Shown here: in pieces, positions 1 through 51,439 of the stretch
Layout: each line of letters begins with the position of its first letter
Position numbering within the stretch: position 1 is the stretch's first letter
Assembly (NCBI GenBank): GCA_905233465.1
Contig: CAJOEI010000018.1
Coordinates: forward strand, 1-51,439
Direction: 5' to 3'
Origin: an uncultured Bacteroidaceae bacterium
GTDB lineage: Bacteria; Bacteroidota; Bacteroidia; Bacteroidales; Bacteroidaceae
Length of the DNA stretch: 51,439 nucleotides
Translations under genes and position numbers: made by a program
Notes under the pieces: generated by a model
The model's input: the letters and a program-made list of their open reading frames with translations, nothing else
What the model was told of the DNA's origin: nothing
Databases searched by the model: none

Positions 1-78
1 GCGCACGCGCGATGTCAATTCTTCTTCTTCTTCTTTCATTTCTTTCTTTTTTGATTAAACTTTTTTCTTTCTTAAAAA

Positions 79-213
79 CGGTCATGACCGATTTTTGTGT
101 ATGTGGTATGCTTATATTGTTGATGTTATTAGTGTTATGTGATGTACGTGGAAGTAATTGTTTAGTAACAACGACAAAAAATCGGTCATGACCGTTTTTT
201 GTGGTCATGACCG
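79..213. repeat. Three GGTCATGACC palindromes
   Basis: The 12-bp perfect palindrome CGGTCATGACCG occurs at 79-90 and 183-194, and a third near copy at 202-213. The first two are flanked by A and T runs in mirrored order (AAAAACGG...CCGATTTTT and its inverse), so the 75-202 segment is bounded by inverted repeats of about 22 bp. The space between is AT-rich without a gene. The sites could be operators, hairpin terminators downstream of murB, or the ends of a small mobile element. The first ~75 bases of the window are pyrimidine-rich and hold nothing I recognise. Confidence 0.6.
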
Positions 214-233
214 ATTTTGATGCATACCATAAT

Positions 234-1262
234 CTAAATGAAATTCACTTCCGGCTCAATGTCGATGCCGAAGCGGGTGCGGACGTCGTCGGTGATGCGA
301 CGGCTGAGGGCGGCGATGTCGGCACCTGTGGCACCGCCACGGTTGACGAGGACCAGCGCCTGACGGTCGTGCACCGCTGCAGGTCCCAATGATTGGCCCT
401 TCCAGCCCGCCTGCTCGATGAGCCATGCAGCAGGAATCTTTACGCGACCCTCGCCAGCATCATAGTGGGGCAGAGTGGGGTAGTCTGCCGCCAAACGCGA
501 ATAGACATCCCGTTCCACAACGGGATTCTTAAAGAAACTGCCGGCATTGCCTAATTGTGCGGGGTCAGGCAGTTTGCTGTTGCGAATCTCGATGACGAGC
601 TGTCGCAGCGCCTGGGGCGTGAGGTCATAGTCCGCAATGCCGCGCTCGCGCAGCGTTGACCCTAATCCGCCGTAGCCAAGCTGCGGCTTGAAGCTGTGTG
701 AGAGGCGGAAATGCACGTATGTCACGGCATAGCGTCCGCGCAGGTCGGTCTTGAAGCGTGATGTGCGGTAGCCATAGTCCAGCTCGCCTGCAGCGAAGTG
801 ACGAACCTCGGCCGACTGCAGGTTCACTGTGTCGACATAAATGATTGCGTCCTTGGCTTCGGCACCGTAGGCTCCTATGTTCTGCACCGCAGCAGCACCC
901 ACCTCACCCGGTATGCCAGAGAGATTCTCCAGCCCGTGCCAGCCGCTGTCGATGGCATATTGCACCCATGCGTCCCATGTCACGCCGGCTCCCACACGCA
1001 CATAGACGTTGTCGCCCTCATCGGCCGTGACCACAATATCCTTGATGCGCGAGTGCAGCACCGTAGCCGCCACGTCGCCCATGAAGAGCAGGTTAGAGCC
1101 GCCGCCGATATGCAGCAGAGGCATCGTGTCACCCTCGCGCTCGCGCTGCCACAGCAGCGACTGCAGTTCCTCCACGCTGTCGTAGTGCACCAAGCGTGCG
1201 GCCTGCACGTCTATGCCGAAGGTGTTGTACCCAGCAAGTGATGTATTTGTAAGTATTTCCAC
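234..1262 (-). CDS. murB: UDP-N-acetylenolpyruvoylglucosamine reductase MurB
   Basis: MurB is the cytoplasmic FAD enzyme that reduces UDP-GlcNAc-enolpyruvate to UDP-MurNAc with NADPH, in the second committed step of peptidoglycan synthesis. The 342-residue product has the FAD-binding LHIGGGSNLLF segment near residue 50, the GIPGEVGAAAVQNIGAYG block, the proton-donor serine in NAGSFFKNP (about Ser242), and the C-terminal EPEVNFI with the catalytic glutamate (about Glu338). Length and motif order fit the E. coli-type MurB. It is transcribed leftward, separated from the lipoprotein gene behind it by a low-complexity spacer. No damage is seen. Confidence 0.95.
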   Translation of the reverse strand: MEILTNTSLAGYNTFGIDVQAARLVHYDSVEELQSLLWQREREGDTMPLLHIGGGSNLLFMGDVAATVLHSRIKDIVVTADEGDNVYVRVGAGVTWDAWVQYAIDSGWHGLENLSGIPGEVGAAAVQNIGAYGAEAKDAIIYVDTVNLQSAEVRHFAAGELDYGYRTSRFKTDLRGRYAVTYVHFRLSHSFKPQLGYGGLGSTLRERGIADYDLTPQALRQLVIEIRNSKLPDPAQLGNAGSFFKNPVVERDVYSRLAADYPTLPHYDAGEGRVKIPAAWLIEQAGWKGQSLGPAAVHDRQALVLVNRGGATGADIAALSRRITDDVRTRFGIDIEPEVNFI

Positions 1263-1279
1263 AACTTTAATCTTTCAAT

Positions 1280-1396
1280 TTGGGTTAATGGGCTTAAAAC
1301 CTTAAACTTGGGTTAATGGGGTTAATGGGTATAATGGGCGATATGATTTTAATCTTTAAACTTTAAACCTTAAACTTTAAACTGCGGCGCAGCCGC
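1280..1396. repeat. TTAAAC/GGGTTAATGG low-complexity spacer
   Basis: The spacer between murB and the DUF4348 gene consists of short imperfect units (GGGTTAATGG three times, then TTTAAACCTTAAAC units) ending in a GC-rich palindrome (GCGGCGCAGCCGC). The same TTAAAC-type units recur at 13580-13600, 39790-39865 and 41640-41715, and a CTCTAAACT version lies inside gmd, so this is a dispersed repeat family rather than chance composition. Confidence 0.6.
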
Positions 1397-1398
1397 GT

Positions 1399-2265
1399 CT
1401 AATTAATGTATCCCACCAGATGCCATGACTCGCCCTCGCGCACAAAGGAGAGTTCTGTCTGCAGTCCGTTGCTGATGCCGCGCATCTGCATGATCATACG
1501 TCGGGGATTGTCATAGTGCTGACCGTAGTTGATATTCGTGAGCACGTCCACGGGCAGCTCCGGCGCGAACTCAAACCACTGGTCGACATCTATGAAGCCC
1601 ACAACAGGTTCCTCCTCGCCATCCTCGTCGGTGGAGACGAAGCGCAAGTGGTTGCTCACGTGCTCGCGCTGGAATATGCTGTCAGCAGCAAAACGTGTGT
1701 AGAAGGTCAGGAAGTCGGCCAGCGGCGTGGCCTCGAAACCATAGTTGCGCTGCCCGGTGAGTTGCCAGTGTCCGCTGATGCTGTCGCGGTCGAAGGTGTA
1801 TGTCGTCGCACGTCGTGTGTTGAGGAAGAACTGGTCCACCTCGGCATGCACCACGTTGATGTCGTCGCTGAGCAGCGTCTCGCTGGGCTTGCTCCACAGC
1901 ACAGTGCAGAAATCCTGCTGCAGGAAGACGTGCAGTCGCTGCCAGTTGCGGGCCGTTAGCACGCTGTCGCCGTCAGTGGCACCCTCTATGGTCAGCGGGA
2001 AGCGCACGCGTCGACGCTGTAAGGCTGGATTCTGGTCGAAGGCAAAGACAAAGTCATCGAAAAGCTCATCAATAGCCTCGGGCAGAGGCTCTTCGGGGAT
2101 GACAAAAGAGTCCACAGACTCCAACTCCACAGGCATGCCGGTGCTGTCGGAATGCACAATGCTCTCCACCTCGCTGTCGGTAAACACTGTCTGACGGTTG
2201 GCATTGTTGCAACCACATATCACAGCAGCACAAAAGAAGGCAACAAAGGCCCGTTTGGGAATCAT
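1399..2265 (-). CDS. DUF4348-type lipoprotein
   Basis: Probable envelope lipoprotein of the Bacteroidales DUF4348 family, function unknown. From the ATG at 2265 the protein (288 residues) begins MIPKRAFVAFFCAAVICGC, a lipoprotein signal peptide with a lipobox cysteine at residue 19. The body is acidic and ends in a small beta-rich domain (...SWHLVGYIN). A longer frame starts at 2307, but that codon overlaps the -7 element at 2305-2312, so 2265 is preferred. It reads leftward, divergent from pheS. The DUF4348 assignment is recalled from family resemblance and not searched. Confidence 0.7.
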   Translation of the reverse strand: MIPKRAFVAFFCAAVICGCNNANRQTVFTDSEVESIVHSDSTGMPVELESVDSFVIPEEPLPEAIDELFDDFVFAFDQNPALQRRRVRFPLTIEGATDGDSVLTARNWQRLHVFLQQDFCTVLWSKPSETLLSDDINVVHAEVDQFFLNTRRATTYTFDRDSISGHWQLTGQRNYGFEATPLADFLTFYTRFAADSIFQREHVSNHLRFVSTDEDGEEEPVVGFIDVDQWFEFAPELPVDVLTNINYGQHYDNPRRMIMQMRGISNGLQTELSFVREGESWHLVGYIN

Positions 2266-2304
2266 TTTTCTACGCTCTGCGGAACTCTTTTTGGTAAAAT
2301 CGTG

Positions 2305-2312
2305 CAAATTTA
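2305..2312 (-). promoter_or_regulatory. Promoter -7 element for the lipoprotein gene
   Basis: On the minus strand this reads TAAATTTG, matching the Bacteroidetes sigma-ABfr -7 consensus TAnnTTTG, about 40 nt upstream of the ATG at 2265. No clear TTTG at -33 was seen. Confidence 0.5.
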
Positions 2313-2356
2313 CACTTTATTTCCCTTTTCGCGTATGCTTTTCGCGAAGAAATATT

Positions 2357-2364
2357 TATCTTTG
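2357..2364 (+). promoter_or_regulatory. Promoter -7 element for pheS
   Basis: TATCTTTG matches TAnnTTTG and lies about 77 nt upstream of the pheS ATG. The leader between them is a run of TTTCAACTTT/TTCAATTTTC units, one of the dispersed low-complexity families of this genome. The -33 box is weak. Confidence 0.5.
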
Positions 2365-2440
2365 CGCCGTTTTTATAGTTTATATCAATAAACCACTTTC
2401 AATTTTCAACTTTTAATTTTCAACTTTCAACTCAAATAAT

Positions 2441-3460
2441 ATGCTCGACAAAATCAAGCAAATAATGACCGAGGTGCAGGCACTGCAAGCCTCGACACCC
2501 GAGGAGGTCGAAGCGCTGCGTATCAAGTATCTGAGCAAGCGTGGCGAGCTGGCATCGCTGATGAACGACTTCAGAAGCGTGCCGGCCGAACTCAAACGTG
2601 AGGTGGGCCAGCGGCTCAACGAGCTCAAGGCTGTAGCCACAGAGCGCATCAATGAACTCAAGGCTGCCGCAGCCGTTGGCAACGACGACAATGCAGACAT
2701 CGACCTCACACGCACCCCATATCCCGTCAAGCTGGGCACTCGCCATCCGCTGACCATAGTGAAGAACGAGATCGTGGACATCTTCTCGCGCATGGGCTTC
2801 ACACTGGCCGACGGCCCCGAGGTGGAGGACGACTGGCATGTATACAGCTCCATGAACTTCCCCGATGACCATCCCGCCCGCGACATGCAGGACACTTTCT
2901 TCGTCGAGGCGCATCCCGACATTATCTTGCGTTCGCACACCAGCAGTGTGCAGGCACGTGTGATGGAACACACACAGCCGCCCATCCGTGTCATCTGCCC
3001 GGGACGTGTTTATCGCAACGAGGCTGTGTCGGCCCGCGCACACTGCTTCTTCCATCAGGTGGAGGGGTTGTATGTGGACCGCAATGTCAGCTTCCGCGAC
3101 CTCAAGCAGGTGTTGCTGCTGTTTGCACAGGAGATGTTCGGCGCCGACACGCAGATACGTCTGCGTCCCAGCTACTTCCCCTTCACCGAACCGTCGGCTG
3201 AGATGGATGTCAGCTGCACCATCTGCGGCGGCAAGGGCTGTGCCATGTGCAAGGGCTCGGGTTGGCTCGAGATTCTGGGTTGCGGCATGGTGGATCCGGC
3301 CGTTTTGGAGGCCAACGGCATCGACAGCACACAGTACACGGGCTACGCCTTCGGCATGGGCATCGAGCGCATCGCCAACTTGAAGTATCAGGTGCGTGAC
3401 CTGCGACTGTTCTCAGAGAACGACGTGCGTTTCCTCGAGCAGTTCACCGCTGCTAATTAA
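2441..3460 (+). CDS. pheS: Phenylalanyl-tRNA synthetase alpha subunit
   Basis: PheS is the catalytic alpha subunit of the cytoplasmic (alpha-beta)2 enzyme that charges tRNA-Phe. The 339-residue protein has the N-terminal coiled-coil tRNA-binding arm (residues 1-90), class II motif 2 (PGRVYRNEAVSARAH, then FHQVEGL), a cysteine-rich strand (CTICGGKGCAMCKGSGW) before the last part of the active site, and motif 3 in GYAFGMGIERI near the end. Length is normal. pheT is not adjacent, so the two subunits are encoded apart in this genome. Confidence 0.96.
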   Translation: MLDKIKQIMTEVQALQASTPEEVEALRIKYLSKRGELASLMNDFRSVPAELKREVGQRLNELKAVATERINELKAAAAVGNDDNADIDLTRTPYPVKLGTRHPLTIVKNEIVDIFSRMGFTLADGPEVEDDWHVYSSMNFPDDHPARDMQDTFFVEAHPDIILRSHTSSVQARVMEHTQPPIRVICPGRVYRNEAVSARAHCFFHQVEGLYVDRNVSFRDLKQVLLLFAQEMFGADTQIRLRPSYFPFTEPSAEMDVSCTICGGKGCAMCKGSGWLEILGCGMVDPAVLEANGIDSTQYTGYAFGMGIERIANLKYQVRDLRLFSENDVRFLEQFTAAN

Positions 3461-3470
3461 TATCATTTCT

Positions 3471-3507
3471 GGAGTTATAATGTGAAGTAACTTCTCATCA
3501 TAACTCC
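3471..3507 (+). terminator. Hairpin after pheS
   Basis: GGAGTTAT at 3471-3478 pairs with ATAACTCC at 3500-3507, with a smaller internal GAAGT/ACTTC hairpin between. There is no T-run, so it may be a processing or repeat hairpin rather than a strong intrinsic terminator. Confidence 0.4.
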
Positions 3508-3531
3508 ACATCATAACTTCAGATTTCCCGC

Positions 3532-4182
3532 GTGTCCACCGCACTTACCACATGTCTGCGCCTTGATGATGTGTCGCTGGCTTTCGGCGACCGCATCCTC
3601 TTCAGCCACCTCTCGATGTCGTTGGAACCGGGACAAATGGCAGGCATCGCCGGTGAGAGCGGTTGTGGCAAGACATCGCTGTTGCGTGCCGTGTTGGGCT
3701 TTGTGCCCGTGGCCCACGGCAGCATCAGCGTGTGTGGCATGGAGCTGTCGCAGCACACCGTGGACGCCATCCGCCACCACACGGCCTATGTGCCGCAGGA
3801 ACTGCAGCCACCCGTGGCAACGGGGCGCGACTTGGTGATGCTCACCCACGACCTGCGGGCCAACCGCGGTGCTACATCGCTAAAGACCATAGAGACCACG
3901 TTGGAATCGCTCGGAATTGACGATCCGGCGCTGCTCGACATGCCGGCTGCCAAGCTCTCGGGCGGACAGCGACAGCGTATACTTCTGGCTGCCGCACTCA
4001 CACTGCCGAAACCTCTGTTGCTGTTAGACGAACCCACGTCGGCTCTCGATGCCGACACATCGGCACAGGTCGTGGAAGTGTTGCGACAAACCTGCCGTTT
4101 GCAGCGTCGCGCAGCACTGATTGTCAGCCATAGCAGTCTTGTTCTGGATGCTTGTGATATTACTTTAAACCTAACGGCATAA
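3532..4182 (+). CDS. ABC transporter ATP-binding protein
   Basis: A 216-residue ABC ATPase: Walker A GESGCGKTS (41-49), Q-loop Gln89, signature LSGGQ (142-146), Walker B LLLLDE (162-167) and H-loop His200. It energises import or export at the inner membrane, or acts as a soluble ABC protein. No permease gene is adjacent, so substrate and direction are unknown. The frame opens at a GTG; no in-frame ATG precedes the conserved beta-strands, so GTG is taken as the start. It ends 4 nt before aguB and is probably cotranscribed with it. Confidence 0.85.
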   Translation: MSTALTTCLRLDDVSLAFGDRILFSHLSMSLEPGQMAGIAGESGCGKTSLLRAVLGFVPVAHGSISVCGMELSQHTVDAIRHHTAYVPQELQPPVATGRDLVMLTHDLRANRGATSLKTIETTLESLGIDDPALLDMPAAKLSGGQRQRILLAAALTLPKPLLLLDEPTSALDADTSAQVVEVLRQTCRLQRRAALIVSHSSLVLDACDITLNLTA

Positions 4183-4186
4183 TGCT

Positions 4187-5098
4187 ATGAAAATCGGAAT
4201 AATACAACAGGAGTGTACAGGCTCGGTGGAAGCCAACCTGCAACGGCTGGAACATAATATCGAGGATGTCGCTGCGCGTGGCGCCGAGCTTGTGGTTCTG
4301 CAGGAATTGCACAACACGCCCTACTTCTGTCAGCGTGAGAATGTGGATCTTTTTGACCTGGCCGAAAGCATTCCCGGTCCTACTACTGAGCGCCTTGGTG
4401 AGGTCGCCCGTCGTTGCAATGTTGTGATTGTAGCGAGTCTATTCGAGCGACGTGCTGCAGGCCTCTACCACAACACTGCCGTGGTCATCGAGCGCGACGG
4501 CACCATTGCCGGCCGGCAACGCAAGATGCATATCCCCGACGACCCGGGCTACTACGAGAAGTTCTACTTCACACCAGGCGACGAAGGTTTTCGACCCATA
4601 CGCACATCCGTGGGTTGCCTCGGAGTGCAGGTGTGCTGGGATCAGTGGTATCCTGAAGGTGCACGCCTGATGGCGCTGCAAGGTGCTGAAATGCTGATAT
4701 ATCCAACTGCCATAGGCTATGACAGCCGCGATACGGCCGAAGAACAGCAACGTCAGCGCCGTGCATGGCAGATGGTGCAGCGCGGCCATGCCGTGGCCAA
4801 CGGCCTGCCCGTTGTGGCTGTGAACCGCGTCGGCTTTGAGCCTGATGTGGACTATGACGCGCTCACGGGCCTGGCTGACGATGGCAGCCAGCATGATGGC
4901 ATACGTTTCTGGGGCACCAGCTTCGTGGCCGGGCCGCAAGGCGAACTGCTGGTAGAGGCTCCCGAGGCTGAAGCAGCCAACCTTGTCGTGGACGTGGATA
5001 TGCAGCGCTCGGAGCAGGTGCGCCGTTGGTGGCCATTCCTGCGCGACCGCCGCATAGAGTTCTACGATGGCCTCACACACAGGTTTCTCGATGAATAG
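4187..5098 (+). CDS. aguB: N-carbamoylputrescine amidase
   Basis: A nitrilase-superfamily amidase that hydrolyses N-carbamoylputrescine to putrescine, CO2 and ammonia. The 303-residue protein shows the nitrilase triad: Glu40 (VVLQELHN), Lys113 (RQRKMHIPD) and Cys150 (VQVCWDQWYPE). The tyrosine-rich YYEKFYFTPGD segment is typical of AguB. The substrate assignment rests on the agmatine deiminase gene 58 nt downstream. Together they convert agmatine to putrescine. Confidence 0.93.
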   Translation: MKIGIIQQECTGSVEANLQRLEHNIEDVAARGAELVVLQELHNTPYFCQRENVDLFDLAESIPGPTTERLGEVARRCNVVIVASLFERRAAGLYHNTAVVIERDGTIAGRQRKMHIPDDPGYYEKFYFTPGDEGFRPIRTSVGCLGVQVCWDQWYPEGARLMALQGAEMLIYPTAIGYDSRDTAEEQQRQRRAWQMVQRGHAVANGLPVVAVNRVGFEPDVDYDALTGLADDGSQHDGIRFWGTSFVAGPQGELLVEAPEAEAANLVVDVDMQRSEQVRRWWPFLRDRRIEFYDGLTHRFLDE

Positions 5099-5100
5099 TT

Positions 5101-5134
5101 TTTGTGCCGTTTTCAGACAATAATCATATATTTG
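5101..5134 (+). promoter_or_regulatory. Promoter for aguA
   Basis: TTTG at 5101-5104 and TATATTTG at 5127-5134 are separated by 22 nt, close to the Bacteroidetes -33/-7 arrangement. The -7 lies 22 nt before the aguA ATG, so aguA may have its own promoter in addition to readthrough from aguB. Confidence 0.5.
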
Positions 5135-5156
5135 GCGTCGTTATAAAATTAGTAGT

Positions 5157-6326
5157 ATGGCTATTCATTTCACACGCACCACATCCGTCATCACTGACCT
5201 CACCCTGCACATGCCGAAGGGTACGCCTGCCGGTCCCGAACAGACTGAGGTGCGGCAGAACTATCTGCCGGCAGAATGGCATCCGCAGAGCGCCGTGCAG
5301 CTGACGTGGCCACATGCCGGCACCGACTGGGCACCGTATCTGCGCGAGGCCGACGATGTCTATGTGCGAATGGCACTGGAGATACTGACTCAGAATGAGT
5401 TGCTCATCATTGTCACGCCCGAGCCAGAGCGCATTCGTGCCCTCATCCACGAACGCATTCCCACACGCCTGACGCCGCTTATCAGATATTTCTGTGCTCC
5501 GACCAACGACACCTGGGCGCGTGACCACGGATTCCTGACCATGCTCACCACGACTGGCCCGCGACTGCTGGACTATCGCTTCAATGGTTGGGGGATGAAG
5601 TTTGCGGCTGACAACGACAACATGATATGCCGTCGCATGATGGCAGCGGACGACACGGCCGACGAGCCATCGCTCTTTGTGCCGTCGGCCCAGTATGTCG
5701 ACTGTCAGGACTTTGTGCTTGAAGGAGGCAGCATCGAGAGTGACGGCTGCGGAACCATACTCACCACCGAGGCGTGTCTGCTCTCTGCCAATCGCAACGA
5801 CAGCCTCAGCCGTGAGGACATCGAGGCCCGTCTGCGCCACGACCTGGCAGCCGACCGTATTATAATGCTGCAGCATGGCCACCTCATTGGCGACGACACC
5901 GACAGCCATATCGACACGCTGGCACGCTTCTGCTCGCCAACGGTGATAGCCTACACTGCTCCGCCAGCTGATACCTCCGACCCGCATTACGACGACCTCG
6001 CAGCCATGCAGGAGGAACTGCGACAGCTGCGCACAGCGACTGGCAAGCCCTACGAACTCATCCCGCTGCCGTTGCCCGAGGCTTGTGTTGATCCCGACGA
6101 TGGCCACAGGCTGCCAGCCACGTATGCCAACTTCCTGATACTCAACAATGCTGTGCTATTGCCCACATACCGGCAATATGACAACGATGAGCTGGCACAC
6201 AACCGACTTGCCGCCGCCTTCCCACGGCGTGCCATCATCGACATCGACGCCACAACGCTGATTCGTCAGCATGGCTCAATTCACTGCTGTACGATGCAGT
6301 TCCCTGCTAACACGATAGCACGATAA
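5157..6326 (+). CDS. aguA: Agmatine deiminase
   Basis: A cytoplasmic guanidine-modifying enzyme that converts agmatine to N-carbamoylputrescine plus ammonia. The 389-residue protein carries the family motifs in order: WPHAGTDW, NDTWARDHG, LEGGSIESDG, GDDTDSHIDTLARF, and the C-terminal GSIHCC containing the catalytic cysteine (about Cys377). It follows aguB, which acts on its product. The start is the ATG at 5157, with a promoter just upstream. The first ~30 residues are poorly conserved, so a slightly later start is possible. Confidence 0.93.
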   Translation: MAIHFTRTTSVITDLTLHMPKGTPAGPEQTEVRQNYLPAEWHPQSAVQLTWPHAGTDWAPYLREADDVYVRMALEILTQNELLIIVTPEPERIRALIHERIPTRLTPLIRYFCAPTNDTWARDHGFLTMLTTTGPRLLDYRFNGWGMKFAADNDNMICRRMMAADDTADEPSLFVPSAQYVDCQDFVLEGGSIESDGCGTILTTEACLLSANRNDSLSREDIEARLRHDLAADRIIMLQHGHLIGDDTDSHIDTLARFCSPTVIAYTAPPADTSDPHYDDLAAMQEELRQLRTATGKPYELIPLPLPEACVDPDDGHRLPATYANFLILNNAVLLPTYRQYDNDELAHNRLAAAFPRRAIIDIDATTLIRQHGSIHCCTMQFPANTIAR

Positions 6327-6357
6327 CCGTTTTCATGAACATTAATTACTGACTAAT

Positions 6358-7335
6358 ATGAACAGAATCAAATGCATCGGAGTGCTCACCTCTGGAGGTG
6401 ATGCTCCCGGAATGAATCCTGCCATCCGTGCCGTGACGCGCGCTGCTATCGCCAACGGTTTTCGCGTGAAGGGCATATATCGCGGCTACGAAGGTCTCAT
6501 TCACAACGAGATAAAAGAATTCACCACCGAGAGCGTCTCTGGCATCATCGGTCGCGGCGGCACAATACTGAAAACCGCCCGTTCCAAGGACTTCATGACG
6601 CCCGAAGGCCGTCAGCAGGCATACGACAACATGGTTGCCGCCGGCATCGACGCGCTGGTGGTCATAGGCGGCAATGGTTCGCTCACCGGTGCCCGCTTGT
6701 TTGCAGCAGAGTTTGATGTGCCATGCATCGGACTGCCAGGAACCATCGACAACGATCTCAACGGCACCGACCTCACAATAGGCTACGACACCTCGCTGAA
6801 CACCATCATGGACTGCGTGGACAAGATACGTGACACGGCTAACTCTCACGAGCGCATCTTCTTCATCGAGGTCATGGGCCGTGATGCGGGCTTCCTCGCA
6901 CAGAACTCAGCTATCGCAGCCGGCGCCGAGGCAGCCATCATCCCCGAAGAGGTGACACATGTCGACCAGCTGGCACAGTTCATCGGACGCGGCATACGCA
7001 AGTCGAAGTCCAGCAGTATCGTCATCGTCTCGGAGAGCCCGAAGTGTGGTGCTATGTACTATGCCGAACGTGTGCGCAAGGAATATCCTCAGTACGACGT
7101 GCGCGTGTCCATCCTCGGCCACCTGCAGCGCGGCGGCTCGCCATCGGCTGGCGACCGCATACTTGCATCGCGTCTCGGAGTGGGCGCCATCAACGCCTTG
7201 CTCGACGGTCAGCGCAACGTGATGGTGGGCATAAAGGACGACGAGGTGGTCTATGTGCCATTCTCCAACGCAGTGAAGAGCGACAAGCCCCTCAAGCGCG
7301 ACCTTATCACCGCACTACAGGTGCTCAGCATGTAG
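6358..7335 (+). CDS. pfkA: ATP-dependent 6-phosphofructokinase
   Basis: PfkA phosphorylates fructose 6-phosphate in glycolysis. The 325-residue product has the PfkA length and motifs: [10 protein letters not shown] (11-20), [11 protein letters not shown], the catalytic [11 protein letters not shown] block, and HLQRGGSP near the C-terminus. A glycine follows the GGN at 105-107, as in ATP-using enzymes, where pyrophosphate-dependent enzymes have Asp. The motif reads GGNGS rather than GGDGS: Asn106 replaces the usual Mg-binding aspartate. The gene stands alone and shows no frame damage. Confidence 0.93.
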
Positions 7336-7378
7336 GCTTTTTATACAACCATCCTCACGTCCTACGAGATTCGTCATC

Positions 7379-8119
7379 ATGAAAAAGGTTCTGTCTGTCA
7401 TACTTCTCACTGCTTGCTTCCTGCATCTGCCGTCACACTCTGTTTCTGCTCAGACCTGTGCGCCGGAGGCCACTTTCACGTATATCAACAGCGATGGCGA
7501 CACCACCGAGGAGACATCTGACAGCTTCTCTGGTTCAGCACCTGTGGATGCTGTGTTCCGTGCCAATCCGACTGACGACGATGGCTATACAGCGCGCTTC
7601 GAATGGCGCATCATTGACCAGGGTGATGACCAAAAGGTGCTCGTGCACCGATTCGACGAACAGCTGGAGTACACCTTTGCCACCAGCGGCACATTCACCG
7701 TGGAACTCACAGCCACCTTCCAGAATAGCGATGGCCAGGTGACATACTCCTCTGCCGACGAAGGTACAAGCATCACCGTGAGCATCAGCGAGAGCCGGTT
7801 GGAGATGCCCAATGCATTCTCGCCGGGCGACGATGATGACTACAACAAGATCTACAAGGCCAAGGACACACACCAGAGCATTGTCAAGTTCCATGCAACG
7901 ATCTACAACCGTTGGGGCCAGAAGCTCTACTCGTGGGACGACATCAATGGCGGCTGGGACGGCAAGGTCAACGGACGTGTGGTGAAGAACGGCGTCTATT
8001 TCGTCAACGTCAACGCCAAGGGTGCCGATGGACGCGTGTATCACATTCGCAAGGATATCAACGTCCTCACACGATACAATCAGGACACCAACGGCAACTC
8101 GACGACTGCGGAACAGTGA
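7379..8119 (+). CDS. Secreted T9SS-sorted protein with PKD-like domain
   Basis: A 246-residue exported protein with an N-terminal signal peptide (MKKVLSVILLTACFL..., cleavage probably after VSAQ). A PKD/Ig-like beta domain follows (about residues 40-135; ARFEWRI, GTFTVELTATF). The C-terminal ~90 residues match the gliding-motility-type (type B) T9SS sorting domain: MPNAFSPGDDDDYN, IYNRWGQKLYSW, GWDGKVNGRVVKNGVYF. It is therefore likely secreted through the type IX system. Specific function is not evident. Confidence 0.8.
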   Translation: MKKVLSVILLTACFLHLPSHSVSAQTCAPEATFTYINSDGDTTEETSDSFSGSAPVDAVFRANPTDDDGYTARFEWRIIDQGDDQKVLVHRFDEQLEYTFATSGTFTVELTATFQNSDGQVTYSSADEGTSITVSISESRLEMPNAFSPGDDDDYNKIYKAKDTHQSIVKFHATIYNRWGQKLYSWDDINGGWDGKVNGRVVKNGVYFVNVNAKGADGRVYHIRKDINVLTRYNQDTNGNSTTAEQ

Positions 8120-8227
8120 TGGTCCGTAAATGGGTAAATAGTGAGCTTGTTAACACTTTATCGTTAATTATACTAAAAAAATCGTCTTTTCTGCCTTGCG
8201 TGCGTGCGAACCTTAGAATAAATATAT

Positions 8228-8235
8228 TACCTTTG
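8228..8235 (+). promoter_or_regulatory. Promoter -7 element for the rseC-rnf operon
   Basis: TACCTTTG matches TAnnTTTG, 38 nt upstream of the rseC ATG. No good TTTG is seen at the -33 spacing. Confidence 0.5.
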
Positions 8236-8272
8236 TAGCACTTTTTAACAAAACATAACTTGCATAGTCTAA

Positions 8273-8701
8273 ATGAAGCACGAGGTAATCACGCATGATG
8301 GCGTTGTGAAAAGCATTGAGGGCCAGCATGTTTGTGTGACAATCCTCCAGTCGTCAGCCTGTTCAGGCTGCGCGGCTAAGTCTATGTGTGCCAGTGCCGA
8401 AGCCAAGGAAAAAGAGGTCGTGGTGCCTGTTCCCGAGCAATGTATGCTTGAGGTGGGGCAGAAAGTGCTGCTCGAAGGACGTGTTGCCGACGGGCGGCGT
8501 GCAGCGCTGATAGCCTACGGCCTGCCGCTGTTGCTGATGTTGCCTGTCTTGTTCGTGGCATTGCGTCTTACGGGCAGCGAAACAATGGGGGCACTCATCG
8601 CTCTGGCTGCGGTGGCGGTGTACTACCTTTGCATTTATCTGTTCTTCCGCCAACGGTTGCAACAGAGGTTCACGTTCCGGCTAAGGCAAATGGCAAGCTG
8701 A
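8273..8701 (+). CDS. rseC: RseC/MucC-family membrane protein
   Basis: A 142-residue RseC-type protein: an N-terminal soluble part with a four-cysteine motif (SACSGCAAKSMC, about residues 28-39), then two transmembrane helices (about 80-100 and 105-125) and a basic tail. RseC proteins are linked to Rnf complexes and SoxR reduction. Here the gene directly precedes rnfB, the usual Bacteroidales order, which supports a role in Rnf assembly or redox maintenance. Confidence 0.88.
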   Translation: MKHEVITHDGVVKSIEGQHVCVTILQSSACSGCAAKSMCASAEAKEKEVVVPVPEQCMLEVGQKVLLEGRVADGRRAALIAYGLPLLLMLPVLFVALRLTGSETMGALIALAAVAVYYLCIYLFFRQRLQQRFTFRLRQMAS

Positions 8702-8756
8702 TATCATCGATAGAGCATAACAATATAAACTCAATAACTCATAAACTTAAGAAAAC

Positions 8757-9704
8757 ATGAATGTAATCCTGATTGCAGTGATTGTTCTTGGAGGCATAGG
8801 ACTGGTGGCAGCGCTCATCCTGTTCCTTGCCGGCAAGAAATTCGCTGTTCATGAAGACGAGCGCATCGGCAAGGTGGCAGAGGTTCTGCCTGGTGCCAAC
8901 TGCGGCGGTTGTGGCTTCCCGGGTTGTAGCGGTTTTGCCGGTGCCTGTGTGAAGGCTGCCGACAAGGGCTCGCTCGAAGGCTTGCTCTGTCCTGTGGGCG
9001 GTCAGCCCGTGATGGAGCAGGTGGCAGGCATCCTTGGTATGCAGGCTGAGGCCAGTGCTCCGAAGGTGGCTGTGGTGCGATGCAATGGCACGTGTGAGAG
9101 CCGTCCGCGCATTGCTGAGTTTGATGGCGCACGCAGCTGTCGCGTACAGCAGATGCTGGGTAGTGGTGAGACGGCCTGTGCCTACGGCTGTCTGGGCTGT
9201 GGCGACTGTGTGGCAGCATGTAAGTTTGATGCCATTCACATGAATCCCGAGACGGGTCTGCCTGAGGTGGACGAAGAGAAGTGCACCGCGTGCGGCGCTT
9301 GTGCCAAGGCTTGTCCGCGCAGCATCATCGAGATTCGTCTGAAGGGCTTGAAGAACCGCCGCGTGGTGGTGTTGTGCAACAACAAGGACAAGGGCGCCGT
9401 GACGCGCAAGGCTTGTGCCGTGGGTTGCATCGCCTGCCAGAAGTGCGTGAAGGTCTGCAAGTTCGAGGCTATCACCGTGGACGCCAACCTCGCCTACATC
9501 GATGCCGAGAAGTGCAAGCTCTGCCGCAAGTGTGAAGAGGAGTGCCCGCAGAACGCTATCCTCGCCATTAATTTCCCGCCAAGGAAGCCCAAGGCAGAGG
9601 CTCCTGCTGCTCCCGCTGCTCCCAAAGCAGAGGCTCCCGTTGCTCCAAAGGCTCCTGCTGAGCAACCCGCAACACCGTCTACCGCAACGCCAGCTCAATC
9701 GTAA
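8757..9704 (+). CDS. rnfB: Rnf complex iron-sulfur subunit B
   Basis: The electron-carrying subunit of the membrane ferredoxin:NAD+ oxidoreductase (Rnf). It has one N-terminal membrane helix (residues 4-24) and the CGGCGFPGC four-iron site (about 45-58). Four ferredoxin-type CxxC motifs follow (CLGCGDC, CTACGAC, CIACQKC, CKLCRKC, each with a trailing CP or CK), so it is richer in clusters than the proteobacterial version. The last ~40 residues form an Ala/Pro/Lys tail (PKAEAPAAPAAPK...), probably disordered. The next gene, rnfC, starts 27 nt on. Confidence 0.95.
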   Translation: MNVILIAVIVLGGIGLVAALILFLAGKKFAVHEDERIGKVAEVLPGANCGGCGFPGCSGFAGACVKAADKGSLEGLLCPVGGQPVMEQVAGILGMQAEASAPKVAVVRCNGTCESRPRIAEFDGARSCRVQQMLGSGETACAYGCLGCGDCVAACKFDAIHMNPETGLPEVDEEKCTACGACAKACPRSIIEIRLKGLKNRRVVVLCNNKDKGAVTRKACAVGCIACQKCVKVCKFEAITVDANLAYIDAEKCKLCRKCEEECPQNAILAINFPPRKPKAEAPAAPAAPKAEAPVAPKAPAEQPATPSTATPAQS

Positions 9705-9731
9705 AATTGTAAATTGTCAAATTGTCAAATA

Positions 9732-11102
9732 ATGAAGACATTTAAGATAGGCGGTGTTCATCCCGCAGAGAATAAGTTATCCGCAGCTTCGCCCATTCGT
9801 GTAGCTGCCATTCCCAAGCAGGCTGTCTTCTCTATGTTCCAGCATATCGGTGCTCCGGCTGTGCCTGTCGTGAAGAAAGGCGACGTGGTGAAGGTTGGTA
9901 CGCTGCTGGGCGAGGCAGGCAAAGGTCTTTCCGTTCCCGTCTTCTCCAGCGTCAGTGGCACAGTCAACAAGGTTGATGCCGTGCTTGACAGCAGTGGCAC
10001 ACGCCGCATGGCCGTCATTGTCGACGTTGAAGGCGACGAATGGGAAGAAAGCATCGACCGTTCGGACAAGCTCGTCACCATGAAGGATCTCGGAGGCATC
10101 ACAGCTGAGGAGGTTGTCAACCGCATCAAGGCTGCCGGCATTGTTGGTATGGGTGGCGCAACGTTCCCCACAGGTATCAAGCTCATGCCGCCTCCGGGCA
10201 CCAAGGCTGAGGCTATAATCGTCAATGCCGTTGAGTGTGAACCTTACCTCACGGCAGACCATCGTCTGATGCTCGAGAAGCCCGAACAGATTCTTGTGGG
10301 CGTGCAGCTCATCAAGCATGCCGTGAACTGTCCGAAGGCTTACATCGGCATTGAGATGAACAAGCCCGATGCCATCAAGTTGCTCACCGACTTGCTGAAG
10401 GAGAAAGCCACTCAGTACCCTGGCATAGAGGTCGTTCCCTTGAAGGTCAAATACCCTCAGGGCGGCGAGAAGCAGTTGATAGATGCCGTCATCGGACGTC
10501 AGGTGCCTGCACCTCCGGCACTGCCCATCAACGTTGGTGCCATAGTGCAGAACGTTGGTACGGTATATGCTATATATGAGGCTGTAACTAAGCGTAAACC
10601 ACTCATTGACCGTGTGATTACTGTCACAGGTAAAAGCGTTGCCCAGCCTTCGAACTTCCTTGCACGCATCGGCACACCAATGCAGCAACTCATAGATGAA
10701 GCTGGTGGCCTGCCCAGTGATACAGGCAAGATCATCGGTGGCGGCCCCATGATGGGACGTGCGCTGATGTCGCTTGACGTGCCTGTCACAAAGGGCTCAA
10801 GCGGCCTGCTGTTGATGACAGAGGCAGAGAGCCGTCGCGGTGAGGTTAATCCTTGCATCCGTTGTGCCAAGTGCGTCAGCGCCTGCCCGATGGGGCTGGA
10901 GCCTTATCTCCTTGCTTCATACACCCGCCTCAAGGACTGGGACGGCTGCGAGAAGAACGACGTGACATCGTGCATCGAATGTGGCTCTTGCGCCTTCACA
11001 TGCCCCAGCAACCGTCCGCTGCTCGACAACATCCGTGTGGCCAAGCAGACAGTGATGGGCATCATCAAGTCAAGGCACATGGAATCAATCTCAAAGAAAT
11101 AG
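9732..11102 (+). CDS. rnfC: Rnf complex subunit C
   Basis: A peripheral NADH/FMN-binding subunit that passes electrons between NAD(H) and the RnfB clusters. The protein is 456 residues from the ATG at 9732. An upstream ATG at 9714 lies in the AAATTGTCAAATTG repeat and adds a non-conserved MSNCQI, so it was rejected. Visible are the Nqo1-like glycine-rich loop (GMGGATFPTGIK), the VNAVECEPYLTAD segment, and two ferredoxin motifs near the C-terminus (CIRCAKCVSACP and CIECGSCAFTCP). Confidence 0.95.
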   Translation: MKTFKIGGVHPAENKLSAASPIRVAAIPKQAVFSMFQHIGAPAVPVVKKGDVVKVGTLLGEAGKGLSVPVFSSVSGTVNKVDAVLDSSGTRRMAVIVDVEGDEWEESIDRSDKLVTMKDLGGITAEEVVNRIKAAGIVGMGGATFPTGIKLMPPPGTKAEAIIVNAVECEPYLTADHRLMLEKPEQILVGVQLIKHAVNCPKAYIGIEMNKPDAIKLLTDLLKEKATQYPGIEVVPLKVKYPQGGEKQLIDAVIGRQVPAPPALPINVGAIVQNVGTVYAIYEAVTKRKPLIDRVITVTGKSVAQPSNFLARIGTPMQQLIDEAGGLPSDTGKIIGGGPMMGRALMSLDVPVTKGSSGLLLMTEAESRRGEVNPCIRCAKCVSACPMGLEPYLLASYTRLKDWDGCEKNDVTSCIECGSCAFTCPSNRPLLDNIRVAKQTVMGIIKSRHMESISKK

Positions 11103-11105
11103 TTT

Positions 11106-11237
11106 CAATTCATAATTGACAATTCATAATTCACAATTATTCAGAACTTATTAGATAACACAATGAACAATGAACAATAAACATTTGGACATGCTATGCG
11201 CAGCCAATTATGAATTGTGAATTGTGCATTGTGAATT
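11106..11237. repeat. AATTCATAATTCACAATT spacer, copy 1
   Basis: The rnfC-rnfD gap consists of a left arm of AATTCATAATTC/CACAATT units and a right arm of the complementary AATTATGAATTGTG units, around a variable middle. The 34-nt right arm (11204-11237) is repeated without change at 12927-12960, between rnfG and rnfE. The arms can pair as a long AU-rich hairpin in the mRNA. Confidence 0.75.
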
Positions 11238-11246
11238 CAGAAGATT

Positions 11247-12227
11247 ATGAAACCCATCATTTCCCTTTCACCCCACGTCCACGGCGGCGACTCGGTGCAG
11301 AAGAATATGTACGGCGTGTGCATCGCGCTCGTGCCTGCACTGCTGGCCTCGCTCTATTTCTTCGGACTGGGGTCTGCCATCGTCATGGCAACATCTGTGG
11401 CGGCTTGTGTACTCTTTGAGTGGGCCATCACACGCTTTATACTGCGTCGCGACCGTTTGACCATCTGCGACGGCTCGGCAGTGCTGACGGGTCTGCTCCT
11501 TGGCTTCAACCTGCCATCGAACCTACCTATATGGATTATCATCATCGGCGCTCTTGTGGCCATCGGCATCGGCAAGATGACATTCGGTGGCCTGGGCTGC
11601 AATCCTTTCAACCCCGCTCTGGTGGGACGTGTGTTCCTGCTTATCTCCTTCCCTGTACAGATGACAACCTGGCCCGTCAGCGGTCAGATGGGTTATGTCG
11701 ATGTGGAGACAGGTGCCACTCCGTTGGCTATAATGAAGAACGCCATCAAGGCGGGCGATGCCAGTCTGCTCAATGAGTTGCCCTCGTCCTTGGACATGTT
11801 GCTGGGACAGACAGGCGGTTCGCTCGGTGAGGTCAGCGCCCTGTGCCTGCTCATCGGATGCCTGTTCATGCTGTGGCGCAAGATCATCACCTGGCACATT
11901 CCCGTCAGCATCCTTGCCACTGTGTGGCTGCTCGCCGGACTGTTCCACCTCATTGACCCCAGCTATGCCGACCCCACACAGGTCATCCTCTCAGGTGGCT
12001 TGATGCTCGGTGCCTGCTTCATGGCAACGGACTATGTCACATCGCCCATGACTGCCAAGGGACAGATCATATATGGCGTGGCCATTGGCGTGTTGACAGT
12101 GCTCATCCGTGACTTCGGAGCATATCCCGAGGGCATGAGCTTCGCCATCCTCATCATGAACGGCTTCACTCCGCTTATCAACACCTATGTCAAACCTAAA
12201 CGATTTGGTGAAACAAAGAAGTCATGA
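11247..12227 (+). CDS. rnfD: Rnf complex membrane subunit D
   Basis: An integral-membrane flavoprotein subunit of Rnf that helps couple electron flow to ion pumping. The 326-residue protein has about nine hydrophobic helices and the covalent-FMN threonine site ETGATPLA (about residue 155). It begins with the conserved SPHVHGGDSVQKNM stretch. Its stop overlaps the rnfG start (ATGA at 12224), implying translational coupling. Confidence 0.94.
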   Translation: MKPIISLSPHVHGGDSVQKNMYGVCIALVPALLASLYFFGLGSAIVMATSVAACVLFEWAITRFILRRDRLTICDGSAVLTGLLLGFNLPSNLPIWIIIIGALVAIGIGKMTFGGLGCNPFNPALVGRVFLLISFPVQMTTWPVSGQMGYVDVETGATPLAIMKNAIKAGDASLLNELPSSLDMLLGQTGGSLGEVSALCLLIGCLFMLWRKIITWHIPVSILATVWLLAGLFHLIDPSYADPTQVILSGGLMLGACFMATDYVTSPMTAKGQIIYGVAIGVLTVLIRDFGAYPEGMSFAILIMNGFTPLINTYVKPKRFGETKKS

Positions 12228-12841
12228 AAAAGTTACCATCCACACTTCCCAATATGCTCTGCGTGCTGACCCTCATCTCAGTCATCGCTGCAGGTGCATT
12301 GGCCTACGTGAACACAATCACGCAAGGCCCCATTGAAGAGAATAAAGCACGCACACTGACCGAAGGCATCAACACCGTGCTGGGCGTTTCCGACGCTCAG
12401 GTGCAGAACACCACCGAAGCAGAGGATGCCAACGGCAACCCTGTTATTCTCTATGCTACAGACAAGGGTGTCGCAGTGCAAGCCATTGACCCCAACGGTT
12501 TTGGAGGCAAGCTGAAGGTGCTAGTCGGCTTTGATGATGCAGGTGCCATCAAGGGTTACACGGTGCTCGAACATGCTGAGACACCTGGCCTTGGCGCAAA
12601 GGCAAACTTCTGGTTCCAGAAGGGCGAGAAAGGTGACATCATCGGCAAGAATCCCGGTGATGCCAAGTATGCCAACAGCGGCCTGACGGTGAGCAAAGAC
12701 GGTGGTGACGTGGACGCCATCACTGCTTCGACAATAACCAGCCGTGCCTTCCTGCGTGCCGTCAACGTGGCCTTCCATGCATACGCTGGAGCATCGGCAA
12801 CGGATGGCCAGACAGGGGCAAGTCCGCAAATTCACAATTGA
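12224..12841 (+). CDS. rnfG: Rnf complex FMN-binding subunit G
   Basis: RnfG is a membrane-anchored periplasmic flavoprotein of Rnf. The 205-residue protein has one N-terminal helix (about 10-30) and an FMN-binding domain with the covalent site DAITASTITS (about residues 166-175), whose final Thr carries FMN. The ...GYTVLEHAETPGLGAK motif is typical. Its last codons run into the repeat spacer, so the C-terminal QIHN is repeat-derived. Confidence 0.94.
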   Translation: MKKLPSTLPNMLCVLTLISVIAAGALAYVNTITQGPIEENKARTLTEGINTVLGVSDAQVQNTTEAEDANGNPVILYATDKGVAVQAIDPNGFGGKLKVLVGFDDAGAIKGYTVLEHAETPGLGAKANFWFQKGEKGDIIGKNPGDAKYANSGLTVSKDGGDVDAITASTITSRAFLRAVNVAFHAYAGASATDGQTGASPQIHN

Positions 12842-12960
12842 TAATTCATAATTCACAATTATTCACCTACTAAATGAAGCACAATGACAATAAGCTTTTC
12901 ACATCGCAGGTCTTGCTCCGCGCAGCCCAATTATGAATTGTGAATTGTGCATTGTGAATT
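12829..12960. repeat. AATTCATAATTCACAATT spacer, copy 2
   Basis: Same layout as the rnfC-rnfD spacer: a left arm of AATTCACAATT units beginning inside the rnfG 3' end, a variable middle, and the identical 34-nt right arm at 12927-12960. Two copies in one operon at equivalent positions, just before start codons, suggest either insertion of the same element twice or spread by gene conversion. Confidence 0.75.
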
Positions 12961-12970
12961 AAGAAGAAAT

Positions 12971-13555
12971 ATGAAATACATTAAAATCCTTTGGAACGGC
13001 ATACTCAAGGAGAACCCAACCTTTGTGCTTCTTCTGGGTATGTGTCCCACGCTGGGAACCACCTCCAGCGCCATCAATGGCATGTCAATGGGTTTGGCAA
13101 CGATGGCTGTGCTCATCTTCTCAAACCTCATCATATCATGCATCAAGAGCCTCGTGCCGGACATGGTGCGCATACCATCGTACATCGTGGTTATAGCATC
13201 GCTTGTCACAGCACTGCAGATGTTCATGCAGGCCTTCACGCCTGAAGTCTACAAGACGCTGGGTCTCTTCATCCCGCTCATTGTGGTGAACTGCATCATT
13301 CTCGGCCGTGCAGAGGCCTTCGCCGCCAAGCGTGGTCCCGTGGAAAGCATCTTCGACGGCATAGGCATCGGTCTGGGCTTCACCATAGCCCTGACGCTGT
13401 TGGGCGGCATCCGTGAGCTTCTTGGCACTGGCAAGCTCTTCGACGTGACCATCTACAGCGAGAACTATGGCATGCTCCTCTTCGTCCTCGCTCCGGGTGC
13501 CTTCATCGCTTTGGGTTATCTCATAGCTATTGTCAAGAAGACTGCGAAGATATAG
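12971..13555 (+). CDS. rnfE: Rnf complex membrane subunit E
   Basis: RnfE is an integral-membrane subunit with six helices, paired with RnfA to form the core of the ion-translocating part. The protein is 194 residues from the ATG at 12971 (MKYIKILWNGILKENP). The frame extends upstream to 12947 only through the repeat arm, so that start was rejected. GMCPTLGTTSSAINGMSMG and the CIILGRAEAFAAK loop are characteristic. Confidence 0.94.
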   Translation: MKYIKILWNGILKENPTFVLLLGMCPTLGTTSSAINGMSMGLATMAVLIFSNLIISCIKSLVPDMVRIPSYIVVIASLVTALQMFMQAFTPEVYKTLGLFIPLIVVNCIILGRAEAFAAKRGPVESIFDGIGIGLGFTIALTLLGGIRELLGTGKLFDVTIYSENYGMLLFVLAPGAFIALGYLIAIVKKTAKI

Positions 13556-13623
13556 GAGCTCGCGCTCGCGTAGCCTTCATTAAACGTTAAACATTAAACT
13601 ACGGGCTTTGCCCGTGAAAAAGA

Positions 13624-14244
13624 ATGGCATACTTATTAATATTCTTCTCGGCCATCTTCGTCAACAACATCGTGTTCTCGCAGTTCCTCGGAATATGCCC
13701 ATTCCTCGGTGTGTCGAAGAAAGTCGATACGGCGCTCGGCATGAGTGCTGCTGTGGCGTTCGTCCTTACCATCGCCACGATTGTTACATATCTGATTCAG
13801 ATTCTGTTGGTTAAATACCAGCTGGAATACCTACAGACCATTGCCTTCATTCTTGTCATCGCTGCCCTTGTGCAGATGGTGGAGATTATACTGAAGAAGG
13901 TATCACCCGCATTGTATCAGGCACTTGGCGTGTTCCTGCCATTGATAACCACCAACTGTGCCATACTCGGCGTGGCCATCCTTGTGGCTCAGAACACGTA
14001 TAATGCTCAAGGTTTGGAACCCAATCTGCTGACGGGTGTGGTCTTCGCTGTCAGCACAGCGTTGGGATTCGGTCTGGCCTTGACCATCTTCGCTGCCATC
14101 CGTGAGCAGCTCGCCATGATGGACGTTCCCAAGGGTATGCAGGGCATGCCCATCGCTCTTGTGGTGGCTGGCTTGCTGGCAATGGCCTTCATGGGCTTTG
14201 GCGGTGTGGACAATGGCCTTGCCAAGGTCTTCGGTCTGCTCTGA
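13624..14244 (+). CDS. rnfA: Rnf complex membrane subunit A
   Basis: RnfA is homologous to RnfE with opposite topology. The 206-residue protein begins MAYLLIFFSAIFVNNIVFSQFLGICPFLG and contains ITTNCAILGVAIL and six membrane helices. It is the last gene of the operon; a strong hairpin follows at 14264-14309. The short gap after rnfE holds TTAAAC-type repeats and a GGGCTTTGCCC palindrome. Confidence 0.94.
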   Translation: MAYLLIFFSAIFVNNIVFSQFLGICPFLGVSKKVDTALGMSAAVAFVLTIATIVTYLIQILLVKYQLEYLQTIAFILVIAALVQMVEIILKKVSPALYQALGVFLPLITTNCAILGVAILVAQNTYNAQGLEPNLLTGVVFAVSTALGFGLALTIFAAIREQLAMMDVPKGMQGMPIALVVAGLLAMAFMGFGGVDNGLAKVFGLL

Positions 14245-14263
14245 GGCAGTAGCAAATACATAA

Positions 14264-14309
14264 TATGCGAGAGGCTATGTCGTTCATGTTGACATAGCCT
14301 CTCACATAT
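14264..14309 (+). terminator. Terminator hairpin between convergent rnfA and yggS
   Basis: GAGAGGCTATGTC (14269-14281) pairs perfectly with GACATAGCCTCTC (14291-14303) over a 9-nt loop. Beyond one mismatch the stem extends through ATATG/CATAT. It sits between two converging genes and can serve both strands. Confidence 0.8.
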
Positions 14310-14325
14310 TTATATCTCTGTCCTA

Positions 14326-15003
14326 TCAAGCTTTCACACGTTCACCGAAGATGGTGGTGCCGATGCGCACCAATGTTGCTCCCTCTGCTATCGCTATATG
14401 CCAGTCTGACGACATGCCCATGCTGAGTTGGCAGAAGGCTGCGTGCTCGGCTTCGGATGTCATATATGTCTCGCGCAAACGGTGGAATAGGGTGGAGGCA
14501 CGCCGAAACTCATCACGTATCTGCTGTTCGTCGTCGACATTGGATGCCATGCACATGATGCCGGCAAGCGTCACGCCTGTCATTTGTCTCCAAGTGCCTT
14601 CAGCCAGAAATGCTTCGGCCTCTTCGGGCGTGAAGCCGTATTTGGTTTCTTCTTGAGCGATGTGTATCTCCATCAGGCATGGAGTGCTGCGACCTATACG
14701 TTGCGAATGTTTGTTAATCTCGGCCAGCAGGTGGGACGTGTCGACAGCATGTATGAGCGCCACGTGCGGTAGCAGCTGCTTGACCTTGTTGGTCTGCAGG
14801 TGTCCGATGAAATGCCATTGGATGTCATCGGGCAACTGACTCGCCTTGTTGACAAGTTCTTGCACATGGCTCTCGCCGAAGATGCGCTGCCCTGCATCGT
14901 AGGCCTGCATTATCTCTTCGACAGGATGGAACTTCGACACGGCTACGAGCTGTGTCGTTGGCGGCAACTGTCGGCGGATGTCAGATATTGCTTGTGCTAT
15001 CAT
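14326..15003 (-). CDS. yggS: YggS-family PLP homeostasis protein
   Basis: A cytoplasmic PLP-binding alanine-racemase-fold protein that controls free pyridoxal phosphate and amino-acid balance without known enzymatic activity. The 225-residue product has the PLP lysine in LVAVSKFHP (about Lys26), IFGESHVQELV, WHFIGHLQTNK, and the SMGMSSDWHIAIAEGATLVRIGT signature. Its start overlaps the stop of the DUF4494 gene (ATGA at 15000-15003), so the two are cotranslated. Confidence 0.92.
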   Translation of the reverse strand: MIAQAISDIRRQLPPTTQLVAVSKFHPVEEIMQAYDAGQRIFGESHVQELVNKASQLPDDIQWHFIGHLQTNKVKQLLPHVALIHAVDTSHLLAEINKHSQRIGRSTPCLMEIHIAQEETKYGFTPEEAEAFLAEGTWRQMTGVTLAGIMCMASNVDDEQQIRDEFRRASTLFHRLRETYMTSEAEHAAFCQLSMGMSSDWHIAIAEGATLVRIGTTIFGERVKA

Positions 15004-15461
15004 TCTTCAACCTTTTTCCGTTCAGCCTGCACATAATGGAAGACATCCATGATGGCAGTCTCTACGACAGCCTCCACGACCCAGTCACCCAACGTGCCCT
15101 TCATGTGCTCTTCGAGTTCTTGTATGGCGGTAGGCAGGTTGGTGGACTGTATGAGCACATTCTGTCGTGTGCGTTTCTCAGCTCCCGTCTTCTCGTCAAG
15201 CGTGATGAATGCCAGTTTCGCACGATACCATCTGTCGGCGGCTGCGTTGCGTGATTCGAATATCTCTGCCAGTCGGGCACGTTTGATGTCCGTAACAGTG
15301 AATTCGCCTGTGAGCATAGGTGTCATCTCTTCGATGAAGCGACGCTCGGCCTCAGTGAAGCTAAGGGCTTCAACAAGGTATGGTTCGGTGACTTTCTTCT
15401 GTAGACCAGTTTCCATGGTCTTGTCGTAGCGTACTTTACATTCAAACCAATCGTTTGTCAT
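15000..15461 (-). CDS. DUF4494-family protein
   Basis: A small conserved Bacteroidetes protein of unknown function, 153 residues from the ATG at 15461 (MTNDWFECKVRYDKT). A frame start three codons earlier is also possible. It is soluble, with alternating charged strands and a helical C-terminus (ELEEHMKGTLGDWVVEAV...), and no catalytic motif. The overlap with yggS suggests a shared role or shared regulation. The DUF4494 assignment is from recollection of the family and its yggS neighbourhood. Confidence 0.75.
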   Translation of the reverse strand: MTNDWFECKVRYDKTMETGLQKKVTEPYLVEALSFTEAERRFIEEMTPMLTGEFTVTDIKRARLAEIFESRNAAADRWYRAKLAFITLDEKTGAEKRTRQNVLIQSTNLPTAIQELEEHMKGTLGDWVVEAVVETAIMDVFHYVQAERKKVEE

Positions 15462-15504
15462 AAGAAACACAGATTAATGAATTGTGAATTATGTATTGCG
15501 GCCG

Positions 15505-15512
15505 CAAAGGTA
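15505..15512 (-). promoter_or_regulatory. Promoter -7 element for DUF4494-yggS
   Basis: On the minus strand this reads TACCTTTG followed by the GCGGCCGC palindrome, 44 nt upstream of the DUF4494 ATG. An AATTGTGAATTATG repeat unit lies between the promoter and the start. Confidence 0.5.
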
Positions 15513-15613
15513 CGCTTTTTGTTGAAGAAAGTGGTCTGTTTGTTGAATAAATTTTCAGATATGAACGATATTGCCTTACTTTGCAACGCAAAACTCATTA
15601 AGTTCATATCACT

Positions 15614-16084
15614 ATGAAGAAACTCCTCGTCCTAACAATGGTTCTCGCCGCTTGCGCCACAGTGAGTGCCGAAGACTACACGTTCCTGTCGTTCGAGAAG
15701 TCGGATGGCTCAGCAGTATCGCTGACAGCTGTCGGCCTCACGATGACCTTCTCGGGACAGACAGTGGAAGCCACTAATGCCACAACAGGAGAGTCGGTGA
15801 CGCTGTCGCTGGCAGACCTGTCAAGCATGTATTTCAGCTCAAGCAAGATTACCACTGCCATATCCACAGCTCACTCCAGTGCTACTGTCACCGCCAGTCG
15901 TGGCCGTATATATGTCAGCGGTGCTGCCGGAGCACATGTCCAGATAGTGGCCATGTCCGGTATGGTGGTGAGTGACACATCGCTTGCCACGGACGCCATC
16001 ACGGCAGTGACACCTCAGCTGCAGAACGGTATATATATAATAAAGGTAGATGAAACGGCAACAAAAATATTAGTCAAGCAATGA
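15614..16084 (+). CDS. Small secreted protein with T9SS-like C-terminus
   Basis: A 156-residue exported protein: signal peptide MKKLLVLTMVLAACATVSA (cleavage about residue 19), a Ser/Thr-rich beta domain, then a C-terminal segment resembling a type A T9SS sorting signal (...TPQLQNGIYIIKVDETATKILVKQ). Its first 90 residues resemble the N-terminus of the next protein (strand pattern around a SLADLSSMYF / STDEIDQIYI segment). Its stop overlaps the start of that gene (ATGA), so they form one operon. Function unknown. Confidence 0.75.
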   Translation: MKKLLVLTMVLAACATVSAEDYTFLSFEKSDGSAVSLTAVGLTMTFSGQTVEATNATTGESVTLSLADLSSMYFSSSKITTAISTAHSSATVTASRGRIYVSGAAGAHVQIVAMSGMVVSDTSLATDAITAVTPQLQNGIYIIKVDETATKILVKQ

Positions 16085-18282
16085 AACTGACACAAGCATT
16101 AGCAACACTGCTTCTGGCTGCTGCATCTACGACAGCCGTTGCACAGACGCTGAACATTGTTCGCAACAATGTCATCATATCCATTCCCGCCAGTGCACAG
16201 AAGATGGCGTTCTCCAGCAGTGGCACACAGCTGTCTGCTGCAGGCCGCACATTCAGCACGGACGAGATAGACCAAATCTATATCGATGAGAGCACGGTTG
16301 AGGACAACACTGTCAACGTTGCCTACGAAGGCACCAAGGCTACCGTCACCGTTGCCGGCAACATTGCACAATATATCACGGCTGAGATCAACGGCGCACA
16401 TGTGAGCATCACCCAGAGCGCTGACGTAGCAGATGAGATCACTTATTCCGTCAGCGGCACGTCCACCGACGGTGAGCTCTATCTGGCTGGATCATACAAA
16501 TGCACTGTGGAGTTGCGTGGCCTGACGCTGACCAATGCTACGCCTGTCTACTCGGGTGCTGCCTTGCACATCCAGAATGGCAAGCGTGTGGCTCTCAGTG
16601 TGAAGAGCGGCACAACAAACACTCTCACCGACTGCGCCAGCCCAGCCAGTGCCATCGAACAGAAGGCTGCACTGTACTGCAAAGGTCATCTTGAGCTGAA
16701 GGGTAAGGGCACGCTGACCGTGAACGGCAAGTATGCACACGGCATCAAGAGTGCCGAGTACATGCAGTTGAAGAATGCTACCATCAATGTTACTGCAGCC
16801 GTGAAGGACGGCATCTCGTGTGACGAATACTTCCTCATGGAGAGCGGCGCACTGACCATCAGCGGCGTGGGCGACGACGGTATACAGTGTGACATCGATG
16901 GCAACGCCAGCACAGGTGAGACCACCGACCACGAGGATGAAGACAGTGGCAACATCTATATCGAAGGCGGCACACTCAACATCACAACCACAGCGGCAGG
17001 CACCAAGTGCATCAAGGCCGACAGCACTCTTGTTGTCAACGATGGCACGCTGACACTTGTGGCCAAGGGCGGTGTCGACACGAGCGATTCCACAGATCCT
17101 GCATACGGCGCTGCTTTGAGCGGCGGTAAGATAGTCATCAACGGCGGCACCATTAATGCCACAGTCAGTGGAGCGGCAGGTCGCGGCATCAAGGCATATG
17201 ACGTTATCACCAACGGCGGTACCATCACTATTAACAATAGTGGTGGCTTGGTCACTGTCAACAGCGACTACAAGGGTGCCAAGGGTATCAAGGGTCTGCG
17301 CATAGCACTCAATGCAGGCACCATCAACATCACCATGACAGGTGCTGGAGGCAAGGGCATCCGCGCCGGCGACGGCACACAGAGCGGCAGCAGCGGCGGT
17401 GGCGGCGGTTGGTTTGCTCCTGGCGGAGGCGGCGGCGGAGGTTGGCCTCCAGGTGGTGGCGGCGGTCCCGGCGGTGGAGGTGGTGGCTCCACATGGACTA
17501 ACATCACAGGCTCCTACACCCAAGGCCTGAGCGACGGTAGCGGCCCCACACTCACCATCACCACTGGCAGCAGCTACAACAGCAACTCGTCCAACAAGGC
17601 CATCAAGGCTATATGTGCAGCCACGCTCTACGGCGGTACCACGGAGATTACCACCACTGTCAATGAGGCTGAGGGCTTGGAATCCAAGACCAGCGTCACC
17701 ATAGCCGGAGGCAAGCACTACCTGAAGTGTTACGACGACTGCATCAACTCGGCAGGTAAGATAACCTTTGACGGAGGTGTCACTGTGGCCTACAGCACCG
17801 GCAACGACGTCGTCGACAGCAACGCCGGCACCACGGGAGCCATCACCATTGGCAACGGAGCTGTGTTGGCATACACGACCAAAGGCGACCCCGAAGAGGC
17901 ATTCGACTGTGACAACAACAACTACATTGCCATCACAGGCAAGGGTATTGCCATCGGAGCTGGCGGTGCACAGAGCAGCAGCACTGGCACCATCTCCGGT
18001 GCAGCACAGGGCTATGTCTTTGCAGGCACAGTGAGTTACAAGGCCAATGTCTACAACACTCTGGCCGATGCATCCGGCAATAACCTTGTCACCTACCAGC
18101 TTCCCATTGCCATCAACAGCAAGTGTACGCTCATCACAGCCACAGGCATGAAGTCCAACTCCAGCTACACCGTCAAGAGCAGCACCACAGCGCCCACTGA
18201 TGCCACCACAGCATGGCACGGCCTCTATCTGGGCAGCTCGGCAACAGGCACCACCAGCGTGACCAGCTTCACAGCAAAATAA
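16081..18282 (+). CDS. Cthe_2159-like secreted beta-helix protein
   Basis: A 733-residue exported protein with signal peptide MKLTQALATLLLAAASTTAVAQ. From about residue 130 it shows the repeating short-strand pattern of the Cthe_2159 (DUF4353) parallel beta-helix, whose founding member binds cellulose and polygalacturonate: LELKGKGTLTVNGKYAHGIKS, DGISCDEYF, GDDGIQCD, GTKCIKAD, GRGIKAYD. Residues about 435-475 are a glycine/tryptophan-rich low-complexity loop (runs of five to seven Gly with WFAP and WPPG), followed by more helix coils. Probably surface-exposed carbohydrate binding, fitting the pectin-degrading enzyme downstream. Confidence 0.78.
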   Translation: MKLTQALATLLLAAASTTAVAQTLNIVRNNVIISIPASAQKMAFSSSGTQLSAAGRTFSTDEIDQIYIDESTVEDNTVNVAYEGTKATVTVAGNIAQYITAEINGAHVSITQSADVADEITYSVSGTSTDGELYLAGSYKCTVELRGLTLTNATPVYSGAALHIQNGKRVALSVKSGTTNTLTDCASPASAIEQKAALYCKGHLELKGKGTLTVNGKYAHGIKSAEYMQLKNATINVTAAVKDGISCDEYFLMESGALTISGVGDDGIQCDIDGNASTGETTDHEDEDSGNIYIEGGTLNITTTAAGTKCIKADSTLVVNDGTLTLVAKGGVDTSDSTDPAYGAALSGGKIVINGGTINATVSGAAGRGIKAYDVITNGGTITINNSGGLVTVNSDYKGAKGIKGLRIALNAGTINITMTGAGGKGIRAGDGTQSGSSGGGGGWFAPGGGGGGGWPPGGGGGPGGGGGGSTWTNITGSYTQGLSDGSGPTLTITTGSSYNSNSSNKAIKAICAATLYGGTTEITTTVNEAEGLESKTSVTIAGGKHYLKCYDDCINSAGKITFDGGVTVAYSTGNDVVDSNAGTTGAITIGNGAVLAYTTKGDPEEAFDCDNNNYIAITGKGIAIGAGGAQSSSTGTISGAAQGYVFAGTVSYKANVYNTLADASGNNLVTYQLPIAINSKCTLITATGMKSNSSYTVKSSTTAPTDATTAWHGLYLGSSATGTTSVTSFTAK

Positions 18283-18294
18283 TTGCTATTAGCC

Positions 18295-19398
18295 ATGCGT
18301 CGTCGTTTAAGTAAGGAAAACATTGTATATTTCGTTATATGGGGGCTGCTTGCCGCGGCCCCCATACTTAGCGAGGCTTATGAGCTTCTTGTACATCATG
18401 ACAATGCCTTAGACTGGTCGTCCGTTGTACGTGCATGGTACGTAATACTGCCTTTTGCTATAGCTTTTGTCCTGCACAACTGGTTGCTTGCGCCGCGTCT
18501 GTTATATGACAACCGACGCACATTATATATCAGTTGCCTCGTGGCATTGATGGCGTTGTTCATGGTATATCAGTGCACACAGCGGCCTTCGGCGCCAGAG
18601 AAGCCCAGTTTTGAGGAGCACGTCATGCCGCCATCACACCCAGAGCGGATGGATGAAGCACATGGTCCGCATCCTCACCATCGCCCACCTGCTATCGTGG
18701 AGCAGCATGACATTGTATCTGGCATTATATTGCTGCTCATGTTGGGCATGAACCTTGGCACAAAGCTATACTTCAAGCAGCGTCGTGACGAGCAGTTCAG
18801 TTTGGAGCGTGAGCGACAGCATCTGCAACAGCAGTTGGAGTATCTGAAATACCAGATTAATCCGCATTTCCTGATGAACACGCTCAACAATATTCATGCG
18901 CTCATCGATATCAATCCAGCAGAGGCACAACAGACAATCATCGACCTGAGCCACTTGTTGCGCTTTGTTCTCTACGAAGGAGCCAAGCCCACTGTGCTGC
19001 TCTCACGCGAGGTGCAGTTTGTCTGCGACTATATCACCCTGATGCGTCAGCGTCTTAGCGACACAGTGACCATCACCTTAGACCGTCCAACACTTGATAT
19101 CGACCCGCAAGTGCCGCCGATGTTGCTCATCACCTTTGTGGAGAATGCGTTCAAGCATGGTGTCAGCTATCGCTATCCGACCTATGTCAATATCAGCATA
19201 GCCCTGCATGACCAGCGTCTGCACTTCGACTGCCGCAACAGCCGCCGTCCCGAAGGCACGGCAGATGATGGTGGCGGCGTGGGTCTGCAGAACGTGCGTC
19301 AGCGTCTTGACATCCTCTTCCCCGGCAACTATATCCTTGACATCGACGACCAGTCGTCGGACTACTATGCCGTGCATCTTGAATTCCCACTGACATAA
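18295..19398 (+). CDS. LytS/YehU-type sensor histidine kinase
   Basis: An inner-membrane kinase of the His_kinase (PF06580) type. The protein is 367 residues from the ATG at 18295; a TTG at 18283 would directly abut the upstream stop and was not chosen. Four hydrophobic helices lie within about residues 10-160, followed by a coiled coil and the LytS H-box YQINPHFLMNTLNNI (His about 191). An ATP-binding domain (FVENAFKHG; GVGLQNVRQRL) ends the protein. No extracellular sensor domain is seen. It pairs with the LytTR regulator 30 nt downstream. Confidence 0.9.
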   Translation: MRRRLSKENIVYFVIWGLLAAAPILSEAYELLVHHDNALDWSSVVRAWYVILPFAIAFVLHNWLLAPRLLYDNRRTLYISCLVALMALFMVYQCTQRPSAPEKPSFEEHVMPPSHPERMDEAHGPHPHHRPPAIVEQHDIVSGIILLLMLGMNLGTKLYFKQRRDEQFSLERERQHLQQQLEYLKYQINPHFLMNTLNNIHALIDINPAEAQQTIIDLSHLLRFVLYEGAKPTVLLSREVQFVCDYITLMRQRLSDTVTITLDRPTLDIDPQVPPMLLITFVENAFKHGVSYRYPTYVNISIALHDQRLHFDCRNSRRPEGTADDGGGVGLQNVRQRLDILFPGNYILDIDDQSSDYYAVHLEFPLT

Positions 19399-19428
19399 GG
19401 GAGGTTCCCTTAAGAAACACTATTGAAC

Positions 19429-20151
19429 ATGATCCGAGTGCTTGCTATAGACGACGAACCCCTGGCGTTGCGTCAGTTAATCAGCTATGTCCAGCGCGTG
19501 CCTTTCCTGGAACTGGCAGCACAATGCCAGAGTGCCATCGATGCACGCGAATTCCTGCGCCACGACAGTGTTGATGTCATCTTCTGTGACATCAATATGC
19601 CAGACCTCGATGGCATGTCGTTTGTCAAGTCACTTGTGGCTCCGCCTCTTGTTGTCTTCACTACGGCCTATTCGGAGTATGCCGTCGAGGGCTTCCGCGT
19701 CGAAGCCGTGGATTATCTTCTCAAGCCTTTTGGCCTTGACGAATTCCGCCGTGCCGCCGAGCGTGTGCAGCGCCGTCTGCAGGACAACGCATCAGCACAG
19801 AGCCCATCAGCAGAAGCGTCCTCGCCTGATGTCCTCTTTGTCCGTGCCGACCACCGCACCGTCTCTGTCGATGTATCCACGATACGCTATGTGCAGGGCC
19901 TTTCGGAATATGTACGTCTGCATCTGACCAATGCCACCAAGCCTGTCACAACCCTCATGGCCATCAAAACGCTGGAAGAGCGTCTGCCGCGACAGAGCTT
20001 TATGCGCATTCACAAGTCCTACATCGTCTCACTGAAGCACATCACAGAGATAGCCAAGAGTCGCATCACACTCGACGACGGCACGACATTGCCCATCGGT
20101 GATGCCTACAGGGGTGCATTTGAGACATATCTGCATAACAAAATGTTGTAG
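19429..20151 (+). CDS. LytTR-family response regulator
   Basis: A 240-residue two-component regulator. The receiver domain (1-120) has acidic pocket IDDE (7-10), phospho-acceptor Asp54 (FCDINMPDLDG) and conserved Lys in LLKPFG. The LytTR DNA-binding domain (about 140-240) shows FVRADHRTVSVDV, LSEYVRLHL and FMRIHKSYIVSLKHI. The frame extends to a TTG at 19423, but the ATG at 19429 is chosen. Its targets may include the neighbouring secreted-protein genes and the lyase gene downstream (inference). Confidence 0.92.
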   Translation: MIRVLAIDDEPLALRQLISYVQRVPFLELAAQCQSAIDAREFLRHDSVDVIFCDINMPDLDGMSFVKSLVAPPLVVFTTAYSEYAVEGFRVEAVDYLLKPFGLDEFRRAAERVQRRLQDNASAQSPSAEASSPDVLFVRADHRTVSVDVSTIRYVQGLSEYVRLHLTNATKPVTTLMAIKTLEERLPRQSFMRIHKSYIVSLKHITEIAKSRITLDDGTTLPIGDAYRGAFETYLHNKML

Positions 20152-20204
20152 GTGCGTTCGAACCCACCTATCATCTTCATTTTTTGACCATTCTTCTGTG
20201 TTTT

Positions 20205-20247
20205 TGCATATCTACTTGCAAAGATATGCAGGAATTGTGTACTTTTG
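20205..20247 (+). promoter_or_regulatory. Promoter and 9-bp inverted repeat ahead of the lyase gene
   Basis: TACTTTTG at 20240-20247 matches the -7 consensus. CTTG at 20215-20218 is a reasonable -33 with 21 nt spacing. A perfect inverted repeat, TGCATATCT (20205-20213) and AGATATGCA (20222-20230), straddles that -33 box, the expected place for a regulator to control access. The -7 element is 30 nt before the ATG at 20278. Confidence 0.55.
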
Positions 20248-20277
20248 CAGCCAAACAACACTAATAATCATCTTGTT

Positions 20278-23200
20278 ATGCAAAAGCTTGTTTGTGCTGC
20301 GATGGCATTTGTTTTCATCGTTGTCAGTTCTTTTGTTGATGTTCAGGCTCAGCGCCTGCAACAACCTTTGTCCCGTGGCGTGGTGGCGGTATATCGCTCT
20401 GGCGGCCGCAGTGTCACTTCGTCCGGCGGCAGCGGCTACCTCATCTCTTGGCGCAAGCTGGCTCAGGAACCGGAGGGCACTACATATAATGTCTACAGGC
20501 GCGCGTCGGGTGCTTCGTCCTTCACGAAGATGAACAACACGCCTCTGCGTGTGACATGCTACAAGCCTTCTTCGCTCACCAACAACACCGACTATGCCGT
20601 CACAGCCATCAGTCCCGATGGTGTGGAGGGTGAAATGAGCGCGCCATTCCGCTACAAGACGCAGGCATGGCCCAATGTGTGGTTGAATATCGACTACGAC
20701 AACACCGTTCTCCAGCGCAACGACTATCGCACCAAGTTCTGCTGGCCAATGGACACCGACGGCGACGGCGAATATGATGCTGTAGTCGTGGACCGTCTCT
20801 TCTCAGGTGCTGCCTCGGGCGAGGAGGACACTGAGAACTCCTCCACGACAAGCCACAAGATTCAGGCATACCGCTTCACTGGCGAGCTGCTATGGACCGT
20901 GGATATGGGTCCCAACGTGAACATCTGTGCCGGCCAGAACGATATGGTTGTTGCATGGGACATCAACTGCGACGGCCGTTGTGAGGTGATTATACGCAGC
21001 TCCGATGGCACGCGCTTCTGGGACAAGCAGAACGAGACGTGGGGCAAGTATGCTATGGGCAGCACGACAGCTGACGTGGATGGCGACGGCATAGTGGACT
21101 ATCGCACACAGGCAACACGCAACCGGCCGTTCTACGTCAGCGTCATCGATGGCCTCACGGGTGAGGAGATAGCTGCCAGCGAGCTGAAATACAACGAGGT
21201 GCACGATGGTGTCGATAGCTACACACGCACTTCGCGACCGAATTACATGAGCGACGGCTACTCGGCCATGGACGGCCACTTCGCCATCTGCTATCTCGAT
21301 GGCATACACCCCTCATTGGTGATGGAGTGTCTGGATCGCGACAAGAACAAGACGCATCACAACTACGTTTTCACATGGGACTATGACTGGGGTTCCAGTG
21401 TGGGCGGAGGTTCACCCGCCGCATCCAGCTGGCACCACTCGCACACATGGAGTCGCAATGACAAGACGCCGTGGCCTGCTGAGTTCCACATGCTGCGCGT
21501 GGCCGATGTGGATGGCGACGGCACAGATGAGATGATACAGGGCGGCTTCTCGGTGAATCCCCACACGGGTTGGTTTGCCAGTGCGGGCATAGGTCACGGC
21601 GACCGTTTCGTGCTCAGCGACATCGACCCCGACCGTCCCGGACTTGAAGTCTATGCCATCCAGCAGAGTGCGCTGCTCGGCCAGCTGATATATGATGCTC
21701 GCACTGCCGAGCACATCAAGGAGTGGTATCTGCCCAGCGTCTTCGACGTTGGCCGCGGCACCTGTCTTGACATGGATGCCAAACACAAGGGCTATGAGAT
21801 AATGAGCTATGCCGACGAGTTTGTCTACGACTGCAAGGGCGAGAAGACAGGTCAGACACGCTCAGGCTCGATGTTCGAGGGCTGCTGGTGGGATGGTGAC
21901 CTTCAGCGCGAATGGCTCAACTCTCCTGGCGGCAGCGGATGGGGCACCAACCTGATGGTGACGAAGGTGCTTGGCGACCGCTTGGCTGAGTTCTCGCAGG
22001 AAGCCAACTGGGCCACGCATGCCGCCACCGGAACACGTCCTGCCTTCATGGGCGACATCATGGGCGACTGGCGCGAGGAGGTTTTGCTGGCCAAGCAGGA
22101 CGACAATGTTTGCACGGGTCTCGTGGGTTACACCACAGCCATGCCCACATCATACAGCATTTACTGTCTGCAACAGGATCCGCACTATCGTGGTGACTGT
22201 ACCACACGTGGCTACTATCAGCATCCCAACACGGGCTTCTATCTCGGTGGAGACATGCCGTTGCCACCGTTGCCACCAGTGTTTGAAGCTGACATGCGCT
22301 TCAAGTCGTTAGTCAGCTCCGAAGGACCAGGTTACAACGGCGTGAGCGTGATGTTCGACATCAGCGGCGACAACAGCCGTGACATCGGACTCACACCTGC
22401 CATAACACCTACAACGCTCTACCTGATGAATCCACGTGGTCACGACTACACTTTCAATGGGGCCGGAACAGCTGGCAATGGCAATATGATAAAGTCGATG
22501 CAAGGCACGGCTATGTTCAACTGCAACCTCGGACACAAGGGAAGTAATCTCATCAGCGAGGGAACGCTGGTGGTAAACGGCGAAATTGCCGGTCCCGTGG
22601 AACTGCGTGCCCGTGGCACTCTGGCCGGCTCTGCCGTCCTGCTGGACACGATAACCTTTGAGGGAGCCCTGAATTATGAGGGCTGTCGACTTGTGCCTGA
22701 TAATATGGTGTCCAAGAAGAGCATGACTCTGCCCGGCAATGTCTATATAGAGTTCACGGAGCGTGGGCAATGCAGTCTTTCTGTCGAAGGCGACCTCACG
22801 TTCAAGGGCACCAACTATATCACCGTCGGCTTTGACAACAAGGAAGCAGGCGAGTTGCTCCTGGCCCAGTGCACGGGCACGCTGACATGCGATGTGACGA
22901 AGCTGAAGACGCGCGGGTTGGATGGCATCAACTACGACTTCGAGGTGGTAGATGGCAAACGCCTCGTGCTGCGCATTAACGACACACGCTCGCCACAGGA
23001 CAACGTTGTCTGGACAGGCAGCGAGAGCAACGTCTGGGACTACAAGGCAAAGAACTTCAAGACCGGTAGCGCAACATCGTTTGTTGCTGGCGATGCCGTT
23101 GTCTTCAATGCGCAGGCCGACAAGAAGGCCGTCATCCTCAACGAGATGATGGTCACCGCCGGCGTCACTTTTGACAGTGGCACATACACGCTCTCCGGCA

Positions 23201-24762
23201 ACGGCGGGCTGAGTGGCGAAGGCGACCTCGTGGTGAACCGTGCTGCCAATGTGACTATCAACCTGAAGAACAGTGACTACACGGGAAAGACTATCGTCAA
23301 TGGTGGCACACTCACCGTGCCCAACTTCTACGACGGCGGACAGAAGAGTGCGCTCGGCAGTTCCGCTGCAGAGAAAGGCAACCTGCAGCTCAACGGCGGC
23401 ACACTGGCGCTGTCGAAGGATAATATGGGTACCGACCGACAGATAACTATCACCGACACCGCCACCATAAGCATTGCTCAGGCCAACAGTGCGCTCTCAC
23501 TGAAAGGTGCTGTCAGCGGCACAGGCTATCTGGTGAAGGACGGCCCCGGCCAGCTTAACCTCACCTACGGCGGAGCCAACAACTTTGCCGGACTGATTGT
23601 CAAGAATGGCATAGTGGCCCAAGGCGCATGGAACGCCACATTCGGCAAGAGCGGCTCGCCCATGCTGCTGGCTGGCGGCGAGGTACATCAGATAGATGTC
23701 AACAGTACCAGCACCGTGCCCACCTTCAACCATGTGGTGACGGTGGAAGAAGGCACAAGTAACAAGATTATAGGCTCCTCGCGCGGCAAGCTCAACGGTA
23801 GCGTGAAGGGCAAGGGCCAACTGACCATTGAGACGAAATATGTGCGCTGCGACATAGGCCTCAATTTCAAGGACTTTGAGGGAACACTCATTGCCATCGG
23901 CGGTCAGTGGCGATTGATGACGAACGTCACCGATATGTCCAAGACCACACTGAAGGTGGATAAAGACTGCAACATAGCCCACTATGCCGCTGGCAGCGCC
24001 AATCAACAGGCTGCAACACTGAAGATCGGAGCCATCGATGGCGCCACCACAGGCGGCACGCTGGAGGGCCAGAGCACATACCAGATTGGCTACCTCAACA
24101 AGGACATGACGTTTGCAGGCTACTTCAAGGGCAAGGCCGTCACCAAGGAGGGTACAGGCCGCCTCACGTTGAAGAGCACCGGCAGCACCTCGCCCATCAC
24201 CGTCAACGGCGGCACGCTGGAACTGCGCAACACATCCCGTGAACCCATCACCACTGGACAAATAACCGTCGGTGCCAAGGGCACAGTCACAGGCAATGGT
24301 ACCGTGCAGAATATGACGCTCAACAAGGGCGCAACCACTCTCTGCCAACTGCCTGCAACAGGCGGCTATGCTTATCTTCGTGTGAAGGGTAACCTCAAGC
24401 ACAATGGTGATACTATCCTCGTCAGCATTCCCGCCACGCGTCAGCTCAATATGGACGACGTGATAAAGGTCTATGAGGTCGAGGGCTCGCATAGCGGCAC
24501 CTTTGTCGTGAAGGTAGACGACGGCGGCAAGAATGCGTATAGCTTCGACAGCACACATCTGCTGGAGGATGGCACGCTGCGTGTGGTGTCAGTTGATACG
24601 GGCATTGGCGAGCCTGTAGCCGACGATGCCATTGTGGACATATACACTACCAGCGGCGTATGCATCGCCTCACACAAACCCTATGCTGCCGCACGTGCCG
24701 AGCTCACTCAAGGCACATATGTCATCGTACAGGGCAACAAATCCTGGAAGCTGCAGCGCTGA
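20278..24762 (+). CDS. Secreted rhamnogalacturonan lyase (PL11-like) with autotransporter-type repeats
   Basis: A 1494-residue exported enzyme that should cleave the rhamnogalacturonan-I backbone of pectin by beta-elimination. Signal peptide MQKLVCAAMAFVFIVVSSF. Residues about 20-120 form the N-terminal beta domain (LSRGVVAVYR, ISWRKLAQEP, TYNVYRR). Residues about 120-680 are the PL11/YesW-type eight-bladed propeller with Ca-binding loops (DTDGDGEYDAV, DVDGDGTDEMIQGG, DWREEVLLA, DPHYRGD). The remaining ~700 residues are beta-strand repeats of the autotransporter-associated type (GKTIVNGGTLTV, GPGQLNLTYGG, TVNGGTLELRN). A T9SS-like tail ends the protein. Start chosen because the earlier ATG at 20245 overlaps the promoter. 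Catalytic domains alone are about half this length. Confidence 0.85.
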   Translation: MQKLVCAAMAFVFIVVSSFVDVQAQRLQQPLSRGVVAVYRSGGRSVTSSGGSGYLISWRKLAQEPEGTTYNVYRRASGASSFTKMNNTPLRVTCYKPSSLTNNTDYAVTAISPDGVEGEMSAPFRYKTQAWPNVWLNIDYDNTVLQRNDYRTKFCWPMDTDGDGEYDAVVVDRLFSGAASGEEDTENSSTTSHKIQAYRFTGELLWTVDMGPNVNICAGQNDMVVAWDINCDGRCEVIIRSSDGTRFWDKQNETWGKYAMGSTTADVDGDGIVDYRTQATRNRPFYVSVIDGLTGEEIAASELKYNEVHDGVDSYTRTSRPNYMSDGYSAMDGHFAICYLDGIHPSLVMECLDRDKNKTHHNYVFTWDYDWGSSVGGGSPAASSWHHSHTWSRNDKTPWPAEFHMLRVADVDGDGTDEMIQGGFSVNPHTGWFASAGIGHGDRFVLSDIDPDRPGLEVYAIQQSALLGQLIYDARTAEHIKEWYLPSVFDVGRGTCLDMDAKHKGYEIMSYADEFVYDCKGEKTGQTRSGSMFEGCWWDGDLQREWLNSPGGSGWGTNLMVTKVLGDRLAEFSQEANWATHAATGTRPAFMGDIMGDWREEVLLAKQDDNVCTGLVGYTTAMPTSYSIYCLQQDPHYRGDCTTRGYYQHPNTGFYLGGDMPLPPLPPVFEADMRFKSLVSSEGPGYNGVSVMFDISGDNSRDIGLTPAITPTTLYLMNPRGHDYTFNGAGTAGNGNMIKSMQGTAMFNCNLGHKGSNLISEGTLVVNGEIAGPVELRARGTLAGSAVLLDTITFEGALNYEGCRLVPDNMVSKKSMTLPGNVYIEFTERGQCSLSVEGDLTFKGTNYITVGFDNKEAGELLLAQCTGTLTCDVTKLKTRGLDGINYDFEVVDGKRLVLRINDTRSPQDNVVWTGSESNVWDYKAKNFKTGSATSFVAGDAVVFNAQADKKAVILNEMMVTAGVTFDSGTYTLSGNGGLSGEGDLVVNRAANVTINLKNSDYTGKTIVNGGTLTVPNFYDGGQKSALGSSAAEKGNLQLNGGTLALSKDNMGTDRQITITDTATISIAQANSALSLKGAVSGTGYLVKDGPGQLNLTYGGANNFAGLIVKNGIVAQGAWNATFGKSGSPMLLAGGEVHQIDVNSTSTVPTFNHVVTVEEGTSNKIIGSSRGKLNGSVKGKGQLTIETKYVRCDIGLNFKDFEGTLIAIGGQWRLMTNVTDMSKTTLKVDKDCNIAHYAAGSANQQAATLKIGAIDGATTGGTLEGQSTYQIGYLNKDMTFAGYFKGKAVTKEGTGRLTLKSTGSTSPITVNGGTLELRNTSREPITTGQITVGAKGTVTGNGTVQNMTLNKGATTLCQLPATGGYAYLRVKGNLKHNGDTILVSIPATRQLNMDDVIKVYEVEGSHSGTFVVKVDDGGKNAYSFDSTHLLEDGTLRVVSVDTGIGEPVADDAIVDIYTTSGVCIASHKPYAAARAELTQGTYVIVQGNKSWKLQR

Positions 24763-24768
24763 GGCACA

Positions 24769-24949
24769 GCCCCGTAGGGGCATGATACGGGTAGCCAGCC
24801 ATTTCAATGGCTGGTATAACGAGTCCGTAGGATTGCGTGCCTTTAGGTACGCGACACAATTTCTATCGCGTACCTACGGCACGCTATTCATATAACGCAA
24901 CAAAACCAGCCATAATGGCTGGCTACCATTATCCGATGCCTACGGCATC
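24769..24949 (+). repeat. Composite palindromic element, copy 1
   Basis: An ordered series of palindromes over 181 bp: GCCCCGTAGGGGC; TAGCCAGCC/GGCTGGT; GCGTGCC..GGTACGCGACA with TCGCGTACC..GGCACGC; ACCAGCC/GGCTGGCTACC; GATGCCTACGGCATC. The same modules in the same order occur, inverted, at 26953-27136. Several stem changes are compensated on the opposite arm (CCATT..AATGG here, CCGTT..AACGG there). It lies directly after the lyase gene. Confidence 0.85.
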
Positions 24950-24983
24950 AACTGTGTTCTCCTTCAGTTAATTCATCCAACAA

Positions 24984-25021
24984 GATATGGGCTGTGTCAT
25001 GAGAGTGACACAGCCCATATC
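24984..25021. terminator. 16-bp perfect hairpin between convergent genes
   Basis: GATATGGGCTGTGTCA (24984-24999) and TGACACAGCCCATATC (25006-25021) form a perfect 16-bp stem with a 6-nt loop. It sits between the ends of the lyase gene and the Na/phosphate symporter gene, so it likely terminates both. No long T-run follows on either strand. Confidence 0.8.
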
Positions 25022-25043
25022 ATATCTTGATTATGTGCAAGGA

Positions 25044-26795
25044 TCAGAACTCTCTCTGGCGTGTGCCCATGCGTGCCTCCACGACGTTGACGACATAGTC
25101 GCCGAGCTTCTCGCACTCGTTGACGATATCCATGTATATCGTTCCGACGGCGTATGTGTATTCGTGGTTGTTGACATCGATGATGTTCTGCTGCTTGAGC
25201 TGCGAACGATAGTTGTTGATCTCATTTTCCACGTTGAACGTGCGGTTGACATCGAAGGACTCCTTGCGGCCACCCATGAGTTTGTTCATCTGTGTGAGCG
25301 AGTTGTTGGTGAGCTCCATCATCTGGTGCAGATGCTGGTACTGGCTCTCGATGAAGTGGTCTTCCTTGCCCTGATACTTGCGACTGATGGTGCGTGCCAT
25401 GTTGAAGCACGAGTCGCCAATGCTCTCCAACTCAGATATCTCACGCAGCATGGAACGTATCTTGGCCTTGGTGTCGTCAGAGAGATGGGCATCGCTGACT
25501 TGATCAAGATAGTTGGCAATCTCCAGCTCCATGTTGTCAGATATGCTCTCGTACTTCTCGATGCGCGTGTAGAGCTTGTTGAACTCAGTCTCCTGGTCGC
25601 TCTTTTTCTTGCCTGTGGCAGAGGATGAGAGCGTGAGCAGTTCGCGCACCATGCCGAACATGCGCTGCATGCGCTCGGAGAATGCCTGTATCTCCTTCTG
25701 AGCCTCGAGCACCGAGAGTTCGGGGGTCTTCATGAAGCCTGCAGTGATGAAGTGCAGACGGAAGTCCTCTTCCTCGTCGACCTTCTTGGGCTTGATGACC
25801 CAGCATACGAACTTCTCAATCTGTGGTATGAACCAGATGAGGATGAAGGTGTTGACGACATTGAATGATGTATGGAAGGCTGCCAGCACGAAGGTCAGCT
25901 TGGCTGCATTGGCCAGGAATGCTTCGGTGCCAACAACGTCCTTCACCATATTGACGTCATAGCCGACCCACCCGCACACCATGTCAACAAACGGACGGAA
26001 CACAAACAGGATCCAGATGACGCCGAAGACATTAAAGAACATGTGTGCGAGCGCAGCGCGACGAGCCTGTGTGTTGGCCGAGAGTGCTGCGAGGTTGGAG
26101 GTTATGGTCGTTCCGATGTTCTCACCCATCACCAGTGCTATGCCCTGATAGATGGGCAGTGCGCCGCTGGAGCAGAGTATCATCGTGATGGCCATGACCG
26201 CTGCCGACGACTGCACGCAGAATGTGAGTATGCCACCGAGCAGGAGGAAGATGAGTGTGGTCAGAAATGAGTCGGGCTCGAAGGAGGCAAAGAAATCCAG
26301 CAGTGCCTGATTCTCGCCAAGATGCATCTCAGTGCCCGTGGCGCGCAGCGTGCCTAATCCAAGAAGCAGGAACGACAAGCCGAAGAGGAAGTCGCCGATG
26401 TAGCGGTGCTTCTTCTGGTATATCAGTATGATGCCAATGAAGAAGGCCGGATAGACGGCGCTGGTGATGTCAAACGACATACCGGCGGACATAATCCATG
26501 CAGTGAGCGTCGTACCGATGTTGGCACCCATGATGACGGAGATGGCTTGTGCCAACGTGAGCAAGCCTGCGTTGACAAACGAGACCGTCATCACCGTCGT
26601 GGCAGTAGACGACTGTACGGAGGCTGTCACCAGCGTACCTGTGAGCATACCCGTGAAGCGGTTGGTGGTCATTGCCCCGAGGACATGACGCAACTGCGGT
26701 CCTGCCATCTTCTGGAGTGCCTCGCTCATGGTCTTCATACCAAACATGAGCAGTGCCAGCGAACCCAGTAGTTTGAAAATAATCCAGATTGACAT
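25044..26795 (-). CDS. Na/Pi cotransporter family protein with PhoU-like domain
   Basis: An inner-membrane Na+/phosphate symporter of the NptA/YjbB type, 583 residues. Residues about 1-320 contain two inverted Na/Pi repeats with the QSSTATTVM (about 62-70) and CVQSSAAVMAI motifs and roughly eight or nine membrane helices. Residues about 370-570 form a helical PhoU-like domain (ELESIGDSCFNMARTI, VNECEKLGDYVVNVVEARMG). Uptake or efflux of phosphate cannot be decided from sequence. The gene is monocistronic, with its own consensus promoter, and is bracketed by the two inverted composite palindromic elements. Confidence 0.9.
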   Translation of the reverse strand: MSIWIIFKLLGSLALLMFGMKTMSEALQKMAGPQLRHVLGAMTTNRFTGMLTGTLVTASVQSSTATTVMTVSFVNAGLLTLAQAISVIMGANIGTTLTAWIMSAGMSFDITSAVYPAFFIGIILIYQKKHRYIGDFLFGLSFLLLGLGTLRATGTEMHLGENQALLDFFASFEPDSFLTTLIFLLLGGILTFCVQSSAAVMAITMILCSSGALPIYQGIALVMGENIGTTITSNLAALSANTQARRAALAHMFFNVFGVIWILFVFRPFVDMVCGWVGYDVNMVKDVVGTEAFLANAAKLTFVLAAFHTSFNVVNTFILIWFIPQIEKFVCWVIKPKKVDEEEDFRLHFITAGFMKTPELSVLEAQKEIQAFSERMQRMFGMVRELLTLSSSATGKKKSDQETEFNKLYTRIEKYESISDNMELEIANYLDQVSDAHLSDDTKAKIRSMLREISELESIGDSCFNMARTISRKYQGKEDHFIESQYQHLHQMMELTNNSLTQMNKLMGGRKESFDVNRTFNVENEINNYRSQLKQQNIIDVNNHEYTYAVGTIYMDIVNECEKLGDYVVNVVEARMGTRQREF

Positions 26796-26836
26796 CTGTG
26801 TACGGTTTAGGGTTAATCAATAAAAATTTAACGGCA

Positions 26837-26867
26837 CAAATATAGCAAGTTCGTGTGATATGGCAAA
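26837..26867 (-). promoter_or_regulatory. Consensus promoter of the Na/Pi gene
   Basis: On the minus strand, TTTG (26867-26864), 19 nt, then TATATTTG (26844-26837) match both Bacteroidetes boxes and their spacing. The start codon lies about 40 nt further on. Confidence 0.75.
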
Positions 26868-26952
26868 GTGAAATGTTTTTTTTTTGCTAAACTGGCCTGA
26901 AAATCGCTGGATTTACATGTTGGATGGTATTATATAGAACCACCGTAGAAGT

Positions 26953-27136
26953 GATGCCGTAGGCATCTGATAATGGTAGCCAGCCGTTTCAACGGCTGGT
27001 ATAGTATTGTTTTTTATATAGCGTGCTGTAGGTACGCGATAAAGGTATGATGTCGCGTACCTAAAGGCACGCGTTCTCTTTGTCCGACTTACCAGCCGTT
27101 GAAACGGCTGGCTACCATAATCATGCCCCTAGGGGC
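26953..27136 (-). repeat. Composite palindromic element, copy 2 (inverted)
   Basis: Reverse-complement copy of the 24769-24949 element, 184 bp, with all five palindromic modules in matching order, from GATGCCGTAGGCATC at the left to GCCCCTAGGGGC at the right. Outer and loop sequences differ between copies while the stems are kept. Together the copies form a large inverted repeat around the symporter gene. Confidence 0.85.
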
Positions 27137-27215
27137 ATAAGAACAGCTTGTTGAACTATAAAAACGTTTGTTAAATTATGTTGCAGCGTGATATTAAATT
27201 AACAATCTGTAACAA

Positions 27216-27247
27216 TTTGTTCAACTGCAAAAAATCGCGTATATTTG
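27216..27247 (+). promoter_or_regulatory. Consensus promoter of the polysaccharide-locus leader
   Basis: TTTG at 27216-27219, 20 nt, then TATATTTG at 27240-27247. It reads rightward into about 1.09 kb without a large gene before the NusG-like gene at 28336, so it probably starts a long regulatory leader RNA. Confidence 0.7.
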
Positions 27248-27346
27248 CGGTCGAAAAGGCAAAATGACGCTCAGAGGCCCTCTCACAGGCCTCAAAAATC
27301 ACATAACAAATTGTGAGGCTGAGGATTAAATTCAAATTTTTTCGTT

Positions 27347-27499
27347 ATGATTTTTGATGAAATAGAGTGGGGCAGTTCTCAGCTCTATTTTGACCATGCA
27401 ATAAGCGTTCTTGATGATAAAGCAGGCAATTTCCAGACTGAATCCAAGCAATTGAGCTACATTTGCATGTCAAATGAATGTTGTTACATAAAATATTAA
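27347..27499 (+). CDS. Possible 50-codon small ORF in the leader
   Basis: ATG at 27347 opens a 50-codon frame (begins MIFDEIEWGSSQLYFDH, ends ECCYIKY) about 100 nt downstream of the leader promoter. It is acidic, without a signal peptide or recognised motif. It could be a real small protein, a leader peptide, or a chance frame in an AT-rich leader. Confidence 0.3.
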   Translation: MIFDEIEWGSSQLYFDHAISVLDDKAGNFQTESKQLSYICMSNECCYIKY

Positions 27500-27548
27500 T
27501 AATCAACAGCTAATCCAATTTTATTAAACCATTTATCTAAAGCTTTAA

Positions 27549-27674
27549 AACATCCATGTTGTAGCGGCTAAACATCCGGAGGTTTGCGCTATAACATCCG
27601 GGCGTTATACGAATATCGTCCGGATGTTTTAGTGCTAACCCCCTGGATGTTTGCTTCCAAAGTCCCAGGGTGTT
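27549..27674 (+). repeat. Six-motif AACATCC array / long imperfect hairpin
   Basis: AACATCC occurs at 27549, 27571 and 27593, exactly 22 nt apart. Its complement GGATGTT occurs at 27622 and 27645, and GGGTGTT at 27668, exactly 23 nt apart. The two halves (about 27568-27610 and 27612-27655) align as an imperfect inverted repeat of roughly 42 nt. Several of its differences become G-U pairs if transcribed rightward. It is either an operator array on one DNA face or a long RNA hairpin in the leader. The rest of the leader (27700-28140) shows nothing I recognise. Confidence 0.7.
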
Positions 27675-28146
27675 TTGTCGCTATTTTGTGCGTTTTTCGT
27701 CGATGGCCGCGGTCGAAAAGAAGATGCAATCGGATGACGATTCGGTTAGACTTGAGTGTGGAAATTGTATGCTCTAAATTAACAGAAATTAACTACTACA
27801 TTGTTAGGTTTGTGCGTTTTCTCGTCTCGTAAAAACGGCCTTATGGACAAAGAAATGCTTCCAAATGCTGTGTTTTTGATAGTTGGCTTCTCTTTTCGTC
27901 GTAGTTTGAGTTTCTTTTATCTGTTAACAAGTGTTGATTTACCCGTAAATCTGAGAAAGAAATTAACATATCTATACATTTGTTTTCTGTTTTTCCTGTT
28001 GTCAACAGATAACCCTTTGCATCCAGTTTTACTTTTTCCTTAAACATTTTTCTTGAAAAATCAATTATTTCATGCAAATTTTTTGAGGAATCTAAAAATT
28101 AAGCATTATTAACCTTTTTATGCATGCAAAAGGCCGCAATAATATG

Positions 28147-28174
28147 TACATTTGCATGCTGTTTATAACAGCAT
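28147..28174 (+). promoter_or_regulatory. Second -7 element with adjacent hairpin
   Basis: TACATTTG at 28147-28154 matches the -7 consensus and is followed at once by ATGCTGTT-TAT-AACAGCAT (28156-28174), a perfect 8-bp hairpin near the expected transcript start. The -33 box is poor. It may be a second promoter for the NusG-like gene, 160 nt downstream. Confidence 0.4.
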
Positions 28175-28335
28175 ACATCTTATCCGGCCGCAAAAAGGGC
28201 TAACAGAGAGTGCTTTTCGGGCTTATTCTCGGGCGTTATGCAAATTTGCGCGGTTCTTATGGTAGCTGAAACCGTTTTATTTTCAGCTGTTTAGTCCAAG
28301 CAGATACAAACTGCACGGACAAGGCCTTCTCATAC

Positions 28336-29541
28336 ATGAACTCAACTCCGCTCAACACGGCTCCAGCTGTGGCATCTCCGAAGGAGAAACCCCTGAAATG
28401 GCACGTCATGACACATCTTGACATGCCTGATTTCCGTATGTGGTTTGACTATGTCAATGCCGAGCGGATGCGCGACGAACAGCCTATCATCCAGGCTTTC
28501 TTCCCTTATGAGTTCCTGAAGGGCCGCACCACCGAGACCGCTGACGCACCGGCTCACGACAAAAAACGCGTGGAGGCCATGCGGGGAGTGCAGAATGCGC
28601 TGAAACGCTTTGTCTTCCTGCGCAGCACGGACGATGACATCAAGACGCTGATTTACTCTAAGGCCAATCTGCAGTCGCGAGTGCGGCTGTGTCGCTACCT
28701 CACGCCCTCTGGCGATCAGGCCTACGTCCGTGACGCGCTGATGAGCGACTTTCTGCGAAACTGCATCGACTATCGTGAGCGATTTGAACTCGCTCCCTCT
28801 GGCAAGAAACACATCAACGTGGCGGACAGCGTGAGGATCAAGACCGGGCCATACAAGGGCTATGAGGCAAAGGTGGAACGCGTCAAGCTCAAAAGTGGCA
28901 AATTGCTGCTTGACTTGTCCATACCTATGGTGAGCGGACAGATAGATATTCGCATGCGGGAGGTCAGAGCCTCCGATGTGAAGACCTGCAACAAAGCCAC
29001 AGCTGGCTCGTTGCGTCAGGACTTCATCCGCTATACGCAGGATAACCTGCTGGATATCCTCACACGCCGAGCCGAGCAGATAGAACGAGCTGAGCGCGAG
29101 CGCAAGCAGGCTCGACGCGCTGTCACCTCAGCGGCGTTAGACGATAATCTCTCTGAACGCCAGAAGCTGAAACTACAACCCTTTGCCGACGACAGCGACA
29201 TGCTGGAGCGCCTGATGCGCTATCGCGACTACGAGATCAGCGGAACGTGGGCCAACGCACATTTCAAGGCCCTGATGCTCATCTGCGCTCATCTGTGCAA
29301 GGACATCACCAGTGAGAGGGCGCTGACGCAAACGGTGCGTGGACTGCTGCACGAGGATGCCGCAACGGGCGACTTCACCGTCAGAACGGATGCCGAGGCC
29401 TATCTGTGTGTGGCACTCAAAGTGGCCACCAACGCGCCGGTCTATCGCGACAAGGTGAAGGAATATATGCGCCAGCATCAGCCGCGTTCGCGCCGGCTGC
29501 ATGACTTCGTGGCGCTGATACGCAAGGATGTGAAATACTGA
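28336..29541 (+). CDS. Long NusG/UpxY-like transcription antitermination protein
   Basis: First gene of the polysaccharide locus. The N-terminal part resembles a NusG NGN domain (KWHVMTH at about 21, a variable loop, LKRFVFLR at about 89). A KOW motif lies at about 162-190 (VADSVRIKTGPYKGYEAKV). In Bacteroides capsule loci, short UpxY NusG paralogues bind the leader and let polymerase read the operon; position and domains suggest the same here. At 401 residues it is more than twice the UpxY length. The extra C-terminal ~200 residues are helical, with a charged coiled coil (QIERAERERKQARRA). It ends 21 nt before ugd. Confidence 0.8.
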   Translation: MNSTPLNTAPAVASPKEKPLKWHVMTHLDMPDFRMWFDYVNAERMRDEQPIIQAFFPYEFLKGRTTETADAPAHDKKRVEAMRGVQNALKRFVFLRSTDDDIKTLIYSKANLQSRVRLCRYLTPSGDQAYVRDALMSDFLRNCIDYRERFELAPSGKKHINVADSVRIKTGPYKGYEAKVERVKLKSGKLLLDLSIPMVSGQIDIRMREVRASDVKTCNKATAGSLRQDFIRYTQDNLLDILTRRAEQIERAERERKQARRAVTSAALDDNLSERQKLKLQPFADDSDMLERLMRYRDYEISGTWANAHFKALMLICAHLCKDITSERALTQTVRGLLHEDAATGDFTVRTDAEAYLCVALKVATNAPVYRDKVKEYMRQHQPRSRRLHDFVALIRKDVKY

Positions 29542-29562
29542 ACAAAAACAAAAATATACCCC

Positions 29563-30846
29563 ATGAAAGAATTCAACGATCTGAAGATAGCCGTGGCAGG
29601 TACAGGCTATGTGGGCTTGTCCATCGCCACGCTGCTGGCACAGCACCATCAGGTGACGGCCGTGGATGTGATTCCCGAGAAGGTGGAGAAGCTGAACAAC
29701 CGCATTTCGCCCATCCAGGACGACTATATCGAGGACTATCTGGCCAACAAACCGCTGCAGTTGCGGGCCACGCTGGATGGCCGCGAGGCATACAGCGATG
29801 CGGACTTTGTGGTCATCGCCGCACCGACCAACTACGACCCCAAGAAGAATTTCTTCGACACAAGCCATGTGGAGGAGGTCATCAATCTGGTGCTGGAGGT
29901 CAATCCCGAGGCAGTGATGGTGGTCAAGTCCACCGTGCCGGTGGGTTTCACCAGCAGCGTGCGTGAGAAGTTCTCCTATCGTGAGCGTCAGGCCGACGGC
30001 AGCTTCCGCGTCGTGGTGCCGAAGATCATCTTCGCACCCGAGTTCCTGCGCGAGTCAAAGGCTCTGTATGACAACCTCTATCCCTCGCGCATCATCGTGG
30101 GCTATGACGACGAGACGCTGCGTCCTGCCGCCGAGACCTTTGCCGCTCTCATCAAGGGCGGCGCACTGAAGCCCGACGTGGCAGTGTTGTTCATGGGCTC
30201 GACCGAGGCTGAGGCCGTGAAGCTGTTTGCCAACACATACCTGGCGCTGCGCGTGAGCTACTTCAACGAGCTCGACACCTACGCCGAACTGAAGGGCTTG
30301 GATACGCAGTCGATAATAGACGGTGTGTGTCTGGATCCCCGCATCGGCGCACACTACAACAACCCAAGCTTCGGCTACGGCGGTTATTGCCTGCCCAAGG
30401 ACACCAAGCAGCTGCTGGCCAACTTCAACGACGTACCCGAGAACCTCATCAAGGCCATCGTGGACAGCAACCGCACCCGCAAGGACTATATCGCCGATCA
30501 GGTGCTGGCTAAGGCCGGATACTACACTGCTTCCAGCGCATACGACCAGGCCAAGGAGCACGAGGTGGTGGTGGGTGTGTATCGCCTGACGATGAAGACT
30601 GGCAGCGACAACTTCCGCCAGAGTGCCATACAGGGCATAATGAAGCGCATCAAGGCCAAGGGCGCGAAGGTGGTGATCTTCGAGCCTACGCTGGAAGACG
30701 GCAGCACATTCTTCGGCTCGAAGGTGGTCAACGACCTCGAGGCTTTCAAAGCACAGTCCGATGCCATCATCGCCAACCGCTATGATGCCGTGTTGGACGA
30801 CGTGAAGGACAAAGTTTATACAAGAGATATTTTCAAGCGCGATTAG
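29563..30846 (+). CDS. ugd: UDP-glucose 6-dehydrogenase
   Basis: A cytoplasmic NAD-dependent oxidase of UDP-glucose to UDP-glucuronate, or a close nucleotide-sugar dehydrogenase. The 427 residues show the Rossmann motif [12 protein letters not shown] (about 10-21), KSTVPVGFT, the FAPEFLRES substrate loop, the Lys/Asn helix ([21 protein letters not shown]), and the catalytic cysteine in [14 protein letters not shown]. The C-terminal domain is complete. UDP-glucuronate would feed the epimerase gene at 38210. It sits 4 nt before gmd. Confidence 0.9.
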
Positions 30847-30850
30847 ATAC

Positions 30851-31957
30851 ATGAAGAAAGCATTGATAACCGGTATCACCGGACAGGACGGCTCTTTCCT
30901 GGCTGAGTTTCTGATTGAGAAAGGCTATGAAGTCCACGGCATTCTGCGCCGCAGCTCCAGCTTCAACACAGGCCGCATAGAGCATCTCTATCTCGACGAG
31001 TGGGTGCGCGACATGAAGAAGAAGCGCCTCGTGAACCTTCACTGGGGAGATATGACCGATAGCTCCAGCCTCATCCGAATCATCAGCGAGATACGTCCCG
31101 ACGAGATATACAATCTGGCAGCACAGAGCCATGTGAAGGTGAGCTTCGATGTGCCGGAGTTCACCGCCGACGCCGACGCGATGGGCGTGCTGCGACTCTT
31201 GGAGGCCGTGCGCATCGCTGGCATGGCTGACAAATGTCGCATCTACCAGGCTTCGACATCCGAACTCTTCGGACTGGTGCAGGAGGTGCCGCAGAAGGAG
31301 ACCACTCCGTTCTATCCCCGTTCGCCATATGGCGTTGCCAAGTTGTATGGCTACTGGATTATGAAGAACTACCGTGAGAGCTACGGCATGTACTGCTGCA
31401 ACGGCATCCTGTTTAACCATGAGAGCGAGCGCCGTGGCGAGACATTCGTCACACGAAAGATCACACTGGCCGCCGCACGCATAGCACAGGGCTTCCAGGA
31501 CAAACTCTATTTGGGTAATATGAATGCCCTGCGCGACTGGGGCTACGCCAAGGACTATGTGGAGTGCATGTGGCTCATCCTGCAGCAGCCTGAACCCGAT
31601 GACTTCGTGATAGCCACTGGACAGTACCACACCGTACGCGAGTTCTGCACCTTGGCCTTCAAGGAGGTCGGCATCGAGCTCCGTTGGGAAGGTGAAGGCG
31701 TGGACGAGAAAGGTATAGTCTCTAAACTCTCCGCTCTAAACTCTCAACTGAAAGTCGGAGACGTTATTGTAGAAGTGGATCCCAAGTACTTCCGTCCCGC
31801 CGAGGTCGAACAGCTCCTTGGTGACCCGTCGAAGGCCAAGAGCATCCTGGGCTGGAATCCCCAAAAGACCAGCTTCGAGGAACTGGTGAAGATCATGGTG
31901 CAGCACGACATGAAGAAGGTACGCAAGCTGTACATCCGCGAACACATGGACGAATAA
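30851..31957 (+). CDS. gmd: GDP-mannose 4,6-dehydratase
   Basis: Converts GDP-D-mannose to GDP-4-keto-6-deoxymannose, the first step to GDP-L-fucose. The 368 residues are an SDR enzyme: [14 protein letters not shown] (8-21), active-site [20 protein letters not shown] with the catalytic Tyr/Lys, and [17 protein letters not shown]. Near residue 295 the segment [13 protein letters not shown] is encoded by CTCTAAACTCTC-type repeat (31718-31753) and looks inserted into a surface loop just before [12 protein letters not shown]. The partner gene fcl follows only after a repeat-flanked GxxExxY gene. Confidence 0.95.
31718..31753 (+). repeat. CTCTAAACT repeat inside gmd
   Basis: CTCTAAACTCTCCGCTCTAA followed by ACTCTCAACT keeps the gmd frame and encodes [10 protein letters not shown]. 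The same wording fills the spacer at 39790-39865 (CTCTAAACTCTAAACC.., ACTCTCAACT), so a dispersed intergenic repeat appears within this coding region. Confidence 0.65.
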
Positions 31958-31979
31958 CATGAACATCTAAAAATTATTT

Positions 31980-32042
31980 GAACATCTAAAAACACGAAAT
32001 ATACGAAATGCATTTTTGTGTTTTTAGTGTTTTTCGATGTTA
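31980..32042 (+). repeat. AACATCTAAAAACACGAAA module, left of GxxExxY gene 1
   Basis: A palindromic module (AACATCTAAAAACACGAAA ... TTTTTGTGTTTTTAG ... CGATGTT) sits directly upstream of the GxxExxY gene. It recurs in the same orientation at 32459-32522 right after that gene. Each module can fold on itself. Confidence 0.8.
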
Positions 32043-32068
32043 TGTTATTAAATCATTTAGATGTTGAA

Positions 32069-32449
32069 ATGAAAATGTCGCTGTTATACCCTGAGGAGTC
32101 ATATAAGATTACTGGTGCCATTTACGAGGTTCATAAGGAACTAGGTCCTGGTCTCTTGGAAAAGGTTTACCAAGAAGCACTCGAAAAGGAACTAACACTT
32201 CAGGGTATTCCGTTTGAGCGTGAGAAAGCCTTCACTATAATGTACAAGGGTGAAGAGCTTGAACAGAAGTACATAGCTGACTTTATATGTTACAATAAGA
32301 TTGTTGTAGAACTAAAAGCAGTCGATGAGCTTCTTCCAGTTCACACAGCCCAAGTCATCAATTACCTTACTATCACAGGATATCAGCTTGGTCTGTTAGT
32401 GAACTTCAATGCTCACATGGTAAAACCAGAACGCATTGTAAGATATTAA
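32069..32449 (+). CDS. GxxExxY protein (PD-(D/E)XK nuclease fold), copy 1
   Basis: A 126-residue member of the GxxExxY family (PDDEXK_3 fold), biological role unknown. It shows the namesake GLLEKVY, then the nuclease-like core ADFICYNKIVVELKAV with the Asp and Glu-x-Lys positions in place. The start is the ATG at 32069; the frame runs further upstream only through the repeat module. It lies between gmd and fcl, genes usually adjacent, with a matching palindromic module on each side. AT-rich codon use differs from both neighbours. Confidence 0.88.
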   Translation: MKMSLLYPEESYKITGAIYEVHKELGPGLLEKVYQEALEKELTLQGIPFEREKAFTIMYKGEELEQKYIADFICYNKIVVELKAVDELLPVHTAQVINYLTITGYQLGLLVNFNAHMVKPERIVRY

Positions 32450-32458
32450 TTTGTTTAT

Positions 32459-32522
32459 GAACATCTAAAAGCACGAAATAAACGATTTTTCCTTTTAGCG
32501 TTTTTAGTGTATTTCGATGTTA
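32459..32522 (+). repeat. AACATCTAAAA-CACGAAA module, right of GxxExxY gene 1
   Basis: Direct repeat of the 31980-32042 module with a few changes (AACATCTAAAAGCACGAAAT ... TTTTAGTG ... CGATGTT), followed by partial CGATGTT units to 32554. The last unit runs into the fcl start region. Confidence 0.8.
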
Positions 32523-32556
32523 AAAATATCGATGTTTAAATTGTATTCCGATGTTA

Positions 32557-33498
32557 ATGAAGAAGAATTCAAAGATATACGTTGCCGGTCATCGCGGAAT
32601 GGTAGGAAGTGCCATCGTGCGTGAACTGCAACGGCAGGGTTACACCAATATTATTTCGCGCACGCATAAGGAGCTCGACCTCACGCGTCAGGCTGATGTG
32701 GAGGCGTTCTTCGCACAGGAGAAACCAGAATACGTGTTCCTCGCAGCTGCCAAGGTGGGTGGCATCGTGGCCAACCAGAGTGCGCTGGCCGACTTCATGT
32801 ACGACAACATGATTCTGGAGATGAATGTCATACATGCTGCATGGCAGAACGGCTGCAAGAAGCTGGAGTTCCTGGGCAGCAGCTGCATTTATCCTCGTAT
32901 GGCTCCACAGCCAATGCCGGAGAGCTGCCTGCTCACCGGTGCGCTGGAGAAGACCAACGAAGCATACGCACTGGCGAAGATCAGCGGACTGAAATACTGC
33001 GAGTTTCTCAACCGGCAGTATGGAACAGACTACATCAGCGTGATGCCCACCAACCTCTATGGCCCCAACGACAACTACCATCCCGAGCACAGCCATGTGC
33101 TGCCCGCCCTGATACGTCGCTTCCATGAGGCAAAGCTGGCGGGCGCAGAGAGCGTGACATGCTGGGGCGACGGCTCGCCGCTGCGTGAGTTCCTTTATGT
33201 GGATGATCTGGCCAACCTGTGCGTGTTCCTGATGAACAACTACAGCGGCAACGAGACAGTCAATGCAGGAACAGGCAAAGAGCTGACCATCAAGGCGCTG
33301 ACAGAACTGGTGGCAAAGGTTGTGGGTTATGAAGGCCGCATAGAATGGGACACCACACGACCCAATGGCACACCACGCAAGCTCCTGGATGTCAGCAAGG
33401 CTACAGCACTCGGATGGACATACAAGACTGAACTCGAGGACGGCATACGCCTCGCATACGATGACTTCCTGAACAACCCGATGAGGGCAGAGAGATAA
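32557..33498 (+). CDS. fcl: GDP-L-fucose synthase
   Basis: A bifunctional epimerase/NADPH-reductase that completes GDP-L-fucose from the Gmd product. The 313-residue SDR enzyme has GHRGMVGSAIVREL, LAAAKVGGI, FLGSSCIYPRMAPQPM with the active-site Ser/Cys, YALAKISGLKYCE with Tyr/Lys, and YGPNDNYHPEHSHVLPALI. The ATG at 32551 lies in the CGATGTTAA repeat unit, so the ATG at 32557 (MKKNSKIYVAG) is preferred. The 3' end leads into the capE cluster, 34 nt away. Confidence 0.94.
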   Translation: MKKNSKIYVAGHRGMVGSAIVRELQRQGYTNIISRTHKELDLTRQADVEAFFAQEKPEYVFLAAAKVGGIVANQSALADFMYDNMILEMNVIHAAWQNGCKKLEFLGSSCIYPRMAPQPMPESCLLTGALEKTNEAYALAKISGLKYCEFLNRQYGTDYISVMPTNLYGPNDNYHPEHSHVLPALIRRFHEAKLAGAESVTCWGDGSPLREFLYVDDLANLCVFLMNNYSGNETVNAGTGKELTIKALTELVAKVVGYEGRIEWDTTRPNGTPRKLLDVSKATALGWTYKTELEDGIRLAYDDFLNNPMRAER

Positions 33499-33532
33499 AA
33501 GAATCTAATAATCATTAAATAATACAACAGAA

Positions 33533-34630
33533 ATGTCAGTTTTTAAAGACAAGACGCTGCTCATCACGGGCGGCACAGGTAGTTTCGGAAACGCAGTGCT
33601 GAACCGCTTCCTGCGTACCGACATCGGTGAGATACGTATCTTCAGCCGCGACGAGAAGAAGCAGGACGACATGCGCCACGACTTCCAGGCACGCATGCCG
33701 GAGGTGGCAGGTAAGATTAAGTTTTACATCGGCGATGTGCGCAACCGTAGCACGCTGCACTATGCCATGCAGGGCGTGGACTACGTGTTCCATGCAGCAG
33801 CCCTCAAGCAGGTGCCCTCCTGCGAGTTCTTCCCGATGGAGGCCGTGAAGACCAATGTGATAGGTACAGATAACACGCTGGATGCAGCTATCGAGGCTGG
33901 CGTCAAATGTGTTATATGTCTCTCTACGGACAAAGCTGCCTATCCCATCAACGCAATGGGTATCACCAAGGCCATCGAGGAAAAGATAGCAGTCGCCAAG
34001 AGCCGCCTTTCCGGCAACACCAAGATCTGCTGCACCCGTTACGGCAATGTGATGTGCTCACGCGGCTCCGTCATTCCCCTTTGGATCGACCAGATTCGCA
34101 AGGGCAACCCCATCACCCTCACCGAGCCCAAGATGACCCGCTTCATCATGTCTCTCGAAGAGGCTGTGGACCTTGTCCTCTTCGCCTTCGAGAACGGTAA
34201 GAATGGCGACATCCTCGTACAGAAAGCTCCCGCCTGCACCATCCAGACCCAGGCCGAGGCTGTCTGTGAGCTATTCAAGCACCAGTATGGTAGCGCCTTG
34301 AACTCCTTGAACACCTCAAACCCCTTGAACTCTTCCGCACCCGAAATAAGGGTCATCGGTATCCGTCATGGTGAGAAGATGTACGAGACCCTCCTGACCA
34401 AGGAAGAGGCTGCCAAGGCCATCGACATGGGCAACTTCTATGCTGTTCCCGCAGACAACCGTGACCTGAACTACGACAAGTACTTCAAGGAAGGCGACGT
34501 CAAGCGCGCCACCATCGAGGAGTTCAACAGTGACAACACCTACCGCCTCAACCTCGAAGAGACCAAGGCAAAGATTGCCTCCCTTGAATACATCCAAAAC
34601 GAACTCAACGGCATCCCCAATCTGGTATAG
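33533..34630 (+). CDS. capE: UDP-GlcNAc 4,6-dehydratase/epimerase, CapE-like
   Basis: The first enzyme of UDP-N-acetyl-L-fucosamine synthesis; it acts on UDP-GlcNAc. The 365 residues include TGGTGSFGNAVLNRF, AAALKQVPSCEFFP, STDKAAYPINAMGITKAIEEK (Met in place of the usual Tyr, as in CapE/FlaA1 enzymes), and VIGIRHGEKMYETLL. Just before that last motif, residues about 255-270 (ALNSLNTSNPLNSSAPE) are encoded by CCTTGAACTCC-type repeat units and look like an in-frame loop insertion. The UDP-FucNAc partners capG and capF follow, each separated by a repeat-flanked small gene. Confidence 0.9.
   Translation: MSVFKDKTLLITGGTGSFGNAVLNRFLRTDIGEIRIFSRDEKKQDDMRHDFQARMPEVAGKIKFYIGDVRNRSTLHYAMQGVDYVFHAAALKQVPSCEFFPMEAVKTNVIGTDNTLDAAIEAGVKCVICLSTDKAAYPINAMGITKAIEEKIAVAKSRLSGNTKICCTRYGNVMCSRGSVIPLWIDQIRKGNPITLTEPKMTRFIMSLEEAVDLVLFAFENGKNGDILVQKAPACTIQTQAEAVCELFKHQYGSALNSLNTSNPLNSSAPEIRVIGIRHGEKMYETLLTKEEAAKAIDMGNFYAVPADNRDLNYDKYFKEGDVKRATIEEFNSDNTYRLNLEETKAKIASLEYIQNELNGIPNLV
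34296..34340 (+). repeat. CCTTGAAC repeat inside capE
   Basis: CCTTGAACTCCTTGAACACC, then TCAAACCCCTTGAACTC, keeps the capE frame. The same units (CCTTGAACATCTTGAACCC) fill the spacer at 35052-35132. Confidence 0.75.
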
Positions 34631-34664
34631 GGTTTAAGGGTTTAAGTTGTTTAAGAAGTTCAAG
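34630..34664 (+). repeat. GGGTTTAAG arm, left of the four-helix gene
   Basis: GGGTTTAAGGGTTTAAG followed by TTTAAGAAGTTCAAG. These are the complement of the CTTGAACCC units on the right side (35052-35132), so the small gene lies between inverted arms of one repeat family. Confidence 0.75.
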
Positions 34665-35057
34665 ATGAGCGCAGTTAAAGACTTTGAGGAACTAGCAATC
34701 TTCCAGAAAGCGCGTGAACTATCAAAGAAGATTTACTCTATTACTAAAAAGGAAAGGTTTAAGACTGATTATCGTTTTGTACAGCAGATAAGAGCTGCAG
34801 CAGGTTCCATTATGGATAATATTGCAGAAGGTTTTGAAAGAACTGGCAATAAGGAATTCTTGAACTTCTTATACATTGCTAAAGGTTCTTGTGGCGAAGT
34901 ACGCTCACAACTTATAAGAGCAAATGATGTTGGCTACTTGCCTATAGAAGAGTATGATGAGCTTTATACAGAATGTAGAAAGCTTTCAGCAGGAATAATG
35001 AACTTTATAAAAGAAATTAAATCAAGCGAGTTCGCGGGTGCAAAGTACAAGTTTTAA
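34665..35057 (+). CDS. Four-helix-bundle (IVS/S23-type) protein
   Basis: A 130-residue, almost entirely helical protein of the 23S-rRNA-intervening-sequence family: FEELAIFQKARELSKKIY, RAAAGSIMDNIAEGFER and FLNFLYIAKGSCGEVRSQL are typical. Family members are found inside intervening sequences of 23S rRNA genes and dispersed in chromosomes; their role is unknown. The start is the ATG at 34665; an earlier TTG lies in the repeat arm. It separates capE from capG. Lys/Glu-rich, AT-biased codons differ from the enzymes around it. Confidence 0.88.
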   Translation: MSAVKDFEELAIFQKARELSKKIYSITKKERFKTDYRFVQQIRAAAGSIMDNIAEGFERTGNKEFLNFLYIAKGSCGEVRSQLIRANDVGYLPIEEYDELYTECRKLSAGIMNFIKEIKSSEFAGAKYKF

Positions 35058-35132
35058 ACCCTTGAACATCTTGAACCCTTTGAACCCCTTGAACATCTTG
35101 AACCCTTTGAACCCTTTGAACCCCTTGAACAA
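35052..35132 (+). repeat. CTTGAACCC tandem arm, right of the four-helix gene
   Basis: About nine units of CTTGAAC(CCC/ATC/CCTT) in a row, starting at the stop codon of the four-helix gene and ending 14 nt before capG. Members of the same family appear inside capE, possibly inside capG (35719-35752), in the CapD-like gene (about 42626-42640) and at 43030-43070. Confidence 0.8.
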
Positions 35133-35146
35133 TTACAATTTATATC

Positions 35147-36307
35147 ATGGCTGAATTTAAGAATAACGGGAAGCTGAAGCTTCTCATCATTGTCGGCACT
35201 CGCCCCGAGATAATCCGTCTGGCTGCTGTCATCAATAAGTGCCGCCAGTATTTCGATTGCCTACTGGCTCACACCGGTCAGAACTACGACTACAACCTCA
35301 ATGGTGTCTTCTTCAAGGACCTCAAACTGGCTGACCCCGATGTGTACATGGAGGCTGTAGGAGCCGATCTCGGCGAAACCATGGGCAACATCATTGCCAA
35401 GAGCTACCAGCTGATGGTGGAAGTCCAGCCGGACGCTGTCCTTGTTTTGGGCGATACCAACAGCTGCCTCAGCGTCATCGGTGCTAAGCGCCTGCACATC
35501 CCCATCTTCCACATGGAAGCAGGCAACCGCTGCAAGGACGAGTGCCTGCCCGAAGAGACCAACCGCCGCATCGTGGACATTATCTCCGATGTGAACATGG
35601 CATATAGCGAGCATGCACGCCGCTATCTGGCTGATACGGGTCTGCCCAAGGAGCGCACCTACGTCACAGGCTCGCCCATGGCAGAAGTCCTGCACCAGAA
35701 CCTTGATGAAATCAAGGCCTCGAACATCTTGAACACCTTGAACCTTGAACCGAAGAAGTATATCCTTCTTTCCGCTCACCGCGAAGAGAATATCGATACC
35801 GAGAAGAACTTCCTGTCGCTCTTCAATGCCATCAACCAGATGGCAGAGAAGTACAACATGCCCATCCTCTACAGCTGCCACCCACGTTCACGCAAGCGCC
35901 TTGAGGCAACCGGCTTCCAATTGGATAAGCGTGTGATTCAGCATGAACCTCTCGGCTTCCACGACTACAACTGCCTCCAGATGAACGCTTTCTGTGTGGT
36001 TAGTGATAGTGGTACTTTACCGGAGGAGAGCTCCTTCTTCACCTCCGTAGGCCATCCCTTCCCAGCCGTCTGCATCCGCACTTCTACCGAGCGCCCTGAG
36101 GCTCTCGATAAAGGCTGCTTCGTGCTCAGCGGTATCGATACCGTAGGTTTGCTCCAAAGCGTCGATGTGGCTGTAAGCCTTATCAAGGACGGCAACCACG
36201 GCATCCCTGTGCCCGACTATGTAGATGAGAATGTCTCCACCAAGGTCGTCCGCATCATCCAGAGTTACGTGGGAGTTGTCAATAAAATGGTTTGGAGGAA
36301 GTTCTAA
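35147..36307 (+). CDS. capG: UDP-N-acetylhexosamine 2-epimerase, CapG-like
   Basis: A non-hydrolysing 2-epimerase that yields UDP-L-FucNAc at the end of the CapE/CapF/CapG route. The 386-residue two-domain enzyme has IVGTRPEIIRLAAVI, HTGQNYDYNLNG, LGDTNSCLS, HMEAGNRCKDECLPEETNRR, SAHREENI and SDSGTLPEESSFF. HTGQNYD rather than the WecB-style TGQH separates this branch from the wecB gene at 48568. Residues about 192-201 (NILNTLNLEP) are coded by CTTGAACACC-like repeat wording, but related enzymes have a similar-length helix there, so insertion is doubtful. Confidence 0.88.
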   Translation: MAEFKNNGKLKLLIIVGTRPEIIRLAAVINKCRQYFDCLLAHTGQNYDYNLNGVFFKDLKLADPDVYMEAVGADLGETMGNIIAKSYQLMVEVQPDAVLVLGDTNSCLSVIGAKRLHIPIFHMEAGNRCKDECLPEETNRRIVDIISDVNMAYSEHARRYLADTGLPKERTYVTGSPMAEVLHQNLDEIKASNILNTLNLEPKKYILLSAHREENIDTEKNFLSLFNAINQMAEKYNMPILYSCHPRSRKRLEATGFQLDKRVIQHEPLGFHDYNCLQMNAFCVVSDSGTLPEESSFFTSVGHPFPAVCIRTSTERPEALDKGCFVLSGIDTVGLLQSVDVAVSLIKDGNHGIPVPDYVDENVSTKVVRIIQSYVGVVNKMVWRKF

Positions 36308-36339
36308 TGAACTTCTCGCAGATCTTTTAGTTATCAATT

Positions 36340-36382
36340 GTATCCGCGAAATCAATATCAATCAGCGCAATCTGCGTGATTG
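36340..36382 (+). repeat. ATCAGCGAAATC-family arm, left of GxxExxY gene 2
   Basis: Units such as TCCGCGAAATCAATATC, ATCAGCGCAATCTGCG. The family continues on the far side of the small gene (36772-36828) and occurs twice inside capF. Confidence 0.7.
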
Positions 36383-36389
36383 AAATGAA

Positions 36390-36772
36390 ATGGAAATAAG
36401 AGAGAACGAGATATCTTATAAGAACGAGGCGCAATATTCAATGTGTACAACAACCTTGGGCCTGGACTTCTGGAAAGTGCTTATGAAACAGCACTGATTA
36501 TAGAGTTAGAAAATGCAGGCCTATCGGTTGAAAAACAAGTTTATCTGCCTATTGTCTATGGAGGTGTCACGATTCCGAAAGCTTATCGTATAGATATTTT
36601 AGTTGAAAAGAAAGTAATAATAGAGCTGAAAGCAGTACTACATGTAAGCGATGTATGCTATAAGCAACTTCTGACCTATCTGAAAATGACTGGTTTGAAG
36701 CTTGGTATCTTGGTGAACTTTGATACCACTGATATAGCATCATCAATTCAACGTTGTGTAAATGGGTTGTAA
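36390..36772 (+). pseudogene. GxxExxY protein, copy 2, frameshifted
   Basis: A second GxxExxY (PDDEXK_3) gene. The ATG at 36390 encodes MEIRENEISYK, then the frame is lost near 36425. One missing base shifts it into GAIFNVYNNLGPGLLESAYE..., which continues to the stop at 36770-36772. The nuclease core YRIDILVEKKVIIELKAV is intact. Without the shift the protein would be about 127 residues. It could still be made from the internal GTG at 36443, lacking the first ~18 residues. The stop codon is part of the right-hand repeat arm. The shift may be genuine or a sequencing error. Confidence 0.8.
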
Positions 36773-36828
36773 TCAGCGAAATCTGTTACATCAGCGAAAT
36801 CAGCTACATCTGCGAGATCAGCGAAATT
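36772..36828 (+). repeat. ATCAGCGAAATC-family arm, right of GxxExxY gene 2
   Basis: Four to five units: ATCAGCGAAATCTGTTAC, ATCAGCGAAATCAGCTAC, ATCTGCGAGATCAGCGAAAT. Read in frame it would prepend ISEICYISEISYICEISEI to capF, which explains the long open frame upstream of that gene. Confidence 0.8.
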
Positions 36829-36837
36829 CAAAGAATT

Positions 36838-38202
36838 ATGAATATTTTAGTGACTGGTGCCAAGGGGTTTGTAGGCAAGAACCTCTGTTGGGCGCTGAAG
36901 AACATACAGGCTGGTAAGGACAGGACCCATCCGGGCCTCACCATTGATGCGGTTTATGAATACGATCTGGATTCGACTCCCGAAGAATTGGACGCTTGGT
37001 GCCGCGATTGTGACTTTGTGTTCAACCTTGCCGGCGTCAACCGTCCTCAGAACCAGGAAGAGTTCATGCAAGGCAACTTCGGCTTTGCCTCGACCCTGCT
37101 CGACACATTAAAGAAATATAACAATCGCTGCCCCGTAATGCTCTCTTCCAGCCAACAAGCTTCCTTGACCGGCCGCTTCGGCAACAGCGAGTACGGCCGC
37201 AGCAAGAAAGCAGGTGAGGACCTCTTCTTGAAATTCGAGGACGAGTTTCTGCGAAGCGCAGATAACGCTGATTGGGCAGATAACGCAGATCTGCGAAATC
37301 AAAACATATCAGCGAAATCTGCGGGATTAAGACCTCGCGTCTTAATCTACCGTTTCCCGAACCTCTTCGGCAAGTGGTGCCGCCCCAACTACAATAGCGC
37401 CGTAGCCACCTTCTGCAATGCCTTTGCCAACGACCTGCCATATACGGTCAATGACCCCAGCGTGGAGCTGGAACTCCTCTACATCGACGATCTCGTCGAT
37501 GAGATGCTCTCCGCCCTCGAGGGCCAGGAACACCGCTGTGAATTCAATGGCTTAGAGGTGCTTCCAGCACCCGCAGATAACGCAGATCTGGCAGATAGCG
37601 CAGATAATCAGCGAAATCAAAAATTATCAGCGAAATCAGCGTGTACGGAGTACAGGTATTGCTATTGCCCCATCACACATCATGTCACTCTTGGTGAGAT
37701 AGTAGAACTTCTGAAGTCCTTCGCCGAGCAGCCGCAGACCTTGATGATTCCTGAGATACCATCTGGTTCGTTCGCCAAGAAACTGTACTCCACCTATCTC
37801 TCGTATCTCCCTTACGAGAAGACCGCCTTCCCTTTGAAGATGAACGTTGACGACCGCGGCAGCTTCACCGAGCTGGTGCATACCCACAGTGCTGGTCAGG
37901 TTAGCATCAACATTTCCAAGCCCGGCATCACCAAGGGTCAGCACTGGCACAACACCAAGTTCGAGCAGTTCATCGTGGTCAAAGGCCACGGCATCATCCA
38001 GCAGCGCAACCTCAATGACCCAGATGGTCGCGTGCTTGAGTGGGAGGTCGACGGCGACCATATCCAGGCCGTCCATATGCTTCCTGGCTACACGCACAAT
38101 ATCATCAACCTCAGTGACACCGAAGACCTCGTCACGGTGATGTACTGCAATGAGATCTTCAACCCCAACAAGCCGGACACTTTCTTCGACCCCGTAAAAT
38201 AG
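36838..38202 (+). CDS. capF: CapF-like bifunctional SDR-cupin enzyme with two repeat-coded insertions
   Basis: CapF/FnlB/WbjC acts between CapE and CapG in UDP-L-FucNAc synthesis. From the ATG at 36838 it has 454 residues: an SDR domain (VTGAKGFVGKNLCWAL, FNLAGVNRP, SSSQQASLTGRFGNSEYGRSK read as two motifs) and a C-terminal cupin (VDDRGSFTELVHT, GQHWHNTKFEQFIVVKGHG). Two stretches absent from the usual protein, about residues 138-165 and 245-271, are coded by the ATCAGCGAAATC/GCAGATAACGC repeat family and read ADNADWADNADL and ADNADLADSADN with NISAKSAG-type ends. Both keep the frame. The family is normally about 370 residues. Confidence 0.9.
   Translation: MNILVTGAKGFVGKNLCWALKNIQAGKDRTHPGLTIDAVYEYDLDSTPEELDAWCRDCDFVFNLAGVNRPQNQEEFMQGNFGFASTLLDTLKKYNNRCPVMLSSSQQASLTGRFGNSEYGRSKKAGEDLFLKFEDEFLRSADNADWADNADLRNQNISAKSAGLRPRVLIYRFPNLFGKWCRPNYNSAVATFCNAFANDLPYTVNDPSVELELLYIDDLVDEMLSALEGQEHRCEFNGLEVLPAPADNADLADSADNQRNQKLSAKSACTEYRYCYCPITHHVTLGEIVELLKSFAEQPQTLMIPEIPSGSFAKKLYSTYLSYLPYEKTAFPLKMNVDDRGSFTELVHTHSAGQVSINISKPGITKGQHWHNTKFEQFIVVKGHGIIQQRNLNDPDGRVLEWEVDGDHIQAVHMLPGYTHNIINLSDTEDLVTVMYCNEIFNPNKPDTFFDPVK
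37249..37332 (+). repeat. In-frame repeat insertion 1 in capF
   Basis: Units GCGCAGATAACGCTGATTGG, GCAGATAACGCAGATCTGCG, AAATCAAAACATATCAGCGA, AATCTGCGGG. About 84 nt (28 codons) between AGEDLFLKFEDEF and RVLIYRFPNLFGK, adjacent in related proteins. Same family as the arms flanking GxxExxY gene 2. Confidence 0.8.
37570..37650 (+). repeat. In-frame repeat insertion 2 in capF
   Basis: Units CCGCAGATAACGCAGATCTG, GCAGATAGCGCAGATAATCA, GCGAAATCAAAAATTATCAG, CGAAATCAGCG. About 81 nt between FNGLEVLP and YCYCPITHHVTLGEIV, in frame. Confidence 0.8.
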
Positions 38203-38209
38203 TATAGTA

Positions 38210-39007
38210 ATGAAGACAATCCTCGTCACAGGCTCAGCCGGTTTCATCGGTGCCAACCTCGTCAAGCGCCTCTTACATGAGTTGCGTGGAGCCACCATAG
38301 TCGGCATCGACAATATGAATGCCTACTATGATGTGTCTCTTAAAGAATACCGTCTTCAAGAAATCGAGCAACTGGCAGTGTGCCCGACGGTTTTGCCGTC
38401 GGGAAACAAGTGGACCTTCGTCCGCGGCTCCATCGCCGATCGTGACCTCATCAACCGCCTCTTCGAGGAATACCATTTCGACATCGTTGTCAACCTTGCA
38501 GCCCAAGCTGGCGTCCGCTATAGCATCGAGAACCCAGATGTCTATATCGAGAGCAACATCATCGGCTTCTATAATATCCTTGAAGCCTGTCGCCATAGCC
38601 TCACCCCCGACCCCTCCCCTGAAGGGAAGGGGAGTAAGTCCGTCCCTTTAGGGAAGGATTTAGGAAAGGCTGGGAGCTATAACGGTGTACAACACCTTGT
38701 GTATGCCAGCAGCTCCAGCGTCTATGGCGGCAACAAGAAGGTGCCGTTTTCGACAGACGACCGTGTGGACAATCCCGTTTCGCTCTATGCCGCCACTAAG
38801 AAGAGCAACGAGCTGATGGCGCACTGCTATAGCAAGCTCTATAACATCCCTTCCACCGGTCTCCGCTTCTTCACCGTCTATGGGCCTGCCGGCCGTCCCG
38901 ATATGGCTTACTTCGGCTTCACAAACAAGCTCCTCAAAGGCGAGACCATCCAAATCTACAACTACGGCAACTGCCGTCGCGACTTCACCTACATTGATGA
39001 CATGTAA
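38210..39007 (+). pseudogene. UDP-glucuronate 4-epimerase-like gene, N-terminal part
   Basis: The N-terminal 265 residues of an NAD-dependent nucleotide-sugar epimerase: VTGSAGFIGANLVKRL, NLAAQAGVRYSIENPD, YASSSSVYGGNKKVPF, YAATKKSNELMAHCY, FFTVYGPAGRPDMA, RDFTYIDDM. It then meets a stop at 39005-39007. In intact relatives the motif continues VEG.VRVMQ. Here the next bases read (G)TA ATG CAA, i.e. V-M-Q in the +1-shifted frame, so about 19 nt seem to be missing. Residues about 131-156 (LTPDPSPEGKGSKSVPLGK...) are a repeat-coded insertion. The rest of the enzyme is in the following ORF, beyond a DUF559 cassette. Confidence 0.8.
38599..38676 (+). repeat. CCCTCCCCTGAAGGGAAGGGG repeat inside the epimerase gene
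   Basis: A G/C-rich palindromic unit (CCCCTCCCCTGAAGGGAAGG and flanks) plus a CCCTTTAGGG part, in frame between NILEACRHS and GVQHLVYASSSS, which related enzymes join with a short loop. It is the same family as the inverted repeats around the DUF559 cassette at 39022-39509. Confidence 0.8.
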
Positions 39008-39786
39008 TGCAAAGACCTCCAGCCTCTCCCCAGCCCTCCCCTGAAGGGAAGGGAGCAGCTCCCCTCCTTCAGGAGGGGGCGGGAGAGGCCAGAAAGGCTA
39101 TGAAAGACTTAGGGATACATACAGCAGATCCTACGATGTATGGCCTTTTGAAAGATCATGCAGAGGAAATGCGTAAGAACCCAACAGAGGCTGAAAGCGT
39201 TCTCTGGAATGCACTCAGGGCTAAAGGTATTGGAATAAAGTTTCGTCAACAACACATTATAGAGGACTATATTGTGGATTTCTACTGCAATGAGTATAAA
39301 TTGATTGTAGAAGTTGATGGGGGTAATCATAATTCACAGGAGCAATCAGCTTATGACGCAGAGCGAACATCACGTCTGAACGAGTTGGGTTATACCGAAC
39401 TGCGTTTCACTAATGAAGAAATCCTCCATGATTTAGACAATGTCCTCAAAAAGATAAAAACATTCAGCAACAATACTCCCTTCCCTTCAGGGGAGGGTCG
39501 GGGAGAGGCTCCATATGCAATATATAACATCGGTGGTGGCCAGCCGGAGAACCTCCTCGACTTCGTCAATATCCTGCAAGAGGAACTTGTAAGAGCCGGC
39601 GTTCTGCCAAAGGACTTCAATTTCGACGCCCACAAGCAATTGGTTGCAATGCAACCTGGTGACGTTCCAGTCACTTACGCAGATAGTACTGCTCTGGAAA
39701 GAGATTTTGGCTTTACGCCAAGAATCACTTTACGCGAAGGTCTACGCCACTTCGCTGAATGGTATGCGTCGTATTATGCATCCTGA
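39007..39786 (+). CDS. DUF559 endonuclease domain fused in frame to the epimerase C-terminus
   Basis: A 259-residue frame of three parts. Residues 1-30 (MQRPPASPQPSPEGKG...) are epimerase MQR plus repeat. Residues about 31-155 are a complete DUF559 (Vsr-like PD-(D/E)XK) protein: MRKNPTEAESVLWNALRAK, KFRQQHIIEDYIVDFYC, LIVEVDGGNHNSQEQSAYD, RLNELGYTELRFTNEEIL. Residues about 168-259 are the missing epimerase C-terminus (YAIYNIGGGQPENLLDF, MQPGDVPVTYADS, DFGFTPRITLREGLRHF). The DUF559 part may start on its own at the ATG at 39100 (MKDLGIHT). DUF559 proteins are single-strand-repair-like nucleases of unknown role. The reading frame is open across cassette and host C-terminus. Confidence 0.85.
   Translation: MQRPPASPQPSPEGKGAAPLLQEGAGEARKAMKDLGIHTADPTMYGLLKDHAEEMRKNPTEAESVLWNALRAKGIGIKFRQQHIIEDYIVDFYCNEYKLIVEVDGGNHNSQEQSAYDAERTSRLNELGYTELRFTNEEILHDLDNVLKKIKTFSNNTPFPSGEGRGEAPYAIYNIGGGQPENLLDFVNILQEELVRAGVLPKDFNFDAHKQLVAMQPGDVPVTYADSTALERDFGFTPRITLREGLRHFAEWYASYYAS
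39022..39509 (+). mobile_element. DUF559 cassette bounded by 34-nt inverted repeats
   Basis: The 34-nt sequence at 39022-39055 (starting GCCTCTCCCC, containing CCCTCCCCTGAAGGGAAGGG) recurs inverted at 39476-39509 with only two differences. The left end has a second half-palindrome to 39089 that closes with GGGAGAGGC. The cassette encodes only the DUF559 protein. It lies in the variable loop of the epimerase between the VMQR and YNIGG motifs. No target-site duplication could be assigned with confidence. Confidence 0.75.
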
Positions 39787-39789
39787 GCC

Positions 39790-39865
39790 AGTCTAAGGAC
39801 ACTATCAACCCTAAACTATCAACTGACTCTAAACTCTAAACCTTAAACTCTCAACTAAAATTATT
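39790..39865 (+). repeat. CTCTAAACT/CCTTAAAC spacer
   Basis: Spacer of CCCTAAACTATCAACTGACT, CTCTAAACTCTAAACCTTAA, ACTCTCAACT units between the epimerase remnant and the ATPase gene. Related to the spacer at 41640-41715 and to the gmd insertion. Confidence 0.65.
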
Positions 39866-39880
39866 GTGGTATAAACATAT

Positions 39881-41041
39881 ATGAGGAGAATAATAATACG
39901 TGATTTTGGTCCAATAAAGGAAGCTGATATTTTACTTCAAGATGTAAATGTCATTATTGGTGAGCAAAGCATAGGCAAAAGTTGTGTTTTGAAGGTATCT
40001 TGTTTCTGCACTTGGGTGGAAAAACGCATAGCCATAGAACAGAACGCGAAGCGCTTTGAGAAGAATGGCGTGTTTATTGAAGAACTGGTTAACTTCCACC
40101 GCTTGAATGGGTATGTGCATGATAATACATATATTGGGTATGAGTCGAATTTTATAAAATTCTCTTATGACAGCGAAAAAGGCTTTTCCTATGAGTGGAA
40201 AGAGAAGAGATGGGATTATAAGCGCCCTAAGGTAAGTTATGTGCCTGCTGAAAGAAATTTGGTGGCCGTCATCCCAAATTGGTTCGAGGTAAAGTCGGTT
40301 GCTGAGAATATTCAAGACTTTATGGCAGACTGGTCGGATGCCAGAAAATCTATTGAAAATGATAAAGATATCCTTAATCTTGACGTGGCATACCATTATG
40401 ACGAAGGTAGTGATATGGACTATGTAAAGATGAAGGATGGGCGTATTCTTCCATTTACGAATGTATCAAGTGGTCTTCAATCATTGATACCTCTATATGT
40501 ACATTTAGTTAATATTACCAGCAAAAAATATCGGGAGCGGGAAGACAACTCGGTGAAGCATAAGTCGGAAATAGATAATTTGGTAGACTTACTGGTAGAT
40601 TTTTATGCTAAGAACTTAGGTGAGGCTTTAATTAAAAATCCAAATCAAGAAACCGGTCTGGAAAAGGAATACATTCCCAATCCAGAAATGAAAAACTGGT
40701 TAATTGAAAAGCTCCTTAATATATCAAGAATCCATCATTGTGAAGTGTTCCTAGAAGAACCGGAATTGAATCTTTTCCCTCCAACGCAACAAATTCTGAT
40801 GAAGTCGCTTCTAAGATTTGTCAATATGGAAAAAGGTAATACACTCTTTATATCAACCCACAGTCCATATATTCTAGACATCCTGTTAGAAAGGGAAACC
40901 TACGATTTCGGATTGTTCTATATCCATTCTGCAGAGAATGGCTCTGTGGTCAAAACCGCAACAGAGGCTGATGTTCAAGATATGTTTGAAAGTGGAGTAG
41001 ACGCATTCTTTAATATAGAAAGGCTTGGTGATGAAGTATAA
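39881..41041 (+). CDS. OLD/RecF-like AAA ATPase (candidate defence gene)
   Basis: A 386-residue ABC-type ATPase of the AAA15/AAA21 class: Walker A GEQSIGKSC (27-35), a long helical insertion, an SSGLQSLIP signature-like loop (196-204), Walker B EVFLEEPELNLFP (288-300) and THSPYIL with the switch His327. It lacks the C-terminal Toprim nuclease of full OLD proteins, and the next gene, overlapping by 11 nt, could supply that activity. Two-gene ATPase/Toprim pairs such as PARIS act against phage, so a defence role is plausible but inferred. Strongly AT-rich compared with the sugar genes, suggesting acquisition by transfer. Confidence 0.75.
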   Translation: MRRIIIRDFGPIKEADILLQDVNVIIGEQSIGKSCVLKVSCFCTWVEKRIAIEQNAKRFEKNGVFIEELVNFHRLNGYVHDNTYIGYESNFIKFSYDSEKGFSYEWKEKRWDYKRPKVSYVPAERNLVAVIPNWFEVKSVAENIQDFMADWSDARKSIENDKDILNLDVAYHYDEGSDMDYVKMKDGRILPFTNVSSGLQSLIPLYVHLVNITSKKYREREDNSVKHKSEIDNLVDLLVDFYAKNLGEALIKNPNQETGLEKEYIPNPEMKNWLIEKLLNISRIHHCEVFLEEPELNLFPPTQQILMKSLLRFVNMEKGNTLFISTHSPYILDILLERETYDFGLFYIHSAENGSVVKTATEADVQDMFESGVDAFFNIERLGDEV

Positions 41042-41582
41042 TGAGATTATGCCGGAGTGTTTTATCGACACGACGCTTGTTGCTTCATTGTTGGATGCTA
41101 AGGTAAGTCATAAACATAGCTGCAATGAGGTAGCAAGGGAGATGGAGAAAGGGAAATATAAGGATTCATTTGCTGTTGGCATTATAGACAATGATAAAAG
41201 GAAGATATCTTATATAGAGAGCTTTGATGAGATTGGGAGAACGGACAACCTTACATTTTTAAAGCATAGTGATAAGCCCCAGTATGTTATAAAAGTTGGG
41301 AAAGAACACAAAGCGATGGAGACTTTCATCAAAGCAAATATAGATGCTATAGGAATGAAGATGGAGGATTTTGATTTGCCTTCAGACCTTGCCAAACTGA
41401 TTGGGCTAACAAAAGATAGTGTATCAACTCAAAAGGACCCAAGAATTCTGAATTTATGCAAGATGATGCGCCTGTCACCGGAAGTGGCAAAACTTCAAGA
41501 TGTACTTGCTTATCTTGCTGCGAATAAGTACAATGTTGATATAGACGAATTAAAGGAAAAGATAGAGGGAATTAAGAAGTAG
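41031..41582 (+). CDS. Toprim-like partner of the ATPase
   Basis: A 183-residue protein starting at the ATG inside the end of the ATPase gene. TTG and GTG codons just upstream are alternatives. The N-terminal part looks like a small Toprim fold: an acidic Glu9 (MPECFIDTTLV), a helix, then a strand ending FAVGIIDNDK with Asp53 and Asp55 in DxD spacing. The C-terminal half is helical. I do not recognise a named family. The 11-nt overlap implies coupled translation and a joint complex with the ATPase. Confidence 0.6.
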   Translation: MKYNEIMPECFIDTTLVASLLDAKVSHKHSCNEVAREMEKGKYKDSFAVGIIDNDKRKISYIESFDEIGRTDNLTFLKHSDKPQYVIKVGKEHKAMETFIKANIDAIGMKMEDFDLPSDLAKLIGLTKDSVSTQKDPRILNLCKMMRLSPEVAKLQDVLAYLAANKYNVDIDELKEKIEGIKK

Positions 41583-41639
41583 TAAAGACAGATTGAGAAA
41601 TCATTAACCTTTCACCCTTAACCATTTAGTGGAGAAATG

Positions 41640-41715
41640 AAAGCATCTGTAAACCTTAAACGGTAAACAGTAAACTATAAACCTTAAACTTTAACCGTTA
41701 AACTTTAACCATTAC
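41640..41715 (+). repeat. TAAACCTTAAAC spacer
   Basis: GTAAACCTTAAACGGTAAAC, AGTAAACTATAAACCTTAAA, CTTTAACCGTTAAACTTTAA units between the Toprim-like gene and the CapD-like gene. Confidence 0.65.
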
Positions 41716-41722
41716 AGAATAC

Positions 41723-43026
41723 ATGTTCAACCTATCCAAATTCATCTCCGAATCCGTAACCTTCCGTCCGCGGAGCATGTTCGAGCCCGATATTGAGGCA
41801 AACAAGGACATGCTGACGGCAGAGATAAAAGGCAAAAAAGTCTGCGTCATTGGTGGTGCCGGAAGCATTGGCTCCAGCTTCATCAAAGCTGTTCTGCGTT
41901 TCGAGCCTAAAAGCGTAGTCGTCGTCGATCTCAATGAGAACGGCCTCGCCGAGCTGGTTCGCGACGTACGTAGCACCAACGGGCTCTTTGTCCCCGATGA
42001 GTTCCGCTGCTACACCCTCAACTTCGCAGATCCCATCTTCGAGCGTATCTTCCGCGAGGAGAAAGGCTTCGACATCGTGGCCAACTTCTCGGCCCACAAG
42101 CATGTGCGTTCGGAGAAGGATAGGTATTCTGTCCAAGCCCTGATTGAGAACAACGATATCAAGGCTAAGAAGCTGATGGACTTGCTAACGGTCTATCCTC
42201 CTAAGCATTTCTTCTGTGTCAGTACGGATAAGGCTGCCAACCCAGTCAACATATCATGGGTGCCTCGAAGCGCATCATGGAAGACCTTGTGATGGCCTAT
42301 AACAAGTATTTCAAAGTCACCACTGCCCGCTTTGCCAATGTTGCCTTCAGCAACGGCTCCCTGCCAGACGGTTGGATTCATCGCCTACAGAAGCGCCAGC
42401 CCTTGGCCGCACCGAGCGATGTTAAGAGATATTTCGTCAGCCCAGAAGAGAGCGGACAGATCTGCATGCTCGCCTGCATCCTGGGCCGCGGCGGCGAAGT
42501 CTTCTTCCCCAAGCTGGGTGAAGACCAGATGCTGACGTTCTCCTCGATTTGCGATAAGTTTGTGAAGGCAAACGGTCTGGAGAAAGATCCTTGCAGCAGC
42601 GATGATGAAGCAAAGCGCAAGGCTTCAACCTTGAACCTTGAAGATTTTGATGGGTCGCTACGCTCAAAATTATTAGAAAATCAAGATATAAAATTTTTAG
42701 TACAATTTTTGAAAGATTTTGAGTCTGACAAGACGACCATAAAGTATCCTGTGGTTTATTTCAAGAGTGACACTACAGGCGAGAAGGCTTACGAGGAATT
42801 CTACATCCCGGGCGAGCGTATCAACATGAACCGCTTTATGGCACTGGGTGTGGTGGAGGAAACCACCCGTAGACCTATGCCAGAGGTGAATGCTTTCTTC
42901 GAGAAACTGGAAGGCATCTTCCAGCGCGACGACTTCACTAAATCAGAAGTTGTAGAAGCAATTCGGGAATTTATCCCGAATTTCCAACACGAAGAAAAAG
43001 GACGCAACTTAGACCAGAAAATGTAG
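41723..43026 (+). pseudogene. CapD-like nucleotide-sugar dehydratase gene, frameshifted
   Basis: Two frames together encode one SDR of the CapD/UDP-GlcNAc 4,6-dehydratase superfamily. Frame 1 (from 41723) has CVIGGAGSIGSSFIKAVL, NFSAHKHVRSEKD and VSTDKAANPVNI. The frame breaks at 42251-42254, where AACATATCATGGG replaces the expected AACATCATGGG (two extra bases). Frame 2 continues MGASKRIMEDLVMAYNKYF, FANVAFSNGSLPDGWIHR, FFKSD-type and EEFYIPGERINMNRF motifs to a stop at 43024. Around 42624-42725 is an AT-rich stretch (STLNLEDFDGSLRSKLL...) beginning with TTGAACC units, probably another in-frame insertion. Combined length would be about 434 codons. Confidence 0.8.
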
Positions 43027-43028
43027 CG

Positions 43029-43157
43029 TAAAACGCCTTGAACCATTAAACTGCTTGAACAGTTTGAACCTAATGCGACTTCCAACCTGAAGAACGAGGC
43101 AAGAATTTTGATCAGAAAATGCAAGCGAGATTCAAGCAAGATGTAAGGGAGATGTAA
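43029..43157 (+). pseudogene. Repeat plus remnant of a second CapD-like 3' end
   Basis: After the CapD-like stop, TTGAAC-family units (about 43036-43070) lead into 27 codons reading DFQPEERGKNFDQKM then QARFKQDVREM and a stop at 43155-43157. The first 15 match the last 15 codons of the preceding gene (NFQHEEKGRNLDQKM) with synonymous and conservative changes. It is thus a divergent duplicate of that gene's 3' end, left behind by recombination or an insertion. Confidence 0.7.
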
Positions 43158-43213
43158 CGTTGATCTCACGGACATCTACGCTCCGGGGAGCGATTAAATA
43201 CTTTATTGTGCAA

Positions 43214-46200
43214 ATGGACAAGGCAAAGGTAAATAAATGGTTGAGTTATCTGAATACACAGAGCACCAATAAAAAAGGTGTCCTGTCTGGTATGCTTGAC
43301 GAGTGTACCTTTGACGAACTGGAACTCATTTATAAGAAAAGTGCCAGTTTGTATCATGGGCTTTTGTCCTTGTCTTATTTAAGGCGCAAGAGTTATGCTG
43401 ACATATATGGTAGCTCTATTCAGCCTCGCCGTCCAATTAAAGATTATATAGGAATTCAGGCGTATGCAATAAAGAGAAATGCAAATTATATCAACCAATA
43501 TGTTGTACTAAAGAAACAGGTTGATTGCGCTGTTCTGAGAGGTAATTATTCTCAAGCTCGCAGCCTTCTTGAGAAGATTAATAAGAATATCAGTTATTCT
43601 TATTGGGCAGCTTGTTATCTGATTAAGATAGAACGTTTAGACAAGGGACTTACGCCTTGTTCCAATTTGTATAACAGACTTTTCAGTGAGAATAATACCA
43701 TTGCTCAATATATATATTATTGTGCATTTCGTTCCTCGTCGCTAGATTTTTTGCTTGAGGACTTAAAACGCGTATTTTGGCCAAAGACAAATAAAGATAG
43801 TGAGCTTATCAATAACTACTTGATTTCCCATTGTATGCCTTATTTGGGAATTAAGGAAGGCGTTTGGATGTGCACAGACATGAATTCTTCAATCATTGAT
43901 CTGTACAATAATTTACTCACTTTCCTGCCCAACTTGAAGGAGGACACCCTTAAAGAGGATACAGTACGGACTTGCCTTAAGGAACTGAGTGGTTGTATAA
44001 ATGATCCTTATCTTAAAAAGTTGTGCTGTCTTTTTAAAATAGAAGTAGAACCCGTTGTGGACAAAGACCGTTTGGCGGTTATCAATGATTATCTTCAAGC
44101 TGATTATAAGACAGTTTTGACAAATGCACAATCCTATTGGGAAAAGAATCCGGACGATTTTGAAATTTATAGCATCTATTTAAAGTGCCTGCTACAATGT
44201 GGAGGTACTATATCACAGCCAGAAAATGAAAGTGATATTACAAAGAAAATTGGCTATCATTATTTTGAAATCATTTCCCATAAGCCTAATCAGTCATTCC
44301 ATAAGAGGAAACTGGTGAATATCTGTCGCTCCCAATACCATATACAGGGTGTGCGATACATGCTTTCGCTCATTGATGGTATTGAAACCGATGACATTTA
44401 TTCACTTTACGATACTTCATGGAAGTGTTTGCCATATCATTCCCCTGTAGATGCATGCCTTTATGCGAATCCTGAAGACCGTAAAGAATACATCTGTACA
44501 ATCACTGGAAACCAAGGAGCTTGGTCGAATCTTTTCAATAAAGCTCCATTGTCACTATCAAACGATTGCTTAGAATTGTCTGTTGCAGGTTTATGTGTTG
44601 ACATTGCTTACCGTTTGCTATCTGAGCGATTTAACAAGAATGAGATACCGCTATATCTGAAGGATGTAGCCGCCTCGTTTATTTTCAATCATCTTGTTGA
44701 AAAAGCGCTATATCAGGATGCCATCTGCTTTTATGTTGAAAACAAACTGCATGATGTAGCTTTAACAATAGGGTTATGGAATAAAGATACGATTATAAAG
44801 CTACTTGAAGACAAGGAACTCTCTCGCCAGATACCGCTTGAACTATCAATTTTTGCCGAAATGGTGGGTGCAGATGCCGAGACTATGTATTTCATCTATA
44901 AAAAGTATCTGAAGTCATGTGGTGTTCAGAGAGCATCAGAAATAGAGATAACTGGCGATGAGAAGCAAAGGTACTTCTTGGAGAAAGTAGCTGTTATCAA
45001 GGTGCTTACACTTCATGTCCTGCGTTTGAAGAGCGTATTGCAAGTTATGGAAGAACGTAGTACAATCTGCTCAAATCTATACGACTGTTATCAGGATAAA
45101 AAGATTAACGAAGAAATATCCTCCATATGCCGCGATATTAAGATTATGGAGCTTAACAATCAGGTTGATGAAAGTAAAATCTACGTAGATGTAAGGTCAA
45201 TTAAGGAAAATGAAATAAAAGATGCCCGCGATCTCTACGATATGTTTGATAACGCCTCAAATCAGGTGGCCTTTCATGACATAATGCTTGGAGGAATAAT
45301 CAATTATTTGAATAATAGTGGATTGCCGACGACTTTTGCAGAAATTGACGAAACAGGAAGAATAAAGGATGCAAGCGTCAAAATGGAAATGGTAAATTAT
45401 CGGAAGGATGTAATGACCCAGATATTCTTGTCCATCCGAAACCAATTCCTGTTCAATCCCAAATATGGATTGGACAACTACTTGAGTACTCGTATTCGTC
45501 ATGGGACGTTGGTAAACCAGTTGAGAAATCATTTTGAAGAGTGTAATCTTGTTACTAATACCATAAATGGTAACTATGCTCATAATGATTTTTGGGTAGG
45601 TAACCGTTTTAAACTTCGCGACAACCGGACACTTCAATGCCTACATCTTTTTGAATCATTTTCAAAAGCAACAGATGCTATTATATCCGACATCAAGGAC
45701 TCTTATATACAGGTAAGAACAGAAGACCATAAGGAGAAAGAAAAAGGTTGCTTCGATTTTGACAAGAGCCATTTTGAAGAAGACATAGATATGTTACTGG
45801 TGAACCAGACACTTAACAATTTCGATGCTTGCTATGATTTGATTATTGAATGTTTGTGGAAGCATACCGAGAATTGTTTAGAGTCTATGCGCGAAAAACT
45901 TTCAAGCGCACAGTCTGATATGATTGACAATCTACATGCACTCCAGCGCGATGTGCTGGATGTGATAGGAGGTGACAATAGTGGAGTTACCAACTTCAAT
46001 GATGCTGTGAGCTATTGTCAAAATGGGATACAAAATGATTTCCAGATTGTAACCAAATGGTTCAAGCGTAGTAACTATGTTGATTTTGACTTTACAATTG
46101 GTCAGGTTATTGAGACGAGTATTGGTTTTATCAATCGTAATAATAAGAATATACTTCGGACTAGTGTTACAGACAATAGTACGACCACCTTCCAAGGCCG

Positions 46201-46576
46201 TTATTTCGGTACCCTCTACGACATTTTCCATGATGTGCTGAACAATGCCCTTGTTTATGAAAAGAAGTACCGATTGAAAGGTGAATGCAATATTGTGGTA
46301 AATGAAAACGATGGTTATCTGCAAATTGAAGTGAGCAATCCTATTCGCGAAGAAGATGTTGCCTCCTCGATAGCCACTATCGAGGAAATTAGTTCCAAAC
46401 TGGAAGAAAAATTATATAAAGGCCAGACCAGAGACGAGGGCAACACCGGTTGTTACAAGATTTATAATGCAGTATATTACCATTTGGGATCTTCCAAGAA
46501 TACCTATACAAATGATGTTGTAGATCAACATTTCGTGGTAAAAATTAATGTAGAAATTAATCCGATAAAGCGATGA
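43214..46576 (+). CDS. dtcA: Detocs sensor kinase DtcA-like
   Basis: A 1120-residue protein from the ATG at 43214; the frame's earlier TTG at 43160 was rejected. The first ~700 residues are helical, repeat-like (TPR-type spacing, e.g. QVDCAVLRGNYSQARSLLEKI). A domain with DNYLSTRIRHGTLVNQL lies at about 765. Helical segments (NLHALQRDVLDVIGG) and a divergent GHKL ATPase end the protein (DIFHDVLNNALVYEK N-box; EGNTGCYKI G2-like). In Detocs, a defensive two-component system, DtcA senses phage and phosphorylates its partners. Assignment rests on gene order and on the two receivers downstream. The stop overlaps dtcB (ATGA). No membrane helices. AT-rich. Confidence 0.78.
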   Translation: MDKAKVNKWLSYLNTQSTNKKGVLSGMLDECTFDELELIYKKSASLYHGLLSLSYLRRKSYADIYGSSIQPRRPIKDYIGIQAYAIKRNANYINQYVVLKKQVDCAVLRGNYSQARSLLEKINKNISYSYWAACYLIKIERLDKGLTPCSNLYNRLFSENNTIAQYIYYCAFRSSSLDFLLEDLKRVFWPKTNKDSELINNYLISHCMPYLGIKEGVWMCTDMNSSIIDLYNNLLTFLPNLKEDTLKEDTVRTCLKELSGCINDPYLKKLCCLFKIEVEPVVDKDRLAVINDYLQADYKTVLTNAQSYWEKNPDDFEIYSIYLKCLLQCGGTISQPENESDITKKIGYHYFEIISHKPNQSFHKRKLVNICRSQYHIQGVRYMLSLIDGIETDDIYSLYDTSWKCLPYHSPVDACLYANPEDRKEYICTITGNQGAWSNLFNKAPLSLSNDCLELSVAGLCVDIAYRLLSERFNKNEIPLYLKDVAASFIFNHLVEKALYQDAICFYVENKLHDVALTIGLWNKDTIIKLLEDKELSRQIPLELSIFAEMVGADAETMYFIYKKYLKSCGVQRASEIEITGDEKQRYFLEKVAVIKVLTLHVLRLKSVLQVMEERSTICSNLYDCYQDKKINEEISSICRDIKIMELNNQVDESKIYVDVRSIKENEIKDARDLYDMFDNASNQVAFHDIMLGGIINYLNNSGLPTTFAEIDETGRIKDASVKMEMVNYRKDVMTQIFLSIRNQFLFNPKYGLDNYLSTRIRHGTLVNQLRNHFEECNLVTNTINGNYAHNDFWVGNRFKLRDNRTLQCLHLFESFSKATDAIISDIKDSYIQVRTEDHKEKEKGCFDFDKSHFEEDIDMLLVNQTLNNFDACYDLIIECLWKHTENCLESMREKLSSAQSDMIDNLHALQRDVLDVIGGDNSGVTNFNDAVSYCQNGIQNDFQIVTKWFKRSNYVDFDFTIGQVIETSIGFINRNNKNILRTSVTDNSTTTFQGRYFGTLYDIFHDVLNNALVYEKKYRLKGECNIVVNENDGYLQIEVSNPIREEDVASSIATIEEISSKLEEKLYKGQTRDEGNTGCYKIYNAVYYHLGSSKNTYTNDVVDQHFVVKINVEINPIKR

Positions 46577-47022
46577 AGTTATTGTTAGTGGAAGATGATG
46601 AACATAAGATGAATGACATCATCAGTTTTATAGATACACTAAAAAAAAATATCATTGTTGAGATTGCACGTTCGGTGGAGAGCGGTGTTCAGGCAGCGGT
46701 TGACAATCGGTATGACCTTGTACTGCTCGACATGACTATCCCCAATTTCGATATTACCGAGAAGAGTGATGGGGGTAAATCCTACAAGAATGGCGGTGAG
46801 ATTATTGTTAAGGAATTGATTGACGAAGAAGTTGCTTTCCGATGTGCTGTGATAACCCAATATGAAACCTTTAACAACGAGACGATAGACCAGATAAGTC
46901 AGCGGATACGCCAGCTTTGTGGCGATAACTATTTGGGATATGTGAAGTATAGTACCAATACTGAATCTTGGAGACAAGGAATAAAAGAATTGATAGAGCA
47001 TGTTGAGAATATTATTAATTGA
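46573..47022 (+). CDS. dtcB: Detocs lone receiver DtcB-like
   Basis: A 149-residue stand-alone receiver domain: acidic pocket VEDDE (6-10), phospho-acceptor Asp53 (LVLLDMTIPNFD), and an unusual 15-residue loop after it (ITEKSDGGKSYKNGG). The conserved Thr/Ser and Lys positions are TQYE and VKYS. No output domain. In described Detocs systems this subunit acts as a phosphate buffer that prevents accidental activation. It overlaps dtcA by 4 nt and dtcC by 23 nt. Confidence 0.82.
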   Translation: MKLLLVEDDEHKMNDIISFIDTLKKNIIVEIARSVESGVQAAVDNRYDLVLLDMTIPNFDITEKSDGGKSYKNGGEIIVKELIDEEVAFRCAVITQYETFNNETIDQISQRIRQLCGDNYLGYVKYSTNTESWRQGIKELIEHVENIIN

Positions 47023-48250
47023 CGATGACGCAGCCAAGGTGGCCAGGTACAAGGAACTTTTGGGCACCATAGACGAGATAAATCCTAAATACGTGGATGT
47101 GGCCACCTGTATTGAGCAGGCAGAGGAATATGTGTCAGACAACCAGTACGACCTGGCTGTTTTGGATTTGTACATCCCCATTCGTTTTGGAGATGTACCT
47201 TCGCCTGATAACGCAGTAACATTCCTTAAGGACTTAAGTTCTGACGAGGAACTTCTGATGCCATATAATATTGTTGGTATAACAAGATGGAAAGATGCCA
47301 ACCCAAGGTACCGCGAATTCTTTGACAGTTATCTTCTGGCTTACATACTTTATGAACAAACCAGCGAAGAATGGAAAACAAAGCTAAAGAACAAGATATC
47401 CTTCTTGCTGAAAGCTCAAAAAAGTGTCAGAAATCAGGAAATATATGATTTCGATGTCGCCATTGTCAATGCATTGTCTTCAGAGAACGATAAAGTGCGA
47501 GCCTCATTCGGGGCAGAAGGATGGCAGGTTGTTGAATTTCCCTCAGACCAATCAACCACATTCTATACAAAAACGGTGGTCAACGAGAGAGGTGAAAGCA
47601 TACGCATAGTAACCTGCTATGCATTGCAGATGGCGAGCACGGCATCTGCGGCTTTGACAGCAAAACTTCTGTACTATTTCCGCCCGAGGTATCTATTTAT
47701 GACTGGAATTGCAGCTGCGGTAGATAGAGCAGATGCAAATTTGGGAGATATTCTTGTTGCGAAGAAAGTGTGGGATGGAGCAAGTGGCAAGATAAAGACG
47801 GACGAAGATGGTAATGTTATTTTTTATCCCGATTATCACGAGCTTCCGTTAGATGCCGATATGCAAGCTATTGTGACAAGGCTTAAGTCCGACCGTCAGC
47901 TTCTGAATAGTATAGAAGAGAGTTATGCATACCAAGCAGGAAAGCCCAAAACACGGTTGCAGTTGCATTTAGGACCAATCGCTTCAGTACCTGCGGTGTT
48001 GTCAAGCAAGGAAGAGGTTGAGAAGATACAAACTCATTGCCGTAAACTCTTGGGTATTGAGATGGAAGGTTTTGGCGTTTTCTATGCTGCCAGCAACAGT
48101 GCACATCCAAGACCGCAGTACACAGTCCTTGTAAAATCAGTTACTGACTATGCTGATCCGGAGAAATCCGATGATTATCAAGATTATGCGATGTACACCT
48201 CTGCTGTTTTTACGAAGTATATTATAATGAATGAACTGAAATATGATTAA
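47000..48250 (+). CDS. dtcC: Detocs effector DtcC-like receiver-nucleosidase
   Basis: A 416-residue protein with an N-terminal receiver (pocket IDDD at 7-10, Asp56 in LAVLDLYIP) and a purine-nucleoside-phosphorylase/MTA-nucleosidase fold from about 150: DVAIVNALSSEND, MTGIAAAVDRADANLGDILVA (in two parts), the GIEMEGFGVFYAA purine site (about Glu354/Glu356) and SVTDYAD with the catalytic-type Asp about 383. In Detocs this domain cleaves ATP to adenine and ribose triphosphate once the receiver is phosphorylated, stopping infected cells. The key residues are present. It ends the operon. Confidence 0.83.
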   Translation: MLRILLIDDDAAKVARYKELLGTIDEINPKYVDVATCIEQAEEYVSDNQYDLAVLDLYIPIRFGDVPSPDNAVTFLKDLSSDEELLMPYNIVGITRWKDANPRYREFFDSYLLAYILYEQTSEEWKTKLKNKISFLLKAQKSVRNQEIYDFDVAIVNALSSENDKVRASFGAEGWQVVEFPSDQSTTFYTKTVVNERGESIRIVTCYALQMASTASAALTAKLLYYFRPRYLFMTGIAAAVDRADANLGDILVAKKVWDGASGKIKTDEDGNVIFYPDYHELPLDADMQAIVTRLKSDRQLLNSIEESYAYQAGKPKTRLQLHLGPIASVPAVLSSKEEVEKIQTHCRKLLGIEMEGFGVFYAASNSAHPRPQYTVLVKSVTDYADPEKSDDYQDYAMYTSAVFTKYIIMNELKYD

Positions 48251-48315
48251 TCATTGTAGCATAGGACCTAAAGGACTTTACGAGTAACTGTTATCAAAGA
48301 CAAATACACATTTCA

Positions 48316-48510
48316 ATGCCAAACAATAATAACCACGTATCGGTAACTTACACTGACGCAGAACTTCGCAACCTCGTTGAGGAATACATCACTCAACAGA
48401 AATCCGGGTTTACGCTGCAGGGCGTATGTTCCTACGTCCTCTAATGGGCTGTTGAGGATGACAAGGTGGCTCAAGGTCATGGCCCTAATGTCCCTTATGA
48501 AAATAATTAA
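48316..48510 (+). pseudogene. Small conserved-type ORF with internal stop
   Basis: ATG at 48316 encodes 42 residues (MPNNNNHVSVTYTDAELRN ... GVCSYVL), then TAA at 48442-48444. The same frame resumes as WAVEDDKVAQGHGPNVPYENN to the stop at 48508-48510. The start resembles a small Bacteroidales protein (TYTDAELR-LVEEYI--QKSGFT) I have seen near polysaccharide loci, where it runs on without the stop. Likely a decaying gene, though a functional 42-residue product cannot be excluded. The remainder of the 317-nt gap shows nothing clear. Confidence 0.5.
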
Positions 48511-48567
48511 TTCCAACATATTCAATAGGTCTTTCAAAATTTAAGAAACAAACAAAATTATCATACA

Positions 48568-49716
48568 ATGAAAAAAGTAATGCTGGTATTCGGCACTCGG
48601 CCCGAGGCTATTAAGATGTGTCCGCTTGTTAAGGAGTTTCAGAAATACCCTAACGATTTCGAGACTATTGTGTGCGTTACGGGTCAGCATAGAGAAATGC
48701 TTGACCAGGTGCTGACAATCTTTGATGTGAAGCCTGACTACGACCTGAACATCATGAAGCAGGGACAAGACCTCTACGATGTCACCGCCCGCGTCCTTAC
48801 GGGTATGCGCGATGTTTTCAAGGAGTGCAAACCTGATGTGGTGCTTGTGCATGGTGATACCACTACCAGTACAGCGGCTGCCCTCGCTGCCTTCTATCAG
48901 CAGATACCCGTGGGTCACGTGGAGGCCGGCCTCCGCACCCACAACATCTACAGCCCCTGGCCGGAAGAGATGAACCGCCAGATTACAGGGCGGATTGCCA
49001 CCTATAACTTCTCTCCCACGCCGCTAAGCAGGCAGAACCTCGAGGCCGAAAAGGCTCACGGCCGGATCTTTGTGACCGGCAACACCGTGATTGACGCTCT
49101 CCATATGGTCGTGGAGAAACTCAAGAATGATTCCGCCTTGGCTGAACGACAGGTTTTGGTGCTCAGGAACGCGGGCTACGACGTGACCCGTCACGCCCAG
49201 GGGAAAAAACTGGTCCTGATCACCGGGCATCGGCGGGAAAACTTCGGAGACGGATTCCTCAATATGGTGACGGCGATGAAAGATCTGTCCGAGAAGTACC
49301 CAGATGTGGATTTCGTTTATCCTATGCATCTGAATCCCAACGTGCGCAAACCAATCCACGAGATTTTCGGCGAGGATCTCACGGTCTACGAGAACTTCTT
49401 CTTCATCGAGCCGCTTCAGTATTTGGAGTTTGTTTATCTGATGGAGAAAAGCACCGTGGTGCTGACTGACAGCGGCGGCATCCAGGAAGAGGCCCCGGGG
49501 CTGGGCAAGCCCGTGCTGGTGATGCGCAACACCACGGAGCGCCCCGAGGCGCTTGATGCCGGGACCGTAAAACTTGTCGGCACCGACCACGACCTCATCG
49601 TAAGTGAAGTGAGCCGCCTTCTGGAAGACCAGGAGTATTATGATTTGATGTCCCACGCTGTCAATCCCTACGGCGACGGCAAAGCCTGCGGGCGCATTGT
49701 GGACGCTTTAAGATAA
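48568..49716 (+). CDS. wecB: UDP-N-acetylglucosamine 2-epimerase (non-hydrolysing)
   Basis: Interconverts UDP-GlcNAc and UDP-ManNAc in the cytoplasm. The 382 residues carry [14 protein letters not shown] (6-19), [58 protein letters not shown] and [22 protein letters not shown]-ManNAc could feed an N-acetylmannosamine-derived sugar with the two genes that follow. Higher GC than the Detocs operon, marking a composition change at about 48.5 kb. Confidence 0.93.
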
Positions 49717-49745
49717 ATCCGGAATAAAGACTAATTAGATCATTC

Positions 49746-50393
49746 ATGAAAACAGTAGCATTCGTGCCTATCAAGATGAATAGCCAGCGGGTTCCCCATA
49801 AGAATATCCTGCCGCTTGGGAAGCATTCTCTGGCTTGGTATATTTTCGATGCCTTGAATAAGGTGAAAGGAATAGATGAGATTTTTGTCTATTGCAGTGA
49901 CGAAGCGATTAAGGAATACATTCCGGACAATGTCACTTTTTTGAAGAGGGACCCCTATCTGGACGGTAACGAGGTGAAGGGCTTTGAGATTTATGAGCGT
50001 TTCATCCGTGAAGTCGACGCGGAGGTATATGTCCTCTCTCACGCCACATCCCCGTTCGTCTCCTCCCAGAGTATCCAAACGGCCTTGGACCACATCCTGT
50101 CCGGTGAGAATGACTCTGCTTTTTCTGCAAAAAAGATCCAGACCTTCCTGTGGGATCACTCGGGTCCTCTGAACTATGATCCCAACGACGTGCCGAGGAC
50201 TCAGGACTTGTCTCCCGTGTTCGCCGAGGTCGGCGCATTCTATATGTTCCGGAAAGAGGTTTTCACGGAAATGCGCAGACGGATCGGCAAGAATCCTTTT
50301 ATCCAGGTCCTGGATGATATCGAGGGGGTCGATATCGACGAACCCGCCGAGTTTGAATTTGCCCGGATGATAGCAGAGTTCAAGAATATCTGA
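49746..50393 (+). CDS. Acylneuraminate cytidylyltransferase-like CMP-sugar synthetase
   Basis: A 215-residue enzyme of the NeuA/KdsB-type family that activates an ulosonic acid with CTP. Visible are VAFVPIKMNSQRVPHKN (the CTP-binding loop with Arg/Lys), VYCSDEAIKEYIP, LSHATSPFVSS and GVDIDEPAEFEFAR near the end. Substrate is unknown: no NeuB-type synthase is present in the window, and the neighbour is an HMGL-type aldolase. It starts 29 nt after wecB. Confidence 0.82.
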   Translation: MKTVAFVPIKMNSQRVPHKNILPLGKHSLAWYIFDALNKVKGIDEIFVYCSDEAIKEYIPDNVTFLKRDPYLDGNEVKGFEIYERFIREVDAEVYVLSHATSPFVSSQSIQTALDHILSGENDSAFSAKKIQTFLWDHSGPLNYDPNDVPRTQDLSPVFAEVGAFYMFRKEVFTEMRRRIGKNPFIQVLDDIEGVDIDEPAEFEFARMIAEFKNI

Positions 50394-50404
50394 CAAGAAC
50401 GCGT

Positions 50405-51439
50405 ATGAGGAACGTCAAACTGCTGGATTGCACCCTTCGGGACGGAGGAAGAATCATAAACTGTGCGTTTGCCGACGAGCAGATTTCGGGTATTGCCCGC
50501 GGGCTGACCAATGGGAATATAGATATCGTGGAGATGGGTTTCCTGAGGAGCAACTGCGAGTATAATAAGAATTCTACCTTTTTCACGGAGCTAGAACAGA
50601 TCAAGCGCTTCATTCCCGAGAAGCGGGGGCATACGATGTATGTCGGAAGGAATATGGGATGTGGGACTTCAGCCGTATCAAGCCCAGGGAGAAGGATGGG
50701 ATCGACGGGTTCCGGGTCGGTTACCGCAAGAAGGACCTCAAAGCTGCCATCGATACATTCAAGATAGTCAAGGACAATGGCTATGAACTGTTTATCCAGG
50801 GCGTGGAGAGTCTCTCATACTCCGATCTGGAGATGCTTCAGGCAATCGAGGTTATCAATGAGATCCATCCGTATTCCTTCGGTATCGTTGACACATATGG
50901 AGCTATGTATAAGGATGACGTGCTCCGTTTCTACAGTCTACTCGACCACAACCTTGATGATGACATTGCCATTGATTTCCATTCGCACAACAATATGCAG
51001 CTCTCCTTCTCGTTTGCCCAGGAGGTAGTCGAGGCGAGCAGGGGAGTCCGTCCGGTCATCATCGATACTACGCTCGAAGGACTGGGTAAGGGTACGGGAA
51101 ACCTTAATACCGAACTGATGGTGGACTTCTTGAACCGCAAAAAGTACTATACTTATGATGAGGATGAAATCTTCGACATCATTGACGAGTATATCGAGTG
51201 GATCAAGAAAGACCATACGTGGGAGTATCAGATACCCTATTTTATGGCGGGAATCTATAGTTCCCACGCTAACAATATCATCTATCTGCAGGACAAGCAC
51301 CGCCTTGGTACAAGGGACATCAAGAACATTCTTTCGATGATCGATCCCGTAAAACGGAAACGATATGATTATGACAATATCGAGCGGCTCTATATGCAGT
51401 ACTCCGGGACGAAAGTGGATGACCGGGATGCGATTCATC
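50405..51439 (+). pseudogene. HMGL-type aldolase gene, frameshifted and cut by the window end
   Basis: An aldolase of the HMG-CoA-lyase/4-hydroxy-2-oxovalerate-aldolase TIM-barrel type: LLDCTLRDGGRIINC (6-20) with the metal Asp, GFLRSNCEYN, then after a frame change MWDFSRIKPRE, DTYGAMYKDDVLRFY, IDFHSHNNMQLSFSFA (metal His-x-His) and TTLEGLGKGTGNLNTELM. The change lies at 50645-50649: five bases stand where six are expected between V(GTC) and EYGMW, i.e. one base lost. The second frame stays open to the last base, so the 3' end is outside the window. It may supply the acid sugar for the cytidylyltransferase (inference). Confidence 0.8.

What the first reader, a model, noticed from the sequence alone, without database searches (positions are those of the whole stretch)
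31958..39786. Four cargo genes, each inside its own short-repeat family: a candidate class of loop-invading elements
Seen: GxxExxY gene 1 sits between AACATCTAAAA modules, the four-helix gene between GGGTTTAAG/CTTGAACCC arms, GxxExxY gene 2 between ATCAGCGAAATC arms, and DUF559 between CCCTCCCCTGAAGGG inverted repeats. All lie within 8 kb, wedged between genes of otherwise contiguous pathways (gmd|fcl, capE|capG, capG|capF, and inside an epimerase). Known: GxxExxY and DUF559 have PD-(D/E)XK nuclease folds, and IVS four-helix proteins occur in intervening sequences of 23S rRNA. Inference: repeat plus cognate protein form elements that insert into tolerated sites, with the nuclease or helical protein aiding spread or maintenance.
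Basis: partly seen in the sequence, partly recalled or inferred. Interest (0 to 1): 0.93.

Follow-up and report, generated by a model that had tools for sequence, protein, structure and literature searches.

The report
Operon-riding selfish genes with private arms
Three unrelated kinds of small gene sit, in this and many other bacterial genomes, between short mirror-image repeats that differ at most sites yet are typical of the gene they enclose; the whole package is present or absent at the same gene junctions and even lies inside enzymes such as leucyl-tRNA synthetase, so it is likely a new class of selfish genetic element that would spread by copying itself into tolerated sites.

Summary
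In same-genus genomes, GxxExxY, four-helix (23S_rRNA_IVP) and DUF559 genes lie between inverted short-repeat arms in 27/30, 27/29 and 26/30 loci, against 0/30 for ParE genes and 0/357 shuffles. Arms are private (left and right share a 10-mer in 119/163 loci; different same-cargo loci in 437/4361 pairs) but follow a family grammar that predicts the cargo: 43/52 correct in other genera, permuted mean 33%. GxxExxY arms recur across phyla (56/78).

The same operon junctions are empty, or hold any of three cargoes, or only arms. Cargo mostly reads with its neighbours. DUF559 also sits in frame inside LeuS, MetH, RecG, HsdR and a WbcJ-type enzyme. One DUF559 element is 99% identical in two genomes whose flanks average 85%; another junction shows element replacement. 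No clear target-site duplication, no general Y1 transposase.

Best reading: minimal, operon-riding selfish elements, spreading rarely by homing-like conversion. That cargo drives spread is inferred.

The parts
31961..32041 (+). left arm of element 1 (AACATCTAAAA/ACACGAAA units, itself an inverted pair)
32042..32449 (+). GxxExxY gene 1 (PD-(D/E)XK type), between gmd and fcl; the reading frame is open from 32018
32457..32555 (+). right arm of element 1
34629..34664 (+). left arm of element 2 (GGGTTTAAGGGTTTAAG.. units)
34665..35057 (+). four-helix 23S_rRNA_IVP gene between capE and capG
35054..35131 (-). right arm of element 2 (CCCTTGAAC 9-mers, inverted to the left arm)
34296..34332 (.). arm of element-2 type inside the open frame of capE
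35718..35751 (.). arm of element-2 type inside the open frame of capG
36342..36385 (.). left repeat of element 3 (ATCCGCGAAATC..ATCAGCGCAATCTGCG)
   Evidence: direct match significant, inverted not
36428..36772 (+). GxxExxY gene 2 between capG and the WbcJ-type gene; its N-terminus lies in another frame
36771..36832 (.). right repeat of element 3 (ATCAGCGAAATC units)
37257..37328 (.). geneless left+right arm pair of element-3 type, in frame inside the WbcJ-type gene (aa about 139-162)
   Evidence: absent from or replaced in the shorter homologs aligned
37572..37646 (.). second geneless arm pair of element-3 type, in frame (aa about 243-272)
38606..38670 (.). geneless DUF559-type hairpin arms inside the open frame of the epimerase
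39021..39090 (+). left arm(s) of element 4 (CCAGCCCTCCCCTGAAGGGAAGGG..)
39007..39786 (+). ORF carrying DUF559 (aa 49-152) fused to the C-terminal part of the split epimerase
39476..39510 (-). right arm of element 4, 94% complementary to 39021-39055
   Evidence: I1
11104..11240 (.). geneless inverted arm pair of four-helix type (ACAATTCATAATTCACAATT / AATTATGAATTGTG)
12828..12970 (.). second copy of that geneless pair; arms nearly the same, middle different

Best explanation
Each of these cargo genes is the core of a minimal element bounded by a pair of short-repeat arms, usually inverted and mostly private to its locus, and it likely behaves as a promoterless selfish gene that rides the transcript of a host operon and spreads rarely by homing-like conversion of empty sites. 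Shown: the arm-gene-arm architecture, its family-specific grammar, the bias to sense orientation, occupancy polymorphism at fixed junctions, in-frame insertion in host proteins, arms-only copies, one same-site pair whose near-identity ends within 40 bp of the arms, and one element replacement. Inferred: that expression comes from read-through; that the nuclease types (GxxExxY, PD-(D/E)XK; DUF559, EDxHD/Vsr-like) cut DNA at or near the target or the folded arms and so drive conversion; that the four-helix protein binds the arms or recruits a host nuclease for the same end; that matched arms are kept by pairing (cruciform or hairpin) or by arm-to-arm conversion.
For: Arms: 27/30, 27/29, 26/30 vs 0/30 ParE, 0/357 shuffles; further loci from genus genomes 13/13 four-helix, 13/13 DUF559, 4/8 GxxExxY; phylum-wide 19/29, 16/30, 17/26; across phyla 56/78 for GxxExxY. 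Cargo specificity: left-one-out 152/163; genus-trained, other genera tested 43/52; permuted mean 33%, max 62%; 52/56 cross-phylum GxxExxY arms assigned to GxxExxY. Private arms; DUF559 hairpin loops identical left/right in 21/53 loci vs 56/2756 between loci. Sites: etfA|acd, 30 loci = 17 empty, 7 four-helix, 1 DUF559, 4 arms-only, 1 other; korA|korB, 30 loci = 17 empty, 5 GxxExxY, 1 four-helix, 1 DUF559, 4 arms-only, 1 partial, 1 unresolved (classes read by eye). Orientation, 212 loci: both neighbours same strand 103, both opposite 6, mixed 21, rest unresolved; ParE, 30 loci: 5, 4, 5, rest unresolved. In-frame: 9 of 120 listed WbcJ-type homologs carry DUF559; LeuS, MetH, RecG, HsdR. Mobility: L085/L219, 630 bp with 4 mismatches, flanks 85% on average; L039/L054, flanks 93% on average, element windows 46-83%. 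Nuclease kin: DUF559 profile hits 3r3p 'mobile intron protein' 4.6e-7; likely catalytic residues invariant in the aligned sets.
Against: No near-identical cargo at two different sites: the best pair without matching flanks that I could judge is L012/L014 at 76% (L059/L063 at 81% could not be judged, L059 ends at the contig edge). At one junction, cargo of one family needs 1-3 changes on quick trees, so most copies are inherited or re-copied in place. In 63 syntenic pairs cargo is on average less conserved than the host flanks, exceeding them in 14, as for vertical descent. 33 of 85 phylum-wide loci, 22/78 cross-phylum GxxExxY loci and 43/75 viral-contig DUF559 loci lack detectable inverted arms. 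Arms are not always private: the window has two copies of one geneless pair. No cutting was tested; the four-helix protein has no known nuclease fold. Only one recent transfer was seen.
Confidence: 0.55

Rival explanations
1. The elements act at the RNA level, as messenger counterparts of 23S rRNA intervening sequences: the arms pair in the operon transcript, the cargo gene is looped out and cut away by RNase III, and this is what makes the insertion tolerable.
For: PF05635 is named for 23S intervening sequences; IVS ends are complementary and form a stem cut by RNase III (PMC4990558, passages); cargo lies mostly in sense.
Against: If sense RNA pairing were selected, G-U-compatible mismatches between arms should exceed their mirror type; they do not: GxxExxY 58 vs 59, four-helix 44 vs 77, DUF559 36 vs 57. 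In-frame elements inside LeuS or MetH would be destroyed by RNA cutting, since IVS fragments leave a fragmented rRNA (PMC4990558, passages) and are not rejoined.
Confidence: 0.2
2. The arms are REP/MITE-like repeats moved in trans by a host transposase, as in RAYT-REP systems, and the cargo is carried along.
For: Inverted palindromic arms around one gene and arms-only copies look like RAYT units and REPINs (PMC2817692, passages). Short direct repeats of 4 bp or more next to the arms are somewhat more frequent than in shuffled pairs (13.1% vs 8.5% of 160).
Against: Y1 transposase (PF01797) is found in 22/61 genomes (17 over the cut-off) and not in the window's genome; direct repeats of 5 bp or more are not clearly in excess, 7/160 vs 2.7%; arms are mostly locus-private, not a shared repeat family.
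Confidence: 0.1
3. Ordinary accessory genes: the arms are slippage-grown terminators or spacers and nothing moves.
For: Mostly vertical inheritance at a junction; tandem short units are prone to slippage (general knowledge).
Against: Cargo-specific arms across genera, none around ParE, three unrelated cargoes at the same junctions, a 99% identical element in diverged flanks, and in-frame full elements in some orthologs only.
Confidence: 0.07
4. The cargo genes are defence or maintenance genes that use permissive operon junctions, with arms as recognition or self-protection sites.
For: Nuclease folds; DUF559 shows weak PADLOC kinship to a homing endonuclease and to restriction models.
Against: No PADLOC hit for the GxxExxY and four-helix proteins; does not explain arms-only copies or in-frame insertion.
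Confidence: 0.08

Closest known systems
23S rRNA intervening sequence (IVS) with S23p/IVP ORF
   Same: S23p-type ORF between complementary ends (428 nt in Coxiella, PMC4990558, passages), in sense to the host transcript
   Different: here in protein operons and not in rRNA; arms are tandem 7-9-mers mostly private to each locus; two nuclease families share the plan; RNase III excision untested
RAYT units / REPINs
   Same: one gene flanked by inverted palindromic repeats; gene-less doublets elsewhere
   Different: no Y1 transposase; arms not shown to be multi-copy across the genome; three unrelated cargo families
Free-standing homing endonuclease genes, EDxHD family (I-Bth0305I) and PD-(D/E)XK family
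   Same: small nuclease gene in tolerated sites, same-site spread with a short flanking tract (one case); DUF559 related by profile to PDB 3r3p
   Different: inverted repeat arms; in-frame insertion without intron or intein; no cleavage shown
Rickettsia palindromic elements (in-frame palindromic inserts; nature recalled, term present in the MITE review PMC10969869, search listing only)
   Same: arms-only copies lie in frame in protein loops
   Different: here arms of the same types also enclose genes of three kinds
Inteins
   Same: in-frame insertion of a nuclease domain in essential enzymes
   Different: no splicing domain among the Pfam hits; the insert stays in the protein (predicted)

Membership tests
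23S rRNA IVS | located in 23S rRNA helices | tested here: not met
   the elements examined lie at gmd|fcl, capE|capG, etfA|acd, korA|korB and inside protein genes; rRNA itself was not searched
23S rRNA IVS | complementary ends around the ORF | tested here: met
23S rRNA IVS | excised by RNase III | not testable with these tools
   no RNA data; mismatch asymmetry gives no support
RAYT/REP unit | encodes a Y1 (HuH) transposase | tested here: not met
   cargo families are PF13366, PF05635, PF04480; PF01797 not found in the window's genome
RAYT/REP unit | gene flanked by inverted palindromic repeats | tested here: met
RAYT/REP unit | repeats abundant in the genome | tested here: inconclusive
   one repeat counted in the own genome: 6 copies of AACATCTAAAA; arms of other loci rarely shared
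EDxHD homing endonuclease gene | catalytic domain of the I-Bth0305I type | tested here: met
   profile hit to 3r3p, E 4.6e-7 (that 3r3p is I-Bth0305I is recalled); E15, D43, E54, D56, H60 invariant in 12 aligned sequences
EDxHD homing endonuclease gene | spreads into the same site with co-conversion of flanks | tested here: inconclusive
   one pair, L085/L219: identity runs 36 bp and 18 bp past the arms
EDxHD homing endonuclease gene | cuts the element-free site | not testable with these tools
   biochemistry needed
DDE transposon | target-site duplication | tested here: inconclusive
   5 bp or more 7/160 vs 2.7% in shuffled pairs; 4 bp or more 13.1% vs 8.5%; no consistent length
Intein | Hint splicing domain | tested here: not met
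   Pfam scan of LeuS, MetH, RecG, HsdR and WbcJ-type hosts (7 proteins) shows DUF559 and host domains, no splicing domain

The most novel reading that the evidence does not exclude
A class of selfish genetic element not described in the papers searched, spread over many bacterial phyla: one small gene (PD-(D/E)XK GxxExxY, EDxHD-type DUF559, or a four-helix protein) between two arms whose sequence is rewritten in concert at each locus, so that element ends are defined by matching each other and a family grammar and not by a fixed sequence; it travels in operons and inside the reading frames of essential enzymes, leaving arms-only scars that become new protein loops.
Probability: 0.6. Interest if true: 0.95.

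Novelty: categorically new. Interest (0 to 1): 0.92.

Why it matters
It would explain three widespread gene families of Bacteroidota (GxxExxY in 50, four-helix in 75 and DUF559 in 53 of 99 phylum-wide genomes), and many short repeats between operon genes, as one kind of parasite. It would add element ends that are not a fixed sequence, which repeat and transposon finders built on shared sequence would miss, and a source of in-frame insertions in conserved enzymes. It would also make the 23S rRNA intervening sequences, with their unexplained ORF, the rRNA branch of a wider class, and it gives natural filled and empty sites on which to test the protein's role.

Tried and rejected
Rejected: 'cargo inserts in both orientations', an early reading (still in note 3); loci of minus-strand matches are not turned, and after orientation the 15 cargo genes at the two junctions read in sense (by eye), with the general bias. 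Not supported: sense-RNA pairing from wobble asymmetry; clear target-site duplications; a general Y1 transposase; phage as main vehicle for GxxExxY (2 relatives in the viral collection, at least 574 in the genome contigs; the two scans did not use the same patterns). The cross-locus control was replaced, because orthologous loci inflate it. Quick trees are FastTree only. Papers: ten searches showed no description of these elements; searches matched thousands of papers, of which I saw only the 15, 15 and 6 listed; the two papers that hold 'GxxExxY' were seen as listings only; most subscription journals are not held. Passages were read in PMC4990558, PMC2817692 and PMC3943268 only.

Dropped rows: L059; one four-helix and three DUF559 loci; L380 and L441; 5 of 80 viral DUF559 loci; duplicates L187, L193, L201, L211, and L226 (= L068), which was still; one search repeats those counts without it and changes them little (153/164, 120/164, 451/4418, permuted mean 32%, max 60%). 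Viral loci include near-identical contigs (such as L465/L485 and L515/L516), so 32/75 is not a count of independent cases. The four-helix line was cut from the output; one search gives 16/30, shuffled 0/90, displaced 2/60. Loci of family searches are the best-scoring hits, mostly one per genome, capped at 30, not a random sample; the cross-phylum and DUF559 viral sets are the 80 best.
Full report
What was checked. Against 200 dinucleotide shuffles the arms of three of the four are beyond chance in inverted orientation; for GxxExxY-2 only the direct match is. The window also holds arms without a gene inside the open frames of capE, capG, the WbcJ-type gene and the epimerase, and two copies of a geneless arm pair at 11104-11240 and 12828-12970.

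Are arms tied to cargo? I took the best cargo matches in 61 genomes of the genus and scored the left flank against the reverse complement of the right flank. With 250-base flanks a score of 14 or more was reached by 27/30 GxxExxY, 27/29 four-helix and 26/30 DUF559 loci, by 0/30 loci of a control family (ParE), by 0/357 shuffled pairs, by 1/160 displaced positions in the cargo loci and 2/52 in the ParE loci; direct matches reached it in 8/30, 5/29, 7/30 and 0/30. With 300-base flanks, further loci of genus genomes gave 13/13 four-helix, 13/13 DUF559 and 4/8 GxxExxY; loci drawn over the phylum gave 19/29, 16/30 and 17/26. In one scan of genome contigs the 80 best GxxExxY loci gave 56/78, in Bacteroidota, Chloroflexota, Verrucomicrobiota, Planctomycetota, Acidobacteriota, several proteobacterial classes and more, with 0/78 shuffled and 2/136 displaced; phyla were assigned by me from record titles, and the single loci from Elusimicrobiota, Cyanobacteria and Archaea had none. 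In viral contigs 32/75 DUF559, 9/14 four-helix and 2/2 GxxExxY loci have arms, so bare DUF559 genes are common there.

What are the arms? Each family has a grammar: GxxExxY about ACCACRGAG-nn-CACRGAG-nn-CACRGAG or ACGGATT/ACAGATT variants; four-helix tandem 7-9-mers such as GTTAAG, GATTAGG or GGTTAGC units; DUF559 a C-rich tail plus a hairpin, CCCCTCTCC-loop-GGAGAGGGG (read by eye). A 4-mer classifier on arms alone names the cargo in 152/163 cases left out one by one, and in 43/52 when trained on the genus and tested on other genera; permuted labels give 33% on average, 62% at most. Within a family the sequence is mostly private: the two arms of one locus share a 10-mer in 119/163 loci, arms of different loci in 437/4361 pairs; DUF559 hairpin loops agree left-right in 21/53 loci but between loci in 56/2756 comparisons. 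Among five DUF559 elements at etfA|acd, which need a single change on the quick tree, there are four loop types, and the loops match within the locus exactly in L073, L087 and L222 and nearly in L068 and L079: the two arms seem to change in concert.

Where do they sit? At etfA|acd, 30 loci read as 17 empty (at most 48 bp), 7 with a four-helix element, 1 with DUF559, 4 with arms only and 1 with another small ORF; at korA|korB, 30 loci read as 17 empty, 5 GxxExxY, 1 four-helix, 1 DUF559, 4 arms only, 1 partial and 1 unresolved (gene names recalled). At apgM|thrC the window's own genome is empty, three of the 30 loci carry DUF559 and several carry arms only. Cargo mostly reads with its neighbours: of 212 loci, both neighbours lie on its strand in 103, both opposite in 6, mixed in 21, the rest unresolved by this open-frame test; ParE, 30 loci, gives 5, 4 and 5. 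In the genus search 16 of the 73 DUF559 matches with E below 1e-22 lie in open frames of 300 aa or more, one of them with an inner stop; not all were checked for their host. Pfam confirms hosts for six fetched loci: LeuS (two different places, L314 and L332), MetH (L324, L329), RecG (L338) and HsdR (L316), and for one WbcJ-type homolog (P0021). Of the 120 listed homologs of the window's WbcJ-type protein, 9 carry DUF559; in the six of them that I aligned it lies after the QQRN-type loop. Aligning 15 chosen proteins, the window's two in-frame arm inserts are missing or replaced by other sequence in the shorter ones.

Does it move? Of the pairs compared, L085 and L219 stand out: 630 bp with 4 mismatches, running 36 bp past the left and 18 bp past the right arm, while the flanks average 85% and range from 73 to 96% in 60-base windows. 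L039 and L054 show the reverse: flanks 93% on average, element windows 46-83% with other arms. Otherwise cargo is on average less conserved than the host flanks (30, 17 and 16 syntenic pairs: 75.9 vs 82.1, 76.5 vs 82.0, 74.4 vs 77.1; cargo higher in 14 of 63), one junction's cargo of one family needs 1-3 changes on quick trees, and no near-identical copies were found at different sites. Movement is thus rare, and site-bound where seen.

How it may work. Target-site duplications are not clear (5 bp or more 7/160 vs 2.7% shuffled; 4 bp or more 13.1% vs 8.5%), Y1 transposase is found in 22/61 genomes only, no splicing domain is seen. GxxExxY keeps an invariant D...E-x-K set (11 sequences) and DUF559 E, D, E, D, H (12 sequences); the DUF559 profile finds PDB 3hrl and 3r3p, 'mobile intron protein', recalled as I-Bth0305I, the exemplar of the EDxHD homing family (PMC3943268, passages). 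The GxxExxY profile finds no PDB entry. Homing-like conversion fits the near-identical tract that runs past the arms and the replacement. Sense orientation is most simply explained by dependence on host transcription (inferred). The RNA-level rival, modelled on 23S rRNA IVS (PMC4990558, passages), predicts an excess of sense G-U-compatible mismatches; none is seen and two families lean the other way.

Place among known things. The plan resembles RAYT units, described as always flanked by two inverted REPs (PMC2817692, abstract and passages), but the gene is no transposase and the arms are mostly private. It resembles IVS for one cargo family, homing endonuclease genes for another, and palindromic in-frame inserts for the arms-only copies. 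No listed paper joins these (ten searches, see Tried and rejected).

Noticed in passing
window 11104-11240 and 12828-12970: Two copies of a geneless element with nearly the same inverted arms (ACAATTCATAATTCACAATT...AATTATGAATTGTG) but different middles: arms shared between two loci of one genome, against the usual privacy.
   Followed up: partly
window 36390-36480: The N-terminal residues of GxxExxY-2 are in another frame than the rest of the gene; decay, a shorter start or a sequence error.
   Followed up: no
window 39881-41582: AAA_15/AAA_21 ATPase gene followed by an overlapping 185-aa ORF without Pfam hit; looks like a two-gene defence-type module just downstream of the split epimerase.
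   Followed up: no
L147 (etfA|acd junction): A short ORF without evident arms sits at the same hotspot junction, so the junction also tolerates other inserts.
   Followed up: no
window 1310-1383, 2395-2432, 31720-31749, 39826-39856, 41650-41708: Further tandem 7-9-mers of four-helix arm type (such as TAAACTT/CTCTAAA units) without a cargo gene; 31720-31749 lies inside the open frame of gmd.
   Followed up: partly
G086, G098, G114: GxxExxY inside an 883-aa open frame in three genomes of one genus: a possible in-frame case for this cargo too.
   Followed up: no
L139: Nested arms at etfA|acd: an ACGGATT-type pair enclosing a CACGAATT-type pair, as if one element had entered another.
   Followed up: no
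mismatch counts: Left/right arm mismatches are skewed towards the antisense-wobble type in four-helix (77 vs 44) and DUF559 (57 vs 36) elements; unexplained.
   Followed up: no
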